DNA from: a virus | Strand: one strand, 5' to 3' | Virus record (IMG/VR): IMGVR_UViG_3300046683_000206 | Coordinates: 1 to 61,638 of that record | DNA: 61,638 nucleotides | Part shown: positions 1-61,638 of the stretch, piece by piece | Numbering within the stretch: position 1 is the first letter of the stretch | Layout of the letters: each line of letters starts with the position of its first letter | Made by a program: the position numbers and the translations under genes | Notes under the pieces: model-generated | Databases searched by the model: none | Told to the model about the DNA's origin: nothing | The model's input: the letters and a program-made list of their open reading frames with translations, nothing else

Positions 1-127
1 ATCAGCGTCTGAGCCTTGGCCGACCGCTGCATCTGGCCGACCGTCTTGCTGTCGACAAGCGTGGCCCGCAGCGCGTCGGCGCGCTTGACCGCACGGTTCT
101 GCGCGACCGTGATCACGTTGATGATCG
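1..127. repeat. 127-bp terminal direct repeat, left copy
   Basis: These bases are identical to 61512-61638. A perfect repeat of exactly 127 bp at contig ends is what a de Bruijn assembler leaves when it closes a circle with k=127. It is therefore probably an assembly overlap and not a biological terminal repeat. The unique circle would be 61,511 bp. A true short terminal repeat cannot be excluded from sequence alone. Confidence 0.93.
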
Positions 128-683
128 TCTCGGAGTTCATCACGTTCTGGGTGTTGGGCTGCACCAACTGCTGGATCCGAGCGAGTAGCTCGAGCGCCTG
201 GGACTTCGGCTCGAGCTCGATCTCGCGCTTGACGACCGCGCCGTCCTTGAGCGTCTCGCGGTACTTGCGGATCAACCGGCGCTTCTCGGGCGGCAGGCGC
301 TCCTTGATCTGCGCCAGCGTCATGAAACTGCCGCGATTGGGCAGCGGCTTGCCCTCCTCGTCGAGCTCAATCGTGTCGTCGACGTAGTCGGTCAGGTCCG
401 CGTCGATCGTCTGGATCAGGCGCTTGAGCGCAAAGGCGCGCTCGACTCCCGCGGCGATCAGCGCGGGCGCGGCCAGGCGCTGGATCAGCTTGCTGACCTC
501 GGGCCGGGTCATCAGGTTCGCGCCGCGCGCGTGGTGCCTCGGCTCGACCGCTTCGCCCGGGTCGTACACGTCGCGGAAAGCGACCCCGACGTCTACCGTT
601 TCCAGCACCCGCTTGGCGAACGCCCACTCACGCAGCTGCGTCTGGGTCGTCGGTGCCTCAAGCTCCGGTAACGCCTCGCTCAT
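1..683 (-). CDS. terS: Terminase small subunit, N-terminal part (gene continues across the circular join)
   Basis: The ATG at 683 overlaps the stop of the preceding gene by ATGA. The frame is open to position 1 and continues after the join at 61511-61442, giving 250 residues in total. The start reads MSEALPELEAPTTQ. The protein is charged and helical, with an N-terminal segment (AFAKRVLETVDVGVAFRDVY) like the region of small terminases that binds DNA and recruits the large subunit to the packaging site. The call rests mainly on this resemblance and on the position just upstream of TerL, separated by one 53-residue gene. This copy lacks the C-terminal end, which is given separately at 61442-61638. 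Confidence 0.72.
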   Translation of the reverse strand, partial: MSEALPELEAPTTQTQLREWAFAKRVLETVDVGVAFRDVYDPGEAVEPRHHARGANLMTRPEVSKLIQRLAAPALIAAGVERAFALKRLIQTIDADLTDYVDDTIELDEEGKPLPNRGSFMTLAQIKERLPPEKRRLIRKYRETLKDGAVVKREIELEPKSQALELLARIQQLVQPNTQNVMNSETIINVITVAQNRAVKRADALRATLVDSKTVGQMQRSAKAQTL

Positions 684-838
684 AGTCGACCGAGCAGCGC
701 CAGGACCAGGACGATGACCAGGATCAACACCAGCACGCCCGCCGGGGTGTAGCCGTAGGAGTGCAGGCCCACCGCCGGCAGCGCGCCGATCAGCAGCAGG
801 ATCAGGATCACGATCAGGATGATCGACAGGACGTTCAT
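680..838 (-). CDS. DUF3309-like small membrane protein
   Basis: 52 residues, starting MNVLSIILIVILILLLIGAL. Two very hydrophobic stretches (about 1-20 and 34-50) flank a short loop with LHSYGYTPAG, and the protein ends LLGRL. This matches my recollection of the DUF3309 family, small bacterial membrane proteins of unknown role. The stop overlaps the terS start (ATGA). It lies with two other small membrane proteins just before the packaging genes, so a holin-like or membrane-stress role is possible but unproven. Confidence 0.7.
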   Translation of the reverse strand: MNVLSIILIVILILLLIGALPAVGLHSYGYTPAGVLVLILVIVLVLALLGRL

Positions 839-839
839 G

Positions 840-1001
840 TCAGTGGCTGAGAACCTGCAGCACCTCGCGCACGTTCAGCAGGAAGGCCAGCAGCCCCGCG
901 CCGAACATGATCTCACCCACGCGCACCAGTTTCGGATTGCCCGCCAAGGCGTACATCAGCAGGCCGATAATCGCTACCAACAGGCTCAGTGCAATGATCA
1001 T
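840..1001 (-). CDS. Small two-helix membrane protein, holin candidate
   Basis: 53 residues, starting MIIALSLLVAIIGLLMYALA. A first transmembrane helix (2-20) is followed by a short polar turn GNPKLVRVGE and a second helix (31-45, MFGAGLLAFLLN). Both ends would lie on the same side of the inner membrane, a class II holin-like topology. The ATG overlaps the stop of the upstream gene (ATGA). Similar short proteins are common in phages and are usually left as hypothetical. A holin role is inferred from size, topology and neighbourhood only. Confidence 0.6.
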   Translation of the reverse strand: MIIALSLLVAIIGLLMYALAGNPKLVRVGEIMFGAGLLAFLLNVREVLQVLSH

Positions 1002-1261
1002 TGCCCTTCTCCTCGTTTGCCGCCGTGAAGTATCTCAAACTCGCGCAGCCGCTGCTGTTCCTCGAGCGCCACCACGCGCTCGCGCAAGTGGCCGGCCTCT
1101 TCCGACCGCACCTTGATCACCTCGCGCGCGTCGCTGATCTGGCCGTCGAGCCGCTCAACGTGCTCGCGCAGCGGCTGAATCGCCGTCGCCCACAACGCCA
1201 GCAGCGCCACCGTGATCGTGGCGATCGTGGTCGCAATGGCGTCGAACCGCGTCGTCGCCAT
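998..1261 (-). CDS. Membrane-anchored coiled-coil protein, i-spanin or holin accessory candidate
   Basis: 87 residues with one N-terminal transmembrane helix (about 8-30, ATTIATITVALLALWATAIQ). A long polar heptad-like region follows (LREHVERLDGQISDAREVIK and onward to about 75). A single helix followed by a coiled coil is the build of Rz-type inner-membrane spanins, but also of unrelated phage membrane proteins. I saw no embedded Rz1-like lipoprotein gene. GAGAGG precedes the ATG as ribosome binding site. Confidence 0.6.
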   Translation of the reverse strand: MATTRFDAIATTIATITVALLALWATAIQPLREHVERLDGQISDAREVIKVRSEEAGHLRERVVALEEQQRLREFEILHGGKRGEGQ

Positions 1262-1270
1262 TCATCCCTC

Positions 1271-2233
1271 TCATTGCGTCATCACGAACCAGGGCGAACA
1301 CAACGTCGACGAGTCGCATGACGATACGCTCAGGTCATAGGGATTGCTTGGCAAATTCGCCGTCGGCAGAAAACTCAGGTAGTAGGTCGCTCCCGGCTTG
1401 AGCGTGCAAGTGCTCACCGCCTGGTTGACCGCCACCACCGTCCGCAGCCCGCTGCTCGACCTGTTCTGATTCATCCGGCAGTAGGCAGGGATTTGCGATC
1501 CCACCTGACCGAAATCGCCGGGGCACACACTGATCGTGGCAGAAGCGTTGGAGTTGATCCCCGAACCGGACCAGCCCCACGTCACCCGCGACCCCACCGC
1601 GCTGGCCGGAACCACGAACTTCTCGGTGAAGTACATGTACGGCGATGCGCCCGTCGGCTGAGTCGTCAGACCGGAGTTGCCAGGCCATGACGGCGTGTTC
1701 CCCGGATAAGTCCACATCGCGTTGTAGTCGGCAGCATTGACGACCGGACTGACCGTGCCGTCACCCCACCTGACCCGCGACTGCAGCACCGGTCGCCAGT
1801 TCTTCCCCGCCGTCGGCGTCGGCAAAGGCTTCAGGCCCGAACAATCCCCGGGCGGCGGCGGCGGCGGCGCGGTAATCGTCAGCGACGCCGTACTCAACAC
1901 CGCACCCGGCTGGCACGTCACCGTCACCGCATCCACGCACGGCGCAGCATTCGCCGGGATGGTCATCGTCACCGACGCCGAACAGGTCTGCTGCGGACCC
2001 ACCCCGGAGCACGCCGCCGCCGCCAAAACCGGAGCCGACACGCACCCGCTCTGGGTCACCGCGCAACTGGTCGCCAGCGCCGCACTGTAGGTCAGCGTCG
2101 CCACCTCACCCGGCATGGCCGACTCCGGCCCAATCACCGCCCCCTGTGGCACCGGATTGAGCGGCTCAAACGTCGCACTCGCCGCGAACCCGGAACCGGC
2201 CCAAAACACCAGCGCGAGCAGCAGCACCCTCAC
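1271..2233 (-). CDS. Sec-exported protein of unknown function
   Basis: 320 residues from a GTG start that overlaps the upstream stop (GTGA). The N terminus MRVLLLALVFWAGSGFAASA is a signal peptide with a probable cut after FAA or ASA. The mature part has an Ig-like, Cys-rich region (about 20-120, paired cysteines), a PPPPPP linker at about 122-128, then a Trp/Tyr-rich beta domain (130-320). It would be exported to the periplasm or surface of the host. No lysozyme, amidase or peptidase motif is visible. Signal-peptide proteins of this size are unusual in a phage late operon. Exclusion of other phages or a cargo gene from a bacterium are possible explanations. Confidence 0.75.
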   Translation of the reverse strand: MRVLLLALVFWAGSGFAASATFEPLNPVPQGAVIGPESAMPGEVATLTYSAALATSCAVTQSGCVSAPVLAAAACSGVGPQQTCSASVTMTIPANAAPCVDAVTVTCQPGAVLSTASLTITAPPPPPPGDCSGLKPLPTPTAGKNWRPVLQSRVRWGDGTVSPVVNAADYNAMWTYPGNTPSWPGNSGLTTQPTGASPYMYFTEKFVVPASAVGSRVTWGWSGSGINSNASATISVCPGDFGQVGSQIPAYCRMNQNRSSSGLRTVVAVNQAVSTCTLKPGATYYLSFLPTANLPSNPYDLSVSSCDSSTLCSPWFVMTQ

Positions 2234-2745
2234 GGGTAAAACGGCACCTTCACCGTCGCCAATGCATACGGCGTCTTGTTGTAGTTCTCCGGCGTCTGCG
2301 CCGCAATGTGCGCCTTGAAATCCTTCAAAGTCGTCCCCGCCAGCACCGCCAAACTGTTCGGCGCAATCCGCTTGCCCGACTGATCGTAGTTGCCGTTCGG
2401 CAGCTTCTCATCCAACCGAAATGTCTGCCAGACCATCGCCCCAAACGGATGATTCGCCGGATGACATACCTGCAGCACCTTGGCCTGCGTGGCGTCATCC
2501 ATCTGACGAAAAGCCTTGATCGTGAAATCAGCCACATACAACTGCACCGCGTCCGCCGGATTGCCCAACTCCTTGATCTTCGCCACCACAAAATCAAACA
2601 ACACCGCCCCGTCCGCGTCCGGCCCCGTCAAATACCCCACAGGCAACCCAACCGATGGGTCCACCAACCCCGCAGGCTGCGCAAACGTGCTCCCCTCAAA
2701 ATCCGGCGCAGCCTGCTCCGGCAACCCCAATCGACGCTCTCCCAT
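2230..2745 (-). CDS. Hypothetical protein, first gene of the late block
   Basis: 171 residues, starting MGERRLGLPEQAAPDFEGS. This start is chosen because GAGGAGGAA sits at the right distance; an in-frame ATG at 2778 lacks a ribosome binding site. The protein is soluble and mixed alpha/beta, and I recognise no domain. It overlaps the exported protein by GTGA, so the two are probably made together. The 408-bp control region lies directly upstream. Confidence 0.72.
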   Translation of the reverse strand: MGERRLGLPEQAAPDFEGSTFAQPAGLVDPSVGLPVGYLTGPDADGAVLFDFVVAKIKELGNPADAVQLYVADFTIKAFRQMDDATQAKVLQVCHPANHPFGAMVWQTFRLDEKLPNGNYDQSGKRIAPNSLAVLAGTTLKDFKAHIAAQTPENYNKTPYALATVKVPFYP

Positions 2746-2838
2746 AACACTTCCTCCTCGCCTCTCAGCCCAAGCCACCGATCATGCTCCCCACTTTTTC
2801 AAAAATCTACCAGAAATGTCGGGGGGGTCGCGCATCAT

Positions 2839-2845
2839 AGTATAC
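2839..2845 (-). promoter_or_regulatory. Candidate -10 box TATACT within a GTATAC motif
   Basis: On the minus strand the context reads ATTTGTATACTATG, about 95 bp before the late start codon at 2745. No TTGACA-like hexamer lies 16-18 bp upstream. The same GTATAC core recurs at 2990, 3452 and 5129. Confidence 0.3.
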
Positions 2846-2962
2846 AAATCCCATTTGTAACCGTCGAAGGCACTCTATCCGAATCCGATTCGGCCAGGCC
2901 CAGGCCGACGCCGGTGGCTCGAGGGGCAAGCGGCGGGGTGGCTGGGGCCAGCCGGGTCGGAT

Positions 2963-2981
2963 GAGAATGATTATTATTCTT
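2963..2981. promoter_or_regulatory. Fur-box-like sequence
   Basis: GAGAATGATTATTATTCTT matches the classical 19-bp Fur consensus GATAATGATAATCATTATC at 14 of 19 positions. It lies just downstream (minus strand) of the TATACT box at 2989-2994, the usual place for a repressor. It stands out in a GC-rich genome. A chance AT-rich match is possible. Confidence 0.35.
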
Positions 2982-2988
2982 GCGAAAA

Positions 2989-2995
2989 AGTATAC
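2989..2995 (-). promoter_or_regulatory. Candidate -10 box TATACT next to the Fur-like site
   Basis: The minus strand reads CATTCGTATACTTTTTCGC. The -35 region is weak. The distance to the start codon at 2745 would give a leader of about 240 nt. Confidence 0.25.
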
Positions 2996-3153
2996 GAATG
3001 AACTCAATGATATCAGGCACTTGCGTGCCATTTTACATAATGGTCATATGCGTGCTAGATGAACGAAAGGGACAAACCCCAGGTTTATCAGCAACTTGTG
3101 CCTAGCCCACCCGCCAAATGCGCGTGCGAGCGCTCACGCGGCGCTGGCGGCGC

Positions 3154-3423
3154 TCAGGTGCTCTCGACCGCCAGCGCGGCGGCGGCGTCGCGTGCCGCCT
3201 TCCACGCCCTGTACGCGCTTGTGCGGCGGTCGCGCAGGCCGCTCGCCAGCCGTGGCACGCCGTCGGTCGACGCGGCGAAGGCGGCTACCCGCACGCGCTC
3301 GTCGTGGGCTTCGATATCGGCCCGAATCAGGCGCTCAATGCGCGCCTCCAATCGGTCGATCTTCAGGGCGGTGACGTAGCGGATTCTGGGGTCGCGCTGG
3401 CGGCGCGGACGGTTCACCTTCAT
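3154..3423 (-). CDS. Small basic protein of unknown function
   Basis: 89 residues, starting MKVNRPRRQRDPRIRYVTAL. Of two in-frame ATGs six bases apart, the inner one is chosen because GGAG lies 7 nt before it. The protein is very rich in Arg and Ala, probably all helical, with a basic N terminus that could bind nucleic acid. It is the only gene inside the control region and has its own candidate promoter (TATAAT at 3519-3524), so a regulator is plausible. I recognise no family. Confidence 0.6.
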   Translation of the reverse strand: MKVNRPRRQRDPRIRYVTALKIDRLEARIERLIRADIEAHDERVRVAAFAASTDGVPRLASGLRDRRTSAYRAWKAARDAAAALAVEST

Positions 3424-3518
3424 GGGCATTCTCCGGCGTGGTTTATATCAGGTATACAATGCAGCATCCTTGCCTGTTATAAATCTGCAAGATGTGCAAG
3501 AAGACGCATTGTGCGCGT

Positions 3519-3545
3519 ATTATACAACGGGATTCTGTAGCACAA
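3519..3545 (-). promoter_or_regulatory. Candidate promoter for the 89-residue gene
   Basis: A perfect TATAAT on the minus strand (3524-3519) is preceded 15 bp upstream by TTGTGC. Transcription would begin near 3511 and run into the gene starting at 3423, leaving a leader of about 88 nt that contains a GTATAC motif. Confidence 0.4.
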
Positions 3546-3572
3546 TCGAAAAATCAATAAGTTGAATACCAA

Positions 3573-3599
3573 GGCGTCTCAGGCGTCTCAGGCGTCTTC
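3573..3599 (+). repeat. Three tandem 9-bp repeats, GGCGTCTCA
   Basis: Two perfect copies (3573-3581 and 3582-3590) and a third with a changed end (GGCGTCTTC, 3591-3599). The core is repeated in the hairpin at 3637-3657 and inverted at about 3752-3766 (GACGCCTGACGTC). This could be an iteron or operator cluster. Confidence 0.8.
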
Positions 3600-3636
3600 A
3601 TTTTTCCCATAGAGGCCGTAGAACACGCGCAGGCAC

Positions 3637-3657
3637 CGTCTCACGCCCCGTGAGACG
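3637..3657. promoter_or_regulatory. Hairpin, 8-bp stem and 5-nt loop
   Basis: CGTCTCAC-GCCCC-GTGAGACG is a perfect inverted repeat. There is no adjoining T-run on the plus strand, so it is not a standard terminator. Its arms match the GGCGTCTCA repeats upstream, so a protein that binds those repeats could bind here, or the RNA could fold alternatively. Confidence 0.6.
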
Positions 3658-3818
3658 CTAAATACAGACTATTTCTTTTAATATATAACTGAGGTAGTAG
3701 GGATAGTGTTGGTAGATCAAGGGGTTGGGAGGGCGCTTTTTGGGACACAGAAGGGACGCCTGACGTCTTTCTAAGTCATTGATGCGCCTGGAGATTGTGG
3801 GAAAGTTGAGAATAGTGC

Positions 3819-3846
3819 TTGACGGCCTGCATCTGCCCGTTATAAA
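3819..3846 (+). promoter_or_regulatory. Sigma70-type promoter of the early operon
   Basis: TTGACG, a 16-bp spacer, then TATAAA. Transcription would start near 3853, about 40 bp before the first start codon at 3894. This is the best promoter in the window and would be read by unmodified host RNA polymerase, as expected for early genes. Confidence 0.75.
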
Positions 3847-3893
3847 TTAGCGTCACTGGCACCCCGCCAGCCACACAAAACCGGAGCAATCCC

Positions 3894-4019
3894 ATGCAAG
3901 GCGTCCTAACCCTCGACACGATTTTGACCACCCTCGACACCCTCGACCGCGACGGCTGCGACCTGTCTGCAGCACTGCAGAACAGCACCCAGAATTCCAC
4001 CGTATCGGAGGCCGCTTAA
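3894..4019 (+). CDS. Early leader microprotein
   Basis: 41 residues, starting MQGVLTLDTILTTLDTLDRD. GGAG lies 8 nt before the ATG, and it is the first frame after the early promoter. The N terminus repeats a TLDT unit (TLDTILTTLDTLD), suggesting an amphipathic helix. No family is recognised. It could be a leader peptide that couples translation to the next gene, which starts 3 nt after the stop. Confidence 0.55.
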   Translation: MQGVLTLDTILTTLDTLDRDGCDLSAALQNSTQNSTVSEAA

Positions 4020-4022
4020 GCC

Positions 4023-4328
4023 ATGAAATTCAAGCTCAACATCGACTGCAATTCCGACGCCTTCCACGACGATCACATGGCCGAGATTGCGCGCATCCTG
4101 CGCGCCGCTGCAGCCCGCGTCGAAGACCTTCGCTGCACCAGCGGATCGCTGGCCGACGCCAACGGCAACAGCGTCTGCACCTTCCTGCTCGGCTCTGACC
4201 TGTACTTCAAGGAACTCGACCTGCGCGCTGCCGAACAGGCGGCGCATTGCGCGCTCTGCGGCGAACGCTTGGACGATGGCAAGAACTGCCGCTCGCTCGA
4301 CCGTGTTTCGCACGACTTCCTGTCCTGA
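4023..4328 (+). CDS. Early hypothetical protein with Cys/His motif
   Basis: 101 residues, starting MKFKLNIDCNSDAFHDDHMA. It looks alpha/beta. Near the end AHCALCGERLDDGKNC gives a CxxC plus one Cys, a half zinc site that might be completed in a dimer. The N terminus resembles small phage proteins with a conserved CNSDAF-like segment, but I cannot name a family. Its ribosome binding site (CGGAGG) lies inside the end of the leader gene. Confidence 0.7.
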   Translation: MKFKLNIDCNSDAFHDDHMAEIARILRAAAARVEDLRCTSGSLADANGNSVCTFLLGSDLYFKELDLRAAEQAAHCALCGERLDDGKNCRSLDRVSHDFLS

Positions 4329-4350
4329 CACTGCCCCGGAGAATCCGACA

Positions 4351-4632
4351 ATGGCAAACCGTCTCACAAAAGCACAACGCGCCTTCCTCATCAGCGAGGC
4401 CGACTTCGACCGCGACTACCAGCCGCGCAAGCATCGCAGCGGCGACTTCTACACGTTCCAACAGGTCCGCCGCTACCCCATCAATCGCGTGTGGAGCATC
4501 GTCGATGACGGCGGCGAAACCGATCACCTGTACGCCTCTCCCGGCTACCACGTTGTCAACCATCTGGGCTATGTCGTGACGCGCAAGCCGTGGGACGAGA
4601 ACACGCTCGACGCGCTGTACCACGAAGCCTGA
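4351..4632 (+). CDS. Early hypothetical protein
   Basis: 93 residues, starting MANRLTKAQRAFLISEADFD. The start is supported by CCCGGAGAATCC just upstream and by the 22-bp gap after the previous stop. The protein is rich in Tyr, Asp and Arg with a probable beta-sheet core (RVWSIVDDGG, HLGYVVTRKP). No domain recognised. Confidence 0.7.
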   Translation: MANRLTKAQRAFLISEADFDRDYQPRKHRSGDFYTFQQVRRYPINRVWSIVDDGGETDHLYASPGYHVVNHLGYVVTRKPWDENTLDALYHEA

Positions 4633-4710
4633 CAGCGATGCCTCTTGCGGGTCGCATCCATCGCGACCGCAGTGGGCAACACTGACACCAACCCAAGAGA
4701 GGAAACCGCA

Positions 4711-5124
4711 ATGACTGACACACTGAAGCTTTCCGGCAAGACCCGCACCATTGCCTTGCTGCCGCGTGTGGGCGCGACGCTCGTCGTGGGCGGCAATGAG
4801 TACCGCGTGCGCCGCGTCGAAGAGGTGAACGCCTACGGTGCCGTTGGCCACCGCATCTACTTCGACCTGAACGGTCGCCGCGTGTACGACCCCATGTCGT
4901 GGACGTCGTGGCGGCAGCTGGCGTGCGGCACTGAAGCGGTGAACGTCGTGATCGACGCCGACGTTGTCGAGCGCAAGCATCGCGGCGGTGCGCCCACGTA
5001 TGAGGTCACGCTGCAGGTTGGCGACATTCAGTACCGCTTCTCCTGCAAGACGCTCGACGGTGCGTTCGCGCTCAAGGAACTCGCCGCGAGCGCGCTGCTC
5101 GACATCTCGTCCGCTGTCCTTTGA
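4711..5124 (+). CDS. Early hypothetical protein
   Basis: 137 residues, starting MTDTLKLSGKTRTIALLPRV. AGAGAGG precedes the ATG. A longer frame exists upstream but lacks a ribosome binding site. The predicted fold is beta-rich in the first half (TLVVGGNEYRVRRVEEV) with a C-terminal helix (LKELAASALLDISSAVL). A 78-bp gap with no visible signal separates it from the previous gene. Confidence 0.68.
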   Translation: MTDTLKLSGKTRTIALLPRVGATLVVGGNEYRVRRVEEVNAYGAVGHRIYFDLNGRRVYDPMSWTSWRQLACGTEAVNVVIDADVVERKHRGGAPTYEVTLQVGDIQYRFSCKTLDGAFALKELAASALLDISSAVL

Positions 5125-5150
5125 ACTTGTATACAACTGGAGTACTACCC
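5125..5150 (+). promoter_or_regulatory. Palindrome TTGTATACAA and ribosome binding site
   Basis: A perfect 10-bp palindrome (5127-5136) carries the GTATAC core seen in the control region. It is followed by CTGGAGTACTACCC directly before the GTG start at 5151. The CTACCC-start context recurs in other early genes. Confidence 0.4.
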
Positions 5151-5669
5151 GTGCCTACCGACATCTGTCCCGCCGTCCATATTTTCGATCACATTACCCT
5201 CGCGCAATTCCGCGCCACGCGCACCGAATCGGCTGACGTTGCGCGCTTCGCTGGCCTCGACCCCGACGATGACACCATCTTCCCCGGCTACACCTATCTG
5301 GGGTTCGGCTACATCGTCGACGAGCGGCGCGTGACGCCCAAGCCGCAGACGCCGAACCGCTACCGCTACTGGACCCTGACCGCCGACGGCGTCGAGTGCG
5401 GCAGCGATGATCTGGATGCGCTTGAGGCGCTTGTGTACGCCGACACCGTGCAAGGCGGGCACCTCGTCGCAGGCTATGGCTACATCAGCCTGCAGCCCAT
5501 CCCGCAGCCGCTGGAAGAGGTGCTAGATCAGGACAGCGCGATCAACCGTGGCATCCGCGCCGACATGAAGGTCGCGACGTGCGCGCCTGCGCTGCTGACT
5601 GCGCTGCGCCACTGCCGTGCGGATGGCTCCGCGCACGCCGCCGCCGTGTTGGCCGCCTTGGGCTTCTGA
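5151..5669 (+). CDS. Early hypothetical protein
   Basis: 172 residues from GTG (VPTDICPAVHIFDHITLAQF), chosen because GGAG lies 8 nt upstream. An earlier TTG in frame has no ribosome binding site. Acidic and aromatic residues dominate the middle (LDPDDDTIFPGYTYLGFGYI), and an Ala-rich helix ends the protein. I cannot assign a function. Confidence 0.66.
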   Translation: MPTDICPAVHIFDHITLAQFRATRTESADVARFAGLDPDDDTIFPGYTYLGFGYIVDERRVTPKPQTPNRYRYWTLTADGVECGSDDLDALEALVYADTVQGGHLVAGYGYISLQPIPQPLEEVLDQDSAINRGIRADMKVATCAPALLTALRHCRADGSAHAAAVLAALGF

Positions 5670-5739
5670 TGCTGCCTGCTGCCGTGTCAGAGACGGCAGC
5701 GAGCAACACCGCAAACCACTAACCCCAGAGAGGATCACC

Positions 5740-6669
5740 ATGCAAAACATCATCACCGCCCGCAAGCTTCAAGCTACCTTCACCGCCGCATGCGCAGCGC
5801 TCGCCACCGATGAGCGCGCCGAGTGCGATCAGCTGGCGCAGGTTCACACCGCACTGTGCGAGGGCGCGGTCGCAGAGGAATACGCGCACACGGGCGGCAA
5901 CGTCTACGTGTCGTACACGCTGCACGCCGCTGGCAATCGCCTGTTGCTCGCGTCGGCAACCTTTGAGTGCCTGAACGTGCTGCTGCTGCCGCGTGCGTAC
6001 AGCGCCACTGACATCGATGCGGCCATGACGTTCCAGTACGACTTGGCGGGCGAAGATGACGCCTTCATGGTCCTGCAGGTGCTGCCGTACAGCACGGTCG
6101 AGGATCAGGCTGGCAAGCTTGGTCCCTGCGCGACCGACGAGTATACCTTTGCCGAATTTCAGGCCACGCGCCAGCGCGTCGCTGACATTCGCGAAGCGTC
6201 GAGCCACTGCATCGAAGAGGCGATGCCCGGTTTCGTGTACGCGGAGGGCATGTACATCGCAGAGTGCGCGCTCAACACGTACTGGCTGCTGATCGGCGCG
6301 CACGTCGATGAGACCAGCAACGACCTTGCGAAATTGGAGCGCGTGTTGTTCGACTACGGCGTCGAATCGGGCGAGATCATCGCCACCTCGACGATGCAGG
6401 TTGCGTACATCAGCGACGAGGCGGACCCGTGCGAGATGGGGCTGGAAGAACTGATCAGCAACTTCAATGAGAGCGGCGGATTTGAGGGCTGCGATGCGGG
6501 CGACTTGCGCGAGGCGATGGACAACGGCGGCTGGTTCCACGGGTCGCACGAGAATGGCCGTTACATCGTGCTGAACCTCGCCAAGCTGGGGCTGACCTTC
6601 ACGCTCGCGATGGATGCCGACAAGCTTGATGCGGCCATCGCTGCGAAGCGCGCTGGAGGTGCAGCGTGA
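5740..6669 (+). CDS. Early acidic protein of unknown function, largest in its operon
   Basis: 309 residues, starting MQNIITARKLQATFTAACAA. CAGAGAGG precedes the ATG. It is strongly acidic, which is common among phage proteins that bind host enzymes or mimic DNA, although no mimic fold can be shown here. The second half has a helical part (LGLEELISNFNESGGFEGCD) and a short beta hairpin (ENGRYIVLNLAKLGLTFTL). A 70-bp gap separates it from the previous gene. The stop overlaps the next GTG start. Confidence 0.7.
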   Translation: MQNIITARKLQATFTAACAALATDERAECDQLAQVHTALCEGAVAEEYAHTGGNVYVSYTLHAAGNRLLLASATFECLNVLLLPRAYSATDIDAAMTFQYDLAGEDDAFMVLQVLPYSTVEDQAGKLGPCATDEYTFAEFQATRQRVADIREASSHCIEEAMPGFVYAEGMYIAECALNTYWLLIGAHVDETSNDLAKLERVLFDYGVESGEIIATSTMQVAYISDEADPCEMGLEELISNFNESGGFEGCDAGDLREAMDNGGWFHGSHENGRYIVLNLAKLGLTFTLAMDADKLDAAIAAKRAGGAA

Positions 6670-7202
6670 ACCGCGCCACCATCCTGCGCCTCGCTGCGCA
6701 CGCGCACGGCACGTCGGCGGTGCATTGGAACCGTGACCTTCTGGGCTGGTTCCATCACGACGCGAAGGGCGACCTGTACGTATGCGCGAAGTGTGCGGGC
6801 GAGATGCTCACACGCGGTCACTCGCTGACGCCCGCCACGCCTCTCTGGCGCGGCGACACGGTCACGCGGCCATGGGTCTGCGTCGTGTGCGCTGCGCGCC
6901 TCGCTGCGGCCTTCTGCGCCGAGATACGCGCCACGCTCACGCCCGACGAACTGGACACGGCAGTCAAGCGCAACCGGACCATCCGCGCGGGCTGCTGCGC
7001 CTCTCACGACTTCTGCGATGCCAACGTATGCATGATCGATGCTTGGCAGAAGGCGTTTGGTTTCGAATGGCACAGTGTCGAGGACGGCGACGAGAACGAC
7101 CCGGTTCACATGGCGCGCATCGATGCCGAAACGGAACTGTGCAACGAAGCGTGGGACGCCGCACGCGAATCCGAATTCACCCTGCAGGAGGTGCAACCGT
7201 GA
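6666..7202 (+). CDS. Early Cys-rich protein with probable zinc ribbon
   Basis: 178 residues from GTG (GTGA overlap). Two CxxC pairs at YVCAKCAGEM and WVCVVCAARL, about 35 residues apart, look like the two knuckles of a zinc ribbon. A further cluster GCCASHDFCDANVC lies near 114-127. The role is unknown. Zinc-binding early proteins often contact nucleic acid or host polymerase, but nothing here specifies that. Confidence 0.68.
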   Translation: MNRATILRLAAHAHGTSAVHWNRDLLGWFHHDAKGDLYVCAKCAGEMLTRGHSLTPATPLWRGDTVTRPWVCVVCAARLAAAFCAEIRATLTPDELDTAVKRNRTIRAGCCASHDFCDANVCMIDAWQKAFGFEWHSVEDGDENDPVHMARIDAETELCNEAWDAARESEFTLQEVQP

Positions 7203-7564
7203 CGGCCAGACAGTGGGCGCGTTGCGCGCAGTGCGGACTCGCAACCTACGTGTGCGCCAAGCGTGGCTGTCCGCCGCGCAAGGGCTACGTGCTGGCGCAG
7301 CGCAAGGGCGCGTACAACGAACGCCATGAGAGCGCGCACCAGACGCTCGCAGAGGTCAGCGCGGAGTGGCAGCGGATACGCGATGCGTGGGAGCGCGAGG
7401 TGGGCGCAGGCGTGCGCTCCGACGAGTTCCCGGTCGCCTTCGTCCGCAAGGGTGGCCGTTCGTTCGGCTACGTCTCTTGGAACGGGCGCGTGTGGTCTGG
7501 CGGGCCTAAGCAGTGGACCCCGGACACGCCGCTGCTGCAGGAGGCAACCCGTGCCGTACCGTAA
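7199..7564 (+). CDS. Early hypothetical protein with N-terminal Cys motifs
   Basis: 121 residues from GTG (GTGA overlap). The N terminus VTARQWARCAQCGLATYVCA continues to a further Cys in RGCP, giving a likely zinc knuckle. A helix (SAEWQRIRDAWEREV) and a Trp/Gly-rich end follow. It sits after another Cys-rich protein and may work with it. Confidence 0.65.
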   Translation: MTARQWARCAQCGLATYVCAKRGCPPRKGYVLAQRKGAYNERHESAHQTLAEVSAEWQRIRDAWEREVGAGVRSDEFPVAFVRKGGRSFGYVSWNGRVWSGGPKQWTPDTPLLQEATRAVP

Positions 7565-7811
7565 CCCGCTCGTCATCAGCATAGGCCGCAGGCACCTGTT
7601 CGCCGCGCACGACATGGCGGGGGCGCGTAAGGAGTATCTGCGCCTGCGCCGCGAGCATCGCAAGGCGCACCCCGGCGCACCGTTCCCCCCAGCCAAGGTG
7701 CGCGACGGCAACCGCAAGGATCGCCTCGTCGCCTGCATCAACAACGACGGTCGCGTTTACGAACCCGGCAGCGCGTTCTTCGATTGGATCAAGACCAAGC
7801 GCGGATTCTGA
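7551..7811 (+). CDS. Early basic hypothetical protein
   Basis: 86 residues from GTG (VPYRNPLVISIGRRHLFAAH). GGAGG lies 6-7 nt upstream, in the context AGGAGGCAACCC. It is rich in Arg and Lys, with a helix AGARKEYLRLRREHRKA that could bind nucleic acid. It overlaps the preceding gene by 14 nt in another frame. Confidence 0.62.
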   Translation: MPYRNPLVISIGRRHLFAAHDMAGARKEYLRLRREHRKAHPGAPFPPAKVRDGNRKDRLVACINNDGRVYEPGSAFFDWIKTKRGF

Positions 7812-7888
7812 CGGCTGTTGCGCTTCAAGGACGGAGCGCAGCGGCGGTCGCGATCACGCCACCGATAACCCGACAGGAGTTTCTACCC

Positions 7889-8200
7889 ATGACCCAACAA
7901 TCCCCGGCCTGCGGCTATCCTGACTGCGCCTGCGGGCGCGAGGCGGCTGCGGCCCAGGCCCGCGCCCAGGCCCGCGCCCATCACGCTGCTACCCATGTCG
8001 CGCCCGTGCTGTCGCACCTCGCGTTCACGGTCGCTCGCATCGCACGCGAGTCGCGAGTGATCGCGCTCGACCTTCACCGCCGTGGCCTCGCGACCAAGCT
8101 CGACCGTGCCTACCATCGCGGCCTGCGCGTCGGCGCACGCGAGATGGAACGCGAGGTCGTGCGCTACGCCACCAAACTCATCAAGGAAATCACGCCATGA
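7889..8200 (+). CDS. Early helical protein with Ala/Gln/Arg repeat
   Basis: 103 residues, starting MTQQSPACGYPDCACGREAA. A Cys triplet (CGYPDCAC) is followed by AAAQARAQARAHH, encoded by a 12-bp tandem repeat at 7952-7979, then a long amphipathic helix rich in Arg. CAGGAG and the CTACCC context precede the ATG. No family recognised. Confidence 0.62.
   Translation: MTQQSPACGYPDCACGREAAAAQARAQARAHHAATHVAPVLSHLAFTVARIARESRVIALDLHRRGLATKLDRAYHRGLRVGAREMEREVVRYATKLIKEITP
7952..7979 (+). repeat. Tandem 12-bp repeat GCCCAGGCCCGC
   Basis: Two perfect copies and a four-base partial third, in frame, coding for the QARAQARA run. Copy number may vary by slippage without a frameshift. Confidence 0.8.
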
Positions 8201-8400
8201 CTTTCACCCTGACGCCGTCCCGCAAGGTCTACATCATCAGCACGTCCGCGTGCCACTTCGTGAAGTACCTCGACCGCGAGCCGCGCCAGCGGTTATACGC
8301 GGCGCAGTTCGACGCACGCCACAAGACCCGCGAGCAGGTCGAGCAGTGGGTGCGCCACCAAGACAACCTGATTTTGACCGGAGGAGGAGGCTACCCATGA
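8197..8400 (+). CDS. Early small hypothetical protein
   Basis: 67 residues, starting MTFTLTPSRKVYIISTSACH. It overlaps both neighbours by ATGA. A short beta strand is followed by a basic helix (EPRQRLYAAQFDARHKTREQ). No domain recognised. Confidence 0.6.
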   Translation: MTFTLTPSRKVYIISTSACHFVKYLDREPRQRLYAAQFDARHKTREQVEQWVRHQDNLILTGGGGYP

Positions 8401-8660
8401 CTGAGTTCAACTGCTTGAACGGCCAGATCGACGACGAGGGTTGGTTCTTCACGTTCGGCTATGGGCATCGCCTGAAGAACGGCGAGAGTTTGCAGAACCG
8501 CTACTACCTGTCGCACGAACCGGATTTCGGTAAGGCGCGGCTGGAGATGTGGAAATTGCGCGGCGCAGTCTGGGCGATGCAGTACCCGATCTGCGACCTT
8601 GCAGGACAGGTGGCCGACTTTGGCCTGACCGAAATCACCGCAGAGGAGTTGAGCGAATGA
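8397..8660 (+). CDS. Early small hypothetical protein
   Basis: 87 residues, starting MTEFNCLNGQIDDEGWFFTF. GGAGGAGG and the CTACCC context precede the ATG. It is rich in aromatic residues and appears globular. The ATGA overlap with the next gene suggests coupled translation. Confidence 0.62.
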   Translation: MTEFNCLNGQIDDEGWFFTFGYGHRLKNGESLQNRYYLSHEPDFGKARLEMWKLRGAVWAMQYPICDLAGQVADFGLTEITAEELSE

Positions 8661-8845
8661 CGCACGCGACGAAGCTTTCCGAGATAGCCAGACTGCAGCA
8701 CCAGATCGACCTGTACTCGACCCTCTGCATGGCGTGCAAACACGACACAAGTCCCAACGTCGTGCGCGACCGCACGAAGCTCGAGGGTTCACTCGCGGCG
8801 GCACGCGAGTTGCTGGCGCGGCTGAAGAAGGAGGGCTACGAGTGA
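8657..8845 (+). CDS. Early small helical protein
   Basis: 62 residues, starting MTHATKLSEIARLQHQIDLY. Two helices flank a turn with CMACKHDT, which carries a CxxC. The C-terminal helix LEGSLAAARELLARLKKEGY is amphipathic, so it may dimerise. Function unknown. Confidence 0.58.
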   Translation: MTHATKLSEIARLQHQIDLYSTLCMACKHDTSPNVVRDRTKLEGSLAAARELLARLKKEGYE

Positions 8846-8979
8846 ACTACCGCAAAGACGAAGAGGCTCGAGCCATCCTGCGGCGCGAGTTGCGCGACAA
8901 CCTCGTCGCGTGCCTGGGCTGCATCTGCGTCGGCACGCTGATCGGCCTGTTCATCGGCCTCTCGCTCCGTTTCCACTGA
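8842..8979 (+). CDS. Early micro membrane protein
   Basis: 45 residues from GTG (GTGA overlap). A basic, charged N-terminal helix (NYRKDEEARAILRRELRDN) is followed by one transmembrane helix (about 23-42) containing GTLIGLFIG, a glycine-zipper-like pattern that favours self-association. The N terminus would face the cytoplasm. Possible roles include superinfection exclusion or membrane recruitment, but this is guesswork. Confidence 0.58.
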   Translation: MNYRKDEEARAILRRELRDNLVACLGCICVGTLIGLFIGLSLRFH

Positions 8980-9001
8980 CAACCCGATAGGAGGACTACC
9001 C

Positions 9002-9223
9002 ATGTGCCACGCAATCCTGAGAGTCAGTTTCAAGAACGACAAGACCATCCAGAACATGCAGTGCGACACGCCCGGTGTCATGCGGACGAAGATCAGCGAA
9101 CTGCAGGCGAACGATCAGGTGAAGCGCATCGGCGTGTTCGTGTGCCAGCAGCACATCGAGCGCGTCGAGAAGTGGACCGCGAAACCCTACGAGGTTCCCG
9201 GCGATGTGGTGCAGCAAGCATGA
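9002..9223 (+). CDS. Early small hypothetical protein
   Basis: 73 residues, starting MCHAILRVSFKNDKTIQNMQ. AGGAGG and the CTACCC context precede the ATG. A beta-alpha-beta pattern is likely (strand 3-10, helix near VMRTKISELQ, strand IGVFVCQQ). Function unknown. Confidence 0.6.
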   Translation: MCHAILRVSFKNDKTIQNMQCDTPGVMRTKISELQANDQVKRIGVFVCQQHIERVEKWTAKPYEVPGDVVQQA

Positions 9224-9486
9224 AGAAGACCACGAAGAAACCCGCTACCCCGGCCAGGCCCAAGCGCAAGCGTCGCAGCGTGCGCGACCCGGATCACTCC
9301 ATGTCGTGGCGTCAGCGGCAGGAAGCGAAGGGCGCGATGTTCGTGCAGTTCTGGACGCGCCCAGAGGTGGCGTCGAGGCTCAACGCGCTCATTGCGGCGC
9401 GTCGAGCTATCGAACCGCTGCGTCAGCGCAAAGCGATCAAGCCGAAAGACATCATCGAAGACCTGATTCTCTCAGCACATCTGTGA
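9220..9486 (+). CDS. Early basic protein, possible DNA binder
   Basis: 88 residues, starting MKKTTKKPATPARPKRKRRS. The basic Pro/Lys/Arg tail (1-25) precedes a helical domain (FVQFWTRPEVASRLNALIAA) that could be a small DNA-binding fold. It ends the operon. Its last 35 bases overlap the 3' end of the convergent methyltransferase gene. Confidence 0.6.
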   Translation: MKKTTKKPATPARPKRKRRSVRDPDHSMSWRQRQEAKGAMFVQFWTRPEVASRLNALIAARRAIEPLRQRKAIKPKDIIEDLILSAHL

Positions 9487-10999
9487 CCATCTGAATTCGT
9501 TCGCCTACCCACACGAACATCGGTACGGCGAACGAGTTCCCCAGCGCCTTGTAGCGGGGTCCGTCCTTTGCGACGTGACCCCGCTTTCCCATCGGGATGG
9601 CTGTCCAGTCATCGGGGAATCCCTGCAACCTCTCGCACTCACGCGGCGTCAGCCGACGCACCGCCGTCAGCGAACTCGCCACATCGGTCTGGCTCGCCTC
9701 AAGTTGGCTACCCTGACCGCTCGACGGGTACACGTTGAACGCGGTGAGGGTCTCGACCGTGTCGACATCGGTCCCCGGCGGGCGGTCGCCGCCGGTTTGG
9801 TTGCCGCCAGCGCGCAGCGTGGGTGAGATGTCGGAGACGAACACCGCGACCTGACCACCGGCGTCGGCACCGCTGTACAGCGGCGGCGTGACTTCGCTGG
9901 GCGCACCGTCCTTGTCGCGGGTGTAGTGGCTGGCCTTGAACGCGACCGGGATCAGAATCGCGCCTCGGCCGGTGCCATCTTCCGACGCTGCCCGACCGTG
10001 AACGTCGAGCGTGCGCGCAACGACCGGGATCATCGTCTGGCCCTCGTCGAAGGTTGTGTTGACGCCCTTGTGCATGCGCCTGGTGAGGCAGTTCGCGACC
10101 GCCGGGATCAGCGTCTCGGTTTCCGGATCGGTGCGCTTGCCGCCGTGGTGACCGCCTGCGTTGAGGCATTGCGACACGACCGGGACATCGGTCAGAGCAG
10201 GGACAGTTGTGGGAATGGCGTGTCCTGCGGCGGCTTCGTCTGGTCCGCATCGCCAGCCGAGACCGTCTGAGGCTCCGTTCGTGAGCGCGCCGACGGTTTC
10301 GGAGACTGCTCCACTGTCACCACTCCCGCTACGCTCTGCAGCGCCGCCAGCAAGGCTGCGGGCAACTCCTTCCCGCGGCGAGCGGCGCGGCGCAGGATCC
10401 CCGCGCAAGCTCGCGAGCTCAAGAAGTACCGCTGCGGCAGGTCGGTAGTCTCCAGAATATCCGACAAGGATGATGCGACGCCGCCGCTGGGGAACTCCGC
10501 AATACTGAGCGTCAAGCACTCGGTACGCGACTCCGTAGGCGTCAGGAATTCCGGCGACGAATCCGGCGGTCTGCCAGCCTCCGGGTGGGACTTCGACCAC
10601 TGTTCCCGTGAGCAAGCCCAGAAACGCTGCAAAGTCTCGTCCTCCTGAACTCGAGAGTAGGCCGGGGACGTTCTCCCAGACCAGCCAGCGGGGGCGATAT
10701 CGTGCAGCAATCGCAGCAAATGTGAGGGTGAGGTCACCACGCGGATCATCAAGTCCTTTTCGGAGTCCAGCGACCGAGAATGACTGGCAGGGTGTTCCTC
10801 CAACGAGAACATCGAGGTTTGCATCGGGCCACTCCTTGAAATTGGTCATGTCGCCCAGGTTGGGAACATGTGGAAAACGATACTTCAATACTTCGCACGG
10901 GAACGGGTCGATCTCCGACGCGAACACGCACTCCCAGCCGAGAGCGTCCCACGCCGCAGACGCGCCTTCGATGCCGCTTGCTACTGATCCGAATTTCAT
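9452..10999 (-). CDS. DNA (cytosine-5-)-methyltransferase
   Basis: 515 residues. It would transfer a methyl group from S-adenosylmethionine to C5 of cytosine in a specific DNA site. Visible motifs in order: motif I FGSVASGIEGAS (3-14), motif IV GGTPCQSFSVAG with catalytic Cys71, motif VI WENV (108-111), motif VIII QRRRR (171-175), a long target-recognition region (about 190-440), then RECERLQGFPDDW and motif X YKALGNSF. All key residues are present, so it should be active. No restriction enzyme lies beside it, so protection against host restriction or epigenetic control is more likely than a restriction-modification system. It is the last gene of its operon. Confidence 0.93.
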   Translation of the reverse strand: MKFGSVASGIEGASAAWDALGWECVFASEIDPFPCEVLKYRFPHVPNLGDMTNFKEWPDANLDVLVGGTPCQSFSVAGLRKGLDDPRGDLTLTFAAIAARYRPRWLVWENVPGLLSSSGGRDFAAFLGLLTGTVVEVPPGGWQTAGFVAGIPDAYGVAYRVLDAQYCGVPQRRRRIILVGYSGDYRPAAAVLLELASLRGDPAPRRSPREGVARSLAGGAAERSGSGDSGAVSETVGALTNGASDGLGWRCGPDEAAAGHAIPTTVPALTDVPVVSQCLNAGGHHGGKRTDPETETLIPAVANCLTRRMHKGVNTTFDEGQTMIPVVARTLDVHGRAASEDGTGRGAILIPVAFKASHYTRDKDGAPSEVTPPLYSGADAGGQVAVFVSDISPTLRAGGNQTGGDRPPGTDVDTVETLTAFNVYPSSGQGSQLEASQTDVASSLTAVRRLTPRECERLQGFPDDWTAIPMGKRGHVAKDGPRYKALGNSFAVPMFVWVGERIQMVTDVLRESGLR

Positions 11000-11553
11000 C
11001 GCGCACTCCCAAAAAGGTCGCAGACAGTTTCCACATCAGTGCGAGGGTTGCGATGGTGCGCCCACTGCTCCTGCTCCACGAACGTCTTCGACCAAAGCGC
11101 CTTGGCGATCTCGACGTATTCGGTGTTGCGTTCCTCGCCGTCGCTGCGCTTGCGGTGCCTGCCTGACGGATGCGCTTTGCGCTCCATCACCCAGCCGCTG
11201 GCCTTCAAGCTTGCGCCGTTCTCGCTCGTGTAAATGTACGTCTGGATTTTCGCGTAGCCCATCGCCTTGCCGATGCGCGCCGCCGCTGAGTACAGGAACG
11301 AGCAGGCGTTGTAAGTGCCGTCGCTGCACATGCGGGTGACCTCAAGAATCCTGGTCGGGTCGAGTCCGCTTGTCGGTCGACCGATGATGGCGCACGCGAC
11401 GAGCGCTCCGCTCGCCGTCAGCGCGCCGATGCAGAAGCGATGGCCCTGCGCGCGTTTGTGGTGCCGGTGATGCTTCTCGACGAATTCATTCGCGTCAGTC
11501 AACTCCAGAGGGACGAGACGCAGCTTTACCTTTTCGTGCAGAACGAACGTCAT
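10996..11553 (-). CDS. XF1762-like phage protein, GNAT-like fold
   Basis: 185 residues, starting MTFVLHEKVKLRLVPLELTD. The segment ANEFVEKHHRHHKRAQGHRF and the later GTYNACSFLYSAAARIGKAM match my recollection of the XF1762 family found in many phages. That family resembles N-acetyltransferases, with a beta strand giving IQTYIYTSENGASLKASGW as in the GNAT core. The substrate is unknown. It overlaps the methyltransferase start by ATGA and an upstream micro-gene by ATGA. The inner ATG was chosen over an in-frame start at 11625 because of that coupling. Confidence 0.75.
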   Translation of the reverse strand: MTFVLHEKVKLRLVPLELTDANEFVEKHHRHHKRAQGHRFCIGALTASGALVACAIIGRPTSGLDPTRILEVTRMCSDGTYNACSFLYSAAARIGKAMGYAKIQTYIYTSENGASLKASGWVMERKAHPSGRHRKRSDGEERNTEYVEIAKALWSKTFVEQEQWAHHRNPRTDVETVCDLFGSAR

Positions 11554-11702
11554 CCCAGCACCCTTGCACAAAACAGCCACGGGTTTCCTGCTTCCCGGCA
11601 CTCGCGCCAGGCCAGCCAGTCCCACGCGACGGTGCCAGCGATCAAGAGCAACACGATGATCGTGATCGCGATCACCCTGCCAAGTTCCGCATCAATCTTC
11701 AT
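11550..11702 (-). CDS. Micro membrane protein
   Basis: 50 residues, starting MKIDAELGRVIAITIIVLLL. One transmembrane helix (about 9-28) is followed by DWLAWRECREAGNPWLFCAR with two cysteines on the periplasmic or cytoplasmic side. The start lies 11 nt inside the end of the primase gene and the stop overlaps the next start by ATGA. The function is unknown. Confidence 0.6.
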   Translation of the reverse strand: MKIDAELGRVIAITIIVLLLIAGTVAWDWLAWRECREAGNPWLFCARVLG

Positions 11703-14028
11703 GTTTTCTCCACGCCTTTCGTGATCTCGGGCTGTCTTCAGGAAGCGACATCAGTTCGTTTTGTGTGTACGTGCAACTCATGTACGTGTAGCCCAACTGC
11801 CTCATGATGTTGCCCACGCGATTCGCCTCGCGGCGCTCAGTCTTTCCGATCTCGAGCTTGAGCGCGCCTGTCAGGATTTCGCCGGTCGTGACTCCGCTCT
11901 TCAGTCGCGCTTCCGGCTGGTCAAGCCAGTACTCAATCACGGTGACCCACTCGTCGCGCACGACGAACTCTGTCGCCGCTTCCGCCGCGAGCAGACGCGT
12001 CGCCTTGTCCTCGATCCACCACTTCTCGCCCGCCTTGTAGCGGTGCGTCGCCTCGGCCCACAGTTGATCGCGATCGGAGCGCAGCGTCTCGAGGTCGATC
12101 TCGTCGCAGACTTTCACGGGCCAGAAGCGCACGTTGCCGGTCGGATCGGACAGCACCTCGCTCGGGTTCGACGTGCCGCAGAAAACGCTGCACCGCGGGA
12201 TGGTCTGCACACGGTGCGCGTACGCTGGCCGGTACGTGTCTTCGTAGGTCGATATGAACGACTTGATCGATTCGACATCGTCGGCGCGCTTGAGCTTCGC
12301 CAGTTCGGCCATCTCAATGATCCAGACCTTGCTGCACTGTTCGATGGCCTTCGTGTTGTCACCGCCGATGCTGCCGTTCTGCACGGCGAACCACGGCGAG
12401 CCAAGCACCCTGAAGACTTCCGACTTCCCGGCGTCCTGCGCGCCGAACAGGATCAGCACGGTCTTGACCTGACACCCCGGCTGCATCGCACGGGCGACCG
12501 CCGAGATCATCCACGCCTTGCCGACGAAGTTGGTGAATTCATTGTTCGGTGCGCCGCAGTACGTCGTGAGCCACGTATCCAGCCGGGGCGTGCCATCCCA
12601 CTTCAGCGAGTGCAGGTAGTCGCGGACGGGATGAAAGCTGTTGCGCTTGGCGACGAGGTTCACCGCGTCCTTGAGCATGCCGCGGAAGTACAGCCCGGTG
12701 CGGTCGTACCAGCACTCCAGCATCGTGTCGTGGTGATCGGCCCACTCCTCGGGCTGCTCGCCCCACGGCGTCGGGCGCGTGGTCGTGACGCGTTGCCTGA
12801 GCTCGTCCCACGCCAGCACCCCGGCCCACTCGTCGGCGTAGAGCAGCGGCATGACCGCGTTCTCGGTGCAGCGCATGGCGGTCTGCTCGCCCGCGACGAT
12901 CTTTCCCTTGACCAAGTTCGTGCGCCACTTGCAGTACTTCCAATGCTTCGCGACCGCAGACAAATCCCACTGCTTCCTCGGCCCCGGTCGTTCGGGCGCT
13001 TCGGCTTCCGGCTCGTCTTCCCGCGGCATGAGGATGCCCGTGCGGGCCGGTTCCGCCTCGTAGACGTGCCGGCGCATGCGTGGCTCGCCGCCGACGGTTT
13101 CGATCAGCCAGTTGTCGAGTTGTTCGGGCGACCAGCCATCCTCGAGGAGCGCGTTCGCCGCGTCCCACTTCTCGTTGCAGTCCGAGACGTTCAAGATCCA
13201 CACTTCCGCCGCGATGCCACGCAGCCGCTCTACAAGCTCGCCCAGCGCGTGCGCGCCCGCCTCGTCGGCGTCGGGCCAGATGTACACGGTGCGGTCCTGC
13301 AGCGGGTCGAGGTCGGCCTTGGGGACGGCGTGCGAGCCGCCTGGCCACGTCGCGGCGACCCAGCGCCCGCCGCCCAGGATTCCAGCGGCGTCCGCGCTCT
13401 TCTCGCCCTCGACCAAGCACACGGGCAGCTTGGGTGACGCCGTCAGCAGGTGCAGGTTGTAGAGCGGGCGCGGCGCTTGCCAGTGGCCGTTGCGCCAGCC
13501 ATCGTCGGCGTAGGTGAACGCCCGGTACGACTTCCAGAGCGTCCCTTCCTTGTCCCACCATTCATATCTGCCGACGTAGAAGAGGATCTCGCGCCTTTTG
13601 CCGTGGTAGGTCCAGACCTTTTCGAGTTTCCACGGGTGCGGTGGATCCTCGCTCGGCTGGATTCGCATGTCGGGTTGCGCCGAGAACTCGTCGGGCGGCG
13701 CGTAGCATTTGCGCTTGACCTCGGCAGGCATCAGCTTGGGGAACGGGATGACCTTCCGCTCCGTCACGCCGCCGGTGATGATCTCCACGGCCCGCTGGAA
13801 CGAACAGCCCTCCTTGCGTTGCACGAACGCGATCGCGTCGCCGCCGACGCCGCATGAGTGGCAGAAAAAGAAGTCCTTGTGGGGAATGACCGCGAGCGAT
13901 GGCCGACGGTCATTGTGGAAGGGGCAGAGTCCTTTGTACTCGCGCCCGTTGCGCTTCAGTTCGACGTAGAGGCCGACAACTTCAGCGATGGAAAACGTGG
14001 CCTTGAGGCCAGCAACATCGACAGCCAT
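11692..14028 (-). CDS. Primase-helicase (CHC2 zinc finger, Toprim, VapE-type ATPase)
   Basis: 778 residues. It would prime and unwind DNA at the phage fork. The N-terminal CHC2-type zinc finger uses Cys35, His38, Cys56 and Cys59 (LCPFHND and FFCHSCGVGGDAI). A Toprim-like part follows at about 205-270 (CLVEGEKSADAAG and VYIWPDADEAG). The second half (about 420-740) is a virulence-associated-E type P-loop ATPase: Walker A FGAQDAGKSE near 525-534, Walker B-like VWIIEMAEL near 566, and CGTSNPSEVL with VRFWPVKV as sensor region. With no phage DNA polymerase visible, it presumably loads host polymerase. It starts 12 bp after the Tat-signal gene. Confidence 0.9.
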   Translation of the reverse strand: MAVDVAGLKATFSIAEVVGLYVELKRNGREYKGLCPFHNDRRPSLAVIPHKDFFFCHSCGVGGDAIAFVQRKEGCSFQRAVEIITGGVTERKVIPFPKLMPAEVKRKCYAPPDEFSAQPDMRIQPSEDPPHPWKLEKVWTYHGKRREILFYVGRYEWWDKEGTLWKSYRAFTYADDGWRNGHWQAPRPLYNLHLLTASPKLPVCLVEGEKSADAAGILGGGRWVAATWPGGSHAVPKADLDPLQDRTVYIWPDADEAGAHALGELVERLRGIAAEVWILNVSDCNEKWDAANALLEDGWSPEQLDNWLIETVGGEPRMRRHVYEAEPARTGILMPREDEPEAEAPERPGPRKQWDLSAVAKHWKYCKWRTNLVKGKIVAGEQTAMRCTENAVMPLLYADEWAGVLAWDELRQRVTTTRPTPWGEQPEEWADHHDTMLECWYDRTGLYFRGMLKDAVNLVAKRNSFHPVRDYLHSLKWDGTPRLDTWLTTYCGAPNNEFTNFVGKAWMISAVARAMQPGCQVKTVLILFGAQDAGKSEVFRVLGSPWFAVQNGSIGGDNTKAIEQCSKVWIIEMAELAKLKRADDVESIKSFISTYEDTYRPAYAHRVQTIPRCSVFCGTSNPSEVLSDPTGNVRFWPVKVCDEIDLETLRSDRDQLWAEATHRYKAGEKWWIEDKATRLLAAEAATEFVVRDEWVTVIEYWLDQPEARLKSGVTTGEILTGALKLEIGKTERREANRVGNIMRQLGYTYMSCTYTQNELMSLPEDSPRSRKAWRKHED

Positions 14029-14040
14029 GATGTTCTCCTG

Positions 14041-14442
14041 TCAGGCTGCGATCAGTGCATTGACATTGTCCCAGGTAGCCACGACCGGCACGACGACACC
14101 GTCGTGCGCGGGCGCTCCACTGCCGCGATACATGAAGCGCTGGAAGTCGCTGCGGTGCATCCGCCGGTCCCAACTTCTGGGGATGTACTTCAGGATCATC
14201 AGCGGCGCTGTGAGCGGGAAGTACGCGAACGCGTCTTCCGCGAGGAACGCAGGGTCGATAGCGAGGTCGGGATCGAAAGCCCAGCCACAGATCAGGCGCT
14301 GGTCGCGCGCCGCCTCGGTGACCGCAGGCAAGATGATCTGCGCCTCTTCAGGCACCCACAGTTTTGCCGCTGGCAGGATGATCACCGCTGCAGCCGTCGC
14401 GCCGAGCGCGCCCAGGAAACCACGTCGAGAGATGTTGACCAT
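14041..14442 (-). CDS. Protein with twin-arginine (Tat) signal sequence
   Basis: 133 residues, starting MVNISRRGFLGALGATAAAV. SRRGFLG fits the Tat consensus and is followed by a hydrophobic stretch to about residue 24 and KLWVPEEAQ. A Tat signal would carry a folded protein through the inner membrane. The rest (about 35-133) is mixed, with FYRG-type basic turns and a C-terminal beta strand (GVVVPVVATW). Small phage proteins with such N termini occur elsewhere, with unknown function. Its position between the helicase and primase genes is puzzling for an exported protein. GAGGT lies upstream of the start. Confidence 0.7.
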   Translation of the reverse strand: MVNISRRGFLGALGATAAAVIILPAAKLWVPEEAQIILPAVTEAARDQRLICGWAFDPDLAIDPAFLAEDAFAYFPLTAPLMILKYIPRSWDRRMHRSDFQRFMYRGSGAPAHDGVVVPVVATWDNVNALIAA

Positions 14443-14446
14443 TGGA

Positions 14447-15862
14447 TTAACCTCGTGCGCGCGTTTTTGCTTGCCGCGCCGTGTAGATGTGCATTGCCCA
14501 CCGCTCGGCGCTCGCATAGCCCTGCGAGATCGCGTAGCGGACCAGTTCCTCCAATGTGCGCGCTCGACGTCGCGCAGGGTCAGTCTTCTTCCGCGGCTTG
14601 CCGTAGCGTGATTTCGCGAGCAAGTCCGCGTTCATCTCTTGAAGCTCGCCGTCGACGCGCTCGGGTGCGGCGCGTGATGTATTCCAGCCGATGACGATGG
14701 CTCCGCACTCGGGACAGTAGCGGAACGGTTTGGCGAATGTGCCGAAGCACACCTTGCAGGTGAAGACTGCCGGTGTCTTTTTCTTTTTCTTGCGACCCTC
14801 GAGCGACCACTCGCGCACCTCGTCGGGCATGCCGTGTCGCATCGTGTTGCCGACTTGGTCGAGGTAGATGCCGTGGGTCTTGCCGGGTGCGGGCCGAAGC
14901 ATGCGCCCGATGAATTGCAGGTAAAATGTGAGGGAGTCGGTGGGCCGCAGATCGATCAGCGATTGAACGCCGGGGATATCGACTCCCTCACCAAACAGGT
15001 CAACATTGCACAGATGGGAAATTTCGCCACGTTTGAAATCATTAAACATCTGCCGGCGCTCGGAATCTGGCGTCTTCGCGTCGAGGTGGACTGCGACGAA
15101 TCCGGCCTTGCAGAACTCCTCGGCCACCTTGACGCTCGCCTCGACGCCGACGGATCGAATCAGACACCTCGTTCCCGGCGCGTGCTTGCGGTACTCGGCA
15201 ATGCTGTCACCGACGATGGTCGACTTGGCGACCGCCTCTTGCATCTGGTGCTTGTTGAACTCGCCCGCGACATGTCCAACCTGCGAGAGGTCGAGCGTGG
15301 TGGGCGGCGGGGCGTAGATGCGGTAGTCGGCAAGGTAGCCGTTGTCGATGAGCCAGCGCATCGACTGGCCTTCGCATATCTCGTCGAAGTGACTGCCAAG
15401 CCCCTTCCCGTCGAGACGTTGTGGGGTCGCCGTCAGCCCGATGTAGTAGGCGTTCGGATATCCCTCCTGCAGCGTCGACCACTTGGGCGCGCAGCAGTGA
15501 TGAGCCTCGTCGGGGATGAGTACTCGCGGCGCGGGCAAGTCGGCCTGGCGACGCTTCAGTGAATCGATGAGGACAACCTGTAGCGCCCTGTTGCCCTCGG
15601 TCGGATGACCGCGAGCGACGATGCCGACCGGCAGGCCCGCGTCACAGAAAGCCTGCGCGGCCTGGTCCAGCAACTCGCGGCGATGCACGACGAACCAGAC
15701 CGGCAGGAAATCGCGTTCGATGGATGACGCGCAAATCTTCGTGGCGATCCGCGTCTTGCCGCCGCCGGTCGGCAGGACAATCAGCGGACGCCTGACCTTG
15801 CGTCGCATCGCGTCACGCACGCGCTCGAGCAGCGACTCCTGATGCGGGTAGAGCTCGATCAC
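14447..15862 (-). CDS. SF2 DEAD/DEAH-box helicase with C-terminal zinc finger
   Basis: 471 residues from a GTG that overlaps the upstream stop (GTGA). ATP-driven translocase or unwinding enzyme of the SSL2/RAD25-like type. Motifs: Q-like YPHQESLLERV (5-15), Walker A PTGGGKT (31-37), DEAH (118-121), motif III GLTATP (142-147), motif V-like DLFGEGVDIPG and motif VI QFIGRMLRP. A zinc finger CKVCFGTFAKPFRYCPECGA follows, then a basic C-terminal tail. It is complete in all catalytic motifs. Roles in replication restart, recombination or origin opening are possible. It neighbours a VRR-NUC nuclease, as in many phages. Confidence 0.9.
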   Translation of the reverse strand: MIELYPHQESLLERVRDAMRRKVRRPLIVLPTGGGKTRIATKICASSIERDFLPVWFVVHRRELLDQAAQAFCDAGLPVGIVARGHPTEGNRALQVVLIDSLKRRQADLPAPRVLIPDEAHHCCAPKWSTLQEGYPNAYYIGLTATPQRLDGKGLGSHFDEICEGQSMRWLIDNGYLADYRIYAPPPTTLDLSQVGHVAGEFNKHQMQEAVAKSTIVGDSIAEYRKHAPGTRCLIRSVGVEASVKVAEEFCKAGFVAVHLDAKTPDSERRQMFNDFKRGEISHLCNVDLFGEGVDIPGVQSLIDLRPTDSLTFYLQFIGRMLRPAPGKTHGIYLDQVGNTMRHGMPDEVREWSLEGRKKKKKTPAVFTCKVCFGTFAKPFRYCPECGAIVIGWNTSRAAPERVDGELQEMNADLLAKSRYGKPRKKTDPARRRARTLEELVRYAISQGYASAERWAMHIYTARQAKTRARG

Positions 15863-16338
15863 GGCACGGCGCGCGTCACGAGCTCGACGGTCTCGACCTT
15901 CGCCGGATCGTCGTAACTGCCCGCCATGCGGATGTTGCGACCGTAGTCCTCCTGCACGATGCGCCAGCGGCGCACCCCGCCGCGTGTCGGTTCCGCTTCC
16001 GGCGTGACCCGGTAGATGTACGCGCCCCAATTCCAGATGATTCTGTCGTTGTCTTCCGGCGGGGTCCAACACCACATGCCTGATGGATCGTCCCGCGCAC
16101 GGCGTTGAATCAGTTTCCCGGTCATCGCTGCGGTCTGCACATCGATCATGTACTGCTGATCGGGAAGGTTGCGCGCTCGCGCCGCCGCCTCTTGAGGTGT
16201 GTCCGGACGCATCGTCGTTTCGTAGGCGTGCCGGTACTGCGCTTGGTCTTCCATCTCTCGCTCCTGATCTTGCAGAAGGCGACGAGCCGCAAGGATCACT
16301 TGCGGCCCGAAGCCAAGGTTGTCGGAACAGCCGCTCAC
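15859..16338 (-). CDS. Hypothetical protein of the DNA-metabolism operon
   Basis: 159 residues from GTG (GTGA overlap); an internal ATG (MEDQAQYRHA) is an alternative start. The N-terminal third is helical and the C-terminal part beta-rich with many Trp (IIWNWGAYIYRVTPE, VRRWRIVQEDYG). I recognise no family. It is coupled at both ends to its neighbours. Confidence 0.65.
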   Translation of the reverse strand: MSGCSDNLGFGPQVILAARRLLQDQEREMEDQAQYRHAYETTMRPDTPQEAAARARNLPDQQYMIDVQTAAMTGKLIQRRARDDPSGMWCWTPPEDNDRIIWNWGAYIYRVTPEAEPTRGGVRRWRIVQEDYGRNIRMAGSYDDPAKVETVELVTRAVP

Positions 16339-16616
16339 GCAGCTGGAACGTCGAGCTTCAACTGCTTGGGCGGACCCGGCTGCACGGTCGCGTCGAGGAT
16401 GTCTTCGCCCTTGATCGAGAGTGCTTCCTTGATCGTCAGTATCGTGACGTCGAAACGGTTGTAGCTGGCGAAGTTTTTCGCTTGGCTGCGGCTGGATGCG
16501 ATCACGTAGATGACGTCGCCGGTGACGCGGTCCTTGACCTTGTAGTGCCGCGTGTCGTTTTCTTTCTGCGGTGCCGGGGTTGCGGTTTCGGGGGTGGGAG
16601 TGACGTTGTCGTTCAT
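16335..16616 (-). CDS. Small hypothetical protein
   Basis: 93 residues, starting MNDNVTPTPETATPAPQKEN. The Thr/Pro/Glu tail is disordered. A compact domain follows (RHYKVKDRVTGDVIYVIASS, then a helix). This layout suits a small adaptor or ssDNA-associated protein, but there is no specific motif. It starts 4 nt inside the VRR-NUC gene end. Confidence 0.62.
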   Translation of the reverse strand: MNDNVTPTPETATPAPQKENDTRHYKVKDRVTGDVIYVIASSRSQAKNFASYNRFDVTILTIKEALSIKGEDILDATVQPGPPKQLKLDVPAA

Positions 16617-17032
16617 GGCTCTTTGTGTCCTATGAGTTGGTGGTAGTCCGCGATGCTTTGCACCACGCCTGCGATGCCCCCGGAGGCGCGGACGGCCTCG
16701 AGGAATTTCTTCTGCTGCTCTTCGCGCTCGCGCTCTTTCTTGTTGCGCTTCTTGCGAGTGAGTTCGTTCGGTGACTTGACCTCGATGGCCGTAAAGACGG
16801 CCATGTTCTGCGGGTAAGTGTAGGTGCGAATGGAGTCGCGTATCGAGACTTTCGTGGCGCGAATCGTCCAGCCGATCAGGTCAGCACCGCCCTTGCCGCC
16901 GACGCCATACGGCACGGTGTATACATGTCCACTTTCGGACGTGTACTTCGCCATGCCGATGTTGTTGCGGAAAAGACGGTTACCGAGACGAGTCGCTTCG
17001 CAAAGCAACTCGCCGTACAGATCGACTTCCAT
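16613..17032 (-). CDS. VRR-NUC domain nuclease
   Basis: 139 residues. VRR-NUC proteins are PD-(D/E)XK-type nucleases that cut branched or structured DNA. Visible active-site pattern: RNNIG near 22-26, GGADLIGW with Asp51, IEVKSP with Glu84 and Lys86, then EEQQKKFLEAVRASGG with the conserved Gln. The length is normal for stand-alone phage members. An unusual lysine-rich insert (KKRNKKEREREEQQ) lies before the last helix. It probably resolves replication or recombination intermediates with the neighbouring helicase. Confidence 0.88.
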   Translation of the reverse strand: MEVDLYGELLCEATRLGNRLFRNNIGMAKYTSESGHVYTVPYGVGGKGGADLIGWTIRATKVSIRDSIRTYTYPQNMAVFTAIEVKSPNELTRKKRNKKEREREEQQKKFLEAVRASGGIAGVVQSIADYHQLIGHKEP

Positions 17033-17046
17033 GAATTGCTCCCGCT

Positions 17047-17529
17047 TTACGCTACGCGACGACGCTTTGCCTTCTCGGTTTTTGCGAGATTAACCACCGC
17101 CGTTCCGACATCCCACGACGGGATCACACCGGACTTGATTCGGTAAATCGTTGGTTGTGCCACACCGACTGATTCAGCGATTTGAGCCTGAGTCCAGCCG
17201 CGCGCGAGAAGTGCTTCTACTGCAAACTGTGGGGTCATTGGCCTGCTCGATTCTGCTGCAAAGTCGTAGGGTTCTTTTTCTTTTTTCGGTGGGCGAGGAA
17301 TGAAACGCACGACATTGTATTTTGGGCATTCCTTCCGCACGGCCTCACGTTCTGCCGTGATCGCTTGATCTCTCGTTTCAAAGCGTTCGACTGTGATGTT
17401 CTGCACCTCGTTGAACCAAGGCGCTTTCCGTGCGTGCGTCTTGAGTCTTCCCTGCAATCCGATGGTCATGCCGACATACAGCAGCGCACCGGACTTGTCG
17501 AAATGGCGATAGAGGGAGGCTGCGCTCAT
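17047..17529 (-). CDS. GIY-YIG nuclease domain fused to a helix-turn-helix
   Basis: 160 residues, starting MSAASLYRHFDKSGALLYVG. The N-terminal part (about 4-85) is a divergent GIY-YIG domain: SLYRHF and LLYVG replace the signature strands, GRLKTH follows, and Glu60 in AEREAV is the probable metal-binding residue. After a Lys/Pro linker a Cro-type helix-turn-helix (about 108-140, GWTQAQIAESVGVAQPTIYR) could give DNA specificity. This start has no clear ribosome binding site, and a TTG at 17565 is an alternative. It may be a homing-type enzyme, a regulator that lost activity, or both. It heads the minus-strand operon. Confidence 0.78.
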   Translation of the reverse strand: MSAASLYRHFDKSGALLYVGMTIGLQGRLKTHARKAPWFNEVQNITVERFETRDQAITAEREAVRKECPKYNVVRFIPRPPKKEKEPYDFAAESSRPMTPQFAVEALLARGWTQAQIAESVGVAQPTIYRIKSGVIPSWDVGTAVVNLAKTEKAKRRRVA

Positions 17530-17571
17530 GCGGCTGAGAATACGCCGTCGCGGATTATCTTTCAACGGATA

Positions 17572-17600
17572 TTGACTCTACATATACGTGAGCGTATCGT
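17572..17600 (+). promoter_or_regulatory. Sigma70-type promoter of the second plus-strand operon
   Basis: TTGACT, a 17-bp spacer and TATCGT. It lies in the 116-bp divergent gap between the GIY-YIG gene and the nuclease gene at 17646. Transcription would start near 17607. Confidence 0.6.
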
Positions 17601-17645
17601 GAGCGGTGGGGAAAACCACCCCACCCACCCGACGAGGAAAACTCT

Positions 17646-18500
17646 ATGACTATCAATGCCCCCGGCATTTTCGACATCCCGTTTTCTGAGTACCTGGGCG
17701 ACCCGTGCGTGGTCCCGGCCCTGTCCAGCGGCATCGCCCACCGTCTGATCACGGCCAGCCCCCTCCACGCGTACAACGAACACCCGCGCCTCGGTGGCAC
17801 CCGCGAGGAATCCAACGAGGCCGACATCGGTTCCGCCGCGCACGAGATGCTGCTGGGTGGCGAGGATCGCATCGCGTGGCTTCCGTACAAGGACTGGCGC
17901 ACGAACGAGTCGAAGGATGCCCGCGAGGCAGTGCGCGAGGGCAACCGCATTCCGATGCTCGCGCACAAGCAGCCGGAAGTGTTCGCGATGGTCGACGCGG
18001 CGCACGCCTTCATCCAAGGGACCGAGATCGCTGGCGTGTTCGACCGTGGCATGTCGGAGCGCACGCTGGTCTGGAAGGAGGGCGACGTGTGGTGCCGCGC
18101 TCGACCGGACTGGCTCACCAACGATCACGACGTCATGCTGCACTACAAGACGACCGAAGCCTCGGCCAGGCCCAGCAAATTCATTCGCGGCATCTTCGCG
18201 AACATGGGCTACGGCTTCTCGATGCGCTTCTATGCTCGCGGCCTCGCCGCCGTGTTCCAGCCGCTGCCTAGTGTCAAGCACTTGGTGCTGGTGCAAGAGC
18301 AGAAAGCACCCTACGCGTGCAGCCTGATCAGTCTGACGCCAGCGATGGCCGAGATCGAAGACGCACGCGTGCGCGTCGCCATCGCGATGTGGCGCAAGTG
18401 TCTGGCCGAAGATGCTTGGCCGGGTTACGACTCGCGGATCCACTATGCCGATCCGACGCCGTGGCAGTTGGCCGAAGCAGAGGAGCTCGCACTGTCATGA
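17646..18500 (+). CDS. PD-(D/E)XK exonuclease-like protein
   Basis: 284 residues. It resembles the RecE/YqaJ-like exonucleases that phages use to make single-stranded ends for recombination. The start PALSSGIAHRLITASPLHAY and GSAAHEMLLGG (62-72) are typical of the family. The catalytic region reads GDVWCRARPDW (Asp155) and LHYKTT (Lys168). The position two residues before Lys168 should be Asp or Glu but is His166, so activity is doubtful; CAC versus GAC is a single base change. It is first in an operon that also encodes a RecA-like ATPase, consistent with a recombination module. Confidence 0.82.
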   Translation: MTINAPGIFDIPFSEYLGDPCVVPALSSGIAHRLITASPLHAYNEHPRLGGTREESNEADIGSAAHEMLLGGEDRIAWLPYKDWRTNESKDAREAVREGNRIPMLAHKQPEVFAMVDAAHAFIQGTEIAGVFDRGMSERTLVWKEGDVWCRARPDWLTNDHDVMLHYKTTEASARPSKFIRGIFANMGYGFSMRFYARGLAAVFQPLPSVKHLVLVQEQKAPYACSLISLTPAMAEIEDARVRVAIAMWRKCLAEDAWPGYDSRIHYADPTPWQLAEAEELALS

Positions 18501-18721
18501 AAAAGGGAGACACGCTGGTCAAGGTCAGCGGCAATTTGCCGCTACACCTTCGGTACGAGGAAAACGCGCGCGAAGCGTTCGCGCTCCTCGCACTCATCAA
18601 CGCGGAGTTCACGACCGATCCGATGAGCGTGCAGTGCTTCGACCTGAGCATCGTCGAGCGTGTGCGCGTGTGCGTCGGCAAGCGCGTTGCGCTCGTCAGA
18701 GCGGCAGGCGGTGAATCATGA
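18497..18721 (+). CDS. Small hypothetical protein
   Basis: 74 residues, starting MKKGDTLVKVSGNLPLHLRY. It is a mixed alpha/beta protein ending in a basic strand (RVCVGKRVALVRAAGG). It overlaps both neighbours by ATGA. No domain recognised. Confidence 0.6.
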   Translation: MKKGDTLVKVSGNLPLHLRYEENAREAFALLALINAEFTTDPMSVQCFDLSIVERVRVCVGKRVALVRAAGGES

Positions 18722-18918
18722 GCGAGCAGGCCGAGCGCGAGATCAACGAGATCCTCGACGGCATGGTCGAGGTTGGCCTGCCGCCGCGCGCGATGATCGC
18801 GCTCGTCGATGTACAGAAGGCGATGGTCCTCGCGTGGGACCGTGGCTACAACGCTGCTGTCGACGATGCGGTTGCGATCGTCGAGGGACGCATGAGCAAA
18901 CACGAGGCAAGAAAATGA
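18718..18918 (+). CDS. Small acidic helical protein
   Basis: 66 residues, starting MSEQAEREINEILDGMVEVG. It is almost wholly helical and acidic. The middle helix (RAMIALVDVQKAMVLAWDRG) is amphipathic, suggesting an oligomer or a partner protein. ATGA overlaps at both ends. Confidence 0.6.
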   Translation: MSEQAEREINEILDGMVEVGLPPRAMIALVDVQKAMVLAWDRGYNAAVDDAVAIVEGRMSKHEARK

Positions 18919-19196
18919 GCGAACCCAACCTGATGAAAGACGTCGTGCTGTCACCCGAGGGCGTCGAGGAAAAAGTCGTCGAGGTGCGCACGTACCAGAT
19001 CTGCCTCACCGGCGGCGGAAAGTTTCGCGTGTACTACGGCGAGAAGGATTGCCGACACACCGTCGGCATCTTCGACGACGTCAAGCAGGCGCGCAACCGC
19101 ATGGGCATGATCATGAACATGAACGGCGCGATGATCGTGCGCCCCGACGAGACGATCACGATGATCCTGAAGAACCTGCTGGGGGACGACGAATGA
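18915..19196 (+). CDS. Small hypothetical protein
   Basis: 93 residues, starting MSEPNLMKDVVLSPEGVEEK. A beta-rich segment (TYQICLTGGGKFRVYYG) precedes a Met-rich helix (ARNRMGMIMNMNGAMI). It is coupled to the ATPase gene by ATGA and may be its partner. Confidence 0.6.
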   Translation: MSEPNLMKDVVLSPEGVEEKVVEVRTYQICLTGGGKFRVYYGEKDCRHTVGIFDDVKQARNRMGMIMNMNGAMIVRPDETITMILKNLLGDDE

Positions 19197-20149
19197 GTTT
19201 CCAATTCAGGCCAGCAACACGCGAGTCCGTTGGTCTTCTCATCGGATTGGCTGGCGGAACAGGTTCAGGGAAAACTTTTTCCGCGATGCGACTGGCAAGC
19301 GGCATTTGCCGCGCGCTGGGCAAGCCGCGGTTCGCGGTGATCGACACCGAAGCGCGCCGCGCGCTGCACTACGCCGACCGCTTCAACTTCGACCACGGTG
19401 AGTTGAAGGGACCATTCAGGCCAGAGCGCTACACCGAAGCCATCGTCGCCGCCGACGACGCGGGCTACCCGGTGATCCTCGTCGACAGCACCTCGCATGT
19501 GTGGGCGGGCGACGGCGGAGTACTTGAGATGCAAGAGGACGAGCTCGACCGGATGGCCGGTCAGGACTACCGCAAGCGCGAGGCGTGCAAAGTGGCCTCG
19601 TGGATCAAACCCAAGGGTAGCCACAAGAAGATGGTCTCGCGCCTGCTCCAGGTGCGCGCACATCTCATCTTGTGCTTCAGGGCCGAACCGAAGATCGAGA
19701 TGGTCAAGGATCCACAGACCGGCAAGATGCAGATCATCGCCAAGCAGAGCCTGACCGGTTTGGACGGCTGGATTCCGATCAGCGAAAAGAACCTGCCGTT
19801 CGAACTCACCGTTTCCTTCCTGATGATGGCGAGCAACCCCGGCGTCGGCATGCCGATCAAACTGCAGGAGCAGCACCGTGCGCTGTTCCCGAAGGGCCAG
19901 CAGATCAACGAGACGAGCGGCGAGAAGATCGCGGAGTGGGCCGCAGGCGGCGTGCCGCGAGCGCCTGCGGAGCCGCCCACCGACATTGTCGCGAACCCTG
20001 CGCTTGCGGTGGCAACTGCCGCGCTCGAGTCTGCGGCGGCGGAAGGCCAGACAGCATTGCTCGCAGCGTGGCAGAACCTGACCGACGAGGGCCGCAACGA
20101 ACTCGGTGCGCTGTTCGGTCGGCTGAAGAAGACGGCGAAGCGCGCATGA
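19193..20149 (+). CDS. RecA-like/AAA ATPase, Sak4-type candidate
   Basis: 318 residues, starting MSFQFRPATRESVGLLIGLA. Walker A GGTGSGKT (21-28) and a probable Walker B VILVDSTSH (about 93-101) define a P-loop ATPase of the type called Sak4 or phage nucleotide-binding protein. Those are thought to assist single-strand annealing or strand exchange. LLQVRAHLILCFRAEPK is the following core strand, and an Ala/Glu-rich tail (from about 250) ends in basic KKTAKRA. Together with the PD-(D/E)XK gene four genes upstream it would form the recombination module. Confidence 0.8.
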   Translation: MSFQFRPATRESVGLLIGLAGGTGSGKTFSAMRLASGICRALGKPRFAVIDTEARRALHYADRFNFDHGELKGPFRPERYTEAIVAADDAGYPVILVDSTSHVWAGDGGVLEMQEDELDRMAGQDYRKREACKVASWIKPKGSHKKMVSRLLQVRAHLILCFRAEPKIEMVKDPQTGKMQIIAKQSLTGLDGWIPISEKNLPFELTVSFLMMASNPGVGMPIKLQEQHRALFPKGQQINETSGEKIAEWAAGGVPRAPAEPPTDIVANPALAVATAALESAAAEGQTALLAAWQNLTDEGRNELGALFGRLKKTAKRA

Positions 20150-20631
20150 TCGTCGAAACGAAAAACGCGAGCCTCTCGACGCTCGCTGTCACGATTCAGG
20201 CGCTTCATGTCAGCGGCAAGCAGATGACGCTGGCGGTGTTCCGGCAATTGCCAGACAAGAAGGAAACCAAAGCGTGCGAGTTGTGGGGTGTGGTTCGCTA
20301 CTTCATCAAGGACGAAGGCTATCTTTGGCTTGTGTACTCGGAAAATGGAATCCTTTATCGAAGGGACATCCGCCCGCATGAACCACAGCGTTATGACAGC
20401 AGACTGGTCGAACTCAAGAACGAACTCCAGAGAGCAATAGACAACGTCAAAAGGTACGAGGACATCAAGTGGGAAAAGTACCTAGCAGAAGCGCAACAGA
20501 GCGTTGCAAAGCTGGAAAAGCAAGTCGCTGAGGAACATGAAAACGTGGAGAATTATTACGCGCGCGATGTTGCCGTCTACGAGAGAGAGAGTTATCTCGC
20601 CAACCTCACCCAGCTTTTCATCGCCGTATGA
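20146..20631 (+). CDS. Hypothetical coiled-coil protein
   Basis: 161 residues, starting MIVETKNASLSTLAVTIQAL. A beta-rich first half (LWGVVRYFIKDEGYLWLVYS) is followed by a long charged coiled coil (about 85-145, ELKNELQRAIDNVKRYEDI). Its codons are less GC-rich than the ATPase gene before it, which hints at separate ancestry. No family recognised. Confidence 0.65.
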   Translation: MIVETKNASLSTLAVTIQALHVSGKQMTLAVFRQLPDKKETKACELWGVVRYFIKDEGYLWLVYSENGILYRRDIRPHEPQRYDSRLVELKNELQRAIDNVKRYEDIKWEKYLAEAQQSVAKLEKQVAEEHENVENYYARDVAVYERESYLANLTQLFIAV

Positions 20632-20885
20632 ACGAACCCGATCTCATCACCGGCATCGTGCCGTGGGACGACCGACTGGTCTGTCACTGGATTGCGTGGG
20701 AAGCGATCAGTCCGACAAAGTTGCGGCTGCGCCTGCCGCCAAACAACGTGTGCGACATGTCTGGCGCAATCGCTGTTGCCACATGCGTTATGCCTTTGGT
20801 CACGCGAATCGAAACCACCGTCGGCGGGAAACCCGACACGCGGTATGAAAACTGGTGCGGGAACTGGCAGGCATTCGACCCATGA
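20628..20885 (+). CDS. Small hypothetical protein
   Basis: 85 residues, starting MNEPDLITGIVPWDDRLVCH. Many Trp and a hydrophobic central strand (CDMSGAIAVATCVMPLVT). It overlaps its neighbours by ATGA. Function unknown. Confidence 0.6.
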   Translation: MNEPDLITGIVPWDDRLVCHWIAWEAISPTKLRLRLPPNNVCDMSGAIAVATCVMPLVTRIETTVGGKPDTRYENWCGNWQAFDP

Positions 20886-21079
20886 AACGCAACACACGCG
20901 CAACGCTCACCCGCCGCCACGATGTGCTGATGTCGCGCTTGTGCGACCTGACGTACCGTGCGCGCACGTACACGAACGCGACAAACGACGCCGATAGGAT
21001 GCAGCAACTTCGCTGCCTCGGTGAGGCTGCGCTCGCGTACTCTTCCGCACTCCGAACACTGGCGAGGTCCAGACCCTGA
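20882..21079 (+). CDS. Small basic helical protein
   Basis: 65 residues, starting MKRNTRATLTRRHDVLMSRL. It is Arg-rich and probably all helical, so it could bind nucleic acid. The stop TGA shares its A with the next start codon (TGATG). Confidence 0.58.
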   Translation: MKRNTRATLTRRHDVLMSRLCDLTYRARTYTNATNDADRMQQLRCLGEAALAYSSALRTLARSRP

Positions 21080-21207
21080 TGTGCAAGCTGATCTGCAAGC
21101 TGTTCAACCGGCACCGCTGGCAGCGCGTGAACCTGCGCGGCTGCGTTCTTGATAAATGTACACATTGCGGCAGGCACCGCAGCGTAACGATGGGAGTACC
21201 GCAATAA
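21079..21207 (+). CDS. Zinc-finger-like microprotein
   Basis: 42 residues, starting MCKLICKLFNRHRWQRVNLR. The end CVLDKCTHCGRHRS has cysteines and histidines spaced like a zinc knuckle. It is bracketed by TGATG and TAATG overlaps, which argue that it is translated. No family recognised. Confidence 0.55.
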   Translation: MCKLICKLFNRHRWQRVNLRGCVLDKCTHCGRHRSVTMGVPQ

Positions 21208-21605
21208 TGTTTTCAGTCCAGCAGAAGCGCGACATCGCGACCGCCGTGCAGAACATCCTGCACAACACGCATCACCCCGAATTGCCGCATGGTGAGATTG
21301 CGTTCACGCTCGCCGTCGAGGGCGCGACGAGGGCGTCGTGGGCGCACATCCACAACAACGGCGCGGTGCCTCATCCCGACGTCAACCCGCACAACGAGAT
21401 GATGGCGCTGGTCGAGGAAGAGCAGACAGAAGAGCAGCGCATTATCGCGGCGATGCGTGACCTGCTTGGTGGCATCCGATTTGCGATGGATCAGGCGAAC
21501 AAATTTGAGGGTCGAGTCGATTGGACGCAAATGATCGCAGCGATCGACCAGGTCGTGAACGATCCGCTGACCCCGGTGGGTCCACCGCAAGAAGAGCGCG
21601 CATGA
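21207..21605 (+). CDS. Hypothetical protein
   Basis: 132 residues, starting MFSVQQKRDIATAVQNILHN. The N-terminal part (to about 65) has a repeated His-rich pattern (HNTHHPELPHGE, AHIHNNGAVPHPDVNPHNE) that could hold a metal. The second half is an acidic helix bundle. The start is coupled by TAATG. It ends PVGPPQEERA, similar to the ends of two later genes. Confidence 0.62.
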   Translation: MFSVQQKRDIATAVQNILHNTHHPELPHGEIAFTLAVEGATRASWAHIHNNGAVPHPDVNPHNEMMALVEEEQTEEQRIIAAMRDLLGGIRFAMDQANKFEGRVDWTQMIAAIDQVVNDPLTPVGPPQEERA

Positions 21606-22489
21606 CCACGACACCGGGTTATACGGAACTGTTGCAGGCAGTCCATGAGATTTGTGATGGGCTGAGAGAGTGCTGTGGGCGTGGATTACAAAACCACCCG
21701 GAAGAACCGCCGGAATGCTGCGGTGAGCCTGAAGTGGTGTCTGAACTTGTTCTCGCCCGCGCCGCCGAACTCACGCAGGTGACCGCGCGAGAGGCGATTG
21801 CAGACACGCAAAACGTGGAAATAACGGATGCAGACGTTACCGACGCCTATAGCATACTGATTCGTACAGACAGCGGCTATGACTTTGATAAATGGCGTGC
21901 GTTGATTGGGCCGATCGAACTGCGACTTGGAATTCGCGATGTTCTAGAGTCCTTTGTATCAGTGAAGGCCGCAAGTCCTGCGAAGGATGGCGGGGATCAG
22001 GCCGAACTGAAGTGGGCGCTCGATGCCGGTGACGTTCTTGCCGATTGGTGCAATCGTTCCGGCAACGCATTGCAGGCAATGATGGACGCCCACGAGCGCC
22101 GTATTCGTACACTCTGCACACCGGAGCAATTGATTGCAAAACCATGGGAGTGCGCTGAGTGGATTGAGGCACGCGATGCGTTGCGAGCAAAGCCAGTAGC
22201 AGTAGTTGAAATTGAATCGCAATCCCTCGCCTCGCAGATGCGCCCTCAGTCCGCTGTGCAGGGGTGGATCACCGGGTATTTGCCGACTCAGCGAGCGGTT
22301 GAGGTAGTGTTGGACAATGATTTGCCGGAATGGATCGGCAACAAAATTCGTGTGTTCATCGCTGGACGTGCAACCTTCGATGCGATTGGACGTAGCGGCC
22401 AAGGTCACAATGCAGACTGGTGCGCTGGATGGACTGCACACCTGATTGCTTCCGCCGTTCCGCAGCCACCGCAAGGAGAAGTCAAGTGA
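21602..22489 (+). CDS. Hypothetical protein of mosaic appearance
   Basis: 295 residues, starting MTTTPGYTELLQAVHEICDG. An N-terminal Cys cluster (LRECCGRG, PPECCGEP) is followed by helical segments and a C-terminal beta part ending AVPQPPQGEVK. Codons here are visibly less GC-biased than in flanking operons, so this and the following genes look recently acquired. The last 30 bases contain a 21-nt sequence repeated at the end of the next gene. Function unknown. Confidence 0.62.
   Translation: MTTTPGYTELLQAVHEICDGLRECCGRGLQNHPEEPPECCGEPEVVSELVLARAAELTQVTAREAIADTQNVEITDADVTDAYSILIRTDSGYDFDKWRALIGPIELRLGIRDVLESFVSVKAASPAKDGGDQAELKWALDAGDVLADWCNRSGNALQAMMDAHERRIRTLCTPEQLIAKPWECAEWIEARDALRAKPVAVVEIESQSLASQMRPQSAVQGWITGYLPTQRAVEVVLDNDLPEWIGNKIRVFIAGRATFDAIGRSGQGHNADWCAGWTAHLIASAVPQPPQGEVK
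22459..22479 (+). repeat. 21-nt direct repeat, copy 1 (PQPPQGE coding)
   Basis: Identical to 22674-22694. It codes for PQPPQGE near the gene end and supplies the ribosome binding site (AAGGAGA) for the next gene. A duplicated joint of this kind may mark where genes were added. Confidence 0.85.
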
Positions 22490-22707
22490 CGATTCAATTC
22501 CAAGGTCATGTTGAGTGTGTTAGCAGATCGCCAGCGCCAACCGATCATGTTCACGTTTATGTGGTAACAGACAGCGGCGTTGGTCCAGAGGGAATTCACA
22601 TCAACGTACCGAAGTCGGAAGCAGCCCACTGGCTTGTTGGCAAGACCGTAAGCATCACCATGTATGCCTATGATCCGCAGCCACCGCAAGGAGAGGGACA
22701 TGAGTGA
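22486..22707 (+). CDS. Small hypothetical protein
   Basis: 73 residues from GTG (GTGA overlap), VTIQFQGHVECVSRSPAPTD. It is beta-rich (HVHVYVVTDSGVG, KTVSITMYAYD), perhaps a small OB-like or Ig-like barrel. It ends PQPPQGEGHE, the repeat motif. Function unknown. Confidence 0.6.
   Translation: MTIQFQGHVECVSRSPAPTDHVHVYVVTDSGVGPEGIHINVPKSEAAHWLVGKTVSITMYAYDPQPPQGEGHE
22674..22694 (+). repeat. 21-nt direct repeat, copy 2 (PQPPQGE coding)
   Basis: Second copy of 22459-22479, 215 bp downstream, at the corresponding place of the next gene. It carries AAGGAGA, the ribosome binding site for the gene at 22700. Confidence 0.85.
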
Positions 22708-23242
22708 CGAAAGTACCGGCGACTATCGTTATCTACGTGCGCAGTCGGCCATGACCCCCAACCCTGTGCCGTCAATACCAAGCCGTGAGGCGGTGGACCT
22801 CGATGTTGAGTTGAGGAAAGCCGAGACGATTTTCCGCAGCGCAGACCGGGCTGAATACGCCGACGGCATCAAGTATGCGCGTGAGGCAACCAAGCCGTAT
22901 CGTGACGCCGTTCTCGCGGAAGTCGAGCGGTTGACCAAGACTCTCCCGTGCGGCCACCACGTATCCCTGTTGCTCAGTTCAGCAGAAACCGGCAAGCCAC
23001 TTTACTGCGACCTGTGCGATACCCGCGAGCAGCGCGACGATGCCGTGCGGTGTGAAACCGAACTGCGCGCCACCGTAGCGGCTCAGGCGGCGGCGCTGCA
23101 ATCCATAAAGGATGATTGCGAACATTGCGATTGGACTTGTGTTACCTGCGGAGCGGACTACAGGATGAAGGAAACCGACCTATATGGTGCCGCACTCGCC
23201 GCACTCGCCAGCCAGCGAAGTGTCCCACAGGAGCCGACGTGA
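22700..23242 (+). CDS. Hypothetical protein with Cys-rich zinc-binding segments
   Basis: 180 residues, starting MSDESTGDYRYLRAQSAMTP. LPCGHHVSLLL with YCDLCDTREQ, and later CEHCDWTCVTCGADY, look like two zinc-binding knuckles joined by a coiled coil. Such proteins occur as small early phage proteins of unknown role. It overlaps the upstream gene by 8 nt. Confidence 0.62.
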   Translation: MSDESTGDYRYLRAQSAMTPNPVPSIPSREAVDLDVELRKAETIFRSADRAEYADGIKYAREATKPYRDAVLAEVERLTKTLPCGHHVSLLLSSAETGKPLYCDLCDTREQRDDAVRCETELRATVAAQAAALQSIKDDCEHCDWTCVTCGADYRMKETDLYGAALAALASQRSVPQEPT

Positions 23243-23601
23243 GCACTATAACGGGTGACCCAGAGTTTGAAGCCTGGTGGAAACGCTACTGGGGCGCGCT
23301 GGGCGACTACCATGAAGTCGTGCGGAAGGAGCTTGCCCTCGCCGCATGGAAAGAGGCAATGCGTGTCAGCAAACTCTCGCCACCACCCGGCTGGACTGAC
23401 CCCGCCCCGAAGGACACCATGACCGCGCACGACCGGCGGATCGAAGACACGCTCGCCACATTGCGCGCCGAACGCGACCAGTACCGCAACGCCCTCGGTG
23501 ACCTGCTGACGGCAATCGAAAATTGGAAGAAGATGTCGCCGCTGTACGGCGCAGGGGGCAGCGGTCATGGCGGTGTGGCAACTCAAACTCAGCAAGCGTG
23601 A
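23239..23601 (+). CDS. Hypothetical protein
   Basis: 120 residues from GTG (GTGA overlap). A Trp-rich helix ([20 protein letters not shown]) is followed by a Pro linker and a coiled coil ([20 protein letters not shown]). It resembles small phage proteins in which such units are recombined freely. Its last 35 bases overlap the LuxR-type gene. Confidence 0.6.
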
Positions 23602-23764
23602 AATGGAAGTTGCCGCGTGCGTCAAGATCGGACTGAGCAACAAGGAAATCGCCAGGCGGTTGGGCATTGCGCCGACGACGGTGAAGACGCACCTCGAGCG
23701 AATTTTCGAGAAGCTGAAAGTATCGAATCGAGTTCAGGTCGCCACCGCGGAGATATCGAAGTGA
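23567..23764 (+). CDS. Free-standing LuxR-type (GerE) helix-turn-helix protein
   Basis: 65 residues, starting [40 protein letters not shown] followed by [20 protein letters not shown] is a canonical LuxR C-terminal DNA-binding domain with all four helices. There is no receiver or ligand domain, so it would bind DNA without a sensor, like GerE. It is near the end of its operon and could regulate late genes or the host. The start lies inside the preceding gene in another frame. Confidence 0.88.
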
Positions 23765-23970
23765 CCACCACTAAAACGATCTACACGCTGCCACTCGACG
23801 GTGTCAGCGAAACCATCTTTCGCATGATCAAGATCAAGATCGGCACGCGCACGTTCCTCGCAGAAGTGCCTCCGCACATGGAGGTCCGCTCTGCGTTCAT
23901 GCAGGACGGCCAGTTGATCGCTGACACCAACGTCGGACGGTACAAAGTCCGCCTGACGTTGGTGCAGTGA
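23761..23970 (+). CDS. Small hypothetical protein, last gene of the plus-strand operon
   Basis: 69 residues from GTG (GTGA overlap), [20 protein letters not shown]. Beta-rich ([17 protein letters not shown]). The stop codon ends at the base next to the stop codon of the convergent late gene, leaving no room for a terminator. Confidence 0.6.
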
Positions 23971-24315
23971 TTACACGGCTGCCTTGACGCCCATCCCGAT
24001 GATCGTCAGCGCCGTGGCCGTACCCGCACCGCCGACGAGGAAGTCGGTCGAATCCAGTCGTAGTCCCGGCGAAAAATAAAACGGAACTGCAGTGTTCGCC
24101 GGAATGCTCACGCCGGTCATCAACTCGGTGCCTGCCGCATTCGCGCCGGTCGCGCCGATGTACAGCGTCACGGTGGCCGCAGAGGCCGTCTTGTTGGTGA
24201 TCCACAGGGTGCGGATCAGGTCATAGATCAACGCCGAGGCACCGTTGTACACGTTGGTTGTCAGGGTGGTGGTCAGTGCGATCGGGCCAAAAGTTCGAAC
24301 AGGTTTGTCAGCCAT
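23971..24315 (-). CDS. Small beta-rich virion protein, end of the late block
   Basis: 114 residues, starting MADKPVRTFGPIALTTTLTT. Alternating hydrophobic strands and Gly/Thr/Ala loops (TVTLYIGATGANAAGTELMT) suggest a beta sandwich such as a head or fibre decoration protein. The start context GGAGCAACTGAAATGG is nearly the same as before two other late genes. It follows the fibre gene after 56 bp. Confidence 0.66.
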   Translation of the reverse strand: MADKPVRTFGPIALTTTLTTNVYNGASALIYDLIRTLWITNKTASAATVTLYIGATGANAAGTELMTGVSIPANTAVPFYFSPGLRLDSTDFLVGGAGTATALTIIGMGVKAAV

Positions 24316-24371
24316 TTCAGTTGCTCCTCAGTGTGAATGAAAACGCGACCCTGCGAAGGGTACTCCTGACC

Positions 24372-27790
<3,419 letters not shown>

Positions 27791-27794
<4 letters not shown>

Positions 27795-29923
27795 TGCGGC
27801 TGAATCTTGCTACGCGGCACGTTCTCGCGCATGACCGGAACACCCTGTTCGATCTCCTGCCAGAAGTTCTGCGGCGTGCGCTTGATCTCGTTGCCGCTGT
27901 AGGTACTGGTGTCCATCCGGCGAGCGAGCCACTGGATCATCTGCGGGTTCATCGAACTCGCCATCCGGCCAGCGTACTTCTCCGCGCCCTTGAGCGTGCC
28001 GCCCGTGTTGGCGACATCCATGATCGCGCTCGCGAACGGATTCTTTCGGGCCAAGCTCGTCGCTGCCGCCCACGCACCCTCGGACATGTCGTTCTTCGGC
28101 TTGTGCGCGACCCACGCCGCGGTCGCTCCCAGTTGCATCGCGGTGAGCAGCGGATGCTCGAGTACCTGCTTGGTGATCCTCCCCTTGTCGACGATCATCG
28201 GGATGTTCAGATCACGCATGTGGGTGTCTATCGTTTCCGACTCGGGCTTGAGCCGGTTTTTCGAGTCGCCCTGCTGGTACATGCCGCCAAAGTTCTGGTA
28301 GAAGTACACGCCGATTGCCATCGCGGCCAGGCCCACGGTCTGTCGCTTGAGGTTCCGCATGATCGAGTCGGCCTGCTCAGGCGTGAGCGCGTTGACCATG
28401 TTCTTCCACGCGCCAGCGTCATCCGCCTTGCCTGCCTTCACCGCCGCCTCGCCGTGGCGCGACGCCGACACAATGTGAGCCATCGCGCCAAGGATGCCGC
28501 CCGCGTAACTCGACGCAGCGATGCCGATGTTCGTCGGCACCTTCGTGATCGGCAGCAGGAATCGAGCGACCCTCTCGGCGGCACCGGCCGACGTGCCGGC
28601 CAAGCCACCCTTCTTCGACGTCGCGCTCAACCGTCCCAACAGTGCCTCGTAGGCCGTGCTGAACACGTTGTCGTTCTGGAAGATCTCGCGCTTGGCCGAC
28701 AGCCACGCTTCCGCGCCGATGCGCGCCTTCGTCGCAGGGTCCGCCAGGTGTATGGCGATATCCTCTTCGCTGACGTGTTTGGCGCGCAGATCGTTCGCCT
28801 CGGACTCGTTGATGTGGTGAACCGCTCGAGTCCACTGGTTGATCACCGCCGGAACCTTGAGCGCTCCGTGGAGGTTGCCGACGAATTGCGTGAGCCTGAA
28901 GTCGGACGTGAAGTCCTGTTCGTGGCGCTTGTCGAAGCGCGAGGCCAACTCATGCGTGCCGGTCTTCGCCATCGCCAGCATCGCTGCTACGGTGTCGCGA
29001 GAGAAGGTTGCGCCAGCAGCCGCAAGCTCGCCGCCGATCAAGGATCCTGCGCCGCCCTCGGATCGCGCCTTCGCAGCGATGTCGCGCAGGCCGTAGACTT
29101 TGCTCGCGCCCTTGCCGATGGTTTCGAGTACCGGGCGCAATGCGATGTTCGACAGCGCGGTCATCGGCAACTTCAGCAGCACGTTCGGACTGGTCAGCAC
29201 GGCGGCACGGTGGAGCTCGACGATCATGTCAGCGACCTTCGCGCTCGTGGAGCGGTTCTGCTTCTCTGCAATCCGCTTGTCCCTTTCAAACTCGGCGCGC
29301 AGATCATTGAGCCGCCCTTGAGCGCGTTCGGTCTCGGTAGACTTTGTATACGGTTCCACCTTTTCCGGCGGGCGATAATCCTTCGCCGCGATGCGTGCCT
29401 CGATCTTCGCAATCTCCTTCTTGATCACGGCCTGGCGCGCAGCGTTCTTCAGCATATTAGTGTCGACGGTGTCGAGCGGTCGCTGCGTCCTGCGGATCGC
29501 GGACAGTTCCGCGTTCCTCGCCTTGAGTTCGGCGCGCAGCCGCGTGACATCTTCGCCCTCCGGTCCCTGCTCCTTTCCCGGCGCTGGCTTCTTGGCGGCA
29601 ATCGCCTCCTCGGCCTTCGCGATGGCCTTCTCGAGTGCGGTGATCTTCTTGCCCTCCTCGCCGCCAGCCTGACGATCCTTGAGTTCCTTGTAGAAGGCTT
29701 CCTTGCGCTGCTGCAGGTCGCTCTTCGTCGGCTTCTTCGCGCCCTCGACGTGACCGATCAGGATGTCCGCGATCTCACTGCGCTCGAGCGGCGTGTGTTC
29801 CGCAATCGCCTCGTGGATGTGCTGCAGGATCGTGTCGGCGTCGGTGTGACCCTCCTCGATCTTCGCTGCAGCCATCTTCCGCAGAATCGCTTTAAGCTTG
29901 TCGCTGGCGTCGCAAGCGGCCAT
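27791..29923 (-). CDS. Polyvalent-protein C-terminal partner, virion or ejection protein
   Basis: 710 residues, starting [20 protein letters not shown]; its ATG shares the A of the upstream stop (TGATG). The first third is charged and coiled-coil (to about 230). The rest is a helical, Ala/Gly-rich domain with [20 protein letters not shown] and [20 protein letters not shown], patterns I associate with the C-terminal domains of large polyvalent proteins. One hydrophobic segment ([17 protein letters not shown]) may enter a membrane. In related phages this part is often joined to the giant protein, so here the giant may be split into two coupled genes. Confidence 0.72.
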
Positions 29924-32900
29924 CAGATGTAGCACTCCTTCGTCATCTGCTCGTCCTTCGGCAGTTTCTTCAATTCAGCGAGCGCATCAGCGAATTTCTT
30001 CTGCGCCGCCGCCTGCACCATCTCGGGTTTGTCCTTCAGTCCCGGCGACTCGATCTGCTTCTTGAGTTTCTTGATCTCATCCGCCTGCTTGCCGATCTTG
30101 GCGCGCTCCTCGGTATTGACGTCACGACCGGCGGCAACCTTGTACTTGTTCAACAGGCTGCTGAGTGTCTCGTCCTGCTTCACCGCGAGCATGCGCGCAC
30201 GACCGGAATTACTCCACTCGGTGCCTGCGCGCACTGCCGCCTTCTCGTTCAACTCGCGAGCATCCTCGGCCAACTTCTGCGCGCCGCGGGCGAGAGTCTC
30301 TTCCTCCTCGTCGCCGGTTTCCATCGCCTTGACGATTCGCTTCGTGGCCTCGTCGTGGGCGTTCGCGATCCGCTGCCGGTCGATCGCCAGGATCGCCGCC
30401 TCGGTGTCGCTGATGTTGCGCGGCTTCGCTGCGACAGACGCCGCGATCTGGCTACCAATTTGCGGGTTCTTGAACAGCGCAGCATGCGCGTCGGCCTCGA
30501 CCTCATTCGCCGTGCGACCGCCGATGCGCTCGATGGGTGCCGCGCCGCGCAACTTGCGGACCATGTCGGTCGCCGCATTGCGGATCGAGGTGTCATCGTC
30601 CGTTACGACCTGATCTTCATCCTTCCCCGATGCCCGATCGGGAACGCGCTGGCCCTCACCTTCGACGGTGCCTTGTGCGGTGCCTTCGTCCCCTTTACCT
30701 TCCCCAGCGCCAGCGAGATCTTCGCGTGGACCTGGGGCAGTTCGGGTGACGTCGGGCCGGGGAGTTTCGGCGGGTGCTTCGGCGCGCTCGACGTTAGGAG
30801 CGGGCTGCTCGACAGGCCGACTGGGAGCCACTGGTTTGCCTTCATTTGCCTTCTCCATCTTGACCTTGCCGCCCAGCACGATTGCCTTGCCGTCGGCAGA
30901 GCGATAGCCGTCGAAACCGCCAGCGACGATGTGGTTCTCGAGTTCGTTCATCACATGCGGTTCGTCGAGGGGCAAGCCCTTGGCCTGCGCCGACGCGACC
31001 GCCTTGTCGAATAGGTTGCGCGGATCGGTGTTGACGTCGTAGAGATTGCGCAGCACGACCTGGTGCGCCTTGGTGACGGTGCTGGCGTCGTCGAAGTGCG
31101 TGCGCGCCTGACTCGCGCGCGGCGCATTCGGCAGGTCGAGGCGGGCGAGCGGCGTGCCTTCGTGGCCCGTGCGAACCGGCATCGGGTTGCTGGTCGTCGC
31201 ATGCATTGCGACAGCATCGTGCTGCTGCGGGCGCACCTGGAAGCGCGGAACCGCCGGATCCACCTTTCCGACCTGCGCCTGCTCGCGGCCCTCGGTCGCG
31301 GCCCAGCGTTTGAACTCGGCGGTCGAGAACTGCTCGACCTGACCCAGACCGTGCCACCCCTTCGGGTACTCGCTCATGTACGCGCGCACGGCGTCGGCGC
31401 GGTTGGCGAAGCCGACCAGCACCTTGTGTTCGTCGAAGCTGCCGTCGGCCTTCTTCTGGTGAACCACGAACACCGGACGCATCGGATTGCCTGCGCCCTC
31501 CCCGACCAGCACGTCCATGCTGCCGCCGTCCCGGCCCGCCAGACCGTCGATGTAGCCGTAGTCGTGCTTCATCGTGCGCGAGAAGGGCTTGCCGTCCTCG
31601 CCCGTGCCGGTGCGCGTGCCGCCAGCGGGCGTCTCGATCTGGAGTTTGCCGACCGGCGAGCGGATCGTTTTGACCGGCTCGCTGTCCCCCGTCTCGTCGG
31701 AGTGCGGCGCTACGTTTTCTTCGGCGGGAAGATGCTCGTCGGGTTCTTCGACGTCGTCGGTTTCGGGTTCTTCTTCTGCTCCCTCCGAAACAGTTTCACC
31801 AGCCCGTCGATCTGCTTCGATAGCTGCCTCTCGGAGAGCGGCGCTTCGGCCAAATCGTGAAGTTCCTGGTGCAAATCCAGCCGCTCGTTCCAGTTCGGCT
31901 GGATCGAATCCTTGGTCTTTGAGGTGCTTGAAAGTGGCACTGGCATAGTCTTCTCCATGTACCTTTAATTTTACACCCAATTTGGCGTACAGAGCCTGTT
32001 CTGGATACCAGATCAGCGCCTGCAGCGAGGCCGGTTTCAGGTCTACGCCGCGGCGCTTGAGTTCAGCCAGCGCCTTGCTGACGACGTCGCGAAGATTGTT
32101 GCGTTCGGTGCCGTTGGCTGGCGCGTCATTCACGCCCTTGATGTTGCTGACGATGCGGTCTGCAGCCCTGACCTCTGGGCTTTTCAAGATGTCGCCGTCT
32201 GGCGTTGACTTGGTCTTGTAGCGTTCGCGGTTCGCGGAGAAGTCGCGAGCGTGCGCCGCCGACAGCGCGAACGCCGCCGCGATCACGTCGTCGTCGTCCT
32301 TCAGGTCGGCCTTGTTGATGCCGATCTTCTCCAGATTCAGCCGGTCGTCAGGGCTGGAAAGTGCTTCCTTGAACGTGGTGATTGTTTTCGCCAGCCGCTC
32401 CGGTCCAACCGTGCCGTTGAGGATCGCGCCACGCAGACGGCCCATCGTCCGCATGAACCACATGTCCATCGTGGTCGGCTTGAAGTTGCCATTGAGATTC
32501 GACCAGAAGCCGTTGCCGATCTTCGGACCAAGGATCGCGGAGCCGTAGACCTTCGTGTCGACCAACTCGCCAGCTACCTTGAACTTGAGTTTCGCCAGGT
32601 CACCCGCAGTGAATTCGCGCTCAAAGAACTCGCGAATCTCAGACCAAGTGAGCCTCTCCCGCAGGCGATTCACCTTGCGGAAATTCTGCTTCATCGCCTC
32701 CAGTTTTTCGCCCGTGCCGATGATCGGGAATTCTTTGTGCTGCTTGAAGTGGGAATAGACGACGTCAGCGAAACTGAGGTTGTCGAACACGTTCATGTTC
32801 TGCGACGTGACCGCGAGCGCAATGGTGAACGCGGTGCGCGCATCTTCGTCGTACGCGATCTCGGGATGCTTGACCACCAGCATCGCCATCGTGTGGTCGA

Positions 32901-35900
32901 TGGTCGAGTCGTACCACTCGAGCGCGTTGCCCTGAGCCTCGATGTGCGCCTGCGCCTCGTCAGCGATGGTGCGCGCCATCGTCATGCGGTCTTCGTCGTT
33001 CGTCAGGTCGAGAATCTTCCCGCCGTTCGCCTCGCGTGTGCGTTCCTCGAGGAACTTCGCGGCGTCGGCCTTCTTCATCTTGTTGTTCGGGATCGGCTCG
33101 TCGCCGTACATCAGACCGACGGCATCCTTCGTGCGGCCCGGACGCAGCGGACCTTCGTCAGTGCCTTTCCGCTCATCGACCGTGGCTGCGACCGGTGCGC
33201 GCATCGACGCCGTCAGCGCATCCCGCTTCGCCTGGATGTCGCGCACGCCTGCGTGCGTGTGCATGACAGCGCGCAGCACCTGGCGGTACGCGCCGACCTC
33301 GACCACGTACTTGTTGCTGCCCAGATCAGCGTGCTTCGTGGTGAACGTGTCGAGGTACTTGCCGAACGATTCAGCGAGTTTGCCGTAGGCTGCAGGGTTC
33401 TCTCGCGCCATGCGCTCGATGAAGTCGCGGTCGCCCATCGCGTCGCCGGTCGTGTCGGCGGTGAGTTCCTCGAGCGCCTTCTCGGGCGCGTAGCCGCGCC
33501 TGACCGCGCTTGCCGTGTATGCATCGATGAGTTTGCCGTGAGGTCCAGTTGCCTGGCGCTTGATCTCGTTCTCGAGAATCTGGTACAGCGGCGGCATCGT
33601 CTTCTTCAGGTAGTGCGTCCATTCGTGCGACAGCACATGCACGAGCGGATGCTCGTTGTTCTCGTTGATGAAGATGTGCTTGCCGATCTGCGCGCCGCTG
33701 AAACGCATCTGGCCCTCGCGGCCCTTGGTGGTTTCGCGAACGATGTGGACGTTGGCTCCGGTGAACTTCTCGACGGCGTCGAGCGCGTCGGCAATCGCCT
33801 TCGGCAGCGCCTTGCGGTCGAGCGCCTCGAAAGTGATCCGCTCGCCGCTCGCTTCCGGCTTGTGGAAGTTGTAAGACTTCTCGAGGAGATCGGTGGCTTC
33901 GTTCTTCGTGCCGGGTGTGTCCTTCGGGATGCCGTTATCGACCGGCGTCGTGCGCGGCGTGGGCGTCTCGCCTTCCTGTCTATACTTTGCCTCAATGTTC
34001 ACATCGTCATGGTGGAACATGACGTAGTTGTGAGCGGCATCAGGATCGCCTCGCCCGCGGCTGAAAGCGTCTTCGTAGCGGATGCCGCGAATGCCAGCGT
34101 CGTACAAAGCCTCGGATGCCTTCTTGTCGCTGCCAAGTTTCGCGCTCAGTTCCTTGTAGATATCCTCGCCCGTTCGCACCTGGGAGGAAGTCAGTGTCTT
34201 GAAGGCATCGACGGCGTCCTGGTGGAGGTGGCCGAAGATGCCAGCGCCACGGTAAATCCCGAATTCCGAGAACATGTTCCTGAGCGGTGCTACGACCTCT
34301 CTTGGCGTAGTCGCGCTATCGACCTTGCCGCGTATTTCAGCGAGTGCTTTGCCGACCCATTTATCCGTGCCTTTGACGGCTTCCAGTTTGTCGAGCAGAG
34401 CGCGAGCAACCTCTTTGCGGCCCTCCACCGTCATCGTGTGGTCGGCGGTATCGATGCCCATCGACTTCAGCCGCTCGAGTACATGCGGCGACTGTTCGCC
34501 AACCTTCGCGTCGTGATCGAGGAGTTCGTGTTCCTCCGGTGCGAGTTCGACCTTGTACAACTTGCCGCTGCTCTTCTCGGCCTCGAAACGCATTTTTGTT
34601 CCGACATCCGCAGCCAGTTTCCGCGTCTCTTCCAGGAAGCCGTCGGAGTAATTTCCATATTTGTGTTCGGACTCGATGTCCTTGACGAATTGTGCAGCGA
34701 GTTTCTCGGCGGCAGAGCGAGCGCCAGCATCGCCGCCCTTTTCCCATGCGTTGTGGACTTCGTTCTCGTGGATCATCATGTGTTCGATGAACCCGGCTTT
34801 GGCGTGCGCCGCATCACCTCTCGCGGTTGGCGAGTAGTTGATCGGCACGCCGTTCTTGTAAATGTGAGCGTCGCCGATGCTCCAGTGGTGAATGATTCCA
34901 GGCATCGACAGGTTGTCACGGTAATGCTCGCCAACCGCTCTGCGACCGGCGAAGTACAAGCCGTGGCCGAACGCCTGCGCGCCCTCGCCCGTGCCGATGT
35001 GCGCGGTGTCAAAACGCGGGAAATCGTGGGGACTGCCGTGCCAGGCTTGGAGCTCGTCGGGCTGTTCCGGCTCGCCTTTGCGCTCGTCGACCGCCTCGAC
35101 CACATCGCCCTTGGTCATCGCCTCTTCCGAGAGCTTGAAGCCTGGGCTTGTCGGCGGCTCTTCTGCAGCAGGCCGTGCGCCTTCAATCGTGCGCTCACCC
35201 TCGGGCGTCGGCGTCTGCTCGCCGCGGGACTCCATCCACGATGGTCGTTCGCCGCCGGTCACCGTCCCTTCTTGCAGCGGTGGCTTCTCGGGTTTTGGTT
35301 TTGGCGGCACGACCTTGGCGGTGCGGAGAGCCTCGCCCAACGTCGTCGTCTCTGGCGGCTCCCCCTCACCCCTCGCTCTGGCGTCGGCATCCTCGATGGC
35401 CTTCTGGACGTCTATATCCTGACCTTCGATGTTGGGCTTCGCGAGGTCGCGCTGGCGCTCGCGCTCGAGTCCTGCCTCGCGCTCCGCGTGTGCCTGCTCG
35501 ATGTCGGCGCGCTTCGCCGCTTCTGCGGCCTGCACCATCGACACCCGACCGGCGCGCTTCGGTGCTGGTGGCGTCGGCGGCGCTTCCTCCTCGACGGCTG
35601 GAGCTCCACGCTGCTGCGCTGCGAGCAAACGGGCCTGAAAATCTCCGACCTTACCCTCTGGCGGCGGGGGTTGGGCGAGCGCGTCCTGTTCGGCCTTGAT
35701 GCGTGCGCGCATGTCGGCTGACTGCTGTTCAGCGGCCTGACGGGAAGCCACCTTGTCGCCAACGAGATCCTGCGCGGCGGCGAGTGTCTCCCGCGCTTCC
35801 GGCGTCGCGGTCTCAGCCGCGGTCGGCTGCACGACCTGTTCGGCGGCAGTCGGTTGATTCTGGTCCGCTTCGGCCTTCGCCTTGTCGAAGTCGATGCGCG

Positions 35901-37446
35901 ATAGTTTCCACTCTTGGAACGCGGCCTCGTCGCGAGTGACGCCGTGCGTGCTGATGTTGTGCAGTTCAGCGGTCACCCAGAGCGCCGGTCTGTCGGCGCT
36001 GACCATCTGGTCAGCGACCCATGACACGCGCTGCAGGTTCTCGGGATCGTGCTGCATCGCGGCCATCACGCTCGCGAACTTAGGCACAAGGATCTTCTGC
36101 TGCTCCTGGTGCATCTGGCCCATGACTGCGCCGACGAACGCCGACGCGGCGATGCCAGCCGCCGTGATCGGTTGACCTGCCGCCACGCTCTCCGCGATGT
36201 CCTGCGCGGTGAAGATGCCGCCGCCGGTCAGTGCCTTCGCGTACCAGCTGCCGCCGCCTGCCATCGGCATCGCCATCTGCAGCGAACCTTTCTCAAACTG
36301 CAAGCCCGCCTCAAGCGCGACCTCGCCCATACCGCCGCCGCGTTCGGCAACAGCCTTGCCCGTCTCGACTGCCCCCGGCGTCGACATGACTTCGCCCGCA
36401 GGCAGTTGCTGCAGGATCTTCTCCGACGCCATGCGCCAAGCGGCTTGCCACGCTGGCATGCTGAAGAGTTCCGGTGCCGCCGTCTCGAGGAACTCGGGAT
36501 TCTTCGTCGCCGCCGCCATGACCAGGCCGGGGATCATCGAGGACACCTTGTCGACCGCCTGCTCACCGAAGCCGACAGGAATCGGCTTGTTCTTCTTCGC
36601 GAGCTCGATGATGTCTTCGTGCGGATCGACGCCGTGCTTGAAGAGCCAGTCCTGCGCCGCGGTGCCGTCGCCGCCGAATGCGGACAGCACGCCAGCAGCA
36701 GCGAGCGCCGGGATCTCACCGAACTCGTGCGCGCCCTTCGACAGGTTGTAGCCGATGATCGCGAAGGTGCGCTCTGCTTCTTTCCCGGTGGTCGGAGTGG
36801 GGGTTGCGCCCTCCTGAAACATACCGGTGTCTGCAGCGGCCTGCGGCTGCGCGCCTTCGACGAACGGATCGCCCAGACTCGCGTCGGGCTTGATCGCGCT
36901 GTCGACCGGCTTGTGCGAGTCGAGGTAGTGCGCGGCAAACGCGGCACCCTTCGGCATCGCCATCATGTCCGCGAAGATGTCGTCGCGCAGGAACGGTTCG
37001 CTCTTCGCCTCGGCCCCGATCCGCTCCTTCGCGTAAGCCTGGGCCTTGTCCTCGCCCAGTACCGGCACCGCTGATCCGTACACCTGACGGTAGCGATCTG
37101 CCGCCATCAGTTTCTCGTGAGGCGTCTGCTCTATCAGGTCGGCAGGAGCCATCTGCTCGCCAATGAGCGGAGCGCCTGCCTTGCCGGTATCAGCGTCGAA
37201 CTTCGCGAGCGCCTTCGCCGCGTACTCTGCCGAAGCGCGATCTCTCGAGTCGGCCCCCTGCTTCGATCCGTCGTTGATCGCGTCGGTGTAGGTCTTGCGG
37301 ATCAGGTAGTCGGGAACGTCCTCGCCGGGTGGCGGCTGTTCCGGTGCAGAGACTGGGAGGCCGAACTCGTCAAGCGTGTAGTTCGGAGTTGCCGCCGGCT
37401 GTTGCGACGATACCGGTAGTCCCCACTCGTCGAGTTCGTAGGCCAT
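29923..37446 (-). CDS. Giant polyvalent virion protein (ART, zincin and pyrophosphatase-like domains)
   Basis: 2507 residues, probably packed in the virion and injected with DNA. Domains in order: two copies of LDE(W/F)GLPVS (5-35); a Gly/Ala-rich membrane-like part (about 230-450); coiled coil and Pro-rich linkers (450-790); an ADP-ribosyltransferase-like domain from about 800 (AWHGSPHDFPRFDTAHIGTG, GHGLYFAG) to about 1155; a zincin-like site SHEWTH near 1272 within NNEHPLVHVLSHEWTH; a helical domain (about 1430-1870) with GPKIGNGFWSNLNGN; an inorganic-pyrophosphatase-like domain (about 1935-2050, HDYGYIDGLAGRDGGSMDVL); and a charged coiled-coil end. The domain types match polyvalent proteins of phages and conjugative elements. 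Each enzyme activity is inferred from motifs. Confidence 0.85.
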   Translation of the reverse strand: MAYELDEWGLPVSSQQPAATPNYTLDEFGLPVSAPEQPPPGEDVPDYLIRKTYTDAINDGSKQGADSRDRASAEYAAKALAKFDADTGKAGAPLIGEQMAPADLIEQTPHEKLMAADRYRQVYGSAVPVLGEDKAQAYAKERIGAEAKSEPFLRDDIFADMMAMPKGAAFAAHYLDSHKPVDSAIKPDASLGDPFVEGAQPQAAADTGMFQEGATPTPTTGKEAERTFAIIGYNLSKGAHEFGEIPALAAAGVLSAFGGDGTAAQDWLFKHGVDPHEDIIELAKKNKPIPVGFGEQAVDKVSSMIPGLVMAAATKNPEFLETAAPELFSMPAWQAAWRMASEKILQQLPAGEVMSTPGAVETGKAVAERGGGMGEVALEAGLQFEKGSLQMAMPMAGGGSWYAKALTGGGIFTAQDIAESVAAGQPITAAGIAASAFVGAVMGQMHQEQQKILVPKFASVMAAMQHDPENLQRVSWVADQMVSADRPALWVTAELHNISTHGVTRDEAAFQEWKLSRIDFDKAKAEADQNQPTAAEQVVQPTAAETATPEARETLAAAQDLVGDKVASRQAAEQQSADMRARIKAEQDALAQPPPPEGKVGDFQARLLAAQQRGAPAVEEEAPPTPPAPKRAGRVSMVQAAEAAKRADIEQAHAEREAGLERERQRDLAKPNIEGQDIDVQKAIEDADARARGEGEPPETTTLGEALRTAKVVPPKPKPEKPPLQEGTVTGGERPSWMESRGEQTPTPEGERTIEGARPAAEEPPTSPGFKLSEEAMTKGDVVEAVDERKGEPEQPDELQAWHGSPHDFPRFDTAHIGTGEGAQAFGHGLYFAGRRAVGEHYRDNLSMPGIIHHWSIGDAHIYKNGVPINYSPTARGDAAHAKAGFIEHMMIHENEVHNAWEKGGDAGARSAAEKLAAQFVKDIESEHKYGNYSDGFLEETRKLAADVGTKMRFEAEKSSGKLYKVELAPEEHELLDHDAKVGEQSPHVLERLKSMGIDTADHTMTVEGRKEVARALLDKLEAVKGTDKWVGKALAEIRGKVDSATTPREVVAPLRNMFSEFGIYRGAGIFGHLHQDAVDAFKTLTSSQVRTGEDIYKELSAKLGSDKKASEALYDAGIRGIRYEDAFSRGRGDPDAAHNYVMFHHDDVNIEAKYRQEGETPTPRTTPVDNGIPKDTPGTKNEATDLLEKSYNFHKPEASGERITFEALDRKALPKAIADALDAVEKFTGANVHIVRETTKGREGQMRFSGAQIGKHIFINENNEHPLVHVLSHEWTHYLKKTMPPLYQILENEIKRQATGPHGKLIDAYTASAVRRGYAPEKALEELTADTTGDAMGDRDFIERMARENPAAYGKLAESFGKYLDTFTTKHADLGSNKYVVEVGAYRQVLRAVMHTHAGVRDIQAKRDALTASMRAPVAATVDERKGTDEGPLRPGRTKDAVGLMYGDEPIPNNKMKKADAAKFLEERTREANGGKILDLTNDEDRMTMARTIADEAQAHIEAQGNALEWYDSTIDHTMAMLVVKHPEIAYDEDARTAFTIALAVTSQNMNVFDNLSFADVVYSHFKQHKEFPIIGTGEKLEAMKQNFRKVNRLRERLTWSEIREFFEREFTAGDLAKLKFKVAGELVDTKVYGSAILGPKIGNGFWSNLNGNFKPTTMDMWFMRTMGRLRGAILNGTVGPERLAKTITTFKEALSSPDDRLNLEKIGINKADLKDDDDVIAAAFALSAAHARDFSANRERYKTKSTPDGDILKSPEVRAADRIVSNIKGVNDAPANGTERNNLRDVVSKALAELKRRGVDLKPASLQALIWYPEQALYAKLGVKLKVHGEDYASATFKHLKDQGFDPAELERAAGFAPGTSRFGRSAALREAAIEADRRAGETVSEGAEEEPETDDVEEPDEHLPAEENVAPHSDETGDSEPVKTIRSPVGKLQIETPAGGTRTGTGEDGKPFSRTMKHDYGYIDGLAGRDGGSMDVLVGEGAGNPMRPVFVVHQKKADGSFDEHKVLVGFANRADAVRAYMSEYPKGWHGLGQVEQFSTAEFKRWAATEGREQAQVGKVDPAVPRFQVRPQQHDAVAMHATTSNPMPVRTGHEGTPLARLDLPNAPRASQARTHFDDASTVTKAHQVVLRNLYDVNTDPRNLFDKAVASAQAKGLPLDEPHVMNELENHIVAGGFDGYRSADGKAIVLGGKVKMEKANEGKPVAPSRPVEQPAPNVERAEAPAETPRPDVTRTAPGPREDLAGAGEGKGDEGTAQGTVEGEGQRVPDRASGKDEDQVVTDDDTSIRNAATDMVRKLRGAAPIERIGGRTANEVEADAHAALFKNPQIGSQIAASVAAKPRNISDTEAAILAIDRQRIANAHDEATKRIVKAMETGDEEEETLARGAQKLAEDARELNEKAAVRAGTEWSNSGRARMLAVKQDETLSSLLNKYKVAAGRDVNTEERAKIGKQADEIKKLKKQIESPGLKDKPEMVQAAAQKKFADALAELKKLPKDEQMTKECYI

Positions 37447-37449
37447 ACA

Positions 37450-38895
37450 TCACGAGTTCTGCTGGAGGATGTGATTGATGAGTGCGTCGACGTTTTGACC
37501 GGGGAAAATCTGTTGCAACTGAATCTCTGCGGCACGGCGCATCTTCTTGGCTACTGTCGACGAACCCGTTTCACTGGCTTCGCCCAGTCGCTCGAGCGTG
37601 GTCAACACGGCCTTGCCCTCTTCGGTCTGGTTCAACTTAGCGGACATCGCGTCGAGTTGCGCTGGATCTGGTCCAGCTGGTGCAGCCGCAGCGGCAGGCG
37701 CTGTAGGCGGCGGCGCGACAGCGGCGGACGGCGGCGTCGCAGCGGCGTCGGCGGGCGGTGCGGCACCCGCTTGCCCGGTCGGCTGCAGGAAGCTCGTCGG
37801 CTGAGTCGTCGCTGGCGCGGCGGGAACACCAGCAGTCGTCGCGGTGGCAGGCGTCGCCAATCCAGAGGCGCGCTTGATCGCATCCGGCGTTGCCTTGTCG
37901 CTCTTCACCCACGCCAGCGCATCAGCCTGCGTGGCTTGACCTTTGGCGACCAAACCCTTCACGGCAGCGGCTTGTTCTGGCGACAGGCTCGCGAGCGGAT
38001 CGGCAGGCGGCGCGTTGTTCCCCAGCCCCGGCAGCGGCGCTCCCGGTGTCGGCAGCGCGGCGGCGGGAGCGGACAGCGGCGTTGCACCTGGCGCGGCTGC
38101 AGCGGGCGCTGCCGTCGGCGTCGCGGTCGGAGATGCGGCACCATCCGGCTGCACAAGCGGCGTCGTCCCGGCAGGCTTCGGAGCGGCGGTGTCTGCGGGC
38201 TTGGCCGCGTCATCTCCGTAGCCGATTTTTTTTGCCGCCTCATCACGAAATCCCTGCGCCCTCTTTTCCACTTTGTTGAGTTCATTCAGGGAGCGCTGCT
38301 GGGTGATCTTCGCGTCCATCAACTCAGGGTCGTTCGGCTCCTTCCCAGCCTTTTGCAGCGCAGCGACCTCGGCTTCCGCTTTCGTGTAGTTGTACCTCGG
38401 CACTATCGTCATGTCGTCAGCGATCTTGGCCGCAGTCGTCGCGTCGCCGCGTTTCGCCGCCGCTTCAGCCGCCGCAATCTGGGCCGTAAGACGGTCCTCT
38501 TGGGACTTGCGGAAGTCTGCATTCGACTTGCGCTCTGCCTCGAGCGACGCGGCGTTCTGCGCGGCCACACCTTCCATCGCTGTCTGATGGCGCTCTTGAG
38601 ACGCGAGGGCCGCTGCGCGGTCAGAACTCTCTGCCGTCCAGTGCTTGTCGGTGATGACATCGCGAGCCTGCTGCTCCCCGATGCGCTTGTCCTCAAGTTG
38701 GTTCTGCAGGTCAGCGTTCGACTTCAACTCAAACCGGCGCAGGTTGTCTTGGAATGCCTGGCTCGCCTGCTGACGGCGATCCTCTGCCTCCTGCCGCGAC
38801 TGCTGCTCCTCTTTCGAGGCTTCGGTCTTGCCGAGCGCCTCGGTTCCCTGAGCGAGACCCTGGAACATCGCGGAAAAGTTGAGGAATGCCATCAC
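37450..38895 (-). CDS. Internal virion protein with coiled coil and Ala/Pro-rich tail
   Basis: 481 residues, starting MMAFLNFSAMFQGLAQGTEA; the second ATG (38892) is equally possible. Residues 20-230 form a long, Gln/Ala/Glu-rich coiled coil, 235-430 are low-complexity Ala/Pro/Thr, and the end (FPGQNVDALINHILQQNS) is a short helix. It lies directly before the giant protein and resembles ejection proteins stored in the head. ATGA overlap with the upstream gene. Confidence 0.68.
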   Translation of the reverse strand: MMAFLNFSAMFQGLAQGTEALGKTEASKEEQQSRQEAEDRRQQASQAFQDNLRRFELKSNADLQNQLEDKRIGEQQARDVITDKHWTAESSDRAAALASQERHQTAMEGVAAQNAASLEAERKSNADFRKSQEDRLTAQIAAAEAAAKRGDATTAAKIADDMTIVPRYNYTKAEAEVAALQKAGKEPNDPELMDAKITQQRSLNELNKVEKRAQGFRDEAAKKIGYGDDAAKPADTAAPKPAGTTPLVQPDGAASPTATPTAAPAAAAPGATPLSAPAAALPTPGAPLPGLGNNAPPADPLASLSPEQAAAVKGLVAKGQATQADALAWVKSDKATPDAIKRASGLATPATATTAGVPAAPATTQPTSFLQPTGQAGAAPPADAAATPPSAAVAPPPTAPAAAAAPAGPDPAQLDAMSAKLNQTEEGKAVLTTLERLGEASETGSSTVAKKMRRAAEIQLQQIFPGQNVDALINHILQQNS

Positions 38896-39812
38896 ATGCC
38901 TCCCGGCGGCGGCGGCGCAGCGGCGTCAGGCGGCGAAGCAGCGGCGTCAGGTGGCGGCGCTGCAGCCGCCTGGTCAGGTGGGGGTGCTGGCGCTGATGCA
39001 GCACCCGCAGGCGGCGCAGCACCGTCGGGTGGTACGAGTTGCGGGTGTCCCATCGCAGCGAAGTCCGCTGTCGTGCGCGGCGGTGCCATAGGATCCTTGG
39101 CCTGCAGTTCGCCTTGCGCTGCCTTGCGCATGAAGTCCTGCAGTTGTGCTGGCGTGAACTGCTGCGACGGATCCCACTTGTCGAGTTCGCCGCTGTCGCC
39201 CTCGCGCTTGATCTGCTCGAGGTAGTACTGCTGCGCCTCCTGCGAATTCGCCTGACCGGTGCGGATCAGGTTCTGGCCGAAGTTCTTCACCGCGGCGAGC
39301 TTGGCGAGGCCGAGCAGATGCTCCTCCTCGACGGAGCCATCCGGCGGCGGGTTCTTGATCACGCCCGATGCGACGCCGATCTGGTAGAGGTCCGACATGA
39401 TCTCGTCGGCACCGTGGTACAGCACGTCGGGCGAGTAGGCGTGCTTCTGCATCGCGGCGTTCTGGTAGATGATCCACGCGACCTCGCCGGTCGTGCGACC
39501 GACGGCATCAGCGGCGTTCAGACCCTTGATGTTGAGGTGGTCGATGATCACGTCGCGCGGCGCTTTGGCACCCGGTCTCGGACCACCGCCCTTCGCCATC
39601 TGCGGCACACGCGGATCGTTGATGAACAGTTTCGCTCGAGTCACGAAATCGTCGTACTCGGCCTGCTCCGCTGGCGTGACCTGCGAGTCGTCTTGGTTCT
39701 GGGGTGTCGTGGTCTGCGCGTTCTGCCCCATGTCGCCGCCCATCTGGGCCTGCGGCGGAATGAACGGCTCGCCCCCGGTGAAGGATGCCTCTGGCGAAGG
39801 AACGGCGTTCAT
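38892..39812 (-). CDS. Virion-associated protein
   Basis: 306 residues, starting MNAVPSPEASFTGGEPFIPP. A helical core (about 50-245, AEYDDFVTRAKLFINDPRVP) lies between a Pro/Gln-rich head and a Pro/Ala tail (PPPDAAASPPDAAAPPPPGG). Structural role inferred from position in the late block. Confidence 0.65.
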   Translation of the reverse strand: MNAVPSPEASFTGGEPFIPPQAQMGGDMGQNAQTTTPQNQDDSQVTPAEQAEYDDFVTRAKLFINDPRVPQMAKGGGPRPGAKAPRDVIIDHLNIKGLNAADAVGRTTGEVAWIIYQNAAMQKHAYSPDVLYHGADEIMSDLYQIGVASGVIKNPPPDGSVEEEHLLGLAKLAAVKNFGQNLIRTGQANSQEAQQYYLEQIKREGDSGELDKWDPSQQFTPAQLQDFMRKAAQGELQAKDPMAPPRTTADFAAMGHPQLVPPDGAAPPAGAASAPAPPPDQAAAAPPPDAAASPPDAAAPPPPGGM

Positions 39813-40930
39813 ACGGCCCCCCTCGTCTTCTTCGACGGATCAAGGTTCGCGTAGGTCTGCTGGATGAAGTCCTGGTTCGCCTTGTTCGTCGCGTCAAACG
39901 AGTTCGTCTGCTGGGCGGTCGCCTGCTGCGCGCCCTGCGCGGCCCCACCGGCAGACAGGAACGGACTGCCGGTCTGCGCGTTCGTCGCTGCCGTCGCTGG
40001 CGGCTGGCCCTGCGGCCCCTGCGCGGCCCCCTGATCGCCACCGCCAGCGAGCGCGGCGCTCTGCCCGCCCTGAGTCGGCGCGGCTGGTGGGCCGCCTTTG
40101 GCTTGCTCTACGGCGGCAGGCGGACCCTTGCTCGAGCCGGTCGTCGCGGCGTAGGCCGACAGCGCGGTCGGATCGTCCGAACCGGTCATGTCGTTCTTGT
40201 AGACCGCGCCCATGTCGATGCCCGCGCCAGACTTGTCAGTCCCGGCGAAGGTAGTCCCCGGCCACAGTCCCTGTTCCTTGAGCGTCGGCCCCGGCTTGAG
40301 CAGACCCGAAAGACCTTGGAACGCGGTCGATGCGAGCAGCATCTTCTCGCTGCCGCTCATGCCGCCCCAGAAACCCTTGTCGGCGGTCGAGGCGACTGTC
40401 TTCAGCCCTGCGTCGGCGGCGGTGGTTCCGACCGTGGTCCCGACCGTGGTCCCGGCTGCTGCTGCGGGACCAACAGAGGTCAGCGCGCCCGCGGCTGCTC
40501 CCTCCGCTGGCGGTCCCATCAGCGCAGCGCCAGCGCCGACCGTTTCAGCAGTGCCTGCAGCGACCGGCGCTGCGACGCCACCGGCAAGCGCGGCTGGCGG
40601 ACCCATGAGTTCGGCCCCGGCCCCGACCGCCTCGAGGCTACCGACCGCGCCAGCGGCACCCATGGTCGCGACATTGCCGAACAGACCCGCTCCTGCGGTG
40701 ACCGACGCGGCATCACCGATGCCCATCGCGGTCGCTGCGCCTGAGAAAATTCCACCGGCACCGAACCCCGGCATCGCCGCGGCGAAACCTGCTGTCGACG
40801 GGAAGGCCGCGAGCGCGATGCCTGCGGTGAAGTACACGGCGGCGGCGATCGCGATCACTTTCCAGTACTTCTTCACGAAGCCACCGACGGCCTTAAACGC
40901 TTTCTTGACGCCCTTCACGAGACCGCCCAT
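39809..40930 (-). CDS. Ejection-type protein with amphipathic N terminus
   Basis: 373 residues, starting MGGLVKGVKKAFKAVGGFVK; the ATG overlaps the GNAT stop (TGATG). A basic amphipathic helix is followed by a hydrophobic stretch (IAIAAAVYFTAGIALAAF) and a long Ala/Gly-rich region (50-200), then a Gln/Gly/Pro tail. Podovirus proteins that build the channel across the host envelope show this layout. I infer such a role. Confidence 0.68.
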   Translation of the reverse strand: MGGLVKGVKKAFKAVGGFVKKYWKVIAIAAAVYFTAGIALAAFPSTAGFAAAMPGFGAGGIFSGAATAMGIGDAASVTAGAGLFGNVATMGAAGAVGSLEAVGAGAELMGPPAALAGGVAAPVAAGTAETVGAGAALMGPPAEGAAAGALTSVGPAAAAGTTVGTTVGTTAADAGLKTVASTADKGFWGGMSGSEKMLLASTAFQGLSGLLKPGPTLKEQGLWPGTTFAGTDKSGAGIDMGAVYKNDMTGSDDPTALSAYAATTGSSKGPPAAVEQAKGGPPAAPTQGGQSAALAGGGDQGAAQGPQGQPPATAATNAQTGSPFLSAGGAAQGAQQATAQQTNSFDATNKANQDFIQQTYANLDPSKKTRGAV

Positions 40931-41400
40931 CACGCCACCTTCTTCACTGATCGAACATCGTCGCGGCGCATAGAGATCACGACGCCGCGCTCTGAAAAAT
41001 AGGATCGCTGCATCAGAGCCAGCGCACTGTCTGCGGTGTTTATCCGCGAGGTCAGCGAGATCATCACCTCCTGCGCTCCCTTGCGGAATGCCCACTCAGT
41101 CCCTGCGGCGACGAGCTTGCGGCCCAGACCGGGCCGCTTGCAGTACAGCCCATCGTCGAGCGCGTAGAACTCGTTCTGGCTCCACCAGTACGGCACGATC
41201 ACCATGATCAGGAAACCGACGACGTGACCGTTGTGTTCCGCAACGCCGACCCATTCCTGCGGCGAGCGAATCGCTTTCGCGATCCGGTTCACGCACTCGC
41301 GATACGAGATCGTCGTGCGCGAGTAGGCACCCTTCGCGATGAGCTCAACGCCCAGCGTGATGATCGCGTCGACGTCTTCGATGGATGCGCGCCGGATCAT
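40930..41400 (-). CDS. GNAT N-acetyltransferase
   Basis: 156 residues, starting MIRRASIEDVDAIITLGVEL. It would transfer acetyl from acetyl-CoA to an amine. The fold is readable: strand-helix 1-20, core strands HVVGFLIMVIV and ALDDGLYCKRPGLGRKLVAA, the latter with the acetyl-CoA loop (RPGLGRKL, a variant of Q/RxxGxG/A), then EVMISLTSRI. The substrate is unknown. It is embedded among structural genes with overlaps on both sides, so it may modify a virion protein. Confidence 0.85.
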   Translation of the reverse strand: MIRRASIEDVDAIITLGVELIAKGAYSRTTISYRECVNRIAKAIRSPQEWVGVAEHNGHVVGFLIMVIVPYWWSQNEFYALDDGLYCKRPGLGRKLVAAGTEWAFRKGAQEVMISLTSRINTADSALALMQRSYFSERGVVISMRRDDVRSVKKVA

Positions 41401-43031
41401 CCGCCCACCGGCATGGTTGGGAGGAACGGGTTTTTCGTGCTGGCGCTCGCGTTCATGCCGCTGTAGCCGCCAGCGCTCTCCTGGAAGAACGGCAGTTCGG
41501 TGGTCTTGGGCTTGTACGTGACGTAGTCGGCATATTTACTGGGATCGAATTTCATTCCGCCAGCGGTGCCGGTGCCAGACGTGCCGATTGAAGCAGTGAT
41601 CGCGTTCGTTTTCGCCAGCAGCAGTTCGTTGTCCGTCTTCGTCATCGTGGTGATCGTGTTGATGTAGCGTGCGGCCTGCTCCGGGGTGATGCCCGGTTGC
41701 ATGAACATCTGCTGGATCGCGGTCATCCCGGCGGTCAGGTTGTTGTTGTAGCCGATCTGGTCGTTGATCGTGACCGACTTCACCAGTTGATCCTGATCGA
41801 ACGCGGCCTGCTTGTCGAAGTCCATCGCCCCGCTCGCCATGAGTTTGTTCATGTCGTAGTCGCCCTGGTAGCCGATCTCGGCCATCCTGGACTCGTGCGA
41901 AATCTTCAGCGTGTCGAGCGTGTTCTGACGGTTCTGGTCGCCCAGTTGCAACTGCGTCTTCGCGCCAAGCTCCGCGTTCTTCATCGAGGCGTCGGCTTGG
42001 ATGTTGGCCGACGCGACCATCGCGCCCGCCTGCGCCTGCGCGGCCTTGATCTGCGCCTTGCCAGCGATCTTCGTCGACTCGAGTTGCCCAGAGATCTGCC
42101 GGTCCATCGAATCGAGGTTGCCCTTGATCTGATTCGACTGCAGCACTTGGGACTGTGCGTAGTTCTGATCGGACAGCAGAGCCTGGTAGACGAAGTTGTT
42201 TTTCGCCAGGCCGAACTGGTTCGCCATCGTCGCGTTGAATTCGGCGCTCTTGGCGTACGTCGCCGCGTCGCTCGAGGCGATGTTGAACGCCAGACCGATC
42301 ACCTTGTCGTAGGCCGCACTCTCGGCCATCAGGCTGTTGCCGCCGCCAGCCGCCGCGTTGACGCGCTTCATCTCCTCCGCGAGCGACTGGTACACCGGGT
42401 TGCTCTGCAGGTTCGTGGTCAGTTGCTTCATCTGACCTTGCACGGTCTGCTCAGACGTGACGTCCCACTTCTGCGGCCCGACGATGTCGGACGTGCTGGC
42501 GGCGTGTGTCTTCTGCTTGCCGGTCGCCGGATCGATGACCGGGTTGCCCTGCGCGTCGGTCTCGCCAACCTGCGAGACGAAGTGCTGGTCCGACACATAG
42601 TCGGAAGCCTTGGCTGGCGGCGGCGCGACGTAGGTCGATGGGCCGAACGTGTCGTCCTTGCTGGCAGTTCGCCGCCGATACAGGTACTGCTGCTGTTCCT
42701 GGTACGGCAGCGCGTTGATCTGCTCCTGCGTCAGGTTGCCAGAGCGCACCTGAGCTTCGGTCGGCGGAGTCGGCGCACCGGGCGTGCCAGCCGCGGTGCC
42801 GTTCTGCGCAGCGTTGTAGGCAGCGTAGTACTGGTCCTGATCCTCCTTCGACATCGCCGCAATTTCGGCGTCGCTCTTGTCGAGGAAACTCTTGCTCGTA
42901 TCGCCAGTCGCAGGCGCGGGCTGCGGACTACCGGCTGGCGGTGGCGCAGTCGCCGCACCGGATCCCGGCTTCGTGGTGTCTACTGCAGGCGCAGGACCGG
43001 TTGTCGTGTTGGGGGCGGTGGCGTCGGCCAT
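41397..43031 (-). CDS. Internal virion protein, Gln/Ala-rich helical
   Basis: 544 residues, starting MADATAPNTTTGPAPAVDTT. A Pro/Ala/Thr N terminus (1-45) and a linker with YQEQQQYLYRRR precede a long helical region (about 190-460) rich in Gln, Ala and Asn. The last part (TYKPKTTELPFFQESAGGYS) is extended. It looks like a large internal or ejection protein. Confidence 0.66.
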   Translation of the reverse strand: MADATAPNTTTGPAPAVDTTKPGSGAATAPPPAGSPQPAPATGDTSKSFLDKSDAEIAAMSKEDQDQYYAAYNAAQNGTAAGTPGAPTPPTEAQVRSGNLTQEQINALPYQEQQQYLYRRRTASKDDTFGPSTYVAPPPAKASDYVSDQHFVSQVGETDAQGNPVIDPATGKQKTHAASTSDIVGPQKWDVTSEQTVQGQMKQLTTNLQSNPVYQSLAEEMKRVNAAAGGGNSLMAESAAYDKVIGLAFNIASSDAATYAKSAEFNATMANQFGLAKNNFVYQALLSDQNYAQSQVLQSNQIKGNLDSMDRQISGQLESTKIAGKAQIKAAQAQAGAMVASANIQADASMKNAELGAKTQLQLGDQNRQNTLDTLKISHESRMAEIGYQGDYDMNKLMASGAMDFDKQAAFDQDQLVKSVTINDQIGYNNNLTAGMTAIQQMFMQPGITPEQAARYINTITTMTKTDNELLLAKTNAITASIGTSGTGTAGGMKFDPSKYADYVTYKPKTTELPFFQESAGGYSGMNASASTKNPFLPTMPVGG

Positions 43032-43035
43032 GACA

Positions 43036-43923
43036 TCACGCGACGCGGGGAGCGGGCTGCTTCCCGGCGCTCAACTGCGCCTTCGCCGCCAGCGCGGGTG
43101 TGAGCGGTTCGGGGTTCGGCACCGTAGGCTGGCCGACGCCTCGACCGCGGCGCTGCATCGACGTGGTGCGTCCCTTGAACGGTTGCTCGTTGCCAGCCTC
43201 CGGTGGCTTTGGTTCCGGTGCCGTGGCCGTCTGCTTCGGGTTGTTGTCCAGACCATGCGGCGGGACGTGACCCTTGCCGGGTGCGTTGAAGTGATCGCTG
43301 TTCGCGCGCACGGGCGACGCTGCCGCTGGGCGACCCGCTGCCGGTGTAGTGGATGCGCTCGTGAAGTGATTTTGCGCGTCCATCAGCGACTGCCGGATAT
43401 TGTCGGGCAGACCCGGTTGGCTCATCAGTTGCGTGAACATCTGCGCGTGGTTGTCGGTCCACGGCGACGACGACAGGGACGTCTGGTCGTTCGTCTGCAT
43501 TTGCTTCGCGAGGTTCTCCTGCGTGAGGTACTGCTGCTGCGCGATCTGCTGCGCGGAGTTCTGCTGCATCGGTTGTAGTTGCGAATTGGGAATCTGCATG
43601 AAGTTCGTGCCGGGTGTCGGCGTCTCGGGCTTGCTGGAAACGGGAGGCGCAGCCGCGTCGCCCGACATCGGTGCCGGTGGTTTCCAGTTCATGAATCCTT
43701 TCGGATCACTGATCGCGAGCGGCCTGCCGCTGCTGTCGGTTTGCGACGCAGTCGGCGGCGGCGCTGGCGACGCGCCGCCGCCAGGGTTCGGAGTCGTCGG
43801 CGCAGCGCCGCGCGCAGCCATGTAGGCTGAGTTGCTGCCGCCGCTGCCTGCGATCTGGTTTGCTTGAGCCTGACCCGACGTCACTGCGGGCGCTGGTGTT
43901 GGAGTTGCGAGTGCTGCTGGCAT
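43036..43923 (-). CDS. Pro/Ala-rich virion protein, paralogue of the next upstream gene
   Basis: 295 residues, starting MPAALATPTPAPAVTSGQAQ. SAYMAARGAAP near residue 33 has a close counterpart (TAAYMGARRAQP) in the protein encoded at 43948-44988, and DPKGFMNWKPP matches the DPEGYLAWQ and HPQDYVAWQ units there. The rest is largely disordered Gln/Pro-rich sequence. A linker or plug role in the virion is possible. Confidence 0.62.
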   Translation of the reverse strand: MPAALATPTPAPAVTSGQAQANQIAGSGGSNSAYMAARGAAPTTPNPGGGASPAPPPTASQTDSSGRPLAISDPKGFMNWKPPAPMSGDAAAPPVSSKPETPTPGTNFMQIPNSQLQPMQQNSAQQIAQQQYLTQENLAKQMQTNDQTSLSSSPWTDNHAQMFTQLMSQPGLPDNIRQSLMDAQNHFTSASTTPAAGRPAAASPVRANSDHFNAPGKGHVPPHGLDNNPKQTATAPEPKPPEAGNEQPFKGRTTSMQRRGRGVGQPTVPNPEPLTPALAAKAQLSAGKQPAPRVA

Positions 43924-43947
43924 GACACTTCCCCGATCTGGTGGGAG

Positions 43948-44988
43948 TTAAACGTGCAAAGGTGGTTTTCTCGTCTTTGCAACGAATTGTTGCGCCGCTC
44001 CGTAGGGCGTGGCTGCGGGTCGTCGCGCAGCCGTACGAACCGGCGTGGGCGTGGGCGCGGGCCTCACCGTCGGCGCGGCAGTGACTGGCGCTGGTTCGGC
44101 TGGGACGATCGGCACGGCGCTGACCGGTTGAGGCAAGCGGCCAGAGCGCGGGGGCGGCTGCTGGACGGCACCGACGCCGCCACGAGCGGGACCGCCATTT
44201 CTTTGCGATCTGGCCTCTGCGGCGGTCATGCGTAGCGGGGTCGTGGTTGGCGGCGCGAATTCAGCAGCCTGCGGGACGGTGCCAGCCGTCTGTTCAACAG
44301 GGACCGCTGGCGCTGGCGGCGGGGTCAGCGAAGGGTTTGGTGCTGGCGCGGGCGGCGCAAGCAGAGCGTCGTGCGCCTTCTGCCAGGCCAGGTAGCCCTC
44401 GGGATCGAGTTTGATGTCGGGCATCGGTCCGTTCGGATCCACTTGCCCCTTCGCTGCGTCAGGGGCTGGCGGCGGCTTGTTCTTGTCCGCAATCGCTTGC
44501 CGGTCGCGTGCAGACTGCCACGCCACGTAGTCCTGCGGATGGGCCACAGGATCTGGCATCGGACCCTCGCCCTTGCTGATGTCTGGCGGGGGCGGGGGTG
44601 GGGCATTCGGGTCTGCCGCAGCGGCGGGCGGTGCGCCGGTCGTGTCTGGTGCGCCTGTCGCTGGTGGCGTACCCGTGGTGTCGGGCGCAGGGGGAGGATT
44701 GAACTGGTCCTGCATGCCCTTCTGGGCATCAGCGATCGCCTGAGTATTGGGCGTGTTCGTCGCGGTCGGGGAGTACGGCGCAGTCGGCGGCGCTGGCGTC
44801 GGCGTCGTGCCAAGGGTGCTGACCGGCTGCGCGCGGCGTGCGCCCATATAGGCGGCGGTATTACCGCCCGTGCCGACGAGGCCAGAAGCCTGGTTCATCG
44901 CCGTGGTGGTGCGCGGGGCCAGCGGTGCCGCTGGCGCGGTGACTCCCAGCGGTGCTGGTGCGCCTGCTCGACGTCCCGTGATTGCCAT
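43948..44988 (-). CDS. Pro/Ala-rich virion protein with repeated P-x-(D/G)-Y-x-x-W units
   Basis: 346 residues, starting MAITGRRAGAPAPLGVTAPA. TAAYMGARRAQP is shared with the downstream gene. HPQDYVAWQSAR and DPEGYLAWQKAH are two units of a short repeat spaced by Pro-rich linkers. Mostly disordered. CGGGAG precedes the start. No known domain. Confidence 0.62.
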   Translation of the reverse strand: MAITGRRAGAPAPLGVTAPAAPLAPRTTTAMNQASGLVGTGGNTAAYMGARRAQPVSTLGTTPTPAPPTAPYSPTATNTPNTQAIADAQKGMQDQFNPPPAPDTTGTPPATGAPDTTGAPPAAAADPNAPPPPPPDISKGEGPMPDPVAHPQDYVAWQSARDRQAIADKNKPPPAPDAAKGQVDPNGPMPDIKLDPEGYLAWQKAHDALLAPPAPAPNPSLTPPPAPAVPVEQTAGTVPQAAEFAPPTTTPLRMTAAEARSQRNGGPARGGVGAVQQPPPRSGRLPQPVSAVPIVPAEPAPVTAAPTVRPAPTPTPVRTAARRPAATPYGAAQQFVAKTRKPPLHV

Positions 44989-45023
44989 GCGAATCTCCCG
45001 AAGAGGCTGCGTGCCGGATACTA

Positions 45024-45407
45024 CTACGTTCCGAAAAGCACGGTGGAATTGACGAAGACCGAGATTCCAGGCGCACTGCCGCCGGTGATCGCTGCCGTGA
45101 TCTGCAGCATGAACGCGTCGAAGAACCCGGCGACCTCGAAAGTCATCGTGGTAGCTGTCGCAATGTTCACATTTTCAATCTCGATTTTTGCGAACCCGGT
45201 GTTGCCGACAATGCCGATTCCGGCAGGCTCTGCGCGCACGTTGAACACGCCAGCGGTCGAGTTCGGCTCAATCACCACCACGATGTAGTGACGGTTGGCG
45301 AACTCGACGTTCTGGTGCTGCGAACTGTAGTTGCCGGTCGCGGCCTTCTTTTGCGCCACGATGGTAGTGACTCGCTTGCGAGATCGCTGGTCGCCTGCTT
45401 CGCTCAT
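45024..45407 (-). CDS. Small beta-rich virion protein
   Basis: 127 residues, starting MSEAGDQRSRKRVTTIVAQK. A basic tail precedes a beta sandwich-like body (YIVVVIEPNSTAGVFNVRAE and later FVNSTVLFGT). It overlaps the upstream gene by ATGA. It may decorate the tail or head. Confidence 0.65.
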   Translation of the reverse strand: MSEAGDQRSRKRVTTIVAQKKAATGNYSSQHQNVEFANRHYIVVVIEPNSTAGVFNVRAEPAGIGIVGNTGFAKIEIENVNIATATTMTFEVAGFFDAFMLQITAAITGGSAPGISVFVNSTVLFGT

Positions 45408-46228
45408 GTAAATTGCACCAAGAAGACTTTTCCGCCCTGACAGAAGAAGCGATTTCTCCTGTTCGACAACGAGATCACCAGCGGTCCTGGGACGGTGTTG
45501 AACGTATAGCTCGCGTCACCGATCGACAGGTTCCCAGCCTTGCTCTTCGACGCAATGAACCACTCTCCCAACTGGTTCACCGCCAGCGGCAGGACGGTGT
45601 GATTCGCCGTCGATGCGACGTGGAACTCCATCCCTGACCACGGGAATGCGCCCGCGGCTGGCTGCGTCCAAGTGCCGTTCGGATTTACCACTACGCTCGA
45701 GGTGACATATACCTGCCAGCCTTGCTCTGGGCTGATGTAGGTGAAGCGCGCGATGTCGCCGGGATTGAACATCGAGATCTGGTTCGTGTAGCCGACGTTG
45801 TCGGGGACCATTCCGTTGATCAGTGCCTGGCTGGTCACAGTGAACTCATCAGGCGGCGCGGCGTCGTCGGTCGTGACGATCACGCACGACTCGGCGCTCG
45901 TGCCATTTGTTTCGTAGCCAGCGGCCTGCACCGCGACGTAGCACGGCGGATCGCCAACGCTGGGGTGCGCTGGCAGCGTGACCTTGACGTAGCCGCCGGT
46001 GTTGATCAGCGGTGACAGGTCGATCAGCGCATTGCGCGAGTTTGGGGTGAGGATGACGTTGCTCGAGGTGACCGGCAGCAAAAAGATTTGGTTGAAAGCC
46101 GCCTCTATCGCTTGCAGTTCTCCGTTGAACAGGTCAGTGTCTTCCGGCCCATCAGCAGGCGCACTCGGCTTGATCAGCGAGAACGGTGCGACGCCGACCG
46201 GCACGTACAGTTGTTGACTGACGCCCAT
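45404..46228 (-). CDS. Tail-associated protein, tandem paralogue B
   Basis: 274 residues, starting MGVSQQLYVPVGVAPFSLIK; the ATG shares a base with the upstream stop (TGATG). IEAAFNQIFLL, PNSRNALIDLS and LPAHPSVGDPP align with IEAAFNSLSNF, GNSQRNVLIDLS and LPQNPTIGDPA in the upstream gene, so the two arose by tandem duplication. Beta-rich, ending RNRFFCQGGKVFLVQFT. Probably part of the tail hub or a fibre base. Confidence 0.68.
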   Translation of the reverse strand: MGVSQQLYVPVGVAPFSLIKPSAPADGPEDTDLFNGELQAIEAAFNQIFLLPVTSSNVILTPNSRNALIDLSPLINTGGYVKVTLPAHPSVGDPPCYVAVQAAGYETNGTSAESCVIVTTDDAAPPDEFTVTSQALINGMVPDNVGYTNQISMFNPGDIARFTYISPEQGWQVYVTSSVVVNPNGTWTQPAAGAFPWSGMEFHVASTANHTVLPLAVNQLGEWFIASKSKAGNLSIGDASYTFNTVPGPLVISLSNRRNRFFCQGGKVFLVQFT

Positions 46229-47004
46229 CAGGTAGTCACCACGAAATTGTTCACGGCTATACAAGTGAACCTGTAGTTCACATTGGGCGGCGGGGACGAA
46301 ACCGTGAACGCGCCCGTGACTCCGTTGAAGGTCTGCGCGCCGCTACTTGTTACCAAGCTCACCGGAACCGAACCGGGCAATACCTGGAACGACGCCCACA
46401 GACCGGGCTTGTTGATGCCGGTCAACTTGATCTGCGTGTTCGTGATGGTCGATGTGTCGATGAGGCTTTCCAATCCGTGGAAGCAGTGGACGTAGTTCGG
46501 ATCCCACGACTGCACCGTCAAGACTCCCAACGGTGCCACGTAACTTGTGATGAGGCTTTCAGCGATCACCCAGCCGTAGGTGCCGCCGACAAACAGCATC
46601 GTGAGCGTGTCGCCAGCGTTGGTGAGGAACGGCAGGCCGTCGAGCGACGCGATCGTGGGGATGCCCATGATGTTCTTGCCATCGGCAGTGACGACCACGA
46701 CGCTCGACTGTGCCTGCGCGACCGACGAGTAGCCGCTGCGCGACACCGAGACACGCACTGCCGGATCGCCTATCGTCGGGTTCTGCGGCAGCGTGCAGGT
46801 CAACCAAGAACCCGGAGTCGTGGCTGATAGGTCGATCAGGACATTGCGCTGGCTGTTGCCGAAGGCATACGACGACGAGGAGTTGTCGAAGTTACTGAGC
46901 GAGTTGAACGCCGCTTCGATCAGCAGCAGGTTCGCGTTGACGTCGCTGTTCTTGACCGGCGCGTAGGGCTGGACGAGTTGCGGGCTGAACAGTTCGACGG
47001 TCAC
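46228..47004 (-). CDS. Tail-associated protein, tandem paralogue A
   Basis: 258 residues from GTG (VTVELFSPQLVQPYAPVKNS), chosen because GGAG lies 8 nt upstream and it begins 2 nt after the preceding stop. It shares the IEAAFN, NxxRNxLIDLS and LPxxPxxGDP motifs with the next gene. Beta-rich, ending in strands (YRFTCIAVNNFVVTT). Confidence 0.68.
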   Translation of the reverse strand: MTVELFSPQLVQPYAPVKNSDVNANLLLIEAAFNSLSNFDNSSSSYAFGNSQRNVLIDLSATTPGSWLTCTLPQNPTIGDPAVRVSVSRSGYSSVAQAQSSVVVVTADGKNIMGIPTIASLDGLPFLTNAGDTLTMLFVGGTYGWVIAESLITSYVAPLGVLTVQSWDPNYVHCFHGLESLIDTSTITNTQIKLTGINKPGLWASFQVLPGSVPVSLVTSSGAQTFNGVTGAFTVSSPPPNVNYRFTCIAVNNFVVTT

Positions 47005-47006
47005 GG

Positions 47007-49613
47007 CTATCTCCAGGTGCGACGGGTACGCAGCGCAAGCGACAGTTGTACGGCCTGCGCCGTGTGCGAGAAGGCGATGTCGGACGATCCCTTGAACCGG
47101 ATCGAGATGCCGACGCCGGAGCCGTGCAGCGTCTTCTTCAGCACGTTCTTGCCAGCCCCGCCGTAGAAGCCGACACCGTACACAGAGTTCTGGTCGAATC
47201 CAGACGTCGACAGCAGGTCGGTCACGTTCTCCATCACCTCGGTGTTGCGATAGCCTGGCCCGTCGTCGTACTCCGCACCCAGAGACAGGTTGGAGAATGC
47301 ATCGGCCCCGATCACGTCGATATGCATGCGCCGGTAGCACTTCTCGTTGTTGACCGCTTGCGTGCCGTAGTAAAACTGCGTCTGCGCCTCGAAATCGACC
47401 GGATTGCCGACGATGCCGAACGCGCCGCCCGTGTCGTCCTCGTACACGTAGCCGTCGGCGCAGCAGAAGAAGATGCGCTCTGGCGGCGGCGTGTCGTGGT
47501 TGCCTGGCGCAATCGTCGACGATGCCGACCAGAAGTTTCTTGGTGTGTTCACCTCGGCCCTAATGACGATTCCGAGCAACGTGCCGTTGACGTACACGTA
47601 GGATCCACCCAGATCATTCGGCTTCGCCCATTTATCGGGATCGATCTGGACGTCGGTGATCACCACGGTGTTGATGGAATCTGGATCGCCCGCCGCTATG
47701 GGTTGCCCGCGCACAAGTTTGCAACTCTCGCTGCCGTCCCAGTTCTTGAGCGTATCGCCCACGTTGACGGTGCCGCCGCTGGACTGTATCGACAGCGTCG
47801 AGCCAAGGTCGTATTCGCACTTGCCCAATCCCTTGAGATCTTTGCCGACGATGCAGAACGTGAAGCACACGCCCTTGTCGAAGTACAGGCGATAAAAACT
47901 GTGGTCGCGCTGGATCGTTGCCTCGACCGCACCGAAGCCGGTCGACATGTACGCCTTGAGCAGCGAGTTGATTGCTTGCGACAGGCTGTTGCCGTTGTAG
48001 TTGCCGAAGTTCGCGCTCTGGTCGTAAAAGTTCACGCCCTCGTCGGTCAGGAAGCAGACGCCGCCGATCGGCTGCGCGGTATTCGGATACGCGCCAGCCT
48101 CGGTGTTGAGGTCGCGCATTTGGAAGTTTTCGTTCACGTCGCCGTACATGATCCGCAAGCGGTGCTGCGTCGTGACGATCATTGTGTTGTTGATGTTGCC
48201 GATCAGGTTGGTGACGTCGTCTCCCAATGTCCGCTGATCGGCACCAACGACCCAGTTCGTCGGCGTCTGGTAGCCAGAGTGCAGAAGGTTGCCGCCAGGG
48301 TACGCGAGCCATAGGTGATCGTGCGACACCTCGATGCGGTTTGGCGTGTCGGTGCCGTAGCCGACCGGGTCGTAGTTGAAGTGAGCTTGGTCCAGACCCT
48401 GACCGGTGAGGATCGGCGTGAAGCGGATGTTGGTCGGATTGCCGTAGCCGCTGGGATTGGAAAGCTCAAACGCGGTCCCTACCGTGGTGATGCCATACAT
48501 CCGCACGTTGCCGCCGATGCCGGTGAAGTTCCAGCGCTTCATTCGGTAGGTGCCGTTCGCCGGAAGCTTGTTGTCGACCTGCACAAGTCCTGGCCCGCCA
48601 CCGGCTGGCGTCACCATGCAAGTGATACTGTTTACCATCATCCCCTGCCCGCCGGGGAATGGCCCGCCGATAACGGCGTCGGTGCAGAAGTACCCGAACG
48701 CGTCGCCACCGCCAACGGTTGCACCCATGATGACGACCGAATATACGACGCACGAAATCAGTCCGGTATTCGTATCGACAACCGTCGCCCCCGGCTTCAA
48801 ATCGGTGCTGTTCAGCGCCAAGAAATAAACGCGAACCCCAAGAGGCAACTGCTCCCAACTCTGCGGTATGGTGCCACCCTCTGTGACGAACAGGCACGCC
48901 CCGGTGTCGTCAACCTTGTCGCGGATCGCGTAGATGCTGCCGTTCCAATCAAACACCGCGCGCGACGGCCCTGCGAACGTGCTGTCGCCAACCGGCAGTA
49001 TGTAACTGCGGGCGACCTTGCGCGCCAGCGAGATGTAGTAGCGCGACTTGCCCAAATCCTTCAGGTACGTCGCTGGCCCGCTCGTCACTGCGAAACTCGC
49101 CACCGGGCCTGGGAACAAAGCGCCCTTGTATAAAGATGTACCTGTCGGGTAGTTCACGACGTCAGGAAACTGATCGGTGAAGGCGAGGTTGTCGTAACTC
49201 GTCGAGACCAGCGACTTCACCACGTTCGTCAGCACGATGTAGTCCTGCGTGCCGATCGTCTCCCAGCCAAGGAAATACGGGCCTACAGCAGTCGCTCCAT
49301 TGGTTTTTTGGTTGATCTGCTGGCCGATAACCGTCGGGTTGTTCGCGGTGTTCGTGCGCGTGATCGGATACAGCACGTAGAGGAATGCACTCGGTTGGCG
49401 GTGCCCGTCGAGCGGCTCGCAGCCGATCTTGCTGCGGTAGCCGCCCGCGTAGTTCGGTTCGTAGTTCTTGCAGAAGAGCAGTTTCGCCGGATCGCCAATC
49501 GCCGCGACCTCTTCAATCGACAGCCCGCCGCCGAGCGCGAATTTCTCAGAGGAGTTGTTGTCCTGCTGCGGGAATCCGATATCGGCGCGGAACTGGGTGA
49601 GAGACTTGCTCAT
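47007..49613 (-). CDS. Tail nozzle/tubular or DNA-stabilisation-type protein
   Basis: 868 residues, starting MSKSLTQFRADIGFPQQDNN. YAGGYRSKIGCEPLDGHRQP near the N terminus is the type of segment seen in podovirus tail-nozzle and packaged-DNA-stabilisation proteins, which close the portal channel after packaging. Long beta-propeller-like body (for example HDHLWLAYPGGNLLHSGY). Size is close to T7 gp12-like nozzles. It follows the connector gene with ATGA overlap. Confidence 0.7.
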   Translation of the reverse strand: MSKSLTQFRADIGFPQQDNNSSEKFALGGGLSIEEVAAIGDPAKLLFCKNYEPNYAGGYRSKIGCEPLDGHRQPSAFLYVLYPITRTNTANNPTVIGQQINQKTNGATAVGPYFLGWETIGTQDYIVLTNVVKSLVSTSYDNLAFTDQFPDVVNYPTGTSLYKGALFPGPVASFAVTSGPATYLKDLGKSRYYISLARKVARSYILPVGDSTFAGPSRAVFDWNGSIYAIRDKVDDTGACLFVTEGGTIPQSWEQLPLGVRVYFLALNSTDLKPGATVVDTNTGLISCVVYSVVIMGATVGGGDAFGYFCTDAVIGGPFPGGQGMMVNSITCMVTPAGGGPGLVQVDNKLPANGTYRMKRWNFTGIGGNVRMYGITTVGTAFELSNPSGYGNPTNIRFTPILTGQGLDQAHFNYDPVGYGTDTPNRIEVSHDHLWLAYPGGNLLHSGYQTPTNWVVGADQRTLGDDVTNLIGNINNTMIVTTQHRLRIMYGDVNENFQMRDLNTEAGAYPNTAQPIGGVCFLTDEGVNFYDQSANFGNYNGNSLSQAINSLLKAYMSTGFGAVEATIQRDHSFYRLYFDKGVCFTFCIVGKDLKGLGKCEYDLGSTLSIQSSGGTVNVGDTLKNWDGSESCKLVRGQPIAAGDPDSINTVVITDVQIDPDKWAKPNDLGGSYVYVNGTLLGIVIRAEVNTPRNFWSASSTIAPGNHDTPPPERIFFCCADGYVYEDDTGGAFGIVGNPVDFEAQTQFYYGTQAVNNEKCYRRMHIDVIGADAFSNLSLGAEYDDGPGYRNTEVMENVTDLLSTSGFDQNSVYGVGFYGGAGKNVLKKTLHGSGVGISIRFKGSSDIAFSHTAQAVQLSLALRTRRTWR

Positions 49614-50494
49614 TCGGTCTCGACCGTCATCGGCACGTCGTTCTCCGACACGCGATCATGTTCCATGCCGGGAAGCTGATCGGCGCGCATTTCCTCGAGC
49701 AAATCCTGATACTCCGCGAGCGCGGCCTGCATCACTTCGGTCGCGCCCTCGACTTCGGCCCAGATGATCTTCGCGCGCACGATGATGATGCGCGCCGACT
49801 CGTAGCGAAGCGGTGCCGTGGGGGTGCCGATGCCAAGGCGCAACTGGTTCCACGTCAGCCCGCTCGATGGTTGCTGCAGAACGATCGGCGGCACGACGTT
49901 CATGAACGTGTCGTTCCACGCGATCCCGCGCACGATGGGCGACATATCGCCCGCAGCGATCATGCGAAGTGGCCGCGCCCAGCATTCGTACCGGAACAGC
50001 GTCTGGTCCTTCATCACCGTCGAGACGATGATGTTGCCCGCGGGCGTCTGCGAGAAGAACGGCGGCGAGTTGCTGATCGACTTCGGCGGGCCTTGCCACT
50101 GCGACTCAAACAGCCGCCACGGTTGATACTTCGGGCGGTTGATCAGGCCAGGCTTGTCGTAGTTGAAAACCAGCGACTCGCGATCCATCTTGCGAAACTG
50201 GAACAGGTTCTGCTGGCCGGTCTGACCGGGAGGGACCACGCCGCTCAGGCCGCGGTACATCGGCGTCGGCAGGATGTCGAACCCCGGTGCGAGTTGCGCG
50301 TTGAAGTGACGCCAGAGAAATTTCCAGTTGTGGTGCAGGTTCTGGATCTCGTAGTCCGCGTCCGCAACCATCGCGCAGACGCGGGCCGATTCCGAACTGC
50401 TCGTCCCTCCGGGGACGATGTTCGTCAGCAACTGACCGCCGTTGATCCCCAACTCGACGATGAACTGGTTGCAGAGGTCGAGATAGGTGATCAT
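49610..50494 (-). CDS. Head-tail connector/adaptor protein
   Basis: 294 residues, starting MITYLDLCNQFIVELGINGG. Helical N-terminal part with ADADYEIQNLHHNWKFLWRH and a C-terminal helix (ALAEYQDLLEEMRADQLPGM) suggest the adaptor class that docks under the portal (tail tubular A or SU10-type adaptor). Position directly before the nozzle gene supports this. Confidence 0.7.
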   Translation of the reverse strand: MITYLDLCNQFIVELGINGGQLLTNIVPGGTSSSESARVCAMVADADYEIQNLHHNWKFLWRHFNAQLAPGFDILPTPMYRGLSGVVPPGQTGQQNLFQFRKMDRESLVFNYDKPGLINRPKYQPWRLFESQWQGPPKSISNSPPFFSQTPAGNIIVSTVMKDQTLFRYECWARPLRMIAAGDMSPIVRGIAWNDTFMNVVPPIVLQQPSSGLTWNQLRLGIGTPTAPLRYESARIIIVRAKIIWAEVEGATEVMQAALAEYQDLLEEMRADQLPGMEHDRVSENDVPMTVETE

Positions 50495-50509
50495 GGCGGC
50501 GGTCCTCGA

Positions 50510-50902
50510 TTACTTGCGCTTTGCTGCCTTCTTCCGCTTGACGGTTTTCTTGACGACCTTCTTGCCCTCGGGCGTGTCTTCCTCGACCTCTTCCTCGACT
50601 TCCTCTTCTTCTTCGTCCGGTAGTCCCTGGTCTGGGACGTTTGCCTCAACAGGAGGAAGCGAGTTGTCAGCCTCGGGCAGTATCGGCGACAGCACGAACG
50701 GATGCGGCAGTGCTTCCTGCGGCAGCGTCACCTTCATGTCCAGCACCTGATCATCCGGCGCGAGCGCCTGTCCAGACTGGATGAGCAACTCGTCTTCGCG
50801 CCAGACTTCTTCCGGCACCTCGACGCCTTGCGGGGTGTAGTACTTGCCGTCCCAGTGCCATTTGAAGCGGTGAGCTCCGGGTGAGTGTTTTGCAGTTTCC
50901 AT
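50510..50902 (-). CDS. Virion-region protein with acidic then basic tail
   Basis: 130 residues, starting METAKHSPGAHRFKWHWDGK. A compact Trp-rich N-terminal part is followed by an acidic run (DEEEEEVEEEVEED) and a lysine-rich end (KKVVKKTVKRKKAAKRK). The opposed charges may let chains pair or contact DNA. No family recognised. GGAGG before the ATG. Confidence 0.66.
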   Translation of the reverse strand: METAKHSPGAHRFKWHWDGKYYTPQGVEVPEEVWREDELLIQSGQALAPDDQVLDMKVTLPQEALPHPFVLSPILPEADNSLPPVEANVPDQGLPDEEEEEVEEEVEEDTPEGKKVVKKTVKRKKAAKRK

Positions 50903-50905
50903 GAC

Positions 50906-51172
50906 CTACCTCCGAGAGAGTGACAGACGATCCTCGTCGTCGCCCTGGTCGGCCATGCACTGACGGAATGCAACGCCGTCGGCTATGGTCGGCTTGCGGA
51001 GCTCGCGAGGGAGTTTGAAGCCGACGCATGCGACGTCGCCTGCGGGCATGGGTGTTGCGTTGTCGCCAGCGAGCTTCTCGTTCGTATCGAGCGTGTAGTC
51101 GCGGCCTGGATAGTTCTGCTCTTCCTGAACCTCACCGATCGCGTAACCGAGCGTCAACGTGGTCTTGCTCAT
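50906..51172 (-). CDS. Small hypothetical virion-region protein
   Basis: 88 residues, starting MSKTTLTLGYAIGEVQEEQN. A short beta start is followed by a polar region; it ends ADQGDDEDRLSLSRR. TTGGAGAA precedes the ATG. It is the first gene after the terminator at 51188-51222. Confidence 0.62.
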   Translation of the reverse strand: MSKTTLTLGYAIGEVQEEQNYPGRDYTLDTNEKLAGDNATPMPAGDVACVGFKLPRELRKPTIADGVAFRQCMADQGDDEDRLSLSRR

Positions 51173-51187
51173 GTCGATTCTCCAAAG

Positions 51188-51222
51188 TAAAAACCGGGTC
51201 GCACCTGACGGAAACGACCCGG
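51188..51222 (-). terminator. Intrinsic terminator inside the late block
   Basis: On the minus strand CCGGGTCG (51222-51215) pairs perfectly with CGACCCGG (51201-51194) around a 13-nt loop, followed at once by TTTTT. It lies between the 91-residue gene and the 88-residue gene, downstream of scaffold, capsid and decoration genes. It would reduce expression of later tail genes relative to capsid. Confidence 0.8.
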
Positions 51223-51250
51223 CCCACCACCCCGACGTGGCGTTGCTCGA

Positions 51251-51526
51251 TCAGCCGAAGCGCGTGCCGCGAGGCGCGGACGTCTTCGGGTGCTGCATGT
51301 GAATCTGCCCACCACCCTCGTTGTCCGCGCCGATGTCTTCCGGCGTGACGTCGTGGATGCCCTTGCGCATGCCCAGACCGTCGGTCAGCGACTGACCTTC
51401 GGCGTCGGACGAGATCAAGGTCTTGACGCGCGGACCCGGCATTGCCGGATCGACGTTGGAGTGTTCCGTATCGCCAGCGTTGTTGCCGCCGGGATACGTC
51501 ATCTTGGTGCCGCGCTCGCTTGCCAT
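51251..51526 (-). CDS. Small hypothetical virion-region protein
   Basis: 91 residues, starting MASERGTKMTYPGGNNAGDT. Gly/Asp/Thr-rich and probably flexible, with LTDGLGMRKGIHDVTPEDIG. AGGAGAAGC precedes the ATG. It may be an accessory head protein given its place after the capsid genes. Confidence 0.62.
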   Translation of the reverse strand: MASERGTKMTYPGGNNAGDTEHSNVDPAMPGPRVKTLISSDAEGQSLTDGLGMRKGIHDVTPEDIGADNEGGGQIHMQHPKTSAPRGTRFG

Positions 51527-51565
51527 GTTGCTTCTCCTACGAAGTTGAGTTGGTCGGGTCTCAGA

Positions 51566-52036
51566 TTACCAGTACCGGAAGGTAACCACGAGAAGGCCAG
51601 CGCCCACCGGGGAGCCGACACCGACAGCCGTCGCGAACCGCAGTGCTGGGACCACGTTGACGGTGTCGCCATCAGCGAGCAGATCGATGAAGCCCTTGTT
51701 GGTGGCCGACGGTGCCGCCTGCGGGTTGTACGTAGCGACGCGGATGTCGTTGTCTGCCGTCCCCCACGCGGTGTTGATCGCAATGGTGCCGGTAGCCGCG
51801 CCCGTGCCGATATTGCCGCTGACGAACTTACCCGGTGTTCCGACGGTTCCGATCAGCAACTGCGCTGGCGTCGTGACGTTGCCGAACGCCGTTGTGGCAC
51901 CGATCGAATAGTTCTCGACCGCGGCGAAGCGAACACCCCTATGCGTCGGCGGACGAACGAAGCCGAGAACCGCAGCAGCGTTCGTGACGGCGAAGAGATA
52001 GGTCTCAAAAAAGTTGTTGGAGTTGTCGTAGCTCAT
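51566..52036 (-). CDS. Probable head decoration protein
   Basis: 156 residues, starting MSYDNSNNFFETYLFAVTNA; this ATG overlaps the capsid stop (ATGA) and is preferred over an in-frame ATG at 52051. The body is beta-rich with Gly/Thr/Ala loops (GTVGTPGKFVSGNIGTGAAT) and ends LLVVTFRYW. Position right after the major capsid gene suggests a cement protein that stabilises the expanded head. Confidence 0.66.
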   Translation of the reverse strand: MSYDNSNNFFETYLFAVTNAAAVLGFVRPPTHRGVRFAAVENYSIGATTAFGNVTTPAQLLIGTVGTPGKFVSGNIGTGAATGTIAINTAWGTADNDIRVATYNPQAAPSATNKGFIDLLADGDTVNVVPALRFATAVGVGSPVGAGLLVVTFRYW

Positions 52037-53058
52037 GTCGTCGAGTCCCATTTCAGGATACGCGCATTCGGAAAGTCCGTCGCAGTCGAGTCACCCTGCG
52101 TGCGTCCGTAACCGAGCAAAGCGTACCATGCAACTCCCTTGCTGCGACCGAAGTCGGTCGGGATTTTGCCGCGGATCTCTTCCGGCACCGCGATGGCTTC
52201 GGCCACCGTGTCTTCACCGAAGAAGAAAATCCAGTCGGAGAGGCCAGCGGACCACGGGCCTGGCGTGTCAGTCTGCGGGTTGAAGTTCGCCGCCGACGTT
52301 CCGGATTCCGCACCGCCCCTCGGGATGTGCGTCTGCTCGACGAAGCGCAGGTTGTAGAAGCGCCCGATCTCGCCGTTCATGATCATCTGGAAGCCGGTCT
52401 CGGTGTACTGATAGACCGCCTCGAGACCTTCCGGCGCGATGCCCTTGAGCGTTGCGAACGTGGTCGGACGACCGATGCAGTAGTAGTCATCACCGACGAA
52501 CGCCGGGATGTTCCGCTCCTTCATCGTGTCGACGATGATGCGGACGTGCGACTTGCCGAACGCGACGCCGTTGACGACACCGACGGCACCACCAGGACTC
52601 GCGTTAAACGTGACCGCGCTCGCCGTGGTCGCGCCGCACTTCATGCCGGTAGTGTTGAACTGCGTCCAGGCCGCGATGTCGAGAGCCTGTTTGCAATCGT
52701 GCTTGAGAACACGATGGATGATTTCCTGCACCGGGTGCTGCGACAGGTTGTCGAGCTTCGCGGTGTACGGAACGCTGTTGCCGAATTCGGTCAGCGTCAG
52801 AGTCTTCTGGTTGATGACGAAGTTCGTCTCGGGCATCGCTGTCGTTTCGTTCAGCGGCGCACCTTTTGTCTGCACCCGGCTGTACACGTTCCATGAGAAC
52901 TTGTCGCCGCGCTGCAGTCCCTTGTCTGTCGCATCTTTCGCGTCGCAGAACTGCCGGAATTTCACGACCGGCAACACTGCCATGCGAAGGACGTTCGACA
53001 ACTCGGGCGAATACATGTATCCGCCGAGCGAGTTCACGCCCCACAATTGACCAGCCAT
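52033..53058 (-). CDS. Major capsid protein, N4-gp56-like
   Basis: 341 residues, starting MAGQLWGVNSLGGYMYSPEL. It would form the icosahedral shell with the HK97-type fold. LTLTEFGNSVPYTAKLDNLS, then QEIIHRVLKHDCKQALDIAA, match my recollection of the N4-gp56 family of capsid proteins, as do the length and the absence of an N-terminal protease-cleaved domain. The gene follows a scaffold-like gene and precedes a decoration-like gene, the usual order. GGGAG precedes the ATG. Confidence 0.85.
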   Translation of the reverse strand: MAGQLWGVNSLGGYMYSPELSNVLRMAVLPVVKFRQFCDAKDATDKGLQRGDKFSWNVYSRVQTKGAPLNETTAMPETNFVINQKTLTLTEFGNSVPYTAKLDNLSQHPVQEIIHRVLKHDCKQALDIAAWTQFNTTGMKCGATTASAVTFNASPGGAVGVVNGVAFGKSHVRIIVDTMKERNIPAFVGDDYYCIGRPTTFATLKGIAPEGLEAVYQYTETGFQMIMNGEIGRFYNLRFVEQTHIPRGGAESGTSAANFNPQTDTPGPWSAGLSDWIFFFGEDTVAEAIAVPEEIRGKIPTDFGRSKGVAWYALLGYGRTQGDSTATDFPNARILKWDSTT

Positions 53059-53097
53059 TGAGCTATCTCCCGTTGAGATCGCCCGCTGGCTTACCCG

Positions 53098-54270
53098 TCA
53101 GTTTTGAAGGGGTTGATGCCGAGCGGCGCGAAGCAAGTTGATGATGTCGCTGGGCTTGGTCGGGAACCGTTCCTCGGTAGCGGCGGGGGCCACGCGATCC
53201 GATGCGCTCGAGGCTTGCGGGATGCGGCGCTTGAAGTTGGTCTTCGTGTTGACCTGAGAGGTGATGTCCGCATCAGGTGCGGCCACTCCACCCACTCGCT
53301 GCAGCACTTGCGACCCAACCTCGTCTGCGATTCGCACCAGCGGCCTGCCAGCGTTCCTCGGATCCTTCACTGCGTTGTTGTACATCGTCGCCGCAGCGGC
53401 CCTGAGAACAGGATCCTGCAGCACCACGCTGTACCTCGACTCCATCAGTTCGTTGACCGCACTGATCTGATCGGACGCGGCAGTTCTGGCTTCCCGTGCC
53501 GCCAAGTCGGACTCGACCTTGGCCTGCACCAATGCTGAGATTTGCGCCGCATCGACCGGACTGCTGCGTGACCTCAACACTTCCGACAAGGCATTCGCTG
53601 CCCGGTCAGGGTCTCCGCTGTAGAGCTCAGTCACCGCGTTGGTGATCAGAGCATCTATCCCCGCAGGCTGGCTTGGCGCTGCTGGTCGGCTCTGCGTGGA
53701 GGCAGGAGCCGTTGGTGCCTGCGCCTCTGGACCTGGCTGGGTCAGTGCGCGCAGTCGTTCATCAAACTCGCGTCGCTTGTCGGCGGCGACTCGCTTCAAA
53801 TTTTCATCGCGTCGTGCGAGTTCTTCGGCCTGCTGGAGTCGGTGCTCGACACCCAGTTGGATTTGCCTGGCTTCGACACCACCAGCGGCCTCGACCACAC
53901 TGCGCGGTTCAACAACATCTTTCCCGAACACCTTGAAGGTTACATTTTCGTCTCCCGCAGGTTTCGGTGTTCTCTGCGGAGCCGAATCTACACCCGGCGG
54001 CGGCTCTTCCGCAACGGGATTGCGCGGCTGCTGGACGGCGCTCTCGCCTTCGGTGTCGCCGTCAGTGGTCTCGGCCCCCTCGCCCTGCTCGTATCCGCCC
54101 TGCAGCGCGCGAGCGCCGGGGACGGTCTCCAGATCGACCTCCATCTCGGCCTGGTTGAGCGCGGCCTGCTTCGCCATGATCGCCTTGCGCGCGGCGTTCG
54201 GATCGACCTGCGCGATCTCGAGTGTATCTGTGCCGCTACCGGTGGCACCACCCGCTTCTTCTTTCGCCAT
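53098..54270 (-). CDS. Scaffold-like protein
   Basis: 390 residues, starting MAKEEAGGATGSGTDTLEIA. Acidic, Glu/Ala/Gln-rich and largely helical, with coiled coil at about 130-180 (EHRLQQAEELARRDENLKRV) and a basic C-terminal part (TNFKRRIPQASS) that could bind the capsid protein. This composition and the position just upstream of the capsid gene are typical of head scaffolds. Start context GGAGAACTGAAATGG. Confidence 0.75.
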   Translation of the reverse strand: MAKEEAGGATGSGTDTLEIAQVDPNAARKAIMAKQAALNQAEMEVDLETVPGARALQGGYEQGEGAETTDGDTEGESAVQQPRNPVAEEPPPGVDSAPQRTPKPAGDENVTFKVFGKDVVEPRSVVEAAGGVEARQIQLGVEHRLQQAEELARRDENLKRVAADKRREFDERLRALTQPGPEAQAPTAPASTQSRPAAPSQPAGIDALITNAVTELYSGDPDRAANALSEVLRSRSSPVDAAQISALVQAKVESDLAAREARTAASDQISAVNELMESRYSVVLQDPVLRAAAATMYNNAVKDPRNAGRPLVRIADEVGSQVLQRVGGVAAPDADITSQVNTKTNFKRRIPQASSASDRVAPAATEERFPTKPSDIINLLRAARHQPLQN

Positions 54271-54271
54271 T

Positions 54272-54604
54272 TCAGTTCTCCGGTTCGTCGTTCATTGCTG
54301 CACCGATCGGCGGCATCTCGACCATTCTCGGCTCTTCGACCGGCGGGGTCGCCCTGACAAAAATGCTGATGCCCTGCCCGCCGCGCACGCAATCGTCGCG
54401 CACGGTCTGCAACAGCGTCGCCAAGTCGGTGGCCGCATCACCGCCGACAGCCCCCGCCCACGACCCGTCCTGATCGACCATGATCAGCGCGACGCACTTG
54501 AACTCCTGACCGGCCTTCTCACGCGCCTTCGCCAGTTCCGCGACGTGCGTGAGCATCTCAGAAATCGGCAGCATTTCGGGTGCCGTTGCTGTCCCGTTGA
54601 TCAT
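54272..54604 (-). CDS. Small hypothetical protein of the head module
   Basis: 110 residues, starting MINGTATAPEMLPISEMLTH. A helix (THVAELAKAREKAGQEFKCV) is followed by a strand ALIMVDQDGSWAGAVGG and another helix. No family recognised. ATGA overlap with the upstream gene. Confidence 0.65.
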   Translation of the reverse strand: MINGTATAPEMLPISEMLTHVAELAKAREKAGQEFKCVALIMVDQDGSWAGAVGGDAATDLATLLQTVRDDCVRGGQGISIFVRATPPVEEPRMVEMPPIGAAMNDEPEN

Positions 54605-54972
54605 GACCCTACCTCCATCTCAAGTCGCTTCAAATCGGTGACCGCGTCGCGGCCTTCGCTCACGATCTGGTCGATGAGGAAGATCGCCATCTGCGCGGCG
54701 AGCGCACGACGGTGCGCGGCGACGGCTTTTTCGCTCGTCGGCTCGACCGCCAGCCATTCGTTTTGCGCGTCGGTGACCTCGCGCAGTAATCGATCCGCCA
54801 GCATTTTGCCGGTCGGTGTTTCAAAAAATCGCTCGCAGTGCAGTCCAGTCTTGAACTTTTTCCACAACTCAGCATGGCCTTCGTGGTCGAGCCGCTCGAG
54901 CAGGCCCGCTTCCAGTTCCTGCAGCGTTTGTTCGCGCTGTTCGGCTTCGATCTGCTCTTCGTCAATGTCCAC
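54601..54972 (-). CDS. Small helical protein of the head module
   Basis: 123 residues, starting MDIDEEQIEAEQREQTLQEL. All-helical and acidic, with LLERLDHEGHAELWKKFKTG and a second long helix. It overlaps the upstream gene by 11 nt. It may assist head assembly. Confidence 0.65.
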   Translation of the reverse strand: MDIDEEQIEAEQREQTLQELEAGLLERLDHEGHAELWKKFKTGLHCERFFETPTGKMLADRLLREVTDAQNEWLAVEPTSEKAVAAHRRALAAQMAIFLIDQIVSEGRDAVTDLKRLEMEVGS

Positions 54973-55147
54973 GGCGCTTCCGCTTCTTCGGGGTGCGGTG
55001 CTTCACGACCGGACGATACCTCTTTTGCCACTCGATGAGGTAGAGGAGATTGCCGCGGTGCATCGTGCCGACCGGGAAGACCCGGTTGAGGTTCAGACCG
55101 AATTCGCTGTCGACGAAGGACTGGGCGAGTGCCCGCGAAACCAGCAT
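54962..55147 (-). CDS. Small basic protein
   Basis: 61 residues, starting MLVSRALAQSFVDSEFGLNL. An N-terminal helix is followed by strands and a strongly basic end (HRTPKKRKRRGH). The ATG shares a base with the upstream stop (TGATG). The residues HRGNLLYLIEWQ might form a small barrel. Function unknown. Confidence 0.62.
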   Translation of the reverse strand: MLVSRALAQSFVDSEFGLNLNRVFPVGTMHRGNLLYLIEWQKRYRPVVKHRTPKKRKRRGH

Positions 55148-55332
55148 CAGGCGAACCGGGTGGGCTTGGACTTGCGCTCAGGCAGGCTGCTCACGTAGCC
55201 CTTGCCCTTGGCCTTGTCGGCCTTGATGAACTTCTTCGCGACGGCGACCGACGGCGCGTTCTTGCTCCGGGGCTTCATGCCGTGCGCGATGCCCTGCATC
55301 AGGCGGACTTGAGCTTTGCTTTCGTCGGGCAT
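55147..55332 (-). CDS. Small basic protein with KxAPSVAVAKKFIKADKA motif
   Basis: 61 residues, starting MPDESKAQVRLMQGIAHGMK. KNAPSVAVAKKFIKADKAKG resembles a small DUF-type protein common in phages near the portal gene, often hypothetical. The start overlaps the upstream gene by 34 nt in another frame, and the ribosome binding site is weak. Confidence 0.62.
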   Translation of the reverse strand: MPDESKAQVRLMQGIAHGMKPRSKNAPSVAVAKKFIKADKAKGKGYVSSLPERKSKPTRFA

Positions 55333-55493
55333 GGCTGTATCACCACTAGGTTCGGATGCGTCTCGAGCATGGTCGCCAACTCGTTGAACTCGATCCGCTT
55401 GATCAGCCCGTTCTCGTAGTACTCGATCGCCTTGACGCGAGGACAGGTGTGGTTGTGGACAAACCCGCAGTGTTGGCAACCCATGTCAGTCAC
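55299..55493 (-). CDS. Small protein with N-terminal zinc-binding motif
   Basis: 64 residues from GTG (GTGA overlap); an ATG at 55484 is an alternative. MGCQHCGFVHNHTC gives a CxxC plus His and Cys that could bind zinc. The following part IEYYENGLIKRIEFNELATM is a beta hairpin and helix seen in small phage proteins. Function unknown. Confidence 0.63.
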   Translation of the reverse strand: MTDMGCQHCGFVHNHTCPRVKAIEYYENGLIKRIEFNELATMLETHPNLVVIQPCPTKAKLKSA

Positions 55494-55723
55494 CGGAACT
55501 TCGGCGGCGGGATGACGTGCTTGCTCTTCTTGGTCTTGCCCTTCGCCATGATATTCGACCGGTGGTGCTGCTTGTTGCCCTTCGGCGGCTGCAGCGTCGG
55601 GTGCGCGGGCATCGGCGGGCCAGCCATCGGCTGAGTGCCTGGCGTCGTTGGACTTGCGCCCGCGGGCGGCGCGGCCTGCGCCATCTTGCGCGCTGGCGGA
55701 ATGAACGGGGGGATCATCGGCAT
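55490..55723 (-). CDS. Small Pro/Lys-rich protein next to the portal gene
   Basis: 77 residues, starting MPMIPPFIPPARKMAQAAPP. Pro/Ala-rich first half and basic second half (NKQHHRSNIMAKGKTKKSKH). Start context GGAGAACTGAAATGC. Disordered; it may bind DNA or another virion protein. Confidence 0.62.
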   Translation of the reverse strand: MPMIPPFIPPARKMAQAAPPAGASPTTPGTQPMAGPPMPAHPTLQPPKGNKQHHRSNIMAKGKTKKSKHVIPPPKFR

Positions 55724-55733
55724 TTCAGTTCTC

Positions 55734-58229
55734 CTATCCGGCTGCTTCAGGGACCATGCCGTACTCGCCGCGGCTGATGACGCCAGCGGCGTCGTTCCCC
55801 GGCAGGTTCGGCGCTTGGCCGTTGGTGAGTGCGCTGGAGCTCGCGGGCGTGCGCAGCCCCTCGACGAACGGAACGTCGGCCCCGGCGTTGGCTGGGATGT
55901 CGGGCAGCACCGGGTTCATCATCGACGACAGTTTCAACTGGAACTCGCGATCGGCCTGCACGATGGCGTTCGACAGCGCCTCGCGCTCGAGCAGCAACTC
56001 GCCCTGCTTGATGACGTTGGTCTCTTTGTCGATCTGCAGGTTGAGTTGCTTGATCTGAAACTGCAACTGCGCGACGTAGTGTTTCGCCGCCTGGTTGCCC
56101 TGCGCGATGCTCTGCTGCGTCTTGGACTTGATGTCCGCAATGGCCTGAGCGGACTGTGCGCGGATGCCAGCGATCTTCTCGTTGCTCGCGAGCTTGGCCG
56201 CGTCCTGCTGAATCTGCTGCTGCAACTGGGCCACCTGGTCCTGCAGTTGCTTGATCTGCGGGTTGCTGCCGTCGTCCTTGACGCTGGGGAAGAACTTCGA
56301 TCCGTCCTGATAGCCCAGAATGCCCATCACCTCACGCACGACCGCGTTGGGGTCCGCGCCCTGCGCTGCCTGCGGCGATATCTGCCCGATGGTCTGGAAG
56401 CCGATGGCGAAGCGCTGGATGCGCTGCAGCGGGTCCGTGTTGCCGAAGCCGACGGCGACGTTCATGTTGACCGGCTCCTCCATCGAACGGAACGCCTGCT
56501 GCCACGGCAGGTTCGGCACCGCGCGCGTGCCAGCGATCTTCAGGATCTTCTGGTCGGTCTCAAACTGACGCTCGAGGTCTACGAGTTGCGAGAGGACCGG
56601 TTGCGCCCAGGTCTCCGTGAAGGTGCGTAGGCCAAGTTCGGTGATGATGTCAGCGCCCTGGCCGAGAAGTTCGGTGTTCCGAACCCGTTGATCACGACTA
56701 CCGCCAGTGAGCGCGCCAACTGTGGCTTGGTTGAGAACTCCGGTGAGATCACCAAAGTCGAGGTCGAGCAGGTCTTGCTCTTTGTACGCGGACTGCGTGA
56801 CATCCTTGGTCTCCAGTTGCTTGACGTCGAGCGCCGGATCGGTCGTCATCGTGATCGCGCCGGGGACGTTGCGCATCAGCGAACGCATGTCGACCATTTG
56901 GCCGCGCTTGACGAGGTAGCGGTTGTTCAGCGCGAGGCGGATGTTGTCGTTGCGCTGGTTCTGGATATCGTTCATGTACTGCTGCGTGTCGTGAGCGATC
57001 TCGACCGGACCCGACGGATACGGACGATGCGTCTCGACCGTGCAGTTGCCCATCACGTAGGGCCGGTAGTCCAGGCCGAACACGTCCTCGATCGGCACCG
57101 GGTCGCTCAACTGCAGGTTCGTGCCGAGCGTCTCGAAAACGTAGTCGAGGCCGTCGCGGCGCATGATGTTGCGGTGGACCCAGACGATGCGGTTGTGCTG
57201 GCCCTGCTGCACCTGAGAGTAACGGTCCAGGCGCACGTTCTCGCGGGCCTGGCGCACGACCTGCGCGGTGTTGTTGATGTCGGTCGCGCCGCCCATCAGC
57301 TGCTCGACGGTGAACTCGCGCAGGTAGGGAACCTGGCTGCCGTAACTGCGCGCATTCTTGATGTGATCCGCGAGCTCCTCGACGAACCACGGGATCTGTT
57401 CGATCAAATACGGGCTGGAATTGATCGGATCGACCCAGTCGCACGATGGGTGCAGGCGCACGTTTTCGATGGGAATTATCCGAATCCACGGCGTGTCGCG
57501 GCGAATCTTTGCGGTTTGGCGCGTCTTGCCGGTAGCGTCTCCATTCGCGTCGAATTCGTCCTCGACGATGGTCGACTCCTGGTAGCGCCACTCCTGACAG
57601 GAGATCACCGAGCCTTGCGTGAGCGAGTCGTACCACGCGCCCAGCGCCGTCTTGAACCACGGCACCGTTTTCTTCAGCCGGTAGTTCAGCAGTTGCGTAT
57701 GTACCTTCGCCGCGAGATCCTGCGCCTTGTCGGACTCGTCCTGCGGCTCGCAGTTCACAACTTCCATTGTGGAAAAAAACGCCATCGCGCACGCGGCTTC
57801 TTGCTTGCGCAGCATGATGCGTGTCTTCGGGCGGAAGTACTTCGACCGCTTGTCGTAATCCGGCGAGTAGTACTTCGACCCACCGGCGTGGCGGCTGTAC
57901 GTGTGCGCCAGCGCGTTCTCGATCCGGCGGCGCACCGAGATGTCGAACCAGTTCTGCGAGACGTTGAAGTTCTCGCGTGAGATCTGCAGCCAGTCGGGGG
58001 CCTTCTTCTTTTCCTTGTCGTCGCCCTCTGCGCCCAGATCCCCCTCGAGAGGCACCGGATTGCGCACGAAGTCCTGAGCGGTGCCCTTCCCCATCCCCGG
58101 CGTGAAGTCACCCTTCGTGTCGGTCTGTTGCGGAGCGCCGCTTCCGCTGGTCAGGTTGCTCGACGTGCGCGTACCGGCTGGCCCCTCGAGGGGAATGGGG
58201 TTTCGGCTGTAGCCGTCGTTGGTCGCCAT
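55734..58229 (-). CDS. Portal protein
   Basis: 831 residues, starting MATNDGYSRNPIPLEGPAGT. It would form the 12-subunit ring through which DNA enters and leaves the head. A conserved-looking central region includes FDISVRRRIENALAHTYSRH, YRLKKTVPWFKTALGAWYDS and LGTNLQLSDPVPIEDVFGLD. The C-terminal quarter (about 640-760) is a Gln/Ala coiled coil, like the barrel helix of P22-type portals, and the large size fits that class. The call rests on these segments, length and position between terminase and scaffold. Confidence 0.83.
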   Translation of the reverse strand: MATNDGYSRNPIPLEGPAGTRTSSNLTSGSGAPQQTDTKGDFTPGMGKGTAQDFVRNPVPLEGDLGAEGDDKEKKKAPDWLQISRENFNVSQNWFDISVRRRIENALAHTYSRHAGGSKYYSPDYDKRSKYFRPKTRIMLRKQEAACAMAFFSTMEVVNCEPQDESDKAQDLAAKVHTQLLNYRLKKTVPWFKTALGAWYDSLTQGSVISCQEWRYQESTIVEDEFDANGDATGKTRQTAKIRRDTPWIRIIPIENVRLHPSCDWVDPINSSPYLIEQIPWFVEELADHIKNARSYGSQVPYLREFTVEQLMGGATDINNTAQVVRQARENVRLDRYSQVQQGQHNRIVWVHRNIMRRDGLDYVFETLGTNLQLSDPVPIEDVFGLDYRPYVMGNCTVETHRPYPSGPVEIAHDTQQYMNDIQNQRNDNIRLALNNRYLVKRGQMVDMRSLMRNVPGAITMTTDPALDVKQLETKDVTQSAYKEQDLLDLDFGDLTGVLNQATVGALTGGSRDQRVRNTELLGQGADIITELGLRTFTETWAQPVLSQLVDLERQFETDQKILKIAGTRAVPNLPWQQAFRSMEEPVNMNVAVGFGNTDPLQRIQRFAIGFQTIGQISPQAAQGADPNAVVREVMGILGYQDGSKFFPSVKDDGSNPQIKQLQDQVAQLQQQIQQDAAKLASNEKIAGIRAQSAQAIADIKSKTQQSIAQGNQAAKHYVAQLQFQIKQLNLQIDKETNVIKQGELLLEREALSNAIVQADREFQLKLSSMMNPVLPDIPANAGADVPFVEGLRTPASSSALTNGQAPNLPGNDAAGVISRGEYGMVPEAAG

Positions 58230-58230
58230 G

Positions 58231-58764
58231 TCAGTGGATGCTCACGAGCGTGCGGCCCTGAGCGTCGACGAAGGATCGGCCTTCGCGCAGTGCGCGGTCA
58301 ATCTTCTCGTCGAGTGTGCGCTTGCGCAGCACCTTGCGCGCGGCGGCATGCTCCAGGTCCGACAGGATCGGCAGGCAGTTGCCCTTCGCATCCTTCGGCA
58401 GCGTCGCCCACAAATCCAGATCGAAATGGCCGCGCGGATGTCCGAATCGCTCGAGCAACTCGCCGCCCGCGGTGATGAAGCGCCGACGCGTGATGTCGTG
58501 CTCGACCTCGTCGGCGCGGATCGTGTAGCCCCAGATGTCGTGGAAGTGGTGGTTGAAGATGTTGAACATCCGGCCCCGCTCGTTGATCTGGATCGCCCAC
58601 ATGTGGCCGGGGTACGCCTGGACGAGGAACTTCATCCCCTCCTTCGCGACGATCACGAGCGAGGCGTGATTGTCGAACATGTCGGGATGCGTGATCTCGC
58701 CTTCCGGTTCGCCCGCCGGATCGGGGCGCGGGTTGTTCCACTTCAGCGTCGTCGTCAGGCTCAT
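58231..58764 (-). CDS. Hypothetical protein of the packaging module
   Basis: 177 residues, starting MSLTTTLKWNNPRPDPAGEP; this ATG overlaps the upstream stop (ATGA) and is preferred to one at 58785. LVIVAKEGMKFLVQAYPGHM and the following FNHHFHDIWGYTIRADEV suggest a compact alpha/beta fold with several His. No family recognised. Confidence 0.66.
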   Translation of the reverse strand: MSLTTTLKWNNPRPDPAGEPEGEITHPDMFDNHASLVIVAKEGMKFLVQAYPGHMWAIQINERGRMFNIFNHHFHDIWGYTIRADEVEHDITRRRFITAGGELLERFGHPRGHFDLDLWATLPKDAKGNCLPILSDLEHAAARKVLRKRTLDEKIDRALREGRSFVDAQGRTLVSIH

Positions 58765-59537
58765 GATGGTTCCCTGATTTCCCATGCGCAGAGGCTGGTG
58801 TCGCCAGCGACCGACTTTATCGTGAAGTTTCCGCCTGGAACGCGCGCGTTGATATACGGCGATCCAACCGTTCCGCCGGGAGACTGGATCGTCAGGAAGA
58901 TGCGCGAGTTCGCCGTGACCTTGTTCGTGCTGACAGTGACGCCAGACGAACCATTCAGTGTCACCACGCCCATGGAGCAGTTCGTGCCCTCCTTGAGGTA
59001 GTAGCCCTTGCCTGCAACCGTGAGCTTGAAGTCGCCCGTGCAGAGCGGAGAGCCATTCAGCGTCGCGCTGGTCCCGGTGATCTTGATCGCCGCGACACTG
59101 CCAATCCCAGAGAACAGATGCAGCGCCGCGGTTGGACTGACAGCCCCGATGGTTACGTCGCCAGCAATATCGCCAAGGACAACCTGATCGCTGCTTGACG
59201 AAACACCAAAAAGACCCTCTTGCGATGTCCGGCCTACGGCGTACCAGGAGCGGGAAGCCGCGTTTGAAGAAAAGGCAACGAACGCTGGGGACAGACCGCC
59301 AGAAATGGTGACGACCTGAGTGCCAGTGAAGCTATTCGTGCCGAGAATCGCGATGTTCGATAGCGGCGTCACGCCACCGGCTACTGTCGTGCCGACCAGC
59401 TGCGCCGCGGCGTTGTTGAACGGGATGCCGAACGCGCCGTCGATCTTGACCAGCGAATCCTGTCCGGTGAGTCCGATCGCGACGAGCTTGATGTTCGACG
59501 CGGCGTTGATCAGCGGGTTTGCGCCAAGGATCGCCAT
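58761..59537 (-). CDS. Beta-rich virion protein, fibre or decoration type
   Basis: 258 residues, starting MAILGANPLINAASNIKLVA. Repetitive Gly/Ser/Thr/Ala beta strands (TGTQVVTISGGLSPAFVAFS, GDVTIGAVSPTAALHLFSG) resemble phage fibre or head-fibre sequence. It ends in a strand-rich domain (NFTIKSVAGDTSLCAWEI). Its place between terminase and portal is unusual for a fibre. It may be a head fibre. Confidence 0.66.
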   Translation of the reverse strand: MAILGANPLINAASNIKLVAIGLTGQDSLVKIDGAFGIPFNNAAAQLVGTTVAGGVTPLSNIAILGTNSFTGTQVVTISGGLSPAFVAFSSNAASRSWYAVGRTSQEGLFGVSSSSDQVVLGDIAGDVTIGAVSPTAALHLFSGIGSVAAIKITGTSATLNGSPLCTGDFKLTVAGKGYYLKEGTNCSMGVVTLNGSSGVTVSTNKVTANSRIFLTIQSPGGTVGSPYINARVPGGNFTIKSVAGDTSLCAWEIREPS

Positions 59538-59803
59538 CAGGTCGTCCTCAAGTAGATGGTGCCGTCGGCGGTCGACGTGTAGTAGTTACCGGCACCCACC
59601 GGGGGCTGCTCGTAGGCGAAGTCGGGAATGACTGGCGGCGTCGGTGCCGGATCGCCAGGATTCTGGCTCTGCAGGAACTTGCGCCCGTTCGGGAACAAGT
59701 ACACTTCTGCAGGATCGCGCCACTTCGGGTCGAGGCTCGCCACGATGGTCCGCATGTCGATCGATTTCGATTGGACCGGCGGCGTGGTTGGCTGATAGGC
59801 CAT
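59537..59803 (-). CDS. Small Pro-rich protein
   Basis: 88 residues, starting MAYQPTTPPVQSKSIDMRTI. DMRTIVASLDPKWRDPAEVY and LFPNGRKFLQSQ form a short domain; the end TYYTS-like (GNYYTSTADGTIYLRTT) is a beta hairpin. The stop and the next start share a base (TGATG), so it probably works with the beta-rich protein that follows. Confidence 0.63.
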   Translation of the reverse strand: MAYQPTTPPVQSKSIDMRTIVASLDPKWRDPAEVYLFPNGRKFLQSQNPGDPAPTPPVIPDFAYEQPPVGAGNYYTSTADGTIYLRTT

Positions 59804-59823
59804 GAGTGTCTCCCGTCCGCGCC

Positions 59824-61284
59824 TTATACCACATCCGGCTCGAGGCTGAGTTCCTCGTCCATGACCTTGACCGGCACGGCCATCGTGAAGGTAACCGCGA
59901 GCGCGTCGCCGTCGTCGGGACTCAATCCGCCGCGGGCCGCGATTTCCTGCTTGCTTTCCAGTTTCAGCCGCTCAGTGCGCCGATCGTATCCGTAGCCGGG
60001 ACACTCGAGTGCGGTGCGCAGTTCGTTGTCGTCGGGGATCACGCCCTCGTCGCGCAGCCAGTCGCGCATCCGCGACCAGATTTCCGCGCGCCGGTTCACG
60101 TACTTTTTCAGCAGGTCAGCCTTCGCGCCGAACTGGACCTCGATGATGATGTGGCCCAACTGGCGCAGCCGGTCGATCACACCCGCGCCGTAGCCGCCTG
60201 AGCCGTCGACGAACACGACGTCGGGCGCGTGCGCGCGGATCACCTCGGCCACCATGCTGGCGACCTTCATCGTGTCGGGGATGCGCCAGCGGTACACCGT
60301 CGGCAGCAGGTAGCGGCCCTTGCGCAGGCGCACGACCGTCTGGTCCTGGCCCTGCCTGGCCACGTCGACGCCCATCAGCAGCGGCACGCTGCGCGGAATC
60401 GTCAGCGGGTCGAACTCCTTGCCGCGGCGGATCGCCTCGGTGATCAGGCCCGACGAGATGAACGACAGCGAGCCGTGCAGCGGGAACAGACCCAGCACGC
60501 GCACCCGCACGTAGTCCGAATCGATGCCCCAGTCGTCGATCCACTGCTCGAGCAACTCCTTGTTCGCTTTCTTGGAATCGCGGCTGTCGACGTGCATCGT
60601 TGTCCAGCGATGCGCGTGCGAGCCGAAACATTCCGCAAATCGACCGTCCGGTTGCGTCGGGTTTCCAAATGCCAAAAGTATACCGCGCGTGGTGAACGCG
60701 CCCTCGGACACGTCCCAGATCGGGTCGGCAATCGTCGACGCCTCGTCGAACTGGAACATGACGATGTCTTCATGCACGCCCGCGAACGACTGCGCGTTGT
60801 GCTCCGACCAGGCCATCGCCTCGGCATACCAGGTCTCTGGCTTCCACACGCAAGTATACTTTGTCTGCGTCCACTCAAACTGCCACTTGTTCGCGGCGAA
60901 CTCATGCCACTTCGCCACCTCGCGCCAAGTGCCTGACTTCAACTGCGGCATCGTGCCTGCCGTCGTACGTGCCTTGTTCCTAATAAAGCAAGTCTGGAAC
61001 CAGTGCGTGACCCAGGCCATCAGCGTAGACTTGCCGCTGCCGTGGCCGCTGGCGATGGCGATGCGAATGGTCTGAACACCGGCACGAAGCTGCTTGCCCA
61101 ATTCATCCAGCACAATCGCCTGCCAGACATCCGGCCCCTCCTCGCCCTCCAGCGGCCCCGGCATCCCCCACGGGTAGACCGCGCACACGAATCCCAGCGG
61201 ATCCATCTGGAATTGGCCGCAGAAGTCGTACCAGGCGATGAACTCGTCTTCGGTGCGCGGCTCAGGCCAATAGCTCGAGGTCAC
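59824..61284 (-). CDS. terL: Terminase large subunit
   Basis: 486 residues from GTG (VTSSYWPEPRTEDEFIAWYD), chosen because GTGA overlaps the preceding stop; the upstream extension of the frame has no support. ATP-driven DNA packaging motor and nuclease. Walker A GHGSGKST (80-87), Walker B IVMFQFDE (Asp180, Glu181), then the nuclease half with MGVDVARQGQDQTVV, VVFVDGSGGYG and DDGDALAV supplying the metal-binding acidic residues. All expected catalytic features are present. Confidence 0.93.
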   Translation of the reverse strand: MTSSYWPEPRTEDEFIAWYDFCGQFQMDPLGFVCAVYPWGMPGPLEGEEGPDVWQAIVLDELGKQLRAGVQTIRIAIASGHGSGKSTLMAWVTHWFQTCFIRNKARTTAGTMPQLKSGTWREVAKWHEFAANKWQFEWTQTKYTCVWKPETWYAEAMAWSEHNAQSFAGVHEDIVMFQFDEASTIADPIWDVSEGAFTTRGILLAFGNPTQPDGRFAECFGSHAHRWTTMHVDSRDSKKANKELLEQWIDDWGIDSDYVRVRVLGLFPLHGSLSFISSGLITEAIRRGKEFDPLTIPRSVPLLMGVDVARQGQDQTVVRLRKGRYLLPTVYRWRIPDTMKVASMVAEVIRAHAPDVVFVDGSGGYGAGVIDRLRQLGHIIIEVQFGAKADLLKKYVNRRAEIWSRMRDWLRDEGVIPDDNELRTALECPGYGYDRRTERLKLESKQEIAARGGLSPDDGDALAVTFTMAVPVKVMDEELSLEPDVV

Positions 61285-61442
61285 GGGCGCGGCGAACCGA
61301 TCGAAATCGTCTTGCAGTTCTTGCACTGGTACACGCCGAAGTGTTCGCCTGCGATCGGATCTTCGCCTTCCCACATCGTGGGATACATGCAGTTGAACAC
61401 ATGCAGCCAGCGACACTGGCGGAACAGACAGAGCCAGCGCAT
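61281..61442 (-). CDS. Microprotein between TerS and TerL, one CxxC
   Basis: 53 residues, starting MRWLCLFRQCRWLHVFNCMY. The start shares a base with the TerS stop (TGATG) and the stop overlaps the TerL start (GTGA), so it is almost certainly translated. Cys-rich: CLFRQC near the start and YQCKNCKTIS near the end could bind one zinc. Function unknown; a packaging cofactor is possible from position. Confidence 0.66.
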   Translation of the reverse strand: MRWLCLFRQCRWLHVFNCMYPTMWEGEDPIAGEHFGVYQCKNCKTISIGSPRP

Positions 61443-61638
61443 CACGGTTCCTCGGGCGGCGTGTCGAATCCGGTCGGCGGCTCGACCGGCTTTTCGATCG
61501 GCGCATGCTCGATCAGCGTCTGAGCCTTGGCCGACCGCTGCATCTGGCCGACCGTCTTGCTGTCGACAAGCGTGGCCCGCAGCGCGTCGGCGCGCTTGAC
61601 CGCACGGTTCTGCGCGACCGTGATCACGTTGATGATCG
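61442..61638 (-). CDS. terS: Terminase small subunit, C-terminal part
   Basis: The frame from 61638 to 61442 continues the gene that begins at 683 across the circular join. Bases 61512-61638 duplicate 1-127, so only 61442-61511 add new sequence. It supplies the C-terminal IEHAPIEKPVEPPTGFDTPP, a flexible Pro-rich tail that may contact TerL or the portal. It appears truncated only because the circle was opened here. Confidence 0.75.
   Translation of the reverse strand, partial: IINVITVAQNRAVKRADALRATLVDSKTVGQMQRSAKAQTLIEHAPIEKPVEPPTGFDTPPEEP
61512..61638. repeat. 127-bp terminal direct repeat, right copy
   Basis: Identical to bases 1-127. See the left copy for its meaning. Confidence 0.93.

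Follow-up and report, generated by a model that had tools for sequence, protein, structure and literature searches.

A candidate replication origin with 9-bp iteron-like repeats in an uncultured tailed phage, at a place where sibling phages carry DnaA boxes

Iterons located beside AT-rich DNA are described for the origins of phage lambda and of plasmids (PMC5043065, PMC7466680). In the cited accounts of satellite elements, SaPI Rep helicases recognise iteron origins via their C-terminal domain, and Cch2, a relative of SaPI Rep, binds a putative origin whose direct repeats number only three and whose nearby inverted repeats were dispensable for binding (PMC7581432). Rep-type helicases are thus described to bind short iterons (PMC7581432, PMC6092414), one of these accounts placing an iteron set on either side of an AT-rich region (PMC6092414). 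Another layout features DnaA boxes, known from oriC and from iteron plasmids that carry DnaA sites. An origin of this kind was predicted by Ori-Finder for phage PseuGes_254 (PMC11512268).

The locus reported here, a cluster of short repeats in a tailed phage (phage A), resembles several of these systems as far as the cited texts describe them. It shares with the lambda origin the arrangement, within a phage genome, of short repeated, here presumed, initiator sites that directly adjoin an AT-rich tract (PMC5043065, PMC7466680), and with the origins of PICI/SaPI Rep and SCCmec Cch2 the few short iterons, the nearby inverted repeats and the presence of a gene for a Rep-type helicase (PMC6092414, PMC7581432). 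Nevertheless, lambda features inverted-repeat iterons of about 19 bp inside the O gene, whereas the repeats of phage A are direct, 9 bp long and located, like its hairpin, in a non-coding gap, and no O-like gene was found among the phage A proteins scanned. SaPI origins, as described, lie directly downstream of rep (PMC7581432), while the gap of phage A is about 8 kb away from the rep-like gene, which ends at 11692 and is followed by a Mom-like ORF (10996-11625), the cluster being located at 3573. Two iteron sets flank the AT-rich region in PICI/SaPI origins; in phage A, three units and a hairpin lie on the left and a single inverted 9-mer on the right. Due to the distance of 8 kb, the region is not filed under the PICI/SaPI Rep origins and may at most work alike. 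With DnaA-box origins the likeness is found in a sibling phage, which shares three exact boxes flanking its AT tract, whereas phage A is without them. Literature on phage origins, iterons, DnaA boxes and VapE was searched as well, and no title on this phage group was found.

The window, i.e., the whole stretch of DNA that was analysed (61,638 nucleotides), is the complete virus record of the uncultured phage A. It closes circularly, with identical first and last 127 bases, resulting in a circle of 61,511 bp. Thirty of its proteins were scanned with PHROGs and ten with Pfam; the 30 include a terminase, a portal-like protein, a capsid protein, a collagen-like tail fibre and a protein of 2507 aa, and a DNA methyltransferase, a Mom-like protein, a primase-helicase, a second helicase and an exonuclease VIII-like protein are encoded as well. 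By position only, the small terminase is presumed to be encoded at 1-683, in an ORF that adjoins the large terminase once the circle is closed and that has a match in sibling phage B. Named phages are only distantly related, the terminase reaching at best 46.7% identity among the matches listed (best 20 of 408) and the portal 27-32% (best 20 of 34). All near-identical contigs of phage A represent one population, no further population of this type having been found, and none of the 51 stretches that matched terminase patterns in genome_contigs was confirmed as a relative.

The cluster sits in a non-coding gap (3430-3893) with leftward genes on one side and rightward genes on the other. The last listed leftward ORF encodes a basic protein of 91 aa (3154-3429, minus strand, start at 3429); on the plus strand, an ORF of 41 aa starts at 3894 and the first ORF of at least 60 aa that was taken as a gene at 4023. 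Between them, the proposed iterons form a plus-strand tandem GGCGTCTCA-GGCGTCTCA-GGCGTCT at 3573-3597, seen by direct reading, by TRF and in the shuffle test. The first-pass annotation had described three tandem 9-bp repeats. The tandem exists and is perfect, but GGCGTCTCA occurs in full at 3573 and 3582 only, and the third unit at 3591 reads GGCGTCT followed by TCA, with one T inserted, so that the array consists of two full copies and a 7-bp partial one. TRF reports 3572-3597 (26 bp, period 9, 2.9 copies, 100% matches, score 52) among its 21 rows for the window, of which this one does not have the highest score. The remaining elements of that annotation were found as claimed: the hairpin CGTCTCACG-CCC-CGTGAGACG at 3637-3657, which carries the CGTCTCA core of the tandem and adjoins the AT tract; a further inverted copy on the far side of this tract, GACGCCTGA at 3755-3763, which on the minus strand reads TCAGGCGTC, as the tandem does in a shifted register at 3579 and 3588; and the AT tract itself (3658-3689), from which genes diverge at 3429 and 3894. 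Ahead of the rightward genes, direct reading gives a sigma-70-like promoter TTGACG-16-TATAAA (3819-3846, plus strand); a promoter scan uses the same -35 element at 3819 and places the -10 element differently. The -10-like element TGCCYGTTATAAAT occurs twice on the plus strand (3471-3484 and 3834-3847), flanking the cluster as similar rightward promoter-like elements.

Chance was assessed with 2000 dinucleotide shuffles of 3430-3894. A tandem of at least 26 bp was obtained in none of them, an inverted repeat with arms of at least 9 and a spacer of at most 10 in 28, a 7-mer occurring four times in 23, and tandem and inverted repeat jointly in none. The tandem is therefore not a chance product of the composition of the gap. 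Folded as DNA, the hairpin reaches -9.8 kcal/mol (z -5.1), with one of 200 shuffles equally good. Across the window, perfect arrays with periods of 5-30, counted from two copies and six further bases upwards, were found at three places, namely 1851 (period 6, 19 bp), 3572 and 26899; the last has the same period and length as the array at 3572 (9 and 26 bp) and lies within the collagen-like tail-fibre gene. TRF gives further perfect arrays with fewer copies, e.g., 7952-7980 (period 12, 2.4 copies). Short repetition beyond chance, as expected of an iteron origin, is thus found in the tandem, while in a window-wide scan for any 8-mer occurring three times within 200 bp the cluster does not stand out, being only one among many places (best 12 inspected).

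The AT tract at 3658-3689 would serve as the DNA-unwinding element. According to nearest-neighbour stability, it is the least stable stretch of the phage A genome at 20, 30, 40 and 60 bp, while an island at 2961 ties with it at 80 bp and is less stable at 100 bp. This second AT island (2957-3070, 35% GC) represents the sole run of 100-bp windows below 38% GC in the window; it features promoter-like sites on the minus strand, and a similar island occurs in sibling phage B. Directly after the AT tract follows a G-rich, C-poor block of 44 nt (3690-3733, plus strand). Its first bases, TGAGGTAGTAGG at 3690-3701, equal the first 12 bases of the animal let-7 microRNA, which is regarded as a coincidence due to the richness of the block in G.

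The sibling was found by alignment scans with portal, terminase and primase and by searching with a string from the end of a contig. Phage B shares the gene order of phage A and comprises about 61.5 kb in two contigs of one metagenome, 3300046780_000840 (43,877 bp) and 3300046780_001060 (17,808 bp), which overlap at both ends, by 151 bp and by about 17 bp, the shorter overlap being bridged by contig L131. Identity between A and B amounts to 79% for the terminase, 65% for the portal and about 60% for the primase-helicase. Two types can be distinguished. B1 includes near-identical contigs that span the gap wholly or partly (L022, L098, L131); B2 is represented by L112 (3300049442_000288), which is 92-100% identical in aligned pieces of more than 300 bp and is rearranged or different in the gap and to its right. 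The matching gap is anchored on the left by the terminase and window 836-1004 (78% DNA identity) and on the right by the ORFs 8082-8660 and 9004-9486 and the primase. The small genes between these anchors are dissimilar in A and B, and the gap was matched by position. Likewise, its left neighbour in B, an ORF of 83 aa, is a positional counterpart of the 91-aa ORF, with 35% identity in a MAFFT alignment and no tblastn match at 0.01. On the right side, an extended -10 promoter TGATATAAT precedes the rightward ORFs of B at the place corresponding to the promoter of phage A.

Several other contigs were considered for comparison and set aside. The closest relative (L011, terminase 90%) differs in gene order and its contig stops short of the region, as do the contigs L019, L020, L021 and L023-L027; L116, from a record of 61,950 bp, has a single DnaA box, but no synteny was seen. 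A search for the exact 18-mer tandem in viral_contigs returned six stretches, three of which (L001, L002, L005) belong to the phage A population, being 99.99-100% identical where aligned, whereas the other three (L003, L004, L006) are without similarity to the window at E 1e-5. The six stretches therefore give no evidence of conservation. Compared with phages at 1e-5, window 3400-5200 gave no match covering the gap; at E up to 1, the gap yielded one match of 25 nt to a plasmid, located within an annotated gene, and one 32-nt match to two records of one phage.

In the gap of B1, three exact DnaA boxes TGTGGATAA occur within about 190 bp around the AT tract, one just left of it and two right of the G-rich block. 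No exact box occurs elsewhere in the B sequence examined, for which 0.12 are expected. B2 retains the left box only, which adjoins its AT tract. The window of phage A contains no exact box (no match to TTATNCACA), and its one-mismatch matches number eight, versus 12.2 expected, with none in the gap; boxes as in a DnaA-box origin are thus present in the gaps of B1 and B2 only. In a multiple alignment, the box of B1 and B2 comes to lie near the 3' arm of the phage A hairpin, a correspondence that is positional and not one of homologous bases, as the gap aligns poorly. Conversely, GGCGTCTCA was not found in the gap of B1 or B2. The AT tract of B1 is the weakest stretch in both B contigs at 20, 30, 40, 60 and 100 bp and the second weakest at 80 bp. 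Within L112 and L136, the loci examined for B2, the tract takes third to fifth place and is not the minimum, which weakens the argument from stability minima; judged in this way, the AT-rich tract of an iteron origin is found in A and B1, not in B2.

Within the gap, a sequence match to the siblings above background was obtained for the G-rich block. This block shares 30 of 44 positions between A and B2, 27 of 44 between A and B1 and 24 of 44 among all three; other 44-mers of the phage A gap, taken every 11 bp, have best matches of 18-24 outside starts 3683-3705, and the ungapped match of the block was equalled in none of 5000 mononucleotide shuffles with offsets allowed. All in all, what is kept is the block and the order of initiator-type sites, AT tract, G-rich block, further sites (except in B2) and rightward promoter, and the sequence of the repeats is not conserved. 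Conservation of the repeats in related phages, which the first-pass annotation had proposed as a check, hence holds for the layout and fails for GGCGTCTCA itself.

Further observations concern other features of the two phages. The genes for the DNA methyltransferase and the Mom-like protein (window 9452-11625) are without tblastn match (E 0.01) in the B contigs, while the primase-helicase beside them does match B; judging from this pattern, the two genes appear to be a modification module that was gained or lost. Mom-type modification was also considered as the cause of DnaA-box loss and dropped, because the Mom recognition context presumably occurs within the GGCGTCTCA units, too. The protein encoded at 17047-17565 fuses a GIY-YIG nuclease domain to an XRE-type HTH; in B, only HTH residues 105-170 find a match and no nuclease domain was seen in the 760 bp that were inspected. 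At 23567-23764, the window encodes a stand-alone LuxR/GerE-type HTH of 65 aa (E 2.5e-21). Finally, GTATAC is an over-represented palindrome, frequently in the form (A/T)TGTATACAA, with nine occurrences in the window versus 1.37 expected (2840, 2990, 3452, 5129 and five more) and 16 in 17.8 kb of sibling B (L127). Six of these 16 are followed within 25 nt by an RBS-like CTGGAG motif on the rightward strand, an arrangement that phage A features at 5129. GTATAC may therefore serve as a promoter or operator motif throughout the phage.

Taken together, the region from 3573 to about 3850 is read as a replication origin of phage A, with GGCGTCTCA/CGTCTCA as iterons where B has DnaA boxes, to which a probability of roughly 0.6 is assigned. 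The cluster is probably an origin because DnaA boxes are located at the matching position of the sibling, where they surround an easily melted stretch like that of phage A. In the proposed course of events, an initiator would bind the CGTCTCA-type sites in the tandem, the hairpin arms and the inverted copy, and would thereby strain and melt the adjacent AT tract, at which the replicative helicase would be loaded. The conserved G-rich block would be part of the origin and could possibly fix which strand gets captured. As the sites of B are DnaA boxes, host DnaA probably takes part there; as those of phage A are 9-bp iterons, its initiator is more likely phage-coded.

A candidate for this initiator is available, although no initiator protein had appeared evident in the first-pass annotation. 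The ORF at 11692-14028 (minus strand, 778 aa) encodes a fusion of a DnaG-type CHC2 zinc ribbon (PF01807), as in primases, with a VapE-like helicase (PF05272). Its residues 379-642 match the solved chain 7pds_A ('similar to D. nodosus vapE') at E 3.6e-41, a chain that presumably is SaPI Rep. An AlphaFold model of the protein was too poor for use (mean pLDDT 33.4). Between A and B, identity falls to 54% at residues 701-750 and 43% at 751-778, compared with up to 82% in the helicase core; this divergence of the C-terminus says little, since the linker at 301-400 is equally variable (38-44%). The primase-VapE helicase is a plausible initiator and the best candidate in phage A.

Some results do not favour an origin. 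A change of GC skew at the region, suggested beforehand as a check, did not appear: cumulative skew has no extremum there in A or B, its minimum lying about 10 kb to the right and its maximum to the left, at a distance of several kb or more, and the extrema perhaps follow gene orientation. AT-rich promoter DNA likewise yields stability minima, and the DnaA boxes of B could instead regulate transcription. Together with the weak homology of the left neighbour, the result of the 8-mer scan slightly weakens the reading as an origin.

Transcriptional control is the subject of the alternative that the CGTCTCA sites form an operator array, bound by a phage regulator of divergent promoters between 3430 and 3894, for example the XRE-type or the LuxR/GerE-type HTH protein. 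Divergent genes, promoter-like sites, a palindromic site and encoded HTH proteins agree with this, AT-rich gaps with repeats are typical of operators, and a small operator array would be just as unexceptional in the k-mer scan. The GerE-type ORF is without tblastn match in B at 0.01, as expected for a protein that binds sites specific to A; the XRE-type HTH, however, is kept in B (62% over 66 aa, similar HTH) and the sites are not. Moreover, the palindrome was found in five stretches of the 257-Gb GTDB contig set versus about four expected at equal base frequencies, which is close to chance and does not point to a widespread operator, and to our knowledge dimeric repressors seldom bind 9-bp repeats in head-to-tail order. 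An operator would leave both the DnaA boxes of B and the conserved block unexplained. We consider it unlikely. The first-pass annotation had left the choice between origin and operator open; the sibling DnaA boxes, the stability minimum of the AT tract in A and B1 and the conserved block speak for the origin, while little was found that speaks positively for an operator.

The repeats could also act as RNA. A rightward transcript starting from the extended -10 element at 3471-3484 would run through them, and attenuation or antisense control would result from pairing of the repeats with the 3' hairpin arm (TGAGACGC) or from a weak terminator at 3581-3597. Indeed, a terminator-like hit with a T run was obtained at 3581-3597, GCGTCTCA is complementary to the 3' hairpin arm over 8 nt, and a second copy of the -10-like TGCCYGTTATAAAT is present at 3834. 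The presumed transcript folds unexceptionally, however (z -1.55; 14 of 200 shuffles as good), the one Rfam hit in 2700-4100 is at chance level (19.9 bits versus a gathering score of 39) and outside the cluster (2937-2953), and the pairing elements were not seen in the gap of B, which makes an RNA element quite improbable. Still less can be said for a role in packaging (pac/cos) or partition (centromere), in which the terminase or the 91-aa protein would bind the site; this is highly improbable. The presumed small terminase ORF does lie beside the large terminase, and repeats with an adjacent small basic protein resemble centromeres. Nevertheless, neither the PHROGs scan of 30 proteins nor the Pfam scan of ten gave a ParA-like match, AAA_24 at 19193 being the only related hit, the DnaA boxes of B would be unexpected for such a site, and the sites are unshared even though the large terminases are as similar as stated above.

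Returning to the reading as an origin, the comparison of the siblings allows a further and tentative proposal, which we regard as possible, if on the doubtful side: A and B may share an origin core, consisting of the AT tract and the 44-nt G-rich block, on which the initiator sites have been exchanged, DnaA boxes in one case and 9-bp iterons in the other. If true, this would represent a natural switch between host-dependent and phage-driven firing of an origin, and the G-rich block would be an undescribed origin element that is independent of the initiator. The origins of uncultured phages are seldom located, and the sibling genomes point here to a candidate of about 300 bp. A similar core with different initiator sites would offer a natural experiment on the change from host DnaA to a phage initiator. 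Accordingly, this phage group would allow primase-VapE fusion helicases to be tested as initiators in large tailed phages, in a role like that of the Rep helicases in phage satellites.
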